DNA of 38,274 bases from Roseivivax isoporae LMG 25204 (GTDB taxonomy: Bacteria > Pseudomonadota > Alphaproteobacteria > Rhodobacterales > Rhodobacteraceae). The stretch covers positions 1 through 38,274 of the forward strand of contig NZ_JAME01000039.1 of NCBI RefSeq assembly GCF_000521865.1, written 5' to 3'. Under the pieces are notes generated by a model, which saw only the letters and a list, made by a program, of their open reading frames with translations, did not search any database and had not been told where the DNA came from. Below, piece by piece: positions 1-38,274 of this stretch. How positions within the stretch are numbered: position 1 is the first letter of the stretch; every line of letters starts with the position of its first letter. The position numbers and the translations under genes were made by a program.

Positions 1-1253
1 CCGCGCGAGGCGAGGTCGCGCGCCGCGTCGCGGGGCAGGTCGGTGACCTGGCCCTCCGGCGCGCCGGCGCCCTGCGGCGCGGTGCCGGCCGGCCGGGCGG
101 GCGGCGCGCCCGCTTCGGCGTAGTAGTTGCGCCGGCGCAGCTCCAGCGGGTCGATGCCGAGCGTGTGCGCCGCGTGGTCCATCACCCGCTCCATCCCGAG
201 CATGCCCTGCGGGCCGCCGAAGCCGCGGAAGGCCGTGGCGCTCTGGGTGTTGGTCCGCAGCCTGTGGCTCTCGATTCGCGCCGCGGGCAGGTGGTAGGCA
301 TTGTCCGCGTGCAGCATGGCGCGGTCTGCCACCGGAAGCGACAGGTCGAGCGACCAGCCGCAGCGGGCGTAATGTTCGAACTCGACGCCGAGGATGCGGC
401 CCTCCGCGTCGAACCCGGCGCGGTAGTCGATGCGGAAATCGTGCCGCTTGCCGGTGATGGTGAAATCGTCGTCGCGGTCGTAGCGCATGCGCGCGGGCCG
501 GCCGGTCAGCTGCGCCACGATGGCGCAGGCGACCGCCAGCGCGTTGCCCTGGCTTTCCTTGCCGCCGAAGCCGCCGCCCATGCGCCGCGTCTCGACCCGG
601 ACGCCATGCATCGGCAGGCCGAGTGCATCCGCGACCTTGTGCTGGATCTCGGTCGGATGCTGTGTCGAGGCATGCACGACCATGTCGCCGTCGTCCTGCG
701 GCAGCGCGAGCGCGGCCTGCCCCTCGAGATAGAAATGCTCCTGCCCGCCGATCTCGATGCGGCCCTCGATAACGTGCGGCGCCTCGTCGATGGCTTCGCC
801 GGCGTCGCCCTTGGTCCAGATGCGCGGGCCGTCCTCGAAGCGGCTGCCGGCCTCGAGCGCGTCCTCGATCGTCAGGATCGCGTCGCGCGCCTCGGTGGTC
901 ATCAGCGCGCGCCGCGCGGCACGCCGGGCCGCGAGGTGGCTCGTCGCGACGACGAGGAAGACCGGCTGGCCGACGTAGTTGAGCCGCCCGCCCGACAAGA
1001 GCGGCTCGTCATGCGCGGAGGGCGAGACGTCCGCGGGCCGCGGCAGGTCCGCCGCCTCGAGCACCATGACGACGCCCGGCGCCGCGCGCACCGGGTCGAG
1101 GTCGAGCGCCGAGAGCCGCCCCGCCGCGATGGGCGAGAGCCCGAAGGCGAGGTGCAGGCAGTTCGCCGGCGCCGGGATGTCGTCGACGTAGCGCGCGGCC
1201 CCCGTTACGTGCAGGCGGGCGGCGTCGTGGGGCAGGGGCTTTGCGACGCTCAT
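1..1253 (-). CDS. xdhB: Xanthine dehydrogenase, molybdopterin-binding subunit (partial, C-terminus outside window)
   Basis: This is the large subunit of the two-subunit bacterial xanthine dehydrogenase. It carries the molybdenum cofactor and oxidises hypoxanthine and xanthine to urate in the cytoplasm. About 417 N-terminal residues are visible. The translation opens [18 protein letters not shown] and contains the family landmarks GGGFGGKES, close to the Mo-cofactor-binding region, and [13 protein letters not shown]-like sequence (here [12 protein letters not shown]). The usual length is about 780 residues, so roughly half the gene lies beyond base 1. The ATG overlaps the xdhA stop as ATGA, which indicates translational coupling and one transcript xdhA-xdhB, normally followed by the chaperone gene xdhC (not in view). 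Identity is seen from motifs and gene order. The exact purine preference is inferred from the family. Confidence 0.93.
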
Positions 1254-2635
1254 GCGCGCACCTCCAGCACGTCGACCGACTGGCCCAGATCCTCGGCCAG
1301 GTATCGTGCGAGCATGTTGCGCGCGGCCTCGAGCCGGTAGGCGGCCGAGGCGCGCATGTCCGAGAGCGGCTCAAAATCCTCGGCGAAGGCGTCGCGGGCG
1401 GCGGCGACCGTGGCCTCGGTCCAGGGCTTGCCCGCGAGCGCCGCCTCGACCGCGAAGGCGCGCTTCGGGATGCCGGCCATGCCGCCGAAGGCGATGCGCG
1501 CGGCCGTCACGACGCCGTCCGAAACGGTGATGTCGAAGGCGCCGCAGACGGCCGAGATGTCCTGGTCGAAACGCTTCGACAGCTTCCACACCCTGAGGCG
1601 GGGCGCCTGCGCGGGCAGGCTCACCGCCTCGACGAACTCGCCCGGGCGCAGGTCCTGCCGGCCGTACTCGAGAAAGAAGTCCTCGAGCGGCAGGTCGCGG
1701 CCGCCGTCGCGGTGGCCGAGATGCAGCGTCGCGCCGAGCGCGATGAGCGGCGGGGGGTTGTCGCCGATGGGCGAGCCGTTGGCGATGTTGCCGCCGAGGG
1801 TCGCCGCGGCGCGCACCTGCGCCGACCCGTAGCGCCGCACCAGCTCGGCATAGGCGGGGTGATGGGTCCGCAGGAGCGCGTGCACCCGGTCCATGGTGAC
1901 GCCGGCGCCGATGCGGATGGTTTCGCCGTCCACGGCGATGTCCTGCAGGTCCCGGCAGCGGTTGAGAAAGATGATCTCGCGCGGCTCCCGCAGGTCCTTG
2001 GTCACCCAGAGGCCGACGTCGGTGCCGCCCGCGACGAGCGTCGCCTCGGGCCGCTCGGCGCAGAGCGTAGCCAGAGCGGCGCGTGTCTCGGGGGCATGGG
2101 CGTGCGCGTCGGCCGGAGGCGGCGCGCCCACGGGAGCGGGCAGGCGGGCGCCGTCGCGCATCCAGTCGGGCACCGGGTCGGCCGTCGCCGCCTGGGCCGC
2201 GCGCAGGATCGGGGCGTAGCCGGTGCAGCGGCAGAGGTTGCCGGCCAGCGCATCGGCGTGGTCCCGGTCGCCGTTCGTATGTGCCACGGCCATGGCGACG
2301 ACGAAGCCCGGCGTGCAGAACCCGCACTGGCTGCCATGCAGGTCGATCATGTGCGACTGGACCGGGTGCAGTTCACTGTCGGGACCCGCGATCCCCTCGA
2401 CGGTGCGCACCGCGGTGCCATGCACCTGCGGCAGGAACAGGATGCAGGCGTTGACGGCGCGGCTGCCACGGTCGTCGGTCACCATGACGGTGCAGGCGCC
2501 GCAATCGCCCTCGTTGCAGCCCTCCTTGGTGCCCGTCAGCCCGCGCGTCTCGCGCAGCCAGTCGAGAAGCGTTCCGGTCGGCGCCACGTCCCGCAGCGCG
2601 ACACTCTCTCCGTTCAGAAGAAAGTCCACATCCAT
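1250..2635 (-). CDS. xdhA: Xanthine dehydrogenase, iron-sulfur and FAD subunit
   Basis: Small subunit of xanthine dehydrogenase, 461 residues, which matches the length of the Rhodobacter-type XdhA. It passes electrons from the molybdenum centre of XdhB through two [2Fe-2S] clusters to FAD and NAD+. The plant-ferredoxin-like cluster motif CNEGDCGAC lies near residues 40-48. The second cluster is built from QCGFC and LCRC near residues 103-136. An FAD-binding domain follows, with VAGGTDVGL and [15 protein letters not shown], and then a CO-dehydrogenase flavoprotein C-terminal domain. The stop overlaps the xdhB start by four bases. The ATG used has no strong Shine-Dalgarno sequence, but the ferredoxin domain begins directly after it and no better start exists. 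Confidence 0.95.
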
Positions 2636-2828
2636 CGATGAAAGCCTGCCGCGTTACCGATCGCCCGTGAAGCTGCGCGCCCTCGATGCGGCGTAGAAGG
2701 CGGCGGGCCGGTCCGGGTGTTCCGGGAACAGACGCTAGGCGTCGGCCCGCGCGGTTGGCAAGCGAAAACTGTCCCGTCGCCGCGGGTCGCGACGGACGTG
2801 CCGTCGATCGCGGCAGCCGGGCCCGCCG

Positions 2829-2999
2829 TCAGTTGCCGGCGTCGCGGATCGCCTGCCCGGTCTCCTCGACCGCGGTGCCGACGCGGTCGGCCGCGTTGTC
2901 GAGCGCCTCTTCGCCCTCGGGGCTGATGTCGATGAAACCGACGTAGACGAGCGCGGCGATGACCACCGCGACGAGGATCAGAAGACCGATGATGCGCAT
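2829..2999 (-). CDS. Small single-pass membrane protein, 56 aa
   Basis: The protein is 56 residues starting MRIIGLLILVAVVIAALVYVGF. A single hydrophobic helix covers about residues 3-22 and is followed by an acidic, helical tail (SPEGEEALDNAADRVGTAV). The start was chosen because GAGGGG sits about seven bases upstream. An in-frame upstream ATG would add 34 unlike residues with no ribosome site. The N-terminus is probably a membrane anchor rather than a cleaved signal peptide, because no A-x-A site follows the helix. It resembles the short hypothetical membrane proteins common in Rhodobacterales, but I do not recognise a named family. It stands alone between xdhA and a divergent membrane-protein gene. 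Confidence 0.6.
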   Translation of the reverse strand: MRIIGLLILVAVVIAALVYVGFIDISPEGEEALDNAADRVGTAVEETGQAIRDAGN

Positions 3000-3180
3000 T
3001 GCGGACCCCTCAAGCACCAATTGCCTTGGCGAACGTGCGGGCGGTGCGCGGGTTCCCGCGAGGGACGCAGCGGAAGTCAGGAATGCCCTACTGTGCGACA
3101 TGCCGCCGCAGCAGTACGGAGCGCCATCCCCGCACCGGGTGCGGGTTGACGTTTCAGACTTTCATTCAGGAATTGCTCTC

Positions 3181-3744
3181 ATGGACCTCGTTTCCGTACT
3201 GAAATCCGTTCACGTGCTCGCGGCCTGCCTCTGGGTCGGCGGCGTCGTCGTCTTTGCCATGCTCACGCTGCCCGAGGCGCGCGACCGCGCCCGGCGGCTC
3301 GTGCTCCTGTCGCAGCTGGCCCCGCTCGGGCCGCGCCTCTTCACGCCGGCGAGCCTCACCGTCCTCGCGACCGGGCCCGTCCTCGCCTGGGTCGGCGGCT
3401 GGGGCATGCCGGCCTGGCTCGTGGCGGCACTCGCGGCGGCGGCGGGCAGCGTCGCGCTCGGCGTCACCGTCCTCGCGCCCGGCCTCGAGAAGGTCGCGCT
3501 CCTGACCGAGAGCGGTGAGGGCGACTGGGCCGGCGAGGTCGCGGCGAACCTGCGCTGGGCGACCCGTCTCGACCTGTCGCTCCTCGTCTTCGCGCTCCTG
3601 ATGATGGTGGCCAAGCCCGGCTGGGACGCGGTGCCCGTCGTCGGCGCGCCGGTGCTCCTGCTCTTCGTCCTGCTGTGGCTGACCGCGCGGCAGCCGGCGA
3701 CGGGATCGCTGTTCGAGGTTTTCCGCCGCGGCGCGCGCCAGTAA
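3181..3744 (+). CDS. CopD/DUF2269-like integral membrane protein
   Basis: This is a 187-residue membrane protein with about five hydrophobic segments, near residues 8-28, 55-72, 76-100, 131-144 and 150-169. The first helix carries SVHVLAACLWVGG, the His-plus-Trp-Gly pattern found in CopD-like and DUF2269 proteins, where it is associated with copper or haem handling. Here that role is only inferred. An in-frame upstream start exists near 2959, but the protein-like sequence begins at 3181. The gene ends 11 bases before dnaE on the same strand, so the two may share a transcript, though no functional link is apparent. Confidence 0.72.
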   Translation: MDLVSVLKSVHVLAACLWVGGVVVFAMLTLPEARDRARRLVLLSQLAPLGPRLFTPASLTVLATGPVLAWVGGWGMPAWLVAALAAAAGSVALGVTVLAPGLEKVALLTESGEGDWAGEVAANLRWATRLDLSLLVFALLMMVAKPGWDAVPVVGAPVLLLFVLLWLTARQPATGSLFEVFRRGARQ

Positions 3745-3755
3745 GGTCCGGGGCC

Positions 3756-6700
3756 ATGACAGGGCCCCGATTCATCCACCTTCGCGTGCACACGGAATAC
3801 TCGCTGCTCGAGGGCGCGGTGCGGCTGAAGAAGCTGCCCGCGCTCTGCGACGCGATGGGCATGCCCGCGATTGCCGTGACCGATACCAACAACCTCTTTT
3901 CCGCGCTGGAATTCTCCGTGGCGGCGAGCGGCGCGGGCGTGCAGCCCATCATCGGCTGCCAGATCGATCTGCGGTATATTGAGCCGGGCCCGGGCGAGCG
4001 GCCGAAGGATCCCGCGCCGGTCGTGCTGCTGGCGCAGTCCGAGACCGGCTACGGCAACCTGATGAAGCTCAATTCCTGCCTCTACCTGCGGGGCGACGGC
4101 GAGCTGGGCCATGTTACCCTGGACGAGCTCGCGGCGCATTCGGAGGGGCTGATCTGCCTCACCGGTGGCCCAGACGGCCCGGCGGGGCGTCTCCTGCGGC
4201 AGGGCAGCCGCGGGGCGGCCGAGGCGCTGGTGGTGCGCCTGCACGCGGCCTTCGGCGACCGGCTCTACATGGAGCTGCAGCGCCATCCCGGCGAGGACGG
4301 GCGGCCCGAGGCCGAGCGTCTGACCGAGCGGGGCTTCGTCGAGATGGCCTACGAGATGGGCATCCCGCTCGTGGCGACGAACGACGTCTATTTCCCGAAA
4401 TCCGAGATGTACGAGGCGCACGACGCGCTCATCTGCATCGCCGAGGGCGCCTATGTCGACCAGCAGGAGCCGCGCCGGCGGCTGACGCCACAGCACTATC
4501 TCAAGACCCCGCAGGAGATGGTGACGCTGTTCGCCGACCTGCCCGAGGCGACCGAGAATACGGTCGAGATCGCGCGCCGCTGCGCCTTCATGGCAGAGAA
4601 GCGCGCGCCGATCCTGCCGCGCTTCGCCGACGACGAGGTCGAGGAACTGCGCCGGCAGGCCAATGACGGCCTGCAGAAGCGTCTGGCGGTCATCCCGCAC
4701 GCGGTCAGCGTCGAGGAGTACCAGCAGCGGCTGGACTTCGAGCTCGGCATCATCGAGGGAATGGGGTTCCCGGGCTACTTCCTGATCGTCGCCGACTTCA
4801 TCAAGTGGGCCAAGGAACACGATATCCCCGTGGGCCCCGGCCGCGGTTCGGGCGCGGGCAGCCTCGTCGCCTACGCGCTCACCATCACCGACCTCGACCC
4901 CCTGCGCTACTCGCTGCTCTTCGAGCGCTTCCTCAATCCCGAGCGCGTCTCGATGCCGGACTTCGACATCGACTTCTGCATGGACCGGCGCGAAGAGGTC
5001 ATCCGCTACGTCCAGGAGAAGTACGGCCGCGACAAGGTCGGACAGATCATCACCTTCGGCGCGCTCCTGTCCAAGGCGGCGGTGCGCGACGTGGGCCGCG
5101 TGCTGCAGATGCCCTACGGGCAGGTGGACCGGTTGTCCAAGATGATCCCCGTCGAGGGGGTGAAGCCCGTCTCGATCGAGAAGGCGCTGAAGGACGAGCC
5201 GCGCCTGCGCGAGGAGGCCCGCAACGAGGAGGTGGTGGACCGCCTCCTGACCTACGGCCAGCAGGTCGAGGGCCTGCTGCGGAACGCGTCCACCCACGCG
5301 GCCGGCGTGGTGATCGGCGACCGGCCGCTCGACGAGCTCGTGCCGCTCTACCAGGACCCGCGCTCGGACATGCCGGCCACCCAGTTCAACATGAAATGGG
5401 TGGAGCAGGCGGGCCTCGTGAAGTTCGACTTCCTCGGCCTCAAGACGCTGACGGTGATCCAGAACGCCATCGACCTCATCCACCAGGCGGGGCGCGACCT
5501 GCACGTGGCCGCGGACGGCAGCACCATCTACCAGCCCTTCGAGGGCGCGGAGAACGACATCGGGCAGATCCCGCTCGACGACGAGAAGACCTACGAGCTC
5601 TACGCCCGGGCAAAGACGGTCGCGGTGTTCCAGGTGGAAAGCTCGGGCATGATGGATGCGCTGAAGCGCATGAAGCCCACCTGCATCGAGGACATCGTGG
5701 CGCTGGTGGCGCTTTACCGCCCGGGCCCGATGGAGAACATCCCGGTCTATTGCGAGGTCAAGAACGGCCTGCGCGACCGCGCGGGCATCCATCCGTCGAT
5801 CGACCACATCCTGGACGAGACGCAGGGCATCATCGTCTATCAGGAACAGGTGATGCAGATCGCGCAGGAGATGGCGGGCTACTCGCTGGGCGGCGCCGAC
5901 CTTCTGCGCCGCGCGATGGGCAAGAAGATCCAGGAGGCGATGGACGCCGAGCGGCCCAAGTTCATCGCCGGCGCCAAGGAGAACGGCGTCGACGACAAGA
6001 AGGCGCTCGAGGTCTGGAACCTGCTCGACAAGTTCGCCAATTACGGCTTCAACAAGTCGCACGCGGCCGCCTACGCGGTGGTCAGCTACCAGACCGCCTG
6101 GCTCAAGGCGAACCACCCCGTCGAGTTCATGGCCGGCGTCATGAACTGCGACATCCACCTCACCGACAAGCTCGCCATCTATTTCGAGGAAGTGAAGAAG
6201 GGGCTCGCGCTGCCGTGGCAGCCGCCATGCGTGAACCGCTCGCGCGAGACCTTCGACGTTCAGGACGGCGCGCTGGTCTACGCGCTGGGCGCGCTCAAGA
6301 ACGTGGGCATCGACGCCATGCGGCTCGTGGTCGAAGGGCGCGACAGGCGGCCTTTCGCGACGCTGTTCGACTTTGCCCGCCGCGTGGACCTGAAGCGCGT
6401 GGGCAAGCGGCCGCTCGAGATGATGGCGCGCGCAGGCGCCTTCGACCAGCTCGACCGCAATCGCCGGCGGGTCTTCGAGAGCCTCGATGCGCTGGTCGCC
6501 TACTCGGCCGCGGTGCACGAGCAGAAGGCCTCGGCGCAGGTGTCGCTCTTCGGCGAGGCGGGCGACGACCTGCCCGAGCCGCGCCTGCCGCCCGTCGCCG
6601 ACTGGCTGCCGGCCGAGCGGCTGTCCGAGGAATTCAAGGCGATCGGGTTCTACCTCTCGGGGCATCCGCTCGACGACTACATGGCGGCCTTGCGGCGCAA

Positions 6701-7256
6701 GGACGTGATGACGCTCGACGAGGTCATGCGGAAGGCCGAGCGCCAGCCGCTGCTGGCCAAGATGGCGGGCGTGGTGGCCGGGCGTCAGGAACGCAAGTCC
6801 GCGCGCGGCAACCGCTTCGCCTTCTGTCAGCTATCGGACCCGACGGGCGCCTACGAGGTGACGCTGTTCTCCGAGACGCTGGAGAAGAGCCGCGAACATC
6901 TCGAGACCGGCGCCAAGGTCGTGGTGACGGTCGAGGCGACGATGGAGAGCGACCAGCTGAAGCTTCTCGGCCGGTCGGTCGCGCCGGTGGACGTGGCGGT
7001 CGCGGATGCCGGGGTCTCGGGCCTGCGCATCTTCGTCGAGGAGGAGCAGGCGATCGGGCACATCGCCTCGATCCTCGCCCGCGCTGCCGACCAGATGCCG
7101 CGCTCGGGCAGGGGGCCCGTGCAGATCCTGCTGCCGCGCGAGCTGGGTCTGCCCGGCGACACGGTGCTCGACCTCGCGCAGGACTTTCCCGTGACGCCCG
7201 AGATCAAGGGCGCGGTGAAGTCGCTGGGCGGCGTGCTGGCGGTCGAGGACTTCTGA
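3756..7256 (+). CDS. dnaE: DNA polymerase III subunit alpha
   Basis: Replicative polymerase catalytic subunit, 1166 residues, close to the usual length of about 1160. An N-terminal PHP domain opens with HLRVHTEYSLLEG (about residues 8-20). The polymerase core has GRGSGAGSLVAYAL near residue 362 and the catalytic aspartates in PDFDIDF near residues 400-405. NKSHAAAYAVVSYQTAWLKA lies in the finger region. A helix-hairpin-helix segment follows, and an OB-fold (VVAGRQERKSARGNRFAF) sits near residue 1006. The start at 3756 was preferred over an upstream in-frame ATG at 3675 because the PHP domain begins immediately after it and the extension would run into the preceding gene. This is DnaE1 rather than the error-prone ImuC/DnaE2, judged from its length, its intact domains and the absence of imuA/imuB neighbours. 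Confidence 0.97.
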   Translation: MTGPRFIHLRVHTEYSLLEGAVRLKKLPALCDAMGMPAIAVTDTNNLFSALEFSVAASGAGVQPIIGCQIDLRYIEPGPGERPKDPAPVVLLAQSETGYGNLMKLNSCLYLRGDGELGHVTLDELAAHSEGLICLTGGPDGPAGRLLRQGSRGAAEALVVRLHAAFGDRLYMELQRHPGEDGRPEAERLTERGFVEMAYEMGIPLVATNDVYFPKSEMYEAHDALICIAEGAYVDQQEPRRRLTPQHYLKTPQEMVTLFADLPEATENTVEIARRCAFMAEKRAPILPRFADDEVEELRRQANDGLQKRLAVIPHAVSVEEYQQRLDFELGIIEGMGFPGYFLIVADFIKWAKEHDIPVGPGRGSGAGSLVAYALTITDLDPLRYSLLFERFLNPERVSMPDFDIDFCMDRREEVIRYVQEKYGRDKVGQIITFGALLSKAAVRDVGRVLQMPYGQVDRLSKMIPVEGVKPVSIEKALKDEPRLREEARNEEVVDRLLTYGQQVEGLLRNASTHAAGVVIGDRPLDELVPLYQDPRSDMPATQFNMKWVEQAGLVKFDFLGLKTLTVIQNAIDLIHQAGRDLHVAADGSTIYQPFEGAENDIGQIPLDDEKTYELYARAKTVAVFQVESSGMMDALKRMKPTCIEDIVALVALYRPGPMENIPVYCEVKNGLRDRAGIHPSIDHILDETQGIIVYQEQVMQIAQEMAGYSLGGADLLRRAMGKKIQEAMDAERPKFIAGAKENGVDDKKALEVWNLLDKFANYGFNKSHAAAYAVVSYQTAWLKANHPVEFMAGVMNCDIHLTDKLAIYFEEVKKGLALPWQPPCVNRSRETFDVQDGALVYALGALKNVGIDAMRLVVEGRDRRPFATLFDFARRVDLKRVGKRPLEMMARAGAFDQLDRNRRRVFESLDALVAYSAAVHEQKASAQVSLFGEAGDDLPEPRLPPVADWLPAERLSEEFKAIGFYLSGHPLDDYMAALRRKDVMTLDEVMRKAERQPLLAKMAGVVAGRQERKSARGNRFAFCQLSDPTGAYEVTLFSETLEKSREHLETGAKVVVTVEATMESDQLKLLGRSVAPVDVAVADAGVSGLRIFVEEEQAIGHIASILARAADQMPRSGRGPVQILLPRELGLPGDTVLDLAQDFPVTPEIKGAVKSLGGVLAVEDF

Positions 7257-7281
7257 ACCCGCGGATTTCGGGAGGGCGGCC

Positions 7282-8493
7282 ATGGCGCCGGAACGACTGA
7301 GTTTCACCGGCGCCACCGGCGCCACGCTCGCCGCGCGGCTCGACCGCCCGGACGGGCCGCACCTTGCGACCGCGCTCTTCGCGCACTGCTTCACCTGCGG
7401 CAAGGACATCGCGGCCGCGCGCCGCATCGCGTCGCGGCTGACGGCCGCGGGCGTCGCGGTGCTGCGCTTCGACTTCACCGGGCTCGGCCATTCGGGCGGC
7501 GAGTTCGAGAACACGTCGTTCACCAGCAACGTGGGCGACATCGTCGCCGCCGCGCGCGCGCTCGAGGCCCGGGGCATGGCGCCCGACCTGCTGATCGGGC
7601 ACTCGCTGGGCGGCGCGGCGGTGCTGCGTGCGGCGGCCGACATCCCCTCGGCGCGCGCCGTCGCCACCATCGGCGCGCCGCACGACCCGGGGCACGTCAC
7701 GCGGCACTTCGCCGACGCGCTCGAGCGGATCGAGAGCGACGGCGCGGCCGAGGTGTCGCTGTCGGGCCGCCCGTTCCGGATCGGGCGCGACTTCGTGCAC
7801 GACGTGCGCGCGCAGCGGCTCGATCCGGCCATCGCGGCCCTCGGCCGGGCGCTCCTGATCCTGCACGCGCCGCGCGATGCGGTGGTGGGGATCGACAACG
7901 CCTCGGCCATCTTCGCGGCGGCGAAGCATCCCAAGAGCTTCGTCACGCTCGACGGCGCGGATCACCTCGTGTCGGACCCGGCCGATGCGGACTACGTGGC
8001 GGGGATCATCGCGGCCTGGGCGGCGCGCTACGTCGACCTCGTGCCGCGGGAGGAGGGCGGCGGCGCGCCCGAAGGCGTCGTGCGCGTGTCCGAGGCCGAT
8101 CCGGGCGGCTTCCTGACCGACATCGTGGCGGGCCGGCATCACCTGCAGGCGGACGAGCCGCCGGAGGTGGGCGGGACCGACCGTGGCATGTCGCCCTACA
8201 ACCTGCTGTGCGCCGCGCTCGGCGCCTGCACCAGCATGACGCTGCGGATGTACGCGCGGCGCAAGGGGCTGGCGCTCGACCACGTGCGGGTCGACGTGAG
8301 CCATGACCGCCGCCATGCGACTGACGCCGAGACCGAGACGCCGGCGAAGGTGGATGCCTTCGTGCGGGACATCACGCTGGAGGGTGACCTGAGCGACGCG
8401 GACCGCGCGCGGCTCCTCGAGATCGCGGACCGTTGCCCGGTGCACCGCACGCTCGAGCAGGGCGCGCGGGTCGAGACTCGCGCGGTGCGCTGA
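7282..8493 (+). CDS. Bifunctional alpha/beta hydrolase and OsmC-family peroxiredoxin fusion
   Basis: A 403-residue protein made of two domains. Residues 1 to about 255 form an alpha/beta hydrolase with nucleophile Ser108 in GHSLGG and candidate triad partners Asp199 (HAPRDAVVG) and His228 (GADHLV). Residues of about 270-403 form an OsmC/Ohr-type domain with the two reactive cysteines of that family, Cys316 in GACTSMT and Cys385 in RCPVH. OsmC/Ohr proteins reduce organic hydroperoxides. The hydrolase substrate is unknown, but a lipid or ester peroxide released by one domain and reduced by the other is a reasonable inference. The ATG follows dnaE by 25 bases with GGGAGG upstream. It converges on leuA across a strong hairpin. 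Confidence 0.9.
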   Translation: MAPERLSFTGATGATLAARLDRPDGPHLATALFAHCFTCGKDIAAARRIASRLTAAGVAVLRFDFTGLGHSGGEFENTSFTSNVGDIVAAARALEARGMAPDLLIGHSLGGAAVLRAAADIPSARAVATIGAPHDPGHVTRHFADALERIESDGAAEVSLSGRPFRIGRDFVHDVRAQRLDPAIAALGRALLILHAPRDAVVGIDNASAIFAAAKHPKSFVTLDGADHLVSDPADADYVAGIIAAWAARYVDLVPREEGGGAPEGVVRVSEADPGGFLTDIVAGRHHLQADEPPEVGGTDRGMSPYNLLCAALGACTSMTLRMYARRKGLALDHVRVDVSHDRRHATDAETETPAKVDAFVRDITLEGDLSDADRARLLEIADRCPVHRTLEQGARVETRAVR

Positions 8494-8500
8494 GCGACAG

Positions 8501-8525
8501 GGCGCGGCCCACGAGGGGCCGCGCC
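8501..8525. terminator. Bidirectional hairpin between the hydrolase-OsmC gene and leuA
   Basis: A perfect 10-base stem GGCGCGGCCC / GGGCCGCGCC with a five-base loop lies in the 40-base gap between two convergent stop codons. No T-run follows on either strand, so intrinsic termination may be inefficient or need Rho. The position makes a shared terminator the simplest reading. Confidence 0.6.
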
Positions 8526-8533
8526 GCGCAGGA

Positions 8534-10108
8534 TCAGCCCACGTCCTTGTAGGAGATCTCCTTGGCGTCCGCGCCGGGGCCCGCCTTGTCGCGGCGGACG
8601 AGCAGGCGGTTCAGTGCGTTCACGTAGGCGCGGGCCGAGGCGACGACGGTGTCGGTGTCGGCCGACTGGCCGGTCGCGATCATGCCGTCCTCCTCGAGCC
8701 GGACGCTGACCGTCGCCTGCGCGTCGGTCCCTTCGGTCACCGCGTGCACCTGGTAGAGCTGCAGGTGCGCCTTGTTCGGGTGCAACGCCCGCACCGCCTT
8801 GAAGGTCGCGTCGACCGGTCCGTCGCCCTCGCAGGTGGTCGAGACCTCCTTGCCGTCGATCTCCATCTCGAGCTCGGCGCGCGCGGGACCGCCGGTGCCG
8901 CAGGTCACCGCGAGGTTCACGATCGACAGCCGGTCGGCCATGCCGTCGGTGGTCGTGGCGGTGACCAGGGCGAGGATGTCCTCGTCGTAGACCTCCTTCT
9001 TGCGGTCGGCGAGGTCCTTGAACCGCACGAAGATGTCCTTGAGCTGGTTGTCCCCCACGTCGACGCCCAGGTCCTTGAGCTTGGAGCGCAGCGCGGCCCG
9101 GCCCGAATGCTTGCCCATCACGAGGTTCGTCGCGGACAGGCCCACGTCCTCGGGGCGCATGATCTCGAACGTCTCGGCGTTCTTCAGCATGCCGTCCTGG
9201 TGGATGCCCGATTCGTGCGCGAAGGCGTTCTTGCCGACGATCGCCTTGTTGTACTGGACCGGGAAGCCCGACACCGCCGCCACGCGGCGCGAGATGTGCA
9301 TGATCTTGCGCGTGTCGACGCGGGTCTCGAAGGGCATGATGTCGCCGCGCGTGCGCAGCGCCATCACCACCTCCTCGAGCGCGGTGTTGCCTGCCCGCTC
9401 GCCGAGCCCGTTGATCGTGCACTCGATCTGCCGCGCGCCGCCCTCGACTGCGGCGAGCGCGTTCGCCGTCGCCATGCCGAGGTCGTTGTGGCAGTGCGTG
9501 GCAAAGACGATCTCGTCCGCGCCCGGCACCGTCTCGATCAGCCGCCGGATCAGGTCGGCCGATTCGCGCGGCGCGGTGTAGCCCACCGTGTCGGGGATGT
9601 TGATCGTCGTGGCGCCGGCGCGGATCGCGATCTCGACCACCCGGCAGAGATAGTCCCACTCGGTGCGCGTCGCGTCCATGGGCGACCACTGCACGTTGTC
9701 GCAGAGGTTGCGCGCGTGGGTCACCGTCTGCTCGATCCGCTCGGCCATCTCGTCCTGGGTCAGGTTCGGGATCGCGCGGTGCAGGGGCGAGGTGCCGATG
9801 AAGGTGTGGATGCGCGGATGCGCGGCGCGGCGCACCGCCTCCCAGCAGCGGTCGATGTCGGCGAGATTGGCGCGGGCGAGGCCGCAGATCGTCGAGGTGC
9901 GCGAACGCTCCGCGATCTCGGACATGGCGCGGAAATCACCTTCGGAGGCGATGGGAAAGCCCGCCTCGATGATGTCGACGCCCATCTCCTCGAGCAGTTC
10001 GGCGATCTCGAGCTTCTCGGCATGGGTCATGGTGGCGCCGGGCGACTGCTCGCCGTCGCGCAGGGTGGTGTCGAAGATGAGAACGCGGTCTTTGGGCGTG
10101 TCGGTCAT
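8534..10108 (-). CDS. leuA: 2-isopropylmalate synthase
   Basis: First committed enzyme of leucine synthesis. It condenses acetyl-CoA with 2-oxoisovalerate. The protein has 524 residues. DTTLRDGEQSPG at residues 13-24 is the HMGL-like TIM-barrel signature and HCHNDLG near residues 204-210 supplies the metal-binding His residues. A C-terminal LeuA dimer domain, the site of leucine feedback in the family, is present. The start at 10108 has GGAG about eight bases upstream. The frame stays open another 96 codons upstream, but that stretch is low-complexity Arg/Pro sequence and coincides with the attenuator. A leucine-rich leader peptide and alternative hairpins lie upstream, so expression is probably controlled by leucyl-tRNA supply as well as by allostery. 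Confidence 0.96.
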   Translation of the reverse strand: MTDTPKDRVLIFDTTLRDGEQSPGATMTHAEKLEIAELLEEMGVDIIEAGFPIASEGDFRAMSEIAERSRTSTICGLARANLADIDRCWEAVRRAAHPRIHTFIGTSPLHRAIPNLTQDEMAERIEQTVTHARNLCDNVQWSPMDATRTEWDYLCRVVEIAIRAGATTINIPDTVGYTAPRESADLIRRLIETVPGADEIVFATHCHNDLGMATANALAAVEGGARQIECTINGLGERAGNTALEEVVMALRTRGDIMPFETRVDTRKIMHISRRVAAVSGFPVQYNKAIVGKNAFAHESGIHQDGMLKNAETFEIMRPEDVGLSATNLVMGKHSGRAALRSKLKDLGVDVGDNQLKDIFVRFKDLADRKKEVYDEDILALVTATTTDGMADRLSIVNLAVTCGTGGPARAELEMEIDGKEVSTTCEGDGPVDATFKAVRALHPNKAHLQLYQVHAVTEGTDAQATVSVRLEEDGMIATGQSADTDTVVASARAYVNALNRLLVRRDKAGPGADAKEISYKDVG

Positions 10109-10287
10109 GGGTCCGGTCTCCAGATCAGGTCGTCTCTGCCGGCGCGGGCGCTTGGCCACGCGGTCCGGTCTCTGGGGCGCCTCGCGAGTGGGCCGGGCAT
10201 GCTGCGGTCCGGCGCGGGCCGCGTGGGGGCCTCGGGTCGGAAAGCGGTTTCGGCATGCGGGGTCCTCGGTCGGCGGCGGCGGTTCGT

Positions 10288-10345
10288 CTCGGCGCGGGAA
10301 ACATCGTCCTCTGAGCGGTCGCGCCGAGCAGGCCGCGCTCAGAGG
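10288..10345 (-). promoter_or_regulatory. leuA transcription attenuator (mutually exclusive hairpins)
   Basis: Read on the minus strand, four segments follow the leucine codons. A (10345-10336) is CCTCTGAGCG, B (10328-10320) is CTCGGCGCG, C (10317-10308) is CGCTCAGAGG and D (10296-10288) is CGCGCCGAG. A pairs perfectly with C over 10 bases and B with D over 9. The arrangement is interleaved, so only one pair can form. Segment A contains the leader's last Leu codon and its UGA stop. A ribosome that finishes the leader would cover A and allow B:D, while a ribosome stalled on the Leu run would leave A free to pair with C. B:D lacks a following U-run, so the exact termination mechanism is uncertain. 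Confidence 0.75.
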
Positions 10346-10422
10346 CGGGTAAGGAGCAGAAGGCCGAGCGGAAGCGCCGCCTGAAGGCGGTCGCACGTCG
10401 CGATATGGGGCCGAACTGTCAT
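10339..10422 (-). CDS. leuL: leuA leader peptide
   Basis: A 27-codon reading frame, MTVRPHIATCDRLQAALPLG followed by LLLLTRL and a stop. Seven of the last eleven codons are leucine, including four in a row (CTT CTG CTC CTT at 10362-10351). This is the hallmark of a ribosome-mediated attenuation leader for a leucine gene. An alternative in-frame ATG lies three codons upstream at 10431. A -10-like TAATAT ends seven bases before the 10422 ATG and there is no Shine-Dalgarno sequence, so the peptide may be read from a leaderless transcript. Confidence 0.82.
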   Translation of the reverse strand: MTVRPHIATCDRLQAALPLGLLLLTRL

Positions 10423-10429
10423 GGCGCGC

Positions 10430-10458
10430 ATATTACGCAGCCCTGCGGGAAAGAAAAC
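10430..10458 (-). promoter_or_regulatory. Candidate promoter of leuL-leuA
   Basis: On the minus strand TAATAT (10435-10430) matches the sigma70 -10 box at 5 of 6 positions. The region 16-17 bases upstream is T-rich (GGGTTTTCTTTC) but has no good -35 hexamer. The predicted start of transcription falls on or beside the A of the leader ATG at 10422. Confidence 0.45.
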
Positions 10459-10672
10459 CCGTCTCCGGCGCGATTTTTCTTGCCTCGCGACTGCGCGCGT
10501 GGTTTCGGGAGGCCATGAACGCGACGACGATCCTTCGACGAGGCCGCTGAGCCTTTCCCGCCGCCCCGGCCATGGCCCGGGCGACCCGTCCGCGTCCGTC
10601 CATCCCCGTCCAGCTTGACTCGCCCAGAGGCGCTTGGCACGTCTTGGGCTCTTCCCGCCAAGGAGCGATCCG
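10436..10672. other. Divergent leuL-argD intergenic region
   Basis: Together with the leuA leader this gives over 560 bases between the annotated leuA and argD starts. The part from about 10460 to 10610 shows no convincing gene. Before argD there is TTGACT at 10615-10620 without a clear -10 box at 17 bases, and a TTGGCACG sequence at 10634-10641. The argD ribosome site AAGGAG is at 10660-10665. Confidence 0.4.
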
Positions 10673-11860
10673 ATGATCCCGTCCGTCCTGCCCACCTACA
10701 ACCGCGCGCCCCTGTCCTTCGTGAAGGGCGAGGGATCCTGGCTGATCGAGGCGGACGGTCGCCGATTTCTCGATCTCGGCGCGGGCATCGCGGTCAACGC
10801 GCTCGGCCACGCGCATCCGGCCCTGGTCGCGGCGCTGACCGAACAGGCCGGCAAGCTCTGGCACGTCTCGAACCTCTACCGCATCCCCGAGCAGCAGGCG
10901 CTGGCCGACCGGCTGGTGTCCGAGACCTTCGCCGACACGGTGTTCTTCACCAATTCCGGTACCGAGAGCTGCGAGCTCGCCGTCAAGATGGCGCGCAAGT
11001 ACTGGTACGAGAAGGGGAAGCCGGAAAAGACCGACATCGTCGCCTTTACCGGGTCGTTCCATGGCCGCTCGTCCGCCGGCATCGCCGCCGCGGGATCCGA
11101 GAAGATGGTCAAGGGCTTCGGCCCGCTGCTGCCGGGCTTCGTGCACGTGGACTGGGCCGACCATGACGGCCTGAAGGCCGCGATCACCGACACGACTGCC
11201 GCGATCCTCATCGAGCCGGTGCAGGGCGAGGGCGGCATCCGCCCGCTGCCCGACCAGTGTCTGAAGGGCCTGCGCGCCCTCTGCGACGAGCACGGGATCC
11301 TGCTGATCCTCGACGAGGTGCAGTGCGGCATGGGTCGGACCGGCAAGCTTTTCGCCCACGAATGGTCCGGCGTCACGCCCGACATCATGATGGTCGCGAA
11401 GGGCATCGGCGGGGGTTTCCCGCTCGGCGCGGTGCTGGCCACGGAAAATGCCGCCTCGGGCATGACGGCCGGGACCCACGGCTCGACCTATGGCGGCAAC
11501 CCGCTCGCCTGCGCGGTCGGGCTCGCGGTCATGGACCATCTCGCCGATCCGGACTTCCTTGCCGGGGTGCGGCGGCGCGCGGCGCTCTTCCGCCAGCGGC
11601 TCGAGGGCCTCGTCGCCACCCATGCGGGCGTCTTCGACGAGGTGCGCGGACAGGGCTTCATGCTGGGGCTCAAGTGCCGGCTGCCCAACACCGACGTCGT
11701 CGCCGCATGCTACGAGCGCGAGCTCGTCACGGTGCCCGCGGGCGACAATGTCGTGCGGCTCCTGCCGCCGCTCACGCTCTCCGAGGCCGAAATCGCGGAG
11801 GCGATCACGCGGCTCGACCGCGCCGCGACCTCGGTCGAACTCAAGGCCAAGGCTTCCTGA
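10673..11860 (+). CDS. argD: Acetylornithine aminotransferase
   Basis: A class III PLP-dependent aminotransferase of 395 residues that converts N-acetylglutamate semialdehyde to N-acetylornithine in arginine synthesis. It may also serve as succinyldiaminopimelate aminotransferase. Visible motifs are [17 protein letters not shown] (PLP phosphate region), [13 protein letters not shown], the aspartate-containing [15 protein letters not shown], and the Schiff-base Lys243 in [13 protein letters not shown]. The start is fixed by AAGGAG eight bases upstream. An upstream in-frame ATG at 10634 has no such site. The gene is followed 77 bases later by argF, the usual alphaproteobacterial argD-argF pairing, and this context supports argD over other class III enzymes such as GabT or AstC. 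Confidence 0.93.
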
Positions 11861-11937
11861 CCGGCCCTTCGGTCGCACATCCCGCGCGCCCGCGGTCCGA
11901 GCCGCGGGCTGTCGCGCCCAGAACGAAATCCGATCCG

Positions 11938-12864
11938 ATGAACCATTTCCTAGACATCCACACCACCGATCCCGCTGACCTGAGGTCGATCCTCGACCGT
12001 GCACGGTCCATGAAGGCGGCGCGCGACGGCGCGCCCAAGGCCACGCCGGACGCCGAGCAGCCGCTCAAGAACCACATGGTCGCGCTGATCTTCGAGAAGC
12101 CGTCGACCCGCACGCGGGTCTCCTTCGACGTGGGCGTGCGCCAGATGGGGGGCGAGACGCTGGTCCTGTCGGGCGCCGACATGCAGCTCGGCCACGGCGA
12201 GACCATCGCCGACACGGCGCGGGTCATGTCGCGCTATGTCGACCTCATCATGATCCGCACCTTCGACGAGAGCGTGCTGCAGGAGATGGCCGAATATGCC
12301 AGCGTTCCGGTCATCAACGGGCTGACCGACCGCAGCCATCCCTGCCAGATCATGGCGGACCTCATGACCTACGAGGAACATCGCGGGCCGATCCAGGGCC
12401 GCAAGGTGGTCTGGTCGGGCGACGGCAACAATGTCTGCGCCTCGTGGCTGCACGCCGCCGCGCAGATGGGCTTCGATTTCACTTTCACAGGTCCGGTGCA
12501 GCTCGATCCCGAGATGGAATTCGTGGGTCTCGCGCGCCAGAAGGGCGTGCAGGTGACCATCGAGCGCGACCCGATGCGCGCGGTCGAGGACGCCGACCTT
12601 GTCATCACCGACACCTGGGTGTCCATGCATGACGCGCAATCCGCGCGCGAGCGGCGCCACAACATGCTGCGGCCCTACCAGGTCAACGCGCAGCTGATGT
12701 CCAAGGCGCGGCCGGACGCGCTCTTCATGCACTGCCTCCCCGCGCACCGCGAGGAAGAGGTGACGAGCGAGGTCATGGACGGGCCGCATTCCGTCGTCTG
12801 GGACGAGGCCGAGAACCGCCTGCACGCCCAGAAGGCCATCATGCGCTGGTGTCTCGGCGCGTGA
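11938..12864 (+). CDS. argF: Ornithine carbamoyltransferase
   Basis: A 308-residue enzyme that joins carbamoyl phosphate to ornithine to give citrulline. The carbamoyl phosphate site STRTR (in [12 protein letters not shown], about residues 50-60) is present, as are HPCQ in the middle and the ornithine-loop HCLP at residues 265-268 ([12 protein letters not shown]). These residues separate it from aspartate carbamoyltransferase. The frame is open far upstream through argD, but the homologous protein begins with MNHFLDIHT at 11938. No strong Shine-Dalgarno sequence is seen before it. It is cotranscribed with argD and probably with hrpB, which starts 31 bases after its stop. Confidence 0.96.
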
Positions 12865-12895
12865 GTCGCGCGCCGGAGCATCCCCGCCGCGGCCG

Positions 12896-15355
12896 ATGAG
12901 CCCCCCGCGCGCCCTGCCGGTCGAGGCGGCGCTGCCCGAGCTTCTGGCAGCGCTGACCAACCGTCGGCGCGCGGTGCTCGAGGCGCCGCCCGGGGCGGGC
13001 AAGACCACGCGCGTGCCGCTCGCGCTCCTCGAGGCGGGGCTGACGCAGGGCACGATCCTGATGCTCGAGCCCCGGCGGATCGCCGCGCGCGCGGCGGCGG
13101 AACGGATGGCCGAGACGCTCGGCGAGACGGTCGGCCAGACGGTCGGATACCGGATCCGCGGCGAGGCGAAGGTCGGCCGCGACACGCGCATCGAGGTGGT
13201 GACCGAGGGCATCCTGACGCGTCGCCTGCAATCCGATCCCGGGCTCCAGGACGTGGGCGCGGTGATCTTCGACGAGTTCCACGAACGCTCGCTCAATGCA
13301 GACCTTGGCCTCGCGCTCTGCCTCGAGATCGCGGGTGCGGTGCGCGAGGACCTGATCCTCGTGGCCATGTCCGCGACGCTCGACGCGGGCCCGCTCGCGG
13401 CGCTCATGGACGCGCCGCGGGTCACCTCCGAGGGCCGCAGCTTTCCGGTCGAGACGCGCTGGCTCGACGCGCCGCTGCCGAAGGGGCGGCGGTTCGACGA
13501 TGCCTGCGCCGACCTCGTCCTGCGCGCGAGCAGGGACAGCGACGGTGGCATCCTCGTCTTCCTGCCGGGCGAGGGCGAGATCCGGTCGGTGGCCCGCAGG
13601 CTCGAGGGAAAACTGCCGGGCGGGTGCGTGATCCGGCCGCTCTACGGCGCGATGCCGTTCGCCGACCAGCGCGCGGCGATCCGGCCCGAGACGGGCGGCG
13701 CGCGCAAGGTGGTGCTCGCCACCGCCATCGCCGAGACCTCACTCACAATCGAGGACATCCGCGTGGTGGTCGATGGCGGGCGGGCACGCCGGGCGCGCTT
13801 CGATCCCGGATCGGGCATGTCCCGCCTCGTGACCGAGCGCGTGACCCGCGCGGAGGCCACGCAGCGGGCCGGGCGCGCGGGGCGCGTGGCGCCCGGCACC
13901 GCCTGGCGGCTCTGGACGAAGGGGGAGGAAGGGGCGCTCGCCGCGTATCCCCCGGCCGAGATCGAGGCCGCGGACCTCGCGGGCCTCGCGCTGGAGCTGG
14001 CGCTGTGGGGTGCCGCGCCGTGCGATCTGCCGTTCCTGACCGCGCCCCATCCCGGCGCCTTTGCCGAGGCGCAGGCGCTCCTGTCGATGCTGGGCATCCT
14101 CGACGCGCGCCGGCAGGTGACGGACCACGGCCGGCGCGTTGCCGCGATGCCGCTGCATCCACGGCTCGCCCACATGCTGGAGGTCGCGGGGCCCGGCGCC
14201 GCGCCGCTTGCCGCGCTGCTGGCGGACCGCGACCCGCTCAGGGGCGCGCCCGCGGACCTGACGCTGCGGCTCGAGGCGGTCCGGGATCCCCGGCGCTTTG
14301 CCGCGGATCGTCCCTACGAGCTGCGCCGCGCCGCGCTCGAGCACGTGCGGACCGAGGCGAAGCGGCTGCAGCGGCAGGCGGGCCGGGGGCGCGCGACGCT
14401 CTCGCCCGCCGCCATGGCCGCGCTCGCCTATCCGGACCGCGTGGGCCTGCGCCGCAAGGGCGATGCGCCGCGTTACGTGCTGTCGGGAGGCAAGGGCGCG
14501 GTCCTCGACGCCGCCGATCCGCTTGGTGCGGCGCGGCTCATCGTCGCCACCGACCTCGACGGCGACCCGCGCGAGGCGCGCATCCGCACCGCGATCCGGA
14601 TCGAGGAGGCTGAGCTGCGGACGCTCTTCGCCGACGCGATCGGCTGGCACGATGTCTGCGACTGGTCGCGGCGGGACCGGCGTGTCGTGGCGCGTCGGCA
14701 GGAACGGTTCGGTGCGCTCGTTCTCGATGACCGCCTCTGGACCGACGCGCCGGCCGATGCGCTGTCCCGCGCCATGCTCGACGGTGTCCGCCAGCTGGGC
14801 CTGACCTGGAGCAACGCCGCGCGCCGGTTCGCCGCACGGGTCGAGCTCGCCCGCGCCGCGGGGCAGGAGGGGCTTCCAGAGATGACCGAGGCGGCGCTGA
14901 TGGAGGGGCTCGAGGACTGGCTCCTGCCCTTTCTCGACGGCGTGCGGGACGCCGAGACATGGAAGCGGTTCGACCTTCTGCCCGCGCTCCGCGCGATGCT
15001 CGACTGGAGCGATCACCAGGCGCTCGACGTCACGGTGCCGGCGCGGTTCACCACGCCGCTCGGCCGCGAGATCCCCATCGACTACTCGGGGGACCATCCG
15101 GCCATTTCTCTTAGGCTGCAGGAGATGTTCGGCCAGACCCGCCACCCGCAGGCGGCGGGCCAGCCGCTGCGCATCACGCTGTTGTCGCCCGCGGGGCGCC
15201 CGGTGCAGACCACGATGGACCTGCCGGGCTTCTGGACCTCGTCCTACGCCGACGTGCGCAAGGACATGCGCGGGCAGTACCCCAAGCATCCCTGGCCCGA
15301 GGACCCGACCGCCGCGGACCCGACCCTGAGGGCCAAGCGCCGCGGCGACGGCTGA
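12896..15355 (+). CDS. hrpB: ATP-dependent helicase HrpB
   Basis: A DEAH-type superfamily 2 helicase of 819 residues, the normal HrpB length. Walker A is PPGAGKTT at residues 31-38. The Walker B position reads DEFH (DEFHERSLNADL, about residue 125), followed by SAT near 159 and motif VI QRAGRAGR near residues 323-330. A helicase-associated domain and the C-terminal HrpB-specific domain (ARFTTPLGREIPIDYSGDHP) come after. The cellular role of HrpB is poorly defined in most bacteria and RNA unwinding is inferred from family. It starts 31 bases after argF, and its stop forms half of a palindrome with the convergent gnd stop. Confidence 0.93.
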   Translation: MSPPRALPVEAALPELLAALTNRRRAVLEAPPGAGKTTRVPLALLEAGLTQGTILMLEPRRIAARAAAERMAETLGETVGQTVGYRIRGEAKVGRDTRIEVVTEGILTRRLQSDPGLQDVGAVIFDEFHERSLNADLGLALCLEIAGAVREDLILVAMSATLDAGPLAALMDAPRVTSEGRSFPVETRWLDAPLPKGRRFDDACADLVLRASRDSDGGILVFLPGEGEIRSVARRLEGKLPGGCVIRPLYGAMPFADQRAAIRPETGGARKVVLATAIAETSLTIEDIRVVVDGGRARRARFDPGSGMSRLVTERVTRAEATQRAGRAGRVAPGTAWRLWTKGEEGALAAYPPAEIEAADLAGLALELALWGAAPCDLPFLTAPHPGAFAEAQALLSMLGILDARRQVTDHGRRVAAMPLHPRLAHMLEVAGPGAAPLAALLADRDPLRGAPADLTLRLEAVRDPRRFAADRPYELRRAALEHVRTEAKRLQRQAGRGRATLSPAAMAALAYPDRVGLRRKGDAPRYVLSGGKGAVLDAADPLGAARLIVATDLDGDPREARIRTAIRIEEAELRTLFADAIGWHDVCDWSRRDRRVVARRQERFGALVLDDRLWTDAPADALSRAMLDGVRQLGLTWSNAARRFAARVELARAAGQEGLPEMTEAALMEGLEDWLLPFLDGVRDAETWKRFDLLPALRAMLDWSDHQALDVTVPARFTTPLGREIPIDYSGDHPAISLRLQEMFGQTRHPQAAGQPLRITLLSPAGRPVQTTMDLPGFWTSSYADVRKDMRGQYPKHPWPEDPTAADPTLRAKRRGDG

Positions 15356-15366
15356 GCGGCGCTCAG
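15352..15366. terminator. Palindrome carrying both stop codons of hrpB and gnd
   Basis: CTGAGCGGCGCTCAG is a perfect 6-base stem with a three-base loop. The TGA of hrpB is in the left arm and the stop of gnd (TCA on this strand) is in the right arm. It probably helps end both transcripts, although it is short and has no T-run. Confidence 0.45.
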
Positions 15367-16757
15367 TCCCACCAGGGGCCGTGCGCCGTCCCGGGCGCGT
15401 CGGTGCGCACGAAGCCGTGGCGCCCGAACCGGTCGCGCTGCGCCTGGATCAGCGCCGCGGTGCCGCGGGGCTGGCGCATCGTGTCGACCCAGCCGAGCGC
15501 CGAGGCGAGCGCGGGCACGGCGAAGCCCGCGCCGATGGCGTCGGTCACGAGCCGGCGCAGCGCCGGCAGGCCGCGCGCCAGCACGTCGGCGAAGGCCGGC
15601 GCCAGGTGGAGCTGCGTCGCGCCCCCGTGGAAGGCGGCCGAGATGTCGTCGAGGATGCGCGCGCGGATGATGCAGCCCGCGCGCCAGATCTCGGCGATGC
15701 GCGCGGCGTCGAGATCCCAGCCGAATTCGTCGGAGGCGGTCCCGAGGATGCGGAAGCCCTGCGCGTATTCGAGGACCCGCGCCGCCATGAGCGCGTCCGC
15801 GACCGCGTCCGGGTCGAGCGTCAGGATCCCGCGGGTCGTCCCGAGGACCTCGCCGCCCTCCTGCCTGACGTCGCGCTCGGCCGACCAGGCGCGGGCCGCG
15901 ACCGCCGCCTCGATCATCGTGGCGGACTGGCCGAGGCGCACCGCCTCGATCACGGTCCAGCGGCCGGTGCCCTTCTGCCCGGCACTGTCGACGATCACGT
16001 CGACCACGGGCTTGCCGGTCGCAGGATCACCGGTGCGCAGGATTTCGGCGGTGATCTCGAAGAGATAAGAGGCGAGCGGACCCTCGTTCCACCGCGCGAA
16101 GATGTCGCCGATCGCCTCGGGCGCGAGGCCCGCGCCGAACCGCAGCAACTCGCAGGTCTCGGCGATCATCTGCATGTCGGCATATTCGATGCCGTTGTGC
16201 ACCGTCTTGACGAAATGGCCCGCCCCGTCGGGGCCGAGCCGCGCGACGCAGGGAGCGTCCTCGAACTGCGCCGCGATGGCCTCGAGCACCGGGCCGAGCG
16301 CCTTCCAGCTGTCCTCGGGCCCGCCGAACATCATCGAGGGGCCGTGTCGCGCGCCGTCCTCGCCGCCCGAGACGCCGAGCCCCACGAAATGCACGCCGTG
16401 TTCCGCCGTCGCCGCCGCGCGGGCGCGGGTGTCGTGGAAATCCGCGTTGCCCGCGTCGATCACCGTGTCGCCCTCGTCGAGAAGTGGCAGCACCTCCTCG
16501 AGGAAGGTGTCCATCGGCGCCGTCGAGGGGATCATGGCGAGGATGCTGCGCGGCTTCGGCAGCGCCGCGATGAGGCCCGCGAGGTCGTCGCAGGGCGTGA
16601 CGCGCGCGCCGAGCGCGCCCGCGCGGTCGAGGAACGCCGGCACCGCCGATGCCGTGCGGTTCGCCACCGCGATGTCGATGCCGTTCTCCGCCATGTTGAG
16701 CGCGAGCGCCGCGCCCATCGTTCCGAGGCCGTAGATGCCGATCCTGGGCTCAGCCAT
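15363..16757 (-). CDS. gnd: 6-phosphogluconate dehydrogenase, decarboxylating
   Basis: Oxidative pentose phosphate enzyme, 464 residues, converting 6-phosphogluconate and NADP+ to ribulose 5-phosphate and CO2. The Rossmann fingerprint GLGTMG is at residues 10-15. The family signature around the catalytic Lys184 reads HFVKTVHNGIEYADMQ, with Glu191 following. SAGQKGTGRWT lies near residues 259-269. The length fits the long dimeric form rather than the short GntZ-like type. The frame extends upstream through the divergent region, but MAEPRIGIYG is the natural start. It is divergent from meaB and convergent with hrpB. Confidence 0.95.
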   Translation of the reverse strand: MAEPRIGIYGLGTMGAALALNMAENGIDIAVANRTASAVPAFLDRAGALGARVTPCDDLAGLIAALPKPRSILAMIPSTAPMDTFLEEVLPLLDEGDTVIDAGNADFHDTRARAAATAEHGVHFVGLGVSGGEDGARHGPSMMFGGPEDSWKALGPVLEAIAAQFEDAPCVARLGPDGAGHFVKTVHNGIEYADMQMIAETCELLRFGAGLAPEAIGDIFARWNEGPLASYLFEITAEILRTGDPATGKPVVDVIVDSAGQKGTGRWTVIEAVRLGQSATMIEAAVAARAWSAERDVRQEGGEVLGTTRGILTLDPDAVADALMAARVLEYAQGFRILGTASDEFGWDLDAARIAEIWRAGCIIRARILDDISAAFHGGATQLHLAPAFADVLARGLPALRRLVTDAIGAGFAVPALASALGWVDTMRQPRGTAALIQAQRDRFGRHGFVRTDAPGTAHGPWWD

Positions 16758-16917
16758 TCCGTTTCCTTTGTCTTCACCTGATCCGGACCGAAGGCAGATA
16801 CGCCCCGCTGCGGCAGGGGCAAGGTGCAGCGGCGCACAGGCCGCCTGCGGCTGGACAAGCGGGGGCGGCGCGGGCACAACGGCCCGCGGCGGCAAAGCGG
16901 CACGGGAAGGGCACGCG

Positions 16918-17910
16918 ATGGAGATCGGGGAGCTTGCGCGCGGCATCCTGGCCGGCGAGCGGCGCGCGCTCGCCCGCGCGATCACCCTCGTCGAGAGCGG
17001 GCGCGCCGACCACCGCCGGGCCGCGACCGACCTCATCGCGCGGCTGAACGCGGCGAACCACGGGCGGCAGGCGCTGCGGATCGGGCTCTCGGGGACTCCG
17101 GGCGTCGGCAAGTCCACCTTCATCGAGGCGTTCGGCCTGATGTTGACCGGGCAGGGCAAGCGCGTGGGCGTGCTGGCCGTCGACCCCTCGTCGGCGCGGT
17201 CGGGCGGGTCGATCCTCGGCGACAAGACGCGGATGGAGCAGCTGTCGCGCGACCGCAACGCCTTCATCCGGCCGTCGCCCGCGGGGGCGCATCTGGGCGG
17301 GGTCGCCCGGCGCACGCGGGAGGCGACGCTCCTGATGGAGGCCGCGGGCTTCGACGCGGTGCTGGTCGAGACGGTGGGCGTCGGGCAGTCCGAGACGGTG
17401 GTGTCCGAAATGACCGACATCTTCGTGCTGCTGCTGGCGCCCGCGGGCGGGGACGAGCTGCAGGGCGTCAAGCGGGGCATCATGGAGATGGCCGACCTGA
17501 TTCTCGTGAACAAGGCGGATGGCGACCTGCGCGCGGCGGCGACGCGCACCTGCGCGGACTATGCGGGTGCCCTGCGGCTCCTGCGCCGTCGCCCGCAGGA
17601 TCCCGACGGGTTTCCGAAGGCGATGACCGTCTCGGCCGTCGAGGAGACCGGGCTCGCCGCGGTCTGGGACGAGATGACGGCGCTCGCGGCCTGGCGGCGC
17701 GAGACCGGCCATTTCGACCGGCGGCGGGCCGAGCAGGCCTGCCACTGGTTCGAGGCCGAGGTGCGCGAGGGACTGCTGGCGCGCCTGCGCCGCGAGCCCG
17801 TGCGGGGCGCCATGGCCGCGCTCGGAAAGGACGTGGCCGCGGGCGAGGTGACGGCGTCCGAGGCGGCGGAGGCGATCCTGCGCGACTATCTGGGCGTGAG
17901 CGGCGACTGA
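16918..17910 (+). CDS. meaB: MeaB/ArgK-family G-protein chaperone of methylmalonyl-CoA mutase
   Basis: A 330-residue P-loop GTPase that in this family protects and reloads adenosylcobalamin-dependent methylmalonyl-CoA mutase. Walker A is GTPGVGKST at residues 59-67. [19 protein letters not shown], the ETVGVGQSE switch region near residue 151 and NKAD near residue 198 follow in order. The start at 16918 matches the family N-terminus. No strong ribosome site is visible. The mutase gene itself is not in the window. The specific client is inferred from the family (an ethylmalonyl-CoA mutase is an alternative in Rhodobacterales). Confidence 0.88.
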
Positions 17911-17935
17911 GCGCGCGCGCGACGGCGCGAAGGGC

Positions 17936-17964
17936 TTGACGCCCACCGCGACCGCCCCTAGAGA
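17936..17964 (+). promoter_or_regulatory. Promoter of rpmB
   Basis: TTGACG (17936-17941) and TAGAGA (17959-17964) are separated by exactly 17 bases. This is the best sigma70-like promoter in the window. Transcription would start near 17971 and give a leader of about 85 bases before rpmB. Confidence 0.7.
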
Positions 17965-18055
17965 AGCGCGACGAGATTCCGGGCGCGGCCATGGCCTGCG
18001 CCCTTTCACATTCGCGGGGGCACGGCCTTCCGCGCGGAAAGACGAGGATGACCCC

Positions 18056-18364
18056 ATGTCGCGTGTCTGCGAACTGACCGGAAAAGGCCCGATGACTGGC
18101 AACAATGTCAGCCACGCCAACAACAAGACCCGTCGGCGTTTCCTGCCGAACCTGAACGATGTGACGCTGCAGTCCGAAACGCTGGGCCGTGGCGTGAAGC
18201 TGCGCATCTCGGCCTACGCCCTGCGGTCGGTCGACCACCGCGGCGGCCTCGACAAGTTCCTCGCCAAGGCGAAGGACACCGAGCTGTCGGCTGCCGCGCT
18301 GAAGGTCAAGCGCGAGATCGCCAAGGCGCGCGCTGCCCAGACCGCTCAGACCGCCGAAGCCTGA
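18056..18364 (+). CDS. rpmB: Ribosomal protein bL28
   Basis: The protein has 102 residues. It opens [29 protein letters not shown], which is the conserved L28 N-terminus, and [14 protein letters not shown] follows. Alphaproteobacterial L28 carries the C-terminal extension seen here ([18 protein letters not shown]). The start is set by this N-terminus and by GAGGA about eight bases upstream, and upstream in-frame ATG codons are ignored. A strong promoter lies upstream and an intrinsic terminator downstream, so it is a single-gene unit. Confidence 0.97.
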
Positions 18365-18408
18365 TACCGTTCGCGGCCCGTCTCGGGGCCGCGTCCGGAG
18401 CCGATCGC

Positions 18409-18447
18409 AACCCCGGTGCGCCCGCTGCGCCGGGGTTTCTGCGTTTT
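18409..18447 (+). terminator. Intrinsic terminator of rpmB
   Basis: AACCCCGG (18409-18416) pairs perfectly with CCGGGGTT (18430-18437) and is followed by TTTCTGCGTTTT. A second GC hairpin without T-run (18373-18379 with 18386-18392) lies directly after the stop codon. Confidence 0.75.
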
Positions 18448-18449
18448 GC

Positions 18450-19142
18450 TCATTGCGCGAGCAGCGTGTCGACCCAGTCCGGCACGACGCGGCTAGCCGG
18501 CCCCGTGAGGCGCCGGTGGAACAGCGGCGAGACGTCGGAGGCCCCGAGGTTCAGCTCGACCGTGTCGGCGCCCGCCGCGCGCGCCTCGCGCACGAAACCC
18601 GCCGCGGGATAGACCGCGCCCGAGGTGCCGATCGCCGCAAAAAGGCTGCACGCCGCGAGATGGTCCGCGATGTCGTCGAGACGGTGCGGCATCTCGCCGA
18701 ACCAGACCACGTCGGGCCGCGTCGCCGGCCGTTCACAGGCAGGGCAGGGGTCACCGGGCGCCATCTCGGGCGGCGCGGCCCACGTCTCGCCGCAGGAGGC
18801 GCAGAGCGCGCGGGCGAGCGCCCCGTGCATGTGCAGGACCTCGGCCCCGGCGCGGCCGTGCAGGTCGTCGACATTCTGCGTGACGATCACCACCTCGCCC
18901 GGATGGTCGCGCTGGAGCCGCGCGAGCGCGTGGTGCGCGGGGTTCGGGGCTGCGGCCGCGGCGGCGGCGCGCCGCATGTTGTAGAAGGCGTGCACGCGCG
19001 CAGGATCGCGGGCGAAGGCCTCGGGTGTCGCCACGTCCTCGATGCGGACCTGCGACCAGAGCCCGTCCGCGTCCCGGAAGGTGCCGAGCCCGCTTTCGGC
19101 CGAGATGCCGGCGCCGGTGAGGATCACGATCTTCTCCGCCAT
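18450..19142 (-). CDS. cobB: NAD-dependent protein deacylase (sirtuin, class III)
   Basis: A 230-residue sirtuin that removes acyl groups from lysines using NAD+. The NAD-binding motif GAGISAESGLGTFR is at residues 9-22, TQNVDDLH at about 89-96 and the catalytic His107 in LHMHG. Two Cys pairs for zinc are C115-x2-C118 and C134-x2-C137. Tyr54 and Arg57 in FYNMRR match the YxxR pocket that binds succinyl- and malonyl-lysine in SIRT5 and E. coli CobB, so desuccinylase activity is predicted in addition to deacetylation. It is divergent from a phosphatase gene and converges on rpmB across the terminator. Confidence 0.93.
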   Translation of the reverse strand: MAEKIVILTGAGISAESGLGTFRDADGLWSQVRIEDVATPEAFARDPARVHAFYNMRRAAAAAAAPNPAHHALARLQRDHPGEVVIVTQNVDDLHGRAGAEVLHMHGALARALCASCGETWAAPPEMAPGDPCPACERPATRPDVVWFGEMPHRLDDIADHLAACSLFAAIGTSGAVYPAAGFVREARAAGADTVELNLGASDVSPLFHRRLTGPASRVVPDWVDTLLAQ

Positions 19143-19207
19143 GGTGTGCCTTCCCTTTCTCGCCCCGGCGCGGGCCTGTATGACACCCGCAACCGGAGGT
19201 CCGTACC

Positions 19208-19663
19208 ATGATCGAGCGTATCCTTTTCGTCTGCCTCGGCAACATCTGCCGCTCGCCGTCGGCCGAGGCGGTGCTGCGCGCGAAGGCGGCGGCGCGGGGC
19301 CTCTCGCTCGACATCGACAGCGCGGGCACCGGCGACTGGCACCTGGGCGAGCCGCCCTACGGGCCGATGCAGGCGGCCGCCCGGGCGCGGGGCTACGACC
19401 TATCGGGGCTCAGGGCGCGGCGGGTCGGCGCGGCGGATTTCGACCGCTTCGACCTCATCCTCGCCATGGACGCGGACAACCGGGCCGACCTCGCGAGGCT
19501 CGCGCCCGCGGGGGCCCGCGCGCGGCTCGCCATGTTCACCGACTACCTGCCCGACGGGGAGGCCGGCGCGGTGCCCGATCCCTATTACACCCGCGATTTC
19601 GACGGGACGCTCGACCTCGTGGAGCGGGCGTCCGACGGGCTTCTCGACGTGCTTGAACGCTGA
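19208..19663 (+). CDS. Low-molecular-weight protein tyrosine phosphatase
   Basis: The protein has 151 residues. The P-loop C-x5-R signature is CLGNICRS with nucleophile Cys9 and Arg15. The general-acid aspartate sits in DPYYTRDFDGTLDLVE near residue 119. Both features define the LMW-PTP family of cytoplasmic phosphatases. GGAGG about eight bases upstream supports the start. No tyrosine kinase or capsule gene is nearby, so a house-keeping role is more likely than exopolysaccharide control, but the substrate is unknown. It is divergent from cobB with a 65-base gap. Confidence 0.92.
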   Translation: MIERILFVCLGNICRSPSAEAVLRAKAAARGLSLDIDSAGTGDWHLGEPPYGPMQAAARARGYDLSGLRARRVGAADFDRFDLILAMDADNRADLARLAPAGARARLAMFTDYLPDGEAGAVPDPYYTRDFDGTLDLVERASDGLLDVLER

Positions 19664-19765
19664 TTCCGGGCCACAGGCGCCCGGTCCGGGCGGCATCGAC
19701 GCTTGCGGCGGATCACGCCGCGCGGATAGGCTCGCGCCGACATTCGACGACACAGGCATTTTCCC

Positions 19766-20545
19766 ATGACCCGAACGCTTTTCGCCCTTGCGGCCGCCAC
19801 GCTCGCGGCCGGTTGCGACGTCACGACGTTGCTGACCGAGGACAGCACGCGCGACCCGGCGCTGATCTGCCCGACCGGCAGCCCGACCGATTGCGCCTTC
19901 GTGAACGCGCCGGTTCGGATCGACGACGTGCCGACCCGCATCCCCGGGCGCGCCTACACCTTCTTTCCCATGGCGACAGAGCTGACCTTCGTGGACGGCG
20001 CGCGCCGGCAATGGCAGGCCCCGGCGGGCACGCTGACCGACGGCGCGTCGATCCCGCCGATCTTCGTGCCGATCGTGGGCGATCCGACCGATCCGCCGGT
20101 GCGCGGCGCGGCGGCGATCCACGACGCCTATTGCGGCATCGGCAACGAGAGCGGGCCGAACTTCCACGCCGCCGACTGGCCGGACGTGCACCGGATGTTC
20201 TACGATGCGCTGGTCGCGGGCGGCACGTCGGACCTGCGGGCCAAGGTCATGTTCGCGGCGGTCTACCTTGCCGGGCCGCGCTGGACGGTCCACCGGCCCG
20301 ACACCGACCCCGCGCGCGACCTCTCGACCGTGCCGGCGCCGCGCCTGCAGGAGGCCATGCGTTCGGCGCGCAGCTTCATCGAAACGACGGAGCCTGACCT
20401 TCCGACGCTCGAGCGCTACCTGATCTGGCTCGAGCGCCAGATGATCCGCGAACAGGCGCGGGCGCGTTCGGACGATGACCGGCCGGGTTCGTCCGAAAGC
20501 GGCGAGAGCGAAGGCTTCAGCGAGGGCAGCGGGCTCGAGCAGTAG
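19766..20545 (+). CDS. DUF1353-family lipoprotein
   Basis: A 259-residue exported lipoprotein. The signal MTRTLFALAAATLAAGC ends in a lipobox with Cys17. The central part, LTDGASIPPIF followed by AAAIHDAYC, is the DUF1353 signature, a small domain also common in phage genomes. A GNESGPNFHAADWPDVHRMFYDAL stretch continues it. The last 25 residues are rich in Ser, Glu and Gly. The function is unknown, and an enzymatic role has been suggested for the family only by its conserved His/Asp residues. The gene stands alone. No phage genes surround it, so it looks like a resident gene. Confidence 0.72.
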   Translation: MTRTLFALAAATLAAGCDVTTLLTEDSTRDPALICPTGSPTDCAFVNAPVRIDDVPTRIPGRAYTFFPMATELTFVDGARRQWQAPAGTLTDGASIPPIFVPIVGDPTDPPVRGAAAIHDAYCGIGNESGPNFHAADWPDVHRMFYDALVAGGTSDLRAKVMFAAVYLAGPRWTVHRPDTDPARDLSTVPAPRLQEAMRSARSFIETTEPDLPTLERYLIWLERQMIREQARARSDDDRPGSSESGESEGFSEGSGLEQ

Positions 20546-20602
20546 CGCGCGGACGCACGGTGCAGGACGGCCGCGCGCGGGAAACGGGAACGGAGGGGAT
20601 CC

Positions 20603-20980
20603 ATGAAACGCGTCGGCATCCTGAACGCGCAACTCTCACGTGTCGTGGCCGCACTTGGCCACGGCGACACGATCGTCATCGGCGATGCGGGGCTGCCGGT
20701 GCCGCTGGGCGTGCCATGCATCGACCTCGCGGTGCGGATTGGCGTGCCCTCCTTCTGGGAGGTGCTCGACACCGTGCTCGAGGAGATGCAGGTGGAACGC
20801 GCGGCCATCGCCGAGGAGGCACCGCAGGCGCTGCGCGCGCGCTTTGCCGAGCGGTTGCCGGTCGAGACCATGCCGCATGCGCAGCTCAAGGACGCGAGCA
20901 CGGGCGCGGTCTGCGTGGTGCGCACGGGCGAGGCCGTGCCCTACACCAACATCGTGCTCTGGAGCGGTGTCGCGTTCTGA
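20603..20980 (+). CDS. rbsD: D-ribose pyranase
   Basis: A 125-residue RbsD/FucU mutarotase that interconverts the pyranose and furanose forms of ribose. His20 and Asp28 (LGHGDTIVIGDAGLP) match the catalytic positions of the family. The C-terminal part carries HAQLKDAS and the terminal VPYTNIVLWSGVAF. An AACGGAGGGG ribosome site precedes the ATG. No ribose transporter, kinase or repressor is nearby, so this is an isolated copy. The sugar substrate is therefore inferred from family only. Confidence 0.87.
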   Translation: MKRVGILNAQLSRVVAALGHGDTIVIGDAGLPVPLGVPCIDLAVRIGVPSFWEVLDTVLEEMQVERAAIAEEAPQALRARFAERLPVETMPHAQLKDASTGAVCVVRTGEAVPYTNIVLWSGVAF

Positions 20981-20987
20981 CGCGGCT

Positions 20988-21506
20988 TCAGCTTTGCCGG
21001 CCCGCGGCGCCGGCACGCTGGCGGTAGACGATGCGCGCGACCACGCCGTCCTGCCGGACGAGATGCCAGAACGCCCCGGCCACATGCGCGGCGATGAGCG
21101 CGAGGAGCAGCCACGACGTCGCCACGTGCACCTGTCCTGCCAGCGCGGACCTGGTCAGGACGGCGGTGAGCCCGATAAGCGGCATGGCCACCAGCACCGC
21201 GTAGAACGCCCAGTGCGTTCCCCGCGAAATGCGCTGGATCATCGGCGGCTCGGTCTCGGACGGCGGCGGCACCCCCCGGTTGAGCCGCAGGTAAAAGCGC
21301 AGGAGCATGGCGACGAGGATCATCGATCCGAACCAGCCGTGCACCACCGCGTCCCCGGTCCAGCTGCCGCCCTCCCGCACCGATTCGAAGGCCCGGGCCA
21401 TGCCTTCGCCGCTCACGAATTGCAGGAAGACCAGCGCCACGACCAGCCAGTGCAGCGAGATCTGGGTCTGACCGTAATGGTCGCGGAAGGGCACGTATCT
21501 GGACAC
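20988..21506 (-). CDS. Cytochrome b561 family protein
   Basis: A four-helix dihaem membrane cytochrome of about 172 residues. It begins SRYVPFRDHYGQTQISLHWLVVALVFLQF after the initiator, and His residues occur in SLHW, VVHGWFGSM, RGTHWAFYAV and IAAHVAGAFWHL. These fit the four haem-ligand helices of prokaryotic b561, which carries electrons from the quinone pool. No ATG fits, and a GTG at 21506 preceded by GGAGGAG about ten bases upstream is chosen. The first in-frame ATG would add 42 residues that do not look like the family. Confidence 0.85.
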   Translation of the reverse strand: MSRYVPFRDHYGQTQISLHWLVVALVFLQFVSGEGMARAFESVREGGSWTGDAVVHGWFGSMILVAMLLRFYLRLNRGVPPPSETEPPMIQRISRGTHWAFYAVLVAMPLIGLTAVLTRSALAGQVHVATSWLLLALIAAHVAGAFWHLVRQDGVVARIVYRQRAGAAGRQS

Positions 21507-21680
21507 GGGGGGCAAGCTCCTCCGGTTGTGCGGTGTGTGGTGTCGCGCAAACAGGGAGGAGGGCCGGATGTTCCAGAACGCCGGAGCGTGCCGGAACGGA
21601 TGTGCTGGGATCACGCGCGCCGGGTCGTGCACGCGTGCGTCGGGATCGGGCGGCGGCCGGGACGGACGAGGCCTAGTGCC

Positions 21681-23483
21681 TCAGCCGTCCATCTTCAGCG
21701 CCGAGATGAACGCTTCCTGCGGAATCTCGACCTTGCCGAACTGGCGCATCTTCTTCTTGCCGGCCTTCTGCTTCTCGAGAAGCTTCTTCTTGCGCGTGGC
21801 GTCGCCGCCGTAGCACTTGGCGGTCACGTCCTTGCGCATGGCCGACAGGGTCTCGCGCGCGATCACCTTGCCGCCGATGGCCGCCTGGATCGGGATCTTG
21901 AACATGTGGCGCGGGATCAGCTCCTTGAGCTTCTCGCACATGGCGCGGCCGCGCATCTCGGCGCGTTCGCGGTGCACCATCATGGCGAGCGCGTCCACCG
22001 GCTCGTCGTTCACGAGGATCTGCATCTTCACGAGGTTGTCCTCGCGGTAGCCCAGCATCTCGTAGTCGAAGGACGCGTAGCCCTTGGTCACCGATTTCAG
22101 CCGATCGTAGAAGTCGAACACGACCTCGTTGAGCGGCAGGTCGTAGACCGCCATGGCGCGGCCCGCGACGTAGGTCAGGTCAAGCTGGATGCCGCGGCGT
22201 TCCTGGCAGAGCTTGAGCACGTCGCCCAGATACTCGTCCGGCACGAGGATCGTCGCCTTGATCCGCGGCTCCTCGATATGCGCGACATAGGTCATGTCGG
22301 GCATGTCGGCGGGATTGTGCAGGTCGCGCCGCTCGCCGTCCTTGGTGTAGAGGTGATAGATCACCGACGGCGCGGTGGTGATGAGCTCGATGTTGTACTC
22401 GCGCTCCAGCCGGTCGCGCACGACCTCGAGGTGCAAGAGCCCGAGGAAGCCGCAGCGGAAACCGAAGCCGAGCGCCGCGGACGTCTCCATCTCGTAGGTG
22501 AAGGAGGCATCGTTCAGCGCGAGCTTCTCGATCGCGTCCCGCATGTCCTCGAAATCGTTGGCGTCGACCGGGAAGAGGCCGCAGAACACCACCGGCACGG
22601 ACGGCTTGAAGCCCGGCAGCGGCGTCTCGGTCGGGCGCTTCACGTGGGTGATGGTGTCGCCGACGCGGGTGTCGCGGACCTGCTTGATCGAGGCGTTGAG
22701 ATAGCCGATCTCGCCCGGGCCGAGGGTTTCCACCGCCTTCATCGCGGGGCGATAGACGCCCACGTCGTCGACGTCGTAGGTGCCGCCCGTCTTCATCATG
22801 CGGATGCGGTCGCCCTTGCGCAGCGTGCCCTCCACGATGCGCACGATGCAGATGACGCCCAGGTACTGGTCGTACTTGCTGTCCACGAGCATCGCCTTGA
22901 GCGGCGCCTCGGGGTCGCCGGCTTCGGGCGGTGGCAGGCGGGTCACGATCGCCTCGAGAACGTCGGGGATGCCGACCCCGGTCTTGGCCGAGATCAGGCA
23001 GGCCTCGGAGGCGTCGATGCCGATCACGTCCTCGATCTGCGCGCGGACCCGTTCGACATCCGCCGCGGGCAGGTCGATCTTGTTCAGGACCGGCACGATC
23101 TCGTGGTCGGCGTCGATGGCGGTGTAGACGTTGGCGAGCGTCTGCGCCTCGACGCCCTGCGTCGCGTCCACGACGAGCAGCGAGCCCTCGACCGCCTGCA
23201 TCGACCGCGCCACCTCGTAGGCGAAATCTACGTGCCCCGGCGTGTCGATCAGGTTCAGCACGTAGGTCTCGCCATCCTTGGCCGGATACTCGATCCGGAC
23301 GGTGTTGGCCTTGATGGTGATGCCGCGCTCGCGCTCGATATCCATGGAATCGAGCAGCTGTTCCTGCATGTCGCGTTCGGCGACGGTGCCGGTGAGCTGG
23401 ATCAGCCGGTCGGCCAGGGTGGATTTCCCGTGGTCGATGTGGGCGACGATGGAGAAGTTGCGGATGCGCGAGGTCGGGGTCAT
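21681..23483 (-). CDS. lepA: Elongation factor 4 (ribosome back-translocating GTPase)
   Basis: A translational GTPase of 600 residues, the standard LepA length. [14 protein letters not shown] (G1), RGITIKA (G2), DTPGHVDF (G3) and NKIDLP (G4) are in order. The LepA-specific C-terminal end, [19 protein letters not shown], is intact. The start [19 protein letters not shown] is preferred. An ATG three codons upstream (23492) is possible. A -35/-10 pair lies so close that the transcript may begin at the ATG itself, and no Shine-Dalgarno sequence is visible. Confidence 0.96.
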
Positions 23484-23489
23484 GTCGCG

Positions 23490-23518
23490 CATATGACGCG
23501 GGGGGCGTGAACGGTCAA
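23490..23518 (-). promoter_or_regulatory. Candidate lepA promoter abutting the start codon
   Basis: Minus strand TTGACC (23518-23513), a 17-base spacer, then CATATG (23495-23490). The predicted start lies seven bases on, at the A of the lepA ATG (23483). Confidence 0.4.
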
Positions 23519-23637
23519 GGTGGCGTGACGGCGCGCGGGTGCGGTCGGAACACCCGCGCGCCGTCGGGGGTTCGGCCCCCGAGACCCGGGCGCGATCCCG
23601 CCCGGGGAAACGGCAATGCAGGATGGAGAGAGACATC

Positions 23638-23922
23638 ATGGCAGAGATCGCGGCGAAGGTGACCGTGCGGGGCAAGGTGCAGGGCGTGGGCTACCGCGCC
23701 TACGTGCAGGAAAAGGCCGCGGGCGCGCATGTGCGGGGCTGGGTGCGCAATGCCGAGGACGGCTCGGTCGAGGCGCTGCTCGCGGGCGAGGCGCTCGACA
23801 TCGAGAAGGTCGTGCAGGAGATGCGCGGCGGGCCGTCCGGGGCGCAGGTCGAGGACGTGCAGAGCGCGCCGGCCTCGACCGACGAGGCGCGCGGCTGCAA
23901 GGATCTGGTGGTTCGCCAGTAA
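23638..23922 (+). CDS. acyP: Acylphosphatase
   Basis: A 94-residue enzyme that hydrolyses acyl phosphates such as acetyl phosphate or carbamoyl phosphate. The signature [15 protein letters not shown] contains catalytic Arg20, and Asn38 in GWVRN is the second catalytic residue. The length is normal for the family. GGAGAG upstream supports 23638, and an in-frame ATG five codons earlier is less likely. Divergent from lepA. Confidence 0.94.
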
Positions 23923-24061
23923 AGTGCCCTGATCGTCACGGTCCGACGCGTTGGTGAATTGAAAAATCCGTCTGCCTGCGGCATGTTGCGAAGCATCGGC
24001 AGTTGTGCCGGGCGACGCGGCCGAAAGAACGCCGCACCCGGCAGGGACAAGGGACAGGCGG

Positions 24062-24415
24062 ATGAGGAACTTCGTATGGATCGTGGCGGCGGGCCTTGCG
24101 CTCGCGGCCTGCGGAGGCGGCGAGCGCGTGACGCGGGGCTATGTCGCGCCGGGGCCGAGCTTTGCCAACGGCCCGATCAAGAACGCGTGCCTGGGCAGCG
24201 ATCGCTCGGCACGGAACCCGCGGCTCTGCGGATGCATCCAGTCTGTGGCGGACAGCTCGCTGTCGAACTCCGAGCAGCGCCTCGCCGTGACGTTCTTCAA
24301 GGATCCGCATCGCGCGCAGGAAATCCGGCAGTCGGACCGGCCGAACCACGAGCGCATGTGGACGAACTACAAGGCGTTCACCAACCGGGCCGAGCAGATC
24401 TGCCGCGGGCTCTGA
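24062..24415 (+). CDS. Small Cys-containing lipoprotein of Rhodobacterales
   Basis: The protein has 117 residues. The signal peptide ends LALAAC, a lipobox with Cys17. The mature part contains NACLGSDRSARNPRLCGCIQ and a terminal Cys near EQIC, so disulfides in the periplasm are likely. The pattern C...LCGCIQSVAD...QR...FFKDPHRAQEIRQSD is a short protein I recognise as widespread in Rhodobacteraceae, sometimes labelled an arginine transporter without evidence. No function can be assigned. The TGA stop lies in a palindrome shared with the convergent esterase gene. Confidence 0.75.
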   Translation: MRNFVWIVAAGLALAACGGGERVTRGYVAPGPSFANGPIKNACLGSDRSARNPRLCGCIQSVADSSLSNSEQRLAVTFFKDPHRAQEIRQSDRPNHERMWTNYKAFTNRAEQICRGL

Positions 24416-24428
24416 GCCGGCCGGCTCA
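24413..24428. terminator. Palindrome bounded by two convergent stop codons
   Basis: TGAGCCGGCCGGCTCA is a perfect 16-base palindrome. Its first three bases are the stop of the lipoprotein gene and its last three are the stop of the esterase gene on the other strand. It may act as a weak shared terminator. There is no T-run. Confidence 0.4.
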
Positions 24429-25190
24429 CCCGGCGCTGTCGAGGAAGGCGCGCACCGACGCCTCGAAGTCGCGCGGTTTTTCCGCGTGGAGCCAGTGGCC
24501 CGCGCCGTTCATCCGCACGAAGCGCGCCTGCGGGAACAGCGCGCGGATCGCCGGCCGGTGGTCCGTCGTGACGTAGTCGCTGTTCGCCCCCGTCAGGAAC
24601 AGGGTCGGGCCCTCGAAGCTGCCCTCGATCTCGGGCCAGCCGAGGATCTTCGGCATCTCGCGCGCCAGCGTGTCGAGGTTCAGGGTCCAGGCCTTTTCGC
24701 GGATGTCGAGCGACTGCGTGAAGAAGCTCTGCAACGTCGGGTCGGGCACCGAGCGTGCAAGCTGCGCGGCAGCGTCCGAGCGTTTCTCGACCGTCGAGAG
24801 GTCGACCGCGCGCATGGCCTCGATGAACTGCATCTGGCTGTGCGTGTAGGCGACGGGCGCAATATCCGCGACCACGAGCCGCGCGACCTTGTCGGGGTCG
24901 GTCAGCGCGAGCGCCATCGCCGCCTTGCCCCCCATGGAGTGCCCCACCACGTCCGCACGTCCGCCATGGGCGTCGATCACCTCTGCGAGGTCGGCGGCGA
25001 GGTCGGGATAGCCGTGGGTGTCGGTCCAGCGGCTTTGCCCGTGGTTGCGCATGTCGACGGCGATGACCTGCCGCGTGTCCGAGAGCCGTCTCGCGATGAC
25101 GCCCCAGTTGCGCGCGGAGCCGAAGAGCCCGTGCACGATGACGAGCGGAGGGGTGTCGGTCGGGTCGCCGTGCAGGATCGTGTTCAGCAT
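24426..25190 (-). CDS. Alpha/beta-fold esterase (YbfF-like)
   Basis: A 254-residue alpha/beta hydrolase. VIVHGLFGSARNWG forms the oxyanion loop, GHSMGGKAAMALAL holds the nucleophile Ser near residue 94, and GAGHWLHAEKP near the C-terminus holds the catalytic His. MRNHGQS and the general layout resemble E. coli YbfF, an esterase active on short acyl and malonyl-CoA-type substrates, but the natural substrate here is unknown. There is no signal peptide, so it is cytoplasmic. No Shine-Dalgarno sequence precedes the ATG, and TAAGCC lies six bases upstream. Confidence 0.88.
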   Translation of the reverse strand: MLNTILHGDPTDTPPLVIVHGLFGSARNWGVIARRLSDTRQVIAVDMRNHGQSRWTDTHGYPDLAADLAEVIDAHGGRADVVGHSMGGKAAMALALTDPDKVARLVVADIAPVAYTHSQMQFIEAMRAVDLSTVEKRSDAAAQLARSVPDPTLQSFFTQSLDIREKAWTLNLDTLAREMPKILGWPEIEGSFEGPTLFLTGANSDYVTTDHRPAIRALFPQARFVRMNGAGHWLHAEKPRDFEASVRAFLDSAG

Positions 25191-25269
25191 GCCGCAGGCT
25201 TAGCGCGCCGGCCGGCGCGGCGCCAGTGGGGGATGTGCAGCGCGGCCCGGCCGGGCTAGCCTTGGTGCC

Positions 25270-25644
25270 ATGGAACTCTCCGCCGACCTCGCCGCCCGTG
25301 CGGCCCGCATCGACACGCTGCTCGCGGACCGCCTGGGCGCGCGCAAGGGACGGCTCGCGATGCGCGCGGTGCGTCTCGGCCGGCGGCTGCCGAAGGGCGT
25401 GCGCGCGGATCTCAGGCGGATCGACGCGGCGCTGCAGATCGCGGGCCATCCGCGCCTGTCCGCGACGCTCGACCGCGCGGCGCTCATGGCCGCGGCGGGA
25501 CGGATCGAGGCGCATCTCAAGGACATCGATCGGCGGGACGTGCGGAAAGGACGGCTCCTCGGCGTGCTCGCCGTGATCCTCGCAAACGTCCTGATCCTGA
25601 CCGCGCTGCTGGTCGCGGTCCTGCGCTGGCGCGGCTTCGTCTGA
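25270..25644 (+). CDS. Hypothetical C-terminally anchored membrane protein
   Basis: A 124-residue basic protein. Residues 1-95 are helical and rich in Arg, Ala and Leu, and one hydrophobic helix (LLGVLAVILANVLILTALLVAVL) fills about residues 96-117. It probably sits in the inner membrane with its N-terminus in the cytoplasm. I do not recognise the family. No Shine-Dalgarno sequence precedes the ATG, but TAGCCT ends seven bases before it. The first two thirds could form coiled coil or helix-bundle structure. It converges closely with the SH3-domain gene (10-base gap). Confidence 0.6.
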   Translation: MELSADLAARAARIDTLLADRLGARKGRLAMRAVRLGRRLPKGVRADLRRIDAALQIAGHPRLSATLDRAALMAAAGRIEAHLKDIDRRDVRKGRLLGVLAVILANVLILTALLVAVLRWRGFV

Positions 25645-25654
25645 GAGGAGCGGC

Positions 25655-26161
25655 CTAGTCGCGCACCTCGTCCGGCGCGACGCCCCAGAGCGCGGTCTTG
25701 CGCGCCCAGCCGCTGTGCCCGTTGACCTCGAGCATGCACCACTCGGTCAGACATTCGCCGAGCCTCGCGATCACGCCGACCCCGAGCTTTGCCGTCAGCT
25801 GCGCGCCCTCCGCGGGACGCGCGTGCAGGTCCAGCATGTCCTCCTCGACGATGACCGTGCGCACGCCCGACAGGAGCGAGTAGTGCACCCAGCCGCCGGC
25901 GCCGTCCCGGTCGCGCACCCGGCGCCAGTGACCGTATTCGGCGGTGATCTCGAGCGGCATGTCGCGCCGCACGTAGACCCAGTCGATGCGGTGGGTCAGC
26001 GACGGGCCGCGCCGCACGTTGCCCTCGGCGGCCTTCATCGAGACGAAGCGTGGCAGAGGCAGATTCGTGACCGGTCCGCGCTCGGTCTCGCGCGCGGATG
26101 CGGACCCCGCCACGGCCGCGACGAGGACGGCCAGCGCCCAACCCCTGAACCCTCGGATCAT
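25655..26161 (-). CDS. Exported SH3-domain protein
   Basis: A 168-residue protein with a signal peptide (MIRGFRGWALAVLVAAVAGSASA) and two SH3-like modules of the bacterial SH3_4 type. The first carries SMKAAEGNVRRGPSLTHRIDWVY and the second covers DLHARPAEGAQLTAKLGVGVIARLGECLTEWCMLEVNGHSGWARK. Such periplasmic proteins are thought to bind cell-wall peptides. A pair of Cys residues in the second module may form a disulfide. The start fits the signal peptide. A frame open further upstream has no support. Divergent from the 2-hydroxyacid dehydrogenase. Confidence 0.82.
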   Translation of the reverse strand: MIRGFRGWALAVLVAAVAGSASARETERGPVTNLPLPRFVSMKAAEGNVRRGPSLTHRIDWVYVRRDMPLEITAEYGHWRRVRDRDGAGGWVHYSLLSGVRTVIVEEDMLDLHARPAEGAQLTAKLGVGVIARLGECLTEWCMLEVNGHSGWARKTALWGVAPDEVRD

Positions 26162-26268
26162 GTCCTGTGTCCTGCTCGGTTTTTGTCGGCCGGGGTTCTT
26201 GTGCCCCGTCCAGTCTTGCGACACTGTGCCCCGAAAGATTGTTGCTTGGAAGACGGGGGAGACCGGCC

Positions 26269-27255
26269 ATGCCATCTAAGCGGCTGAGTGTTGTCGTCAC
26301 GCGACGCTTGCCCGATGTGGTCGAGACGCGCCTGTCGGAACTGTTCGACGTGCGCCTGCGCGACGACGACACGCCCATGTCGCGCGCGGCTCTCGTGGCC
26401 GCCATCCAGGACGCCGACGTCCTGGTCCCCACCGTCACCGACACGATCGACGCGGGCCTCATCGGGCAGGCGGGCGAGCGGCTGAAGCTGATCGCGAATT
26501 TCGGCGCCGGTGTCGACCATATCGACGTGGACACCGCGCGGTCGCGCGGGATCCTCGTGTCCAACACGCCGGGCGTGGTGACCGAGGACACCGCCGACAT
26601 GGTCATGGCGCTGATCCTCGGCGTCACCCGACGCATTCCCGAGGGCCTGTCCGTCATGCAGGCGGGCAACTGGCGCGGCTGGGCGCCGACCGCGTTCCTC
26701 GGCGGGCGGATCGGCGGCAAGCGGCTCGGCATCCTCGGGATGGGGCGGATCGGGCAGGCGGTGGCGCGCCGGGCGCGCGCCTTCGGGATGCAGGTCCACT
26801 ACCACAACCGCCGGCGCCTGCGCCCCGAGATCGAGGAATCGGTCGAGGCCACGTACTGGGAAAGCCTCGACCAGATGCTGGCACGCATGGACGTGGTGTC
26901 GGTCAACTGCCCGCACACGCCCGCGACGTTCCACCTGCTGAACGCGCGGCGGCTGCAGCTCATGAAGCCGTCGGCGGTGGTGGTGAACACCTCGCGCGGC
27001 GAGGTCATCGACGAGAACGCGCTGGTGCGCATGCTGCGCGCCGGGGAACTGGCCGGTGCCGGGCTCGACGTCTACGAGCGCGGCGTCGACGTGAACCCGG
27101 AACTGCGCGACCTGGCGAATGTCGTGCTGCTGCCGCACATGGGGTCGGCCACGCGCGAGGGCCGCGTCGAGATGGGCGAGAAGGTCATCATCAACGTCAA
27201 GACCTTTGCCGACGGCCACCGGCCGCCCGACCAGGTCGTGCCGGCGATGCTCTGA
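26269..27255 (+). CDS. D-isomer specific 2-hydroxyacid dehydrogenase (glyoxylate/hydroxypyruvate reductase-like)
   Basis: A 328-residue NAD(P)H-dependent enzyme. The nucleotide-binding motif LGILGMGRIGQAVARRARAFGM lies near residue 157. Catalytic Arg243 is in NTSRGEVIDE, and His290 is in LPHMGSAT. The C-terminal GLDVYERGVDVNPEL carries the acidic partner region. The pattern is closest to the glyoxylate reductase (GyaR-type) group. Formate or phosphoglycerate dehydrogenases differ in length and motifs. The start is supported by GGGGGAG seven bases upstream. Convergent with the response regulator gene. Confidence 0.87.
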   Translation: MPSKRLSVVVTRRLPDVVETRLSELFDVRLRDDDTPMSRAALVAAIQDADVLVPTVTDTIDAGLIGQAGERLKLIANFGAGVDHIDVDTARSRGILVSNTPGVVTEDTADMVMALILGVTRRIPEGLSVMQAGNWRGWAPTAFLGGRIGGKRLGILGMGRIGQAVARRARAFGMQVHYHNRRRLRPEIEESVEATYWESLDQMLARMDVVSVNCPHTPATFHLLNARRLQLMKPSAVVVNTSRGEVIDENALVRMLRAGELAGAGLDVYERGVDVNPELRDLANVVLLPHMGSATREGRVEMGEKVIINVKTFADGHRPPDQVVPAML

Positions 27256-27283
27256 CGGGCGACCGTCTCCCCGAGAACCGGAC

Positions 27284-27311
27284 AAAAAAAGGCCGGGCAC
27301 AAAGCCCGGCC
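27284..27311 (-). terminator. Strong intrinsic terminator downstream of the response regulator
   Basis: On the minus strand GGCCGGGC (27311-27304) and GCCCGGCC (27298-27291) form a perfect 8-base stem with a five-base loop, followed directly by seven T. The T-run lies on the minus-strand side, so it ends transcripts coming from the response regulator. On the plus strand only the hairpin faces the dehydrogenase gene. Confidence 0.9.
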
Positions 27312-27430
27312 AGGTCCAACAGGGAGGTTGGCATGTGATGACCCGCACATGCCCACGGGCTCCGGTGTAACAGATGGAACCACGTCCGGTTCCCTCCGTC
27401 AGGTGCGAATTTCCGGACTTTGCGCAATTG
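27284..27430 (-). ncRNA. Candidate small RNA or structured 3' region
   Basis: Between the response regulator stop and its terminator lie three extra hairpins on the minus strand. GGAACC/GGTTCC is at 27393-27376, and the 8-base stem GGCATGTG/CACATGCC is at 27353-27330. A small hairpin CCAAC-CTCCCT-GTTGG at 27331-27316 shares two bases with the previous one. The last loop displays CTCCCT, complementary to Shine-Dalgarno sequences, a trait of several alphaproteobacterial regulatory RNAs. Together with the strong terminator this looks like a 3' UTR-derived RNA of about 145 bases. No separate promoter is clear. Evidence is structural only. Confidence 0.42.
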
Positions 27431-27433
27431 CGC

Positions 27434-28120
27434 TCACGACACCAGCCGGTAGCCGCCGGACTCGGTCACGAGCAGCCGCGCATTCGACGGATCCGGCTCG
27501 ATCTTCTGGCGCAGGCGGTAAATGTGCGTCTCGAGCGTGTGGGTCGTCACGCCGGCATTGTAGCCCCAGACCTCGTGCAGCAGGACGTCGCGCGGCACGA
27601 CGCCCTCGGGCGCGCGGTAGAGGAACTTGAGGATGTTCGTCTCCTTCTCGGTCAGGCGGATCTTCTTGTCCGCCTCGTCGACGAGCATCTTCATGGACGG
27701 CCGGAACGTGTAGGGCCCGAGCTGGAACACCGCGTCCTCGGACTGCTCGTGCTGGCGCAGCTGCGCGCGGATGCGCGCGAGCAGCACGGGAAAGCGGAAG
27801 GGCTTCGTCACGTAGTCGTTCGCCCCCGCGTCGAGCCCGAGGATCGTGTCGGCGTCGCTGTCGTGCCCGGTCAGCATCACGATCGGCGCCTTGACGCCCT
27901 GCTTGCGCATGAGCTTGCACAGTTCGCGGCCGTCGGTGTCGGGCAGGCCGACGTCGAGGATGACCAGGTCGTAGAGCTGTTCCTTGACGCGCGACATGGC
28001 GGCCGAGCCGTTCTCGGCCTCGAACACCTCGAAGTCCTCGGTCAGGACGAGCTGCTCGGCCAGCGCTTCGCGCAGGTCCTGGTCGTCGTCGACCAGCAGA
28101 ATGTTCTTGAGTTGCGCCAT
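27434..28120 (-). CDS. OmpR-family response regulator
   Basis: A two-domain regulator of 228 residues. The receiver domain (about residues 6-118) has the acidic pair DDD at 11-13, phospho-acceptor Asp56 in LVILDVGLP, Thr84 and Lys106 in VTKPF. A winged-helix DNA-binding domain follows, with EKETNILKFLYRAPEGVV and THTLETHIYRLRQKIEPD. GGAGG eight bases upstream sets the start, and longer in-frame forms are not supported. No histidine kinase is adjacent, so its partner is elsewhere. It is conserved in Rhodobacterales beside ribA as I recall it. Equivalence to CenR of other alphaproteobacteria is possible but not shown. Confidence 0.9.
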   Translation of the reverse strand: MAQLKNILLVDDDQDLREALAEQLVLTEDFEVFEAENGSAAMSRVKEQLYDLVILDVGLPDTDGRELCKLMRKQGVKAPIVMLTGHDSDADTILGLDAGANDYVTKPFRFPVLLARIRAQLRQHEQSEDAVFQLGPYTFRPSMKMLVDEADKKIRLTEKETNILKFLYRAPEGVVPRDVLLHEVWGYNAGVTTHTLETHIYRLRQKIEPDPSNARLLVTESGGYRLVS

Positions 28121-28271
28121 CTTGCGGTCCTCCGATCTTTCAACGCAAATGTGAAGACACGCCTGCGGCGACAAGGAATGCTGCAGGGGTTTCACAGCCT
28201 CGTGTATCGACGGGCGCTTTGTTACATCGACATTGCACCGAGCCGCAGAAATCCATCCGAAAGGCGCGCCC

Positions 28272-29363
28272 ATGTCCTTCGCTCCCGACCTGACCGAAAC
28301 GCTGGCGCGTGCGCGCTCCGACCTGCGCATGGGGGTGCCGGTCGTGCTGGCGGATGCCGGTGGCGGAGCGCTCGTCATGGCGGCCGAGACGCTGAGCGAG
28401 CCCCGGCTCGCCGAAGTCCGCGCCCTCGACCTTCCGGTCGACCTCGCGATCACCGGGCGCCGCGCGCAGACTCTGAAGGCGCGCGCCTATGACGGCGACA
28501 TCGCGCGGGTGATCCTGCCGCCCGACGCCACCCGCGCCTGGGTGGAGGCGGTGGCCGATCCCGCCGACGACCTGCGCTCGCCGATGAAGGGGCCGCTCGC
28601 CACGCGGCGCGGCGGCGATTGCGGCCTGCACCGGCTCGCGCTCACCCTGACGAAGTCGGCGCGCATCCTGCCCGCCGCCATCGTCGTGCCGCTCGAGGAC
28701 GGCGCCGCCTTCGCCGCGGCGCACCGCCTGACGCTGGTCGATGCCGCGGCCGCCGCGCCGCACCTGCTGCGCCTGTCGCCGCTCGAGCACGTGGTCACCG
28801 CGCGAGTGCCCCTGCGCGCGGCAGAGAATGCGCGGCTGCACATCTTCCGTCCCGAGGACGGGTCTGAGGAGCACTATGCGATCGAGATCGGCCGTCCGGA
28901 CCGAGACGCGCCGGTGCTGGCGCGACTGCACTCCGCCTGCTTCACCGGCGATCTCCTCGGCTCTCTCAAGTGCGATTGCGGTCCGCAGCTCAACGCCGCG
29001 CTGAACCAGATGGGGCAGGAGGGCGCGGGCGTGCTCCTGTACCTCAACCAGGAGGGGCGCGGCATCGGGCTTGCCAACAAGATGCGTGCCTACGCGCTGC
29101 AGGACCAGGGCTTCGACACGGTCGAGGCGAACCACCGGCTAGGCTTCGAGGACGACGAGCGCGATTTCCGCCTGGGCGCGGCGATGCTCGAGGCGCTGGG
29201 CGTGACGACGGTGCGGCTCCTGACCAACAACCCGGCCAAGATCGCGCGGATGCGCGACAGCGGCATCGAGGTGACCGAGAGGGTGCCGCTCAAGGTCGGC
29301 GAGACGCGGTTCAACCACCACTACCTGCTGACCAAGGCGCAGAAATCCGGCCACCTCCTCTAG
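28272..29363 (+). CDS. ribA: GTP cyclohydrolase II with degenerate DHBP-synthase-like N-terminus
   Basis: A 363-residue protein for the first step of riboflavin synthesis from GTP. The C-terminal half (about residues 165-363) is a complete RibA: zinc ligands Cys223, Cys234 and Cys236 ([15 protein letters not shown]), [20 protein letters not shown] and the terminal [11 protein letters not shown]. The N-terminal 150 residues follow the outline of 3,4-dihydroxy-2-butanone 4-phosphate synthase ([14 protein letters not shown]...LVMAAETLS). They lack the acidic metal-binding loop DDEDRENEGD, so this half is probably inactive. An unusual or missing ribosome site leaves 28272 as the best start. Divergent from the response regulator. 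Confidence 0.92.
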
Positions 29364-29433
29364 CGACCAAGGCGCGCGGGCGGCTTTTCATCGGCGCCCG
29401 GGCTTCCTAGGTTCCGGGGGAAGGAGACGATCC

Positions 29434-30441
29434 ATGCGCTATTCCCTGCTCGACCTCGCCCCCGTTCCCGAGGGCTCCGACACCGCGACCGCGCTCGCCA
29501 ACATGGGCGCGCTCGCCCGCCACGCCGAAGGGTGGGGCTACCACCGCTACTGGCTGGCGGAGCATCACAACATGCCCGGCATCGCGTCGGCCGCGACGTC
29601 GGTCCTGATCGGTCACGTGGCGGGCCTGACCTCGACCATGCGGGTCGGCGCGGGCGGCATCATGCTGCCGAACCACGCGCCGCTGGCGGTGGCCGAGGCC
29701 TTCGGCACGCTCGCGACGCTGCATCCCGGACGCATCGACCTGGGCCTCGGGCGCGCGCCCGGGGGCGACCACGCGGTGATGCAGGCGCTCGGGGTGCACC
29801 CGTCCCGCGCCGAGCGTTTCGCCGACGAGGTGGCGCTGCTGCGGGCGCTGCTCGGGCCGCGCATGGAGGGTCTGCCGGTGCGCGCGCATCCGGGCGAGGG
29901 CACCGAGGTGCCGCTCTGGATCCTCGGCTCGTCGCTCCACGGGGCCGAGGTCGCCGCGATGCTCGGGCTGCCCTATGCCTTCGCCTCGCACTTCGCGCCG
30001 GCGGCGCTGGAACAGGCCTTCGCGCTCTACCGCGCACGGTTCGAGCCGTCCGAACAGCTTGACCGGCCGCACGCCATGCTGGCCGTCAACGTCTTTGCCG
30101 GGGACAGCGATGCCGAGGGCGCGCGGCTGCGCACCTCGATGCAGCAGGCATTCTACCGGCTGCGGACCGGCGCGCCGGGCAAGCTGCCCGCGCCGGTCGA
30201 CGACCTCGACCGGGTGATCCCGCGGGGTGCGCAGGCGACGGTCGATGCCGCGCTGACCGTGTCCGCGGTGGGTGGGCCTGCCACGGTGCAGCGCCAGCTG
30301 GCCGCGCTGATCGAGCGCTACCGTCCGGACGAGGTGATCCTGACCGGCCAGATCCACGACCACGACGCGCGGCTTCGGTCCTTCGAGATCGGTGCGGACG
30401 CCATGCAGGCGCTCGGCGCCGAGGTGGGCCAGGCCGCATGA
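29434..30441 (+). CDS. LLM-class flavin-dependent monooxygenase (YhbW-like)
   Basis: A 335-residue luciferase-like TIM-barrel protein. [26 protein letters not shown] is the typical N-terminal signature of the group, and [36 protein letters not shown] and [26 protein letters not shown] follow. It would use reduced FMN and oxygen on an unknown small molecule. E. coli YhbW is the closest named relative that I recognise. GGAAGGAG seven bases upstream fixes the start. Its stop overlaps the next start as ATGA, so the two genes are translationally coupled. Confidence 0.9.
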
Positions 30442-30953
30442 AGGCGTCCGACATGGTGCTGACGCCCATGGGCGTGCGGTTCGCCGGCCGGCTCTGGCCC
30501 TGCGAGATCGGACGGGGCGGCGTGCGCGCGGACAAGCGCGAGGGCGATGGCGCGACGCCCGTGGGCATCCACCGCATCGTCGGTATGCTCTACCGTCCCG
30601 ACCGGATGGCGCGCCCCACGGACTGGGCGCTGCCGATCGGGCCGGCCGACCTCTGGTCGGACGATCCCGGCCACGAGGACTACAACCTCATGGTCCGCGC
30701 GCCCTATCCGCACAGCCACGAACGGCTCCGGCGGGCGGACCCGATGTACGACCTCGTCATCCTGACCGACTGGAACTGGCCGCGGGCCGAACGCGGGCGC
30801 GGCTCGGCGATCTTCCTGCACCAGCGCCGCCGCGCGGGCAGCCCGACCGCGGGCTGCATCGCGTTCCGGCGCGACCACCTGCGCCGCATCGCGCCGCTCA
30901 TCCGCCACGAGACGCGCGTGATCGTTCCCGAGGCGCTCAGCGGCCGCCGCTGA
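30438..30953 (+). CDS. L,D-transpeptidase (YkuD) family protein
   Basis: A 171-residue protein. The segment [21 protein letters not shown] carries His128 and the catalytic Cys140, the H...S/T-x-G-C pattern of YkuD-type L,D-transpeptidases. [17 protein letters not shown] and [11 protein letters not shown] belong to the same fold. No signal peptide is visible at this start, which is unusual for a wall enzyme, so it may act on soluble substrates. It overlaps the LLM gene by four bases. Its last 17 bases also encode the end of the opposite-strand glycosylase gene. Confidence 0.85.
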
Positions 30954-30957
30954 GCGC
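30933..30957. terminator. Perfect inverted repeat inside the overlapping ends of two convergent genes
   Basis: GCGCTCAGCGG and CCGCTGAGCGC form an 11-base perfect stem with loop CCG. The left arm holds the glycosylase stop (TCA on this strand, 30937-30939) and the right arm the L,D-transpeptidase stop (TGA, 30951-30953). This is a probable bidirectional terminator built from coding sequence, without T-run. Confidence 0.6.
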
Positions 30958-31542
30958 GGCCGCGACGGCGGTCCGCAGCGCGGGCACGAGCTCGGCCTCG
31001 ACGAACGGATTTCGCCGCAGGAACGCGGTGTTGCGCCAGGACGGGTGCGGCAGCACGAAGGTTCCGGGGGCGAGACGCTCCCAGTCCGCGACCACCTCGC
31101 GCACAGGCCGCGCATCGCCGAGATGCCGCCGGAAGGCGTAGCCGCCGATCAGGATCCGCAGGGGCGCAGCCCCGAGCGCGTCGAGCACGCGGTGATGCCA
31201 GGTTTCCCAGCAGATCGGTGGGGGCGGCAGATCGCTGCCCTTGGCGTCGTAGCCCGGAAAGCAGAAGGCGGTGGGCACGACGGCCACACGGGTCGTGTCG
31301 TAGAACGTCTCGGGCCCGATCCCCATCCAGTCGCGCAGCCGGTCGCCCGAACGGTCGTGGAACGGCTTGCCGGCCTCGTGCACGCGCAGGCCCGGCGCCT
31401 GCCCGCAGACGAGGATGCGCGCGCCCGCGTCGAACCACGGGACGGGCCGGGGCGCGTGGCGCGTCCTGGTCGCGGCGAAGCGGTCGGCGCAGATCCGGCA
31501 GGCCCGGATGGCCTCGCGCAGGGAAGCGATGTCGTCGGTCAC
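30937..31542 (-). CDS. Uracil-DNA glycosylase family protein
   Basis: A 201-residue protein of the COG1573 uracil-DNA glycosylase superfamily. ILVCGQAPGLRVHEAGKPFHDRSGDRLRDWMG covers motif A and the phosphate-contact region, and LPHPSWRNT is motif B. Cys15, Cys18, Cys94 and Cys111 fit the four ligands of the [4Fe-4S] cluster found in family 4 and 5 enzymes. The start is a GTG at 31542 since no ATG fits, but a longer form would overlap the glucosidase gene and looks unlike the family. The ribosome site is weak. Uracil specificity is inferred. Confidence 0.8.
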   Translation of the reverse strand: MTDDIASLREAIRACRICADRFAATRTRHAPRPVPWFDAGARILVCGQAPGLRVHEAGKPFHDRSGDRLRDWMGIGPETFYDTTRVAVVPTAFCFPGYDAKGSDLPPPPICWETWHHRVLDALGAAPLRILIGGYAFRRHLGDARPVREVVADWERLAPGTFVLPHPSWRNTAFLRRNPFVEAELVPALRTAVAAALSGGR

Positions 31543-31586
31543 CGCGGCAAGGTGTGCACGGCGCGCGCCGATGGCAAGCGGGTCCT

Positions 31587-33233
31587 TCAGCCTTTGTCGA
31601 GAAGGAGCGCGAAACCCTCGTAGGGCACGAGGCGCTCGGTCGCGCCGAGGCTGCCGCGGGCCTCGACGGTGTGCAGGAGCGGCGTGCCATCCCCCTGTAT
31701 CCCCTGCGGAATCTCGACTTCGGCGGGACTGGCGCCGAGATTCACGAAGACGGCGAGACAGGTGCCCTCGTGCCGGCGCAGGAAGGCCACAACCTGCGGG
31801 TGGTCGGGCAGGATCGCCTCGAACCGGCCCAGTGCCACCACGTCGTGGTCGCGCCGCAGCGCCACGAGGTCGCGGTAGAAGGCGAGTACGCCCTCGGGGT
31901 CGGCGCGGTCGCGGGCCACGTTGATCTCGGGGAAGTTCGGGTTCACCTCGATCCATGGCGCGCCGGTGGTGAAGCCTGCATGCGGACCGGCATCCCATTG
32001 CATGGGCGTCCGGCTGTTGTCGCGGCTCGTGGCGTTCGCGCCGGCGATGAAGTCCTGGGGCGGGACTCCGGCCTCGATCTGTTCGGCGTAATGGTTCAGC
32101 GTCTCGAGGTCGCGGTACTGGTCGATCCGATCGAAACGGGCGTTGGTCATGCCGATCTCCTCGCCCTGGTAAATGAAGGGCGTGCCCTTCATCAGGTGGA
32201 TCACCATCGCGAGGGCCTTGGCCGACCGGACGCGGTAGACGCCGTCGTCGCCGTAGCGCGACACCTGGCGCGGCAGGTCGTGGTTCGTGAGGAAGAGCGA
32301 GTTCCAGCCGTCGTCGGCGAGCGCCTCCTGCCAGGCGAAGAGCGTGTGCTTCAGGGCAACGATATCAAGGGGTTTCGGGCGGAACTTGCCGAGCTTCTCG
32401 TCCCAGCCCTCCTTGATGTGGCTGAACTGGAAGACCATGTCGAGTTCGCCGCGGTCGCGGCCGCAATAGAGCAGCGCGGTATCGAGGCTGACGGACCAGG
32501 ATTCGCCGATGGTCACGATGTCGCGGCCGGCGAGCGCCTCGCGGTGCATTTCCTGCAGGAAGGTGTGGAGGTCGGGCCCTTCCTCGTCGATGCCGCCGTC
32601 GACGTCCTTGCCGATGAGGCTGATCACGTCCATGCGGAAGCCCGCGATGCCGCGGTCGAGCCACCAGGTCATCATGTCGTAGACCTCGGCCCGGAGCCGC
32701 GGATTCTGCCAGTTGAGATCCGGCTGTGCCGGGCTGAAGAGGTGCAGGTAGTAGCGCCCGACCTCGGGAACGAAGGTCCAGGCCGGGCCGCCGAAGGCCG
32801 CGCGCCGGCCGTCGGGCGGGCCGCCGTCCGGCGCCGCATCGCGCCAGATGTAGTAGTCGTGTTCCGGTGCGTCACGAAATGCACGCGCCTTCCGGAACCA
32901 TGGATGGGCATCCGAGGAATGGTTCACCACAAGGTCCATGACGATGCCGATGCCGCGCGCGCGGGCCTCGGCGATCAGGTGGTCCATGTCCTCCATGGTG
33001 CCGAATTCGGGCGCGATCGCGCGGTAGTCGGCGATGTCGTAGCCCATGTCGGCCATGGGCGAGGCGTAGACCGGCGAGAGCCAGACGAAGCCGATTCCGA
33101 GATCCGACAGGTGGTCGAGCCGGGACGTCAGACCGGGGAGGTCGCCGATCCCGTCGCCGTTCGAATCCTGGAAGCTGCGCGGATAGACCTGGTATCCGGT
33201 GGCGCGGTGCCACCAGCGTTCTGGGCTCTGCAT
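31587..33233 (-). CDS. GH13 alpha-glucosidase, oligo-1,6-glucosidase-like
   Basis: A 548-residue cytoplasmic GH13 enzyme that releases glucose from short oligosaccharides. Nucleophile Asp202 is in GFRMDVIS, acid/base Glu244 in TIGESW and the third acid Asp319 in TNHDLPRQ. DLVVNHSSDAHPWF is region I. The nucleophile is followed by Val203, which in GH13_31 enzymes marks alpha-1,6 (isomaltose-type) preference, while Thr or Ala marks alpha-1,4. No signal peptide is present. GAGGAG before 33233 was preferred over an ATG 13 codons upstream. It follows aglE by about 55 bases, in the place where aglF/aglG permease genes are usually found. Confidence 0.9.
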   Translation of the reverse strand: MQSPERWWHRATGYQVYPRSFQDSNGDGIGDLPGLTSRLDHLSDLGIGFVWLSPVYASPMADMGYDIADYRAIAPEFGTMEDMDHLIAEARARGIGIVMDLVVNHSSDAHPWFRKARAFRDAPEHDYYIWRDAAPDGGPPDGRRAAFGGPAWTFVPEVGRYYLHLFSPAQPDLNWQNPRLRAEVYDMMTWWLDRGIAGFRMDVISLIGKDVDGGIDEEGPDLHTFLQEMHREALAGRDIVTIGESWSVSLDTALLYCGRDRGELDMVFQFSHIKEGWDEKLGKFRPKPLDIVALKHTLFAWQEALADDGWNSLFLTNHDLPRQVSRYGDDGVYRVRSAKALAMVIHLMKGTPFIYQGEEIGMTNARFDRIDQYRDLETLNHYAEQIEAGVPPQDFIAGANATSRDNSRTPMQWDAGPHAGFTTGAPWIEVNPNFPEINVARDRADPEGVLAFYRDLVALRRDHDVVALGRFEAILPDHPQVVAFLRRHEGTCLAVFVNLGASPAEVEIPQGIQGDGTPLLHTVEARGSLGATERLVPYEGFALLLDKG

Positions 33234-33288
33234 GGCGTCTCCTCGGGCGTATGGGTCGGGTATGGCTCGCATATGGCTTTCGCAGGGC

Positions 33289-34644
33289 TCAGCGGATGCC
33301 CTGCCAGCGGCGTTCGATGTCGGCCGCGACCTGTTCGGCGCTGGCGCCGGTCTGGTAGTCGACCATGCCCGACCAGAACGCCGAGGTGCCGATCTCGCCC
33401 GGCATGAGGTCCGATCCGTCGAAGCGGAAGGTGGTGGCCTCGGTCAGGATGGCGCCTTGCGCCGCCTGCACGTCGGTCGCGTAGGCGTCGGTGTTGGCCT
33501 CGAGATGCGGGGTCAGGAACTGTCCCTGCGCGATCGCCATCTCGTGCGCGAAGGGCGTCTTGAGGAACTCGATGAAGGCGCGGGCGAGGGGGCCGTCGGT
33601 GGTGATGCCGACGAGCCCGCCCGAGCCCAGGACGGGGGTCCCGAGGTCGCGGTCATCGTAGGCGGGGAAGTAGAAGAAGTCGGCGTCGCGCCCGACCTCG
33701 ACGTTCGGCGGGAAGAAGTTCGGGATGAAGCTCGCCTGCCGGTGCATGTAGCAATCGGGCGGGATCGCGAAGAGCCCGTCGACGCTGTCGCGGAAATCGG
33801 TCGTGGCGACGGCGTCGGTGCCGCCCACCACGAAGGCGTCGGTGCGCGCGAACCAGCCGAACTCGTCGATGGCCGCCACGATGCGGGGGTCGTCGAAAGG
33901 GATCTCGCCCGTCACCCACTGGTCGTAGACCTCGGGTGGCTGCGTGCGCAGGACCATCTCCTCGACCCAGTCGGTGGCGGGCCAGCCGGTGGCCGCGCCC
34001 GCGCCGAGGCCGATGCACCACGGCGTGCCGCCGTCGTCGGCGATGTCCTCGGTCAGGGCCTTCAGCTCCTCCATCGTTTCGGGGATGTCGTAGCCCATCT
34101 CGTCGAAGGCCTGCGGCGAGTACCAGACGAGGCTCTTGACGTCGGTGCCGAAGATCATGCCGTAAACGGCCTGAGTGCCGTCAGGGCCCTCGAACGTGGC
34201 GAGGTCGGCCCAGGAGGCGCCGGCGGCGAAGGTGTCCTCGAACCATGCGCGGGTGCCGTCCTCGAGCGGCGCGAGCGCGCCCTGGCCCGCGAGGTCGCGG
34301 GCGAGGCCCGGCTGCGGGAACATGGCGATGTCGGGCAGCGAGCCGGCCTGGTTCGCGATCACGATGTCCTGCTCGAAGCTGTCCGAGCCCGACAGGCGCA
34401 CCGTCGCGCCGGTCGCTTCCTCGAAATAGGCGAAGACGTTCTCGAGCTTGTCCTTGTCGTCGCCGGTGGAGGCGCCCGAGACCGCGAGGACCTGCCCGTC
34501 GAAATCGTGCGCGTCGGCAAAGGCCTGCCACGCCTCCCAGGAGAACGGCCCCTCGCCGATCGGGTGGAGCAGGTCCTGGGCCCGGACGGGGGCGGCGAGC
34601 GCGAGCCCCAGCGCGGCGGTGGTGAGAAGGTGCGTGGTGCGCAT
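33289..34644 (-). CDS. aglE: Alpha-glucoside ABC transporter substrate-binding protein
   Basis: A 451-residue periplasmic binding protein of the family 1 sugar type. The signal peptide ends APVRA at about residue 22. The N-terminal half has LAVSGASTGDDKDKLENVFAYFEEATG and GSDSFEQDIVIANQAGSLPDIAMFPQPG, characteristic of AglE of rhizobia and rhodobacters. It captures sucrose, maltose or trehalose-like sugars for the AglFGK transporter, whose genes are not in the window. GGGAGG upstream sets the start. Its upstream region holds a perfect repressor palindrome, so AglR control is likely. Confidence 0.93.
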   Translation of the reverse strand: MRTTHLLTTAALGLALAAPVRAQDLLHPIGEGPFSWEAWQAFADAHDFDGQVLAVSGASTGDDKDKLENVFAYFEEATGATVRLSGSDSFEQDIVIANQAGSLPDIAMFPQPGLARDLAGQGALAPLEDGTRAWFEDTFAAGASWADLATFEGPDGTQAVYGMIFGTDVKSLVWYSPQAFDEMGYDIPETMEELKALTEDIADDGGTPWCIGLGAGAATGWPATDWVEEMVLRTQPPEVYDQWVTGEIPFDDPRIVAAIDEFGWFARTDAFVVGGTDAVATTDFRDSVDGLFAIPPDCYMHRQASFIPNFFPPNVEVGRDADFFYFPAYDDRDLGTPVLGSGGLVGITTDGPLARAFIEFLKTPFAHEMAIAQGQFLTPHLEANTDAYATDVQAAQGAILTEATTFRFDGSDLMPGEIGTSAFWSGMVDYQTGASAEQVAADIERRWQGIR

Positions 34645-34772
34645 GGTCCTGAATCCTCCCGTCAGGTGGTGGCCGGCGCCGGGTGCGGGACGATCAGCGC
34701 AACAGCATCGCGCCCCGATCGTTCCAGCCCGGAGGCCTGCCCAGATGGTCCGAAACGCGGGATCGTGGCGAT

Positions 34773-34786
34773 CCGAAACGTTTCGG
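34773..34786 (-). promoter_or_regulatory. AglR operator upstream of aglE
   Basis: CCGAAACGTTTCGG is a perfect 14-base palindrome with the central CG typical of LacI-family operators. It lies 128 bases before the aglE start and 35 bases after the aglR stop. A half site CCGAAACG is found at 34750-34757. No clean promoter hexamers are seen around it. Confidence 0.72.
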
Positions 34787-34821
34787 TCGCTTCATGCGAT
34801 AGCGCCTGCGGGGCGATTCGG

Positions 34822-35862
34822 TCAATGCGCGTTTTCCGGCGGGGGCGCGATCGAGGCGCCCTCGATCACCTTGAAGGGGGCGACGCGCTGCAGCGCGGCC
34901 GGATCCTCGCCCGCCACCGCGCGGGCGAGGAAGTCGGCGAGGTGGGGCCAGCTGTCCGCGATGGGGGCGCGGGTCCGGTGCAGGGCAGGGGCGAACCCGT
35001 CGGCGCCCACCGCGCGCAGCACGTCGTCATGTGCGGTCACCGAGACGTCACCCGGCACGGTCAGGCCGAGCGCCCGGATGCCGGCGAAGACACCCTTTGC
35101 CACCAGGAGGTTGCCGCAGATGATCGCGGTCGGCCGGGTGGCGGGATCGGACAGGAGGCGGATCGCCGCGACGAGCCCGTTGCCCTCGGTCATGGGGGCG
35201 CGGACCACGAGCGCGGGGTCGGGGCGCAGCCCCGCCGCCTCGAGCGCCGCGCGGTAGCCGTCCTCGCGGAAGGCGGTGAAGGCCGCGCCGGGCCCGGCAT
35301 CGACGAGCGCGATCCGCGTGTGCCCGAGCGCCGCGAGGCGCGCGGCGTGGTCATGCAGGATGGCGCAGTTGTCGACGTCGAAGAACGGATAGGGCGGCGC
35401 GGCGTGCGAGCGGCCGTGCACGACGAAGGCCACGCCGCTGTCCTCGAGGTGGCGGATGCGCGGGTCCCCGGGGCAGGGCCCGAGCAGGACGAAGCCGTCG
35501 AGCCCGCCGCCGAGGCGCAGGCGGTCGTAGACCGGGCGCGCGTCGCCGGTGCCGGGCGGCATGAGGTGCAGCACGAACTGGATGTCGCGGCGGGAGAATT
35601 CGCCGCTGAGGCCCAGCACGGTCTCGAAGAACACGCTGTCCTCGGGGGTGTCGGGGCCTGCCTCGGCCACCAGCCCCACCACGCCCGAGCGTCCCGAGAC
35701 GAGCCGGCGCGCGGTGAGGTTCGGGATGTAGTTCAGTTCCTTGACGGCGGTCTCGACCCGGGCGCGGGTGCGGGCGCTGACATCGGAATGGCCGTTCAGC
35801 GCGCGGCTGACCTGGGTGACGGAGAGCCCGAGGTGGCGACTGAGATCCTTGAGGGTGGTCAT
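34822..35862 (-). CDS. aglR: LacI-family transcriptional repressor of alpha-glucoside genes
   Basis: A 346-residue repressor. The N-terminal helix-turn-helix is TLKDLSRHLGLSVTQVSRALNG (residues 3-24), with the hinge NLTARRLVSGRSGVVGLV. A periplasmic-binding-protein-like sensor follows, with IALVDAGPGAAFTAFREDGYRAAL and DVSVTAHDD. GGAGG eight bases upstream fixes 35862. It lies between aglE and aglA, and three near-identical palindromes in those promoter regions are probable binding sites, so alpha-glucosides likely act as inducers. Symbol follows the synteny with aglE/aglA of Sinorhizobium meliloti. Confidence 0.88.
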   Translation of the reverse strand: MTTLKDLSRHLGLSVTQVSRALNGHSDVSARTRARVETAVKELNYIPNLTARRLVSGRSGVVGLVAEAGPDTPEDSVFFETVLGLSGEFSRRDIQFVLHLMPPGTGDARPVYDRLRLGGGLDGFVLLGPCPGDPRIRHLEDSGVAFVVHGRSHAAPPYPFFDVDNCAILHDHAARLAALGHTRIALVDAGPGAAFTAFREDGYRAALEAAGLRPDPALVVRAPMTEGNGLVAAIRLLSDPATRPTAIICGNLLVAKGVFAGIRALGLTVPGDVSVTAHDDVLRAVGADGFAPALHRTRAPIADSWPHLADFLARAVAGEDPAALQRVAPFKVIEGASIAPPPENAH

Positions 35863-35901
35863 TTCCGTGCCTCCTGACCGCGCTACACTAGGCGGGTCGG
35901 A

Positions 35902-35930
35902 TTGCGAATCCAAATCGTTTCGGATATTCC
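35902..35930 (+). promoter_or_regulatory. aglA promoter with embedded AglR operator
   Basis: TTGCGA (35902-35907), a 17-base spacer and TATTCC (35925-35930) form a moderate sigma70 promoter. The spacer contains CCAAATCGTTTCGG (35910-35923), 12 of 14 bases identical to the perfect aglE operator and part of the 18-base ATCCAAATCGTTTCGGAT. Repressor bound here would block the polymerase. On the minus strand the same block lies upstream of aglR, so autoregulation is possible. Confidence 0.62.
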
Positions 35931-35944
35931 GGCCAGAACATCTT

Positions 35945-35958
35945 CCGTAACGCTTCGG
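35945..35958 (+). promoter_or_regulatory. Second AglR operator before aglA
   Basis: CCGTAACGCTTCGG matches 12 of 14 bases of the palindrome upstream of aglE. It is centred 35 bases downstream of the operator in the aglA promoter spacer and lies between the predicted transcription start and the ribosome site AAAGGAGA. Confidence 0.62.
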
Positions 35959-35978
35959 ATGCGGGAAAGGAGACAGCG

Positions 35979-37571
35979 ATGGCACGCGACGAATGGTGGC
36001 GGGGCGCCGTGACGTACCAGATCTATCCGCGGTCCTTCCAGGATGACGACGGCGACGGCATGGGCGACCTGCGCGGCATCACCCGCCGGCTGGGCCATGT
36101 GGCGGATTTGGGCGTCGACGCGATCTGGCTTTCGCCGGTCTTCACCTCGCCCATGGCGGACATGGGCTACGACGTGTCCGATCACCGCGACATCGACCCG
36201 AGCTTCGGCACCCTCGCGGATTTCGACGCGCTGGTGGACGAGGCGCACCGGCTGGGCCTGAAGGTCATCATCGACCAGGTGCTGTCGCATTCCTCGGACC
36301 GCCATCCGTTCTTTACCCAGAGCCGGGCGAGCCGCGACAATCCCAAGGCGGACTGGTACGTCTGGCACGATCCCAAGGTGGACGGGACGCCGCCGAACAA
36401 CTGGCAGGCCATCTTCGGCGGGCCGGCCTGGACCTGGGACGTGCGGCGCAAGCAGTACTACTTCCACCAGTTCCTGCCGCAGCAGCCCGACCTCAACTTC
36501 CACAATCCCGAGGTGCGGGCGTGGGTCCTCGAGACCCTGCGGTTCTGGCTCGAGCGGGGGGTCGACGGGTTCCGGCTGGACGCGGTGAACCATTTCTTCC
36601 ACGACGCCGAGCTCAGGGACAACCCGCCCGACTGGCGCGAGAAGACCGAGCCCGACTACAAGACCTTCGAGATGCAGTTCCCGAAATATTCCAAGAACCG
36701 GCCGGAGAACCTGCCGTTCATGGAGGAGATGCGGCGCGTGCTCGACGGCTACGAGGGGCGCGTGTTCATCGGCGAGATCGGCGAGGCGCACCACCCGGCG
36801 GAGCGGCTGGCGGAGTACACCGCCGCGGGCCGGCTGCACATGGCCTACAATTCGGAGCTGATGGGCACGCGGTTCTCGGCCGCGCATGTGCGCCGGCAGA
36901 TCGACCGGCTGTTCACGGAGACGCCGGAGAGCTGGCCGTGCTGGGCGTTCTCGAACCACGACGTGCCGCGGCACGTGTCGCGCTGGGCGACCTACGGCAC
37001 CGACCAGGATGCGCTGGCGCGCATGTGCGGGACGCTGCTTCTGTCGCTCGAGGGCTCGGTCTGCCTGTACCAGGGCGAGGAGCTGGGGCTCGGGCAGGCG
37101 GACCTGGCCTACGAGGAGCTGGTCGATCCCGAGGGGCTGAACTTCTGGCCGGACAACAAGGGGCGCGACGGCTGCCGCACGCCCATGGTCTGGGAGGACG
37201 GGCCGCATGGCGGGTTCTCGGCCGCGGAGGTCACCTGGCTGCCGGTGAAGCCGCCGCACCTGACCCGCACCGTGGCGTCGCAGCAGGGACAGGCGGCCTC
37301 GGTGCTCGAGACCTACCGGGCGATGGTGGCGCTGCGGAAGGCCGCGCCGGAGCTGCGCACCGGGCGCACGACCTTCCTCGACACCGACGAGCCGGTGCTC
37401 ATGTTCCGGCGCGGCGAGGGGCATCTGTGCGTCTTCAACCTCGGGCCCGCGGCGACCGAGGTGGCGCTGCCGGGCGCGCTGGCGGCGGATCTCGCGGTGA
37501 ACGGGGCGGAGGTCGCGGACGGCATGGCGCGCCTGCCGGGCAACGGCGCGCTGGTCGGCCGGCTGGCCTGA
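35979..37571 (+). CDS. aglA: Alpha-glucosidase of the agl system (GH13)
   Basis: A 530-residue cytoplasmic GH13 enzyme close to AglA of Sinorhizobium meliloti (MARDEWWRGAVTYQIYPRSFQDDDGDGMGDL). Nucleophile Asp201 is in GFRLDAVNHFF, acid/base Glu266 in FIGEIGEAHH, and Asp328 in SNHDVPRH. Ala follows the nucleophile, which fits alpha-1,4/alpha-1,2-type disaccharides such as maltose or sucrose. There is no signal peptide, so it acts on imported sugar. AAAGGAGA precedes the ATG. It is divergent from aglR, and two operator-like palindromes lie in the promoter region. Confidence 0.93.
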   Translation: MARDEWWRGAVTYQIYPRSFQDDDGDGMGDLRGITRRLGHVADLGVDAIWLSPVFTSPMADMGYDVSDHRDIDPSFGTLADFDALVDEAHRLGLKVIIDQVLSHSSDRHPFFTQSRASRDNPKADWYVWHDPKVDGTPPNNWQAIFGGPAWTWDVRRKQYYFHQFLPQQPDLNFHNPEVRAWVLETLRFWLERGVDGFRLDAVNHFFHDAELRDNPPDWREKTEPDYKTFEMQFPKYSKNRPENLPFMEEMRRVLDGYEGRVFIGEIGEAHHPAERLAEYTAAGRLHMAYNSELMGTRFSAAHVRRQIDRLFTETPESWPCWAFSNHDVPRHVSRWATYGTDQDALARMCGTLLLSLEGSVCLYQGEELGLGQADLAYEELVDPEGLNFWPDNKGRDGCRTPMVWEDGPHGGFSAAEVTWLPVKPPHLTRTVASQQGQAASVLETYRAMVALRKAAPELRTGRTTFLDTDEPVLMFRRGEGHLCVFNLGPAATEVALPGALAADLAVNGAEVADGMARLPGNGALVGRLA

Positions 37572-37643
37572 GGCCGGCGGCCCCCTTGCCATCGGCGCCG
37601 CGAGGGCGCAGGTCGGCGGGGGGACAGGCCCCAGGGAGGCGAG

Positions 37644-38274
37644 ATGACCGACGAGACCCCGCTCGACGCCGCGCACCGCGTGATGACCGAGGCGCCCGAG
37701 GACGACGCGGCGCGGCTGCGGTTCTACGCGCGGCTCGCGGACAGCGAACTCTGCCTGATGCTCGTGCGCGAGGCCGAGGGCGGCACGCTCGATCCCGAGA
37801 TCTTCGCGGTGGAGGGCGGACGGTTCGTGCTGGCCTTCGACCGGGAGGATCGGCTCGCGGCCTTCGCGGGGCGCGCGGTGGCCTACGCGGCCATGCCGGG
37901 CCGGGCGCTGGCCGGCATGCTGGCGGGGCAGGGCGTGGGGATCGGGCTGAACCTCGACGCCGCGCCGTCGGCCATGCTGCTGCCGGCCGAGGCGGTGGAC
38001 TGGCTGGCGAACACGCTCGCCGAGGCGGAGGGCACGCCGGCGCCGGCCGAGGCGCGCCCGGTGGAGGTGCGCCCGCCCGAGGGGCTGCCGCGGACGCTGC
38101 TGGCCGCGCTGGACGGGGCGCTCGCCCGGGCCGGGGGCATCGCGTCGCACGCGGCGCTGGCCGCCGTGCGCTACGAGGACGGCGGGCGCGGGCATCTTCT
38201 GGCCATCGTCGGCGCGGCGCCCGGCGCGGAGGGCGCGCTGGCGCGGTCGGTGCAGGAGGCGCTGGTCTTCTCTG
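37644..38274 (+). CDS. SseB-family protein (partial, cut by window end)
   Basis: The first 210 codons are visible, with the frame open to the end of the window. MTDETPLDAAHRVMTEAPEDDAARLRFYARLADSELCLML is the SseB N-terminal pattern. PEIFAVEGGRFVLAFDREDRLAAF and GVGIGLNLDAAPSAMLLPAEAVDWL follow, as in SseB-type domains. A second domain starts near residue 145. The function is not known in this group. AGGGAGG ahead of the ATG supports the start. Confidence 0.82.
   Translation, partial: MTDETPLDAAHRVMTEAPEDDAARLRFYARLADSELCLMLVREAEGGTLDPEIFAVEGGRFVLAFDREDRLAAFAGRAVAYAAMPGRALAGMLAGQGVGIGLNLDAAPSAMLLPAEAVDWLANTLAEAEGTPAPAEARPVEVRPPEGLPRTLLAALDGALARAGGIASHAALAAVRYEDGGRGHLLAIVGAAPGAEGALARSVQEALVFS

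Follow-up and report, generated by a model that had tools for sequence, protein, structure and literature searches.

A conserved leucine-leader control element upstream of leuA in Alphaproteobacteria, a likely counterpart of the actinobacterial LEU element

Introduction

The leuA gene of Roseivivax isoporae LMG 25204 is preceded by a short, leucine-rich reading frame and by two interleaved helices, which raises the question of whether a ribosome translating this leader controls leuA and, if so, at which step of expression. An earlier note, made from the sequence alone, had read the site as a ribosome-mediated attenuator in which two mutually exclusive helices, A:C and B:D, decide the outcome and one of them acts as a terminator. 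In this study, we have followed up that reading by computational comparison. The whole stretch of DNA that was analyzed, 38,274 nucleotides of contig NZ_JAME01000039.1, is referred to here as the window.

Two kinds of leader-based control form the background to this question. In the enteric trp, leu, and his transcription attenuators, a leader peptide carries the regulatory codons and the ribosome is the sensor. In translational attenuators, such as the ermC leaders, a ribosome stalled on the leader frees a ribosome-binding site that is otherwise sequestered.

In most Actinobacteria, leuA is preceded by the LEU element, in which a leader with Leu codons is combined with a pseudoknot and with a base stem that joins Leu codons to the Shine-Dalgarno box (Seliverstov et al. 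2005, PMC1262725). In the part of that paper used here, no terminator is named, attenuation is judged unlikely, and a regulatory protein is proposed, with orthologues of ML1624 (DEAD-box domain) as the candidates; two statements there describe the effects of Leu-codon mutations in Streptomyces coelicolor either as unlike classical attenuation or as absent. The Streptomyces lividans leader LeuL1 (MRFGLLLLSCRGEGL) is described, in the part of its source used here, as leaderless and without a typical Rho-independent terminator (PMC8079986). A search of titles and the starts of abstracts, largely outside the subscription literature, found no publication on a leuA leader or a LEU element in Alphaproteobacteria.

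Results

The element and leuA both lie on the minus strand (Table 1). Read from its second Met, the leader has 27 codons, ends in LPLGLLLLTRL and the stop codon, and carries Leu at 7 of its final 11 codons, as the earlier note had said; its stop codon is 230 nt upstream of leuA. The ATG at 10431 was considered as an alternative start, since it is in frame, but it overlaps the -10-like TAATAT (10435-10430), and the conserved leaders match the ATG at 10422. The 10 perfect Watson-Crick pairs of A:C and the 9 of B:D were likewise confirmed, with single-helix energies of about -17.0 and -16.1 kcal/mol, respectively. When the 58-nt segment underwent 20,000 mononucleotide shuffles, an interleaved pair of at least 10 and at least 9 bp arose in 0 of them, and a scan of the entire window in 80-nt sections (step 20, both strands) flagged only this site and its own mirror. 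The regional folding energy was ordinary for the composition (z of -0.95 and -0.76); the case for the element therefore rests on comparison, because energy alone would not single out the site.

Table 1. Positions of the leuA leader element and neighboring features in the window
Feature	Position	Strand	Evidence and remarks
-35-like TTTTCT	10452..10457	-	T-rich at -35 to -33 relative to leader ATG (50 aligned leaders); consensus only
-10-like TAATAT, 7 nt before leader ATG	10430..10435	-	A/T block, positions -14 to -10 of the 50 aligned leaders; consensus only
Leader ORF	10339..10422	-	ATG 10422, TGA 10341-10339; 27 codons plus TGA; MTVRPHIATCDRLQAALPLGLLLLTRL, then stop
Four successive Leu codons CTT CTG CTC CTT, core of strand E	10351..10362	-	In relatives, E pairs as an anti-Shine-Dalgarno strand
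A, 5' strand of pseudoknot stem 1, holds leader stop codon	10336..10345	-	A:C pairing and covariation
B, 5' strand of pseudoknot stem 2	10320..10328	-	B:D pairing; covariation in Rhodobacterales-like elements
C, 3' strand of stem 1	10308..10317	-	A:C pairing and covariation
D, 3' strand of stem 2	10288..10296	-	B:D pairing and covariation
GAGGA, Shine-Dalgarno-like, ahead of second small ORF	10263..10267	-	Candidate F; TCCTT:GAGGA, 5 bp, not above chance
Second small ORF	10125..10256	-	43 aa, MPKPLSDPRPP...; stop 16 nt before leuA start; putative translational coupler
leuA, 2-isopropylmalate synthase (TIGR00973 type)	8534..10108	-	524 aa

A longer, 59-aa reading of the second small ORF, from an ATG within the C-D loop, is also open. 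No Pfam family was found for this ORF in the window, and an extension of leuA could be ruled out, since its ATG is not in the leuA frame. The sister genome, L085, has a small ORF in the same place, which ends 17 nt before leuA (16 nt in the window) and encodes a peptide not obviously like that of the window. A comparison of positions 10080-10480 with Rfam 15 gave no family at the gathering score and nothing relevant at E values of up to 1. Elsewhere in the window, at 27285-27361 on the minus strand, lies the SorX small RNA (RF02784, 84 bits), which Rfam describes as a singlet oxygen resistance RNA.

A LeuA protein search provided 80 named loci from Rhodobacterales and other Alphaproteobacteria; among these, a short ORF ending in LLLLxRL, LLLLSRP, LLLLSCP, or a similar sequence recurs upstream of leuA and is followed by an A:C-like hairpin. 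The first helix reading left out eight of the 80 loci, in which the ORF was mispicked or absent (L018, L048, L049, L057, L059, L066, L071, and L072), and alignment A2 consists of 72 named loci and the window (73 sequences). In A2, A:C was paired in 97.1% of 730 cells, and 8 of its 10 pairs had double-sided changes; all of the 500 shuffles fell short of A:C on each of the five measures, and slid versions of the helix paired at 24 to 55%. The leader stop codon joins the stem, since leaders that end in TGA, TAG, or TAA show matching changes in C. Three Caulobacteraceae loci (L057, L066, and L072) have CCCCTGGGCG as strand A, without a stop codon.

A model built from A2 later matched six of the eight loci left out; the other two were L049, which has 18 nt of upstream sequence, and L048, the only one of the seven non-A2 loci with upstream sequence to go unmatched. 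Among the 79 named loci with upstream sequence, the element was thus found before leuA in 78, namely the 72 of A2 and, by the model, six of the seven others. All 9 genomes examined from the genus of the window have a leader ending in LLLLTRL and carry both helices, with B:D judged by eye. Conservation therefore supports the part of the earlier reading that saw leuA as controlled through a leucine leader whose stop codon lies inside A.

Further helices were examined by reading elements over 137 loci, which gave 120 distinct elements after the removal of six identical copies; 11 loci were undetected by the script (L040, L048, L049, L057, L059, L066, L072, L113, L115, L125, and L152). Among the latter, L040 is in A2, L057, L059, L066, and L072 were matched by the model, and L113, L115, L125, and L152 are sites of model matches. 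The Rhodobacterales-like set consisted of 79 elements whose leuA is at least 73% identical to that of the window, and the comparison set of 41 other alphaproteobacterial elements. Alignment through D misplaced D because the C-D loop varies; B:D, and a third helix described below (E:F), were therefore tested by a best-helix search against swapped partners and not by a pair counter.

In this search, the picking of the best helix inflates scores and the limits applied (the final 14 nt of the loop for B, at most 30 nt after C for D) fix part of the geometry, and the swapped-partner control shares both biases; B:D scored 20.6 in the 79 Rhodobacterales-like elements, compared to 18.5 (sd 0.30) for swapped partners (z of 7.3). 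After thinning to 57 elements, without the window, L004, and L085, the scores were 20.28 and 17.80 (sd 0.36). B and D change together, as in GGCGCG:CGCGCC, GGTGCG:CGCACC, TTCGGGTGC:GCACCCGGG, and TCCGGGC:GCCCGGA. In the 41 other alphaproteobacterial elements, B:D was weak (z of 2.5) and A:C strong (z of 9.2), and the loop often resembles an inner hairpin; given this weakness outside Rhodobacterales, the pseudoknot may be a local elaboration. The loss of conservation that the earlier note had named as evidence against its reading was not what we found: the Leu run and A:C are kept in relatives, and B:D is kept in Rhodobacterales.

The spacer between B and C is 0 to 4 nt long, and D starts 6 to 13 nt past C in 78 of the 79 Rhodobacterales-like elements and 21 nt past it in one, with the C register placed one base early; in this register, the B-C distances read 0 to 3 nt, one less than with the full C. 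In H-type pseudoknots, loops of such size would permit both stems at once. Since B lies so close to C and the loops are of H-type size, both helices could fit one H-type pseudoknot, and the mutual exclusion on which the earlier note had built would not be needed; by this geometric argument, A:C and B:D could form together.

The third helix involves the Leu codons themselves. Strand E, which consists of the Leu codons and the codons that follow, is complementary to F, the region just before the downstream start codon. In the 79 Rhodobacterales-like elements, E:F scored 16.3, compared to 12.9 (sd 0.29) for swapped partners (z of 11.6), and the 41 other alphaproteobacterial elements gave a z of 4.7. 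In the thinned set of 57, from which the window, L004, and L085 were left out for their long spacers and in which the cupin start was used in cupin loci (see below), the scores were 17.35 and 13.09 (sd 0.33). The excess was found in 16-nt windows ending 0 to 24 nt before the start codon (z of 4.3 to 8.9), had its maximum at end points of 12 and 18 nt (z of 8.2 and 8.9), and was gone in those ending 30 to 60 nt before it (z of -0.8 to 1.1). On the strength of the swapped control and this positional profile, we rejected the view that E:F simply results from CTN codons lying opposite purine-rich sites. Examples are TCCTAAGCCG:TGGCTTAGGA in L013, TCCTTAGCC:GGCTAAGGA in L015, and TTCTTCTTACGCT:AGCGTAAGAAGGA in L032. 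Locus by locus, a P value of 0.05 was reached in 31 of the 70 Rhodobacterales-like loci; in part of the family, E:F is thus short or not visible.

In six loci (L005, L017, L026, L120, L123, and L141), a gene of 117 to 118 aa lies between the element and leuA; both of the two that were tested are Cupin_2 proteins. E pairs better with the ribosome-binding site of the cupin gene than with that of leuA in five of the six (six-locus means of 18.5 versus 12.2), and in those five, F ends 5 to 8 nt before the cupin start. The shuffled-site P values for E:F at the cupin site were 0.07, 0.004, 0, 0, and 0.028 in the five and 0.61 in the exception, L141. The better fit to the cupin site suggests that E:F pairing tends to follow the first gene. 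In L085, E:F is GCTCCTT:GAGGAGC, with F ending 4 nt before its small ORF (P of 0.086). In the window, E:F was not above chance at the site of the second ORF (P of 0.96), at the leuA site (0.39), or over the whole spacer (0.88); the window thus keeps the leader and the pseudoknot with E:F at chance, which counts against applying any E:F-based mechanism there without reserve. A 17.9-kb Phaeobacter inhibens plasmid record (L096) carries leuA together with the leader, A:C, B:D, and an E:F candidate.

The covariance model from A2, designated R1, placed the element in the genome of the window at an E value of 8.7e-12, the next-best place having an E value of 1.67. Among 385 genomes spread over the class Alphaproteobacteria, some of which may be model-building species, R1 matched at least 102; the multi-genome scans scored 14 candidates per genome, and the match counts are therefore lower bounds. 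All 102 matches are upstream of a leuA. By listed coordinates, 87 lie 61 to 198 nt upstream, and the other 15 precede a same-strand leuA found by tblastn, at up to 422 nt where another gene intervenes. The leuA concerned is nearer the LeuA type of the window in 101 cases and nearer LeuA2 in one (L111); a TIGR00973 leuA was present in 194 of the 385 genomes at the threshold applied. A scan of the phylum matched at least 70 of 398 genomes, all 70 in Alphaproteobacteria; the 398 include the class, with the share from other classes unstated. These comparisons indicate that the element is a real and widely conserved control element of leuA.

R1 gave no match at the LeuA2-type loci L102, L103, and L104 or at L106; L105 was matched at an E value of 0.01. 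Leu-rich leaders are nevertheless present in the group formed by L102 to L106 and L111, where they stand before LeuA2-type genes of Shinella, Sinorhizobium, Cupriavidus, Sphingomonas, and one alphaproteobacterium and before leuA-like DNA of Gemmatirosa.

A terminator scan of positions 8300-10800 found 0 sites. Within the 12 nt after C, a U-rich stretch is present in 2 of the 79 Rhodobacterales-like elements and 1 of the 41 others; after D, one is present in 1 of the 79. Counted anywhere between C and leuA, such stretches were seen in 14 of the 79 elements and in 7 of the 41. The terminator helix of the earlier note is therefore not borne out.

Fifty of the 79 Rhodobacterales-like leaders begin with M....[HDN]I and carry, upstream of that ATG, both a T-rich block at -35 and, at roughly -14 to -9, a block that resembles TATAGT. 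From the spacing of these blocks, the transcript may begin at or next to the leader AUG, and the leader ORF is probably leaderless, as the trpL leader of S. meliloti is stated to be in the part of its source used here (PMC10117765). The residues [HDN]I of the motif are leader codons 6 and 7 (10407-10402 in the window); they keep a fixed spacing from the start codon, and their distance to the Leu run varies. CATATC occurs in 36 of the 50 loci with the motif, where selecting loci by the motif fixes part of the pattern.

Four actinobacterial leuA loci with a Leu leader were compared. Their A:C has 11 to 12 pairs (P of 0.003 to 0.01) and their B:D 5 to 7 pairs (P of 0.20, 0.07, 0.03, and 0.02). 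E:F is clear in Microbacterium, where GCTTCTTCTT:GAGAAGAAGC lies five nt before leuA (P of 0.003), and was not above chance in the other three. R1 matched the leaders of Nonomuraea, Microbacterium, and Nocardia at rough E values of 3.3e-4, 0.043, and 0.19, respectively, and missed that of Tsukamurella.

Discussion

We consider it reasonably likely that the element corresponds, in Alphaproteobacteria, to the LEU element of Actinobacteria and serves as a ribosome-read translational attenuator of leuA. As far as sequence comparison can indicate, it works like the LEU element and has, at the level of the family, the structure by which that element is defined: a Leu leader upstream of leuA, interleaved helices (in Rhodobacterales), and a base stem between Leu codons and the Shine-Dalgarno region. 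There are also differences: the alphaproteobacterial element nearly always precedes a TIGR00973-type LeuA, its leader stop codon usually lies inside A:C and not after it as in Actinobacteria, and its second stem is weak outside Rhodobacterales. The S. lividans leader is similar in being a Leu leader before leuA; it differs, according to the part of its source used here, in having 15 residues and in preceding an actinobacterial leuA (PMC8079986).

The likely switch, which was absent from the earlier note, is a helix formed by the Leu codons and the ribosome-binding region of whichever gene comes first downstream, so that the switch probably hides a ribosome-binding site rather than ends transcription. 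The order of parts would be a leaderless short ORF with its Leu run (E), an H-type pseudoknot (A:C and B:D), and then F of the first downstream gene. It can be envisioned that when leucyl-tRNA is ample, the leader is completed and the ribosome released, leaving E free, so that E:F would form beside the pseudoknot and close the ribosome-binding site. When leucyl-tRNA is short, the ribosome would wait on the Leu codons and cover E, F would be open, and leuA would be translated. A ribosome extends about 13 nt beyond the start of its A-site codon; on the first Leu codons, it would reach only the edge of A, so the pseudoknot could persist while F opens. The pseudoknot may be regarded as a putative clamp that brings E to F. 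In the window, where an extra small ORF precedes leuA, control would have to be exerted on this ORF and passed on to leuA through translational coupling.

This proposed switch shares with the classical attenuators a leader that has regulatory codons; unlike them, it would act at the ribosome-binding site, and terminators are rare or absent. It differs from the ermC type in that stalling would result from amino acid starvation and in that the sensor codons themselves would be the anti-Shine-Dalgarno strand. The earlier note was right in kind in calling the site an attenuator, whereas its two-state terminator model is unsupported.

Whether the alphaproteobacterial and actinobacterial elements share a common origin is a separate question from the mechanism. 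They may be convergent, with the layout following from the use of CTN codons as an anti-Shine-Dalgarno sequence, and we put the chance of this at slightly below even. A Leu leader is present in four of six actinobacterial leuA loci and absent from two Streptomyces plasmid copies, only one of the three R1 matches is clear, the actinobacterial stop codon follows A, and the LeuA types differ, all of which favor convergence; however, the three R1 matches fall exactly on the leader, and CTTAGCTGCC after the Leu run is common to both groups. At even odds, in our judgment, stands the broader proposal of one leuA switch design, in at least two phyla and with both LeuA types, in which sensor codons, clamped by a pseudoknot whose first stem usually holds the leader stop codon, form the anti-Shine-Dalgarno strand and are retargeted to whichever gene comes first.

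As to mechanism, control could act on translation and yet have Rho-dependent termination, in the untranslated leader or in leuA, as its main output. Such an output would fit both E:F and the finding that intrinsic terminators are rare, and Rho is considered for cys leaders that lack terminators in the part of the LEU paper used here (PMC1262725); however, it would be a consequence of E:F and not an alternative to it, and we regard it as unlikely to be the main output, although Rho-dependent polarity may follow.

Ribosome-mediated transcription attenuation, with A:C and B:D mutually exclusive and one of them the terminator, would account for a Leu-run leader with its stop codon inside A and for two strong helices. 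We nevertheless find it highly improbable, because U-rich stretches so seldom follow C or D, no terminator-like site was found, the loops are of pseudoknot size, and the pairing of E with the ribosome-binding region would be left unexplained. The least probable reading is repression of leuA by a protein bound to the pseudoknot, with the leader in a secondary role: the structure is compact and conserved, and Leu-codon mutations in Streptomyces are reported, in the part of the paper used here, to lack the classical response, but the same part reports close ML1624 homologues only in Actinobacteria (PMC1262725), whereas in Alphaproteobacteria the layout occurs widely, with the Leu run retained and with E matching the ribosome-binding site of the first gene.

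In conclusion, we have shown that leuA in many Alphaproteobacteria is preceded by a conserved element that is a candidate RNA family. If one switch design does serve both phyla, the actinobacterial LEU element would likewise be a translational attenuator that the ribosome reads, rather than the site at which a protein of Actinobacteria acts. The LEU layout across Alphaproteobacteria, with E fitting the site of the first gene, provides a concrete mechanism that would be testable in easily handled bacteria, one in which the sensor codons and the regulatory RNA strand could be the same nucleotides.
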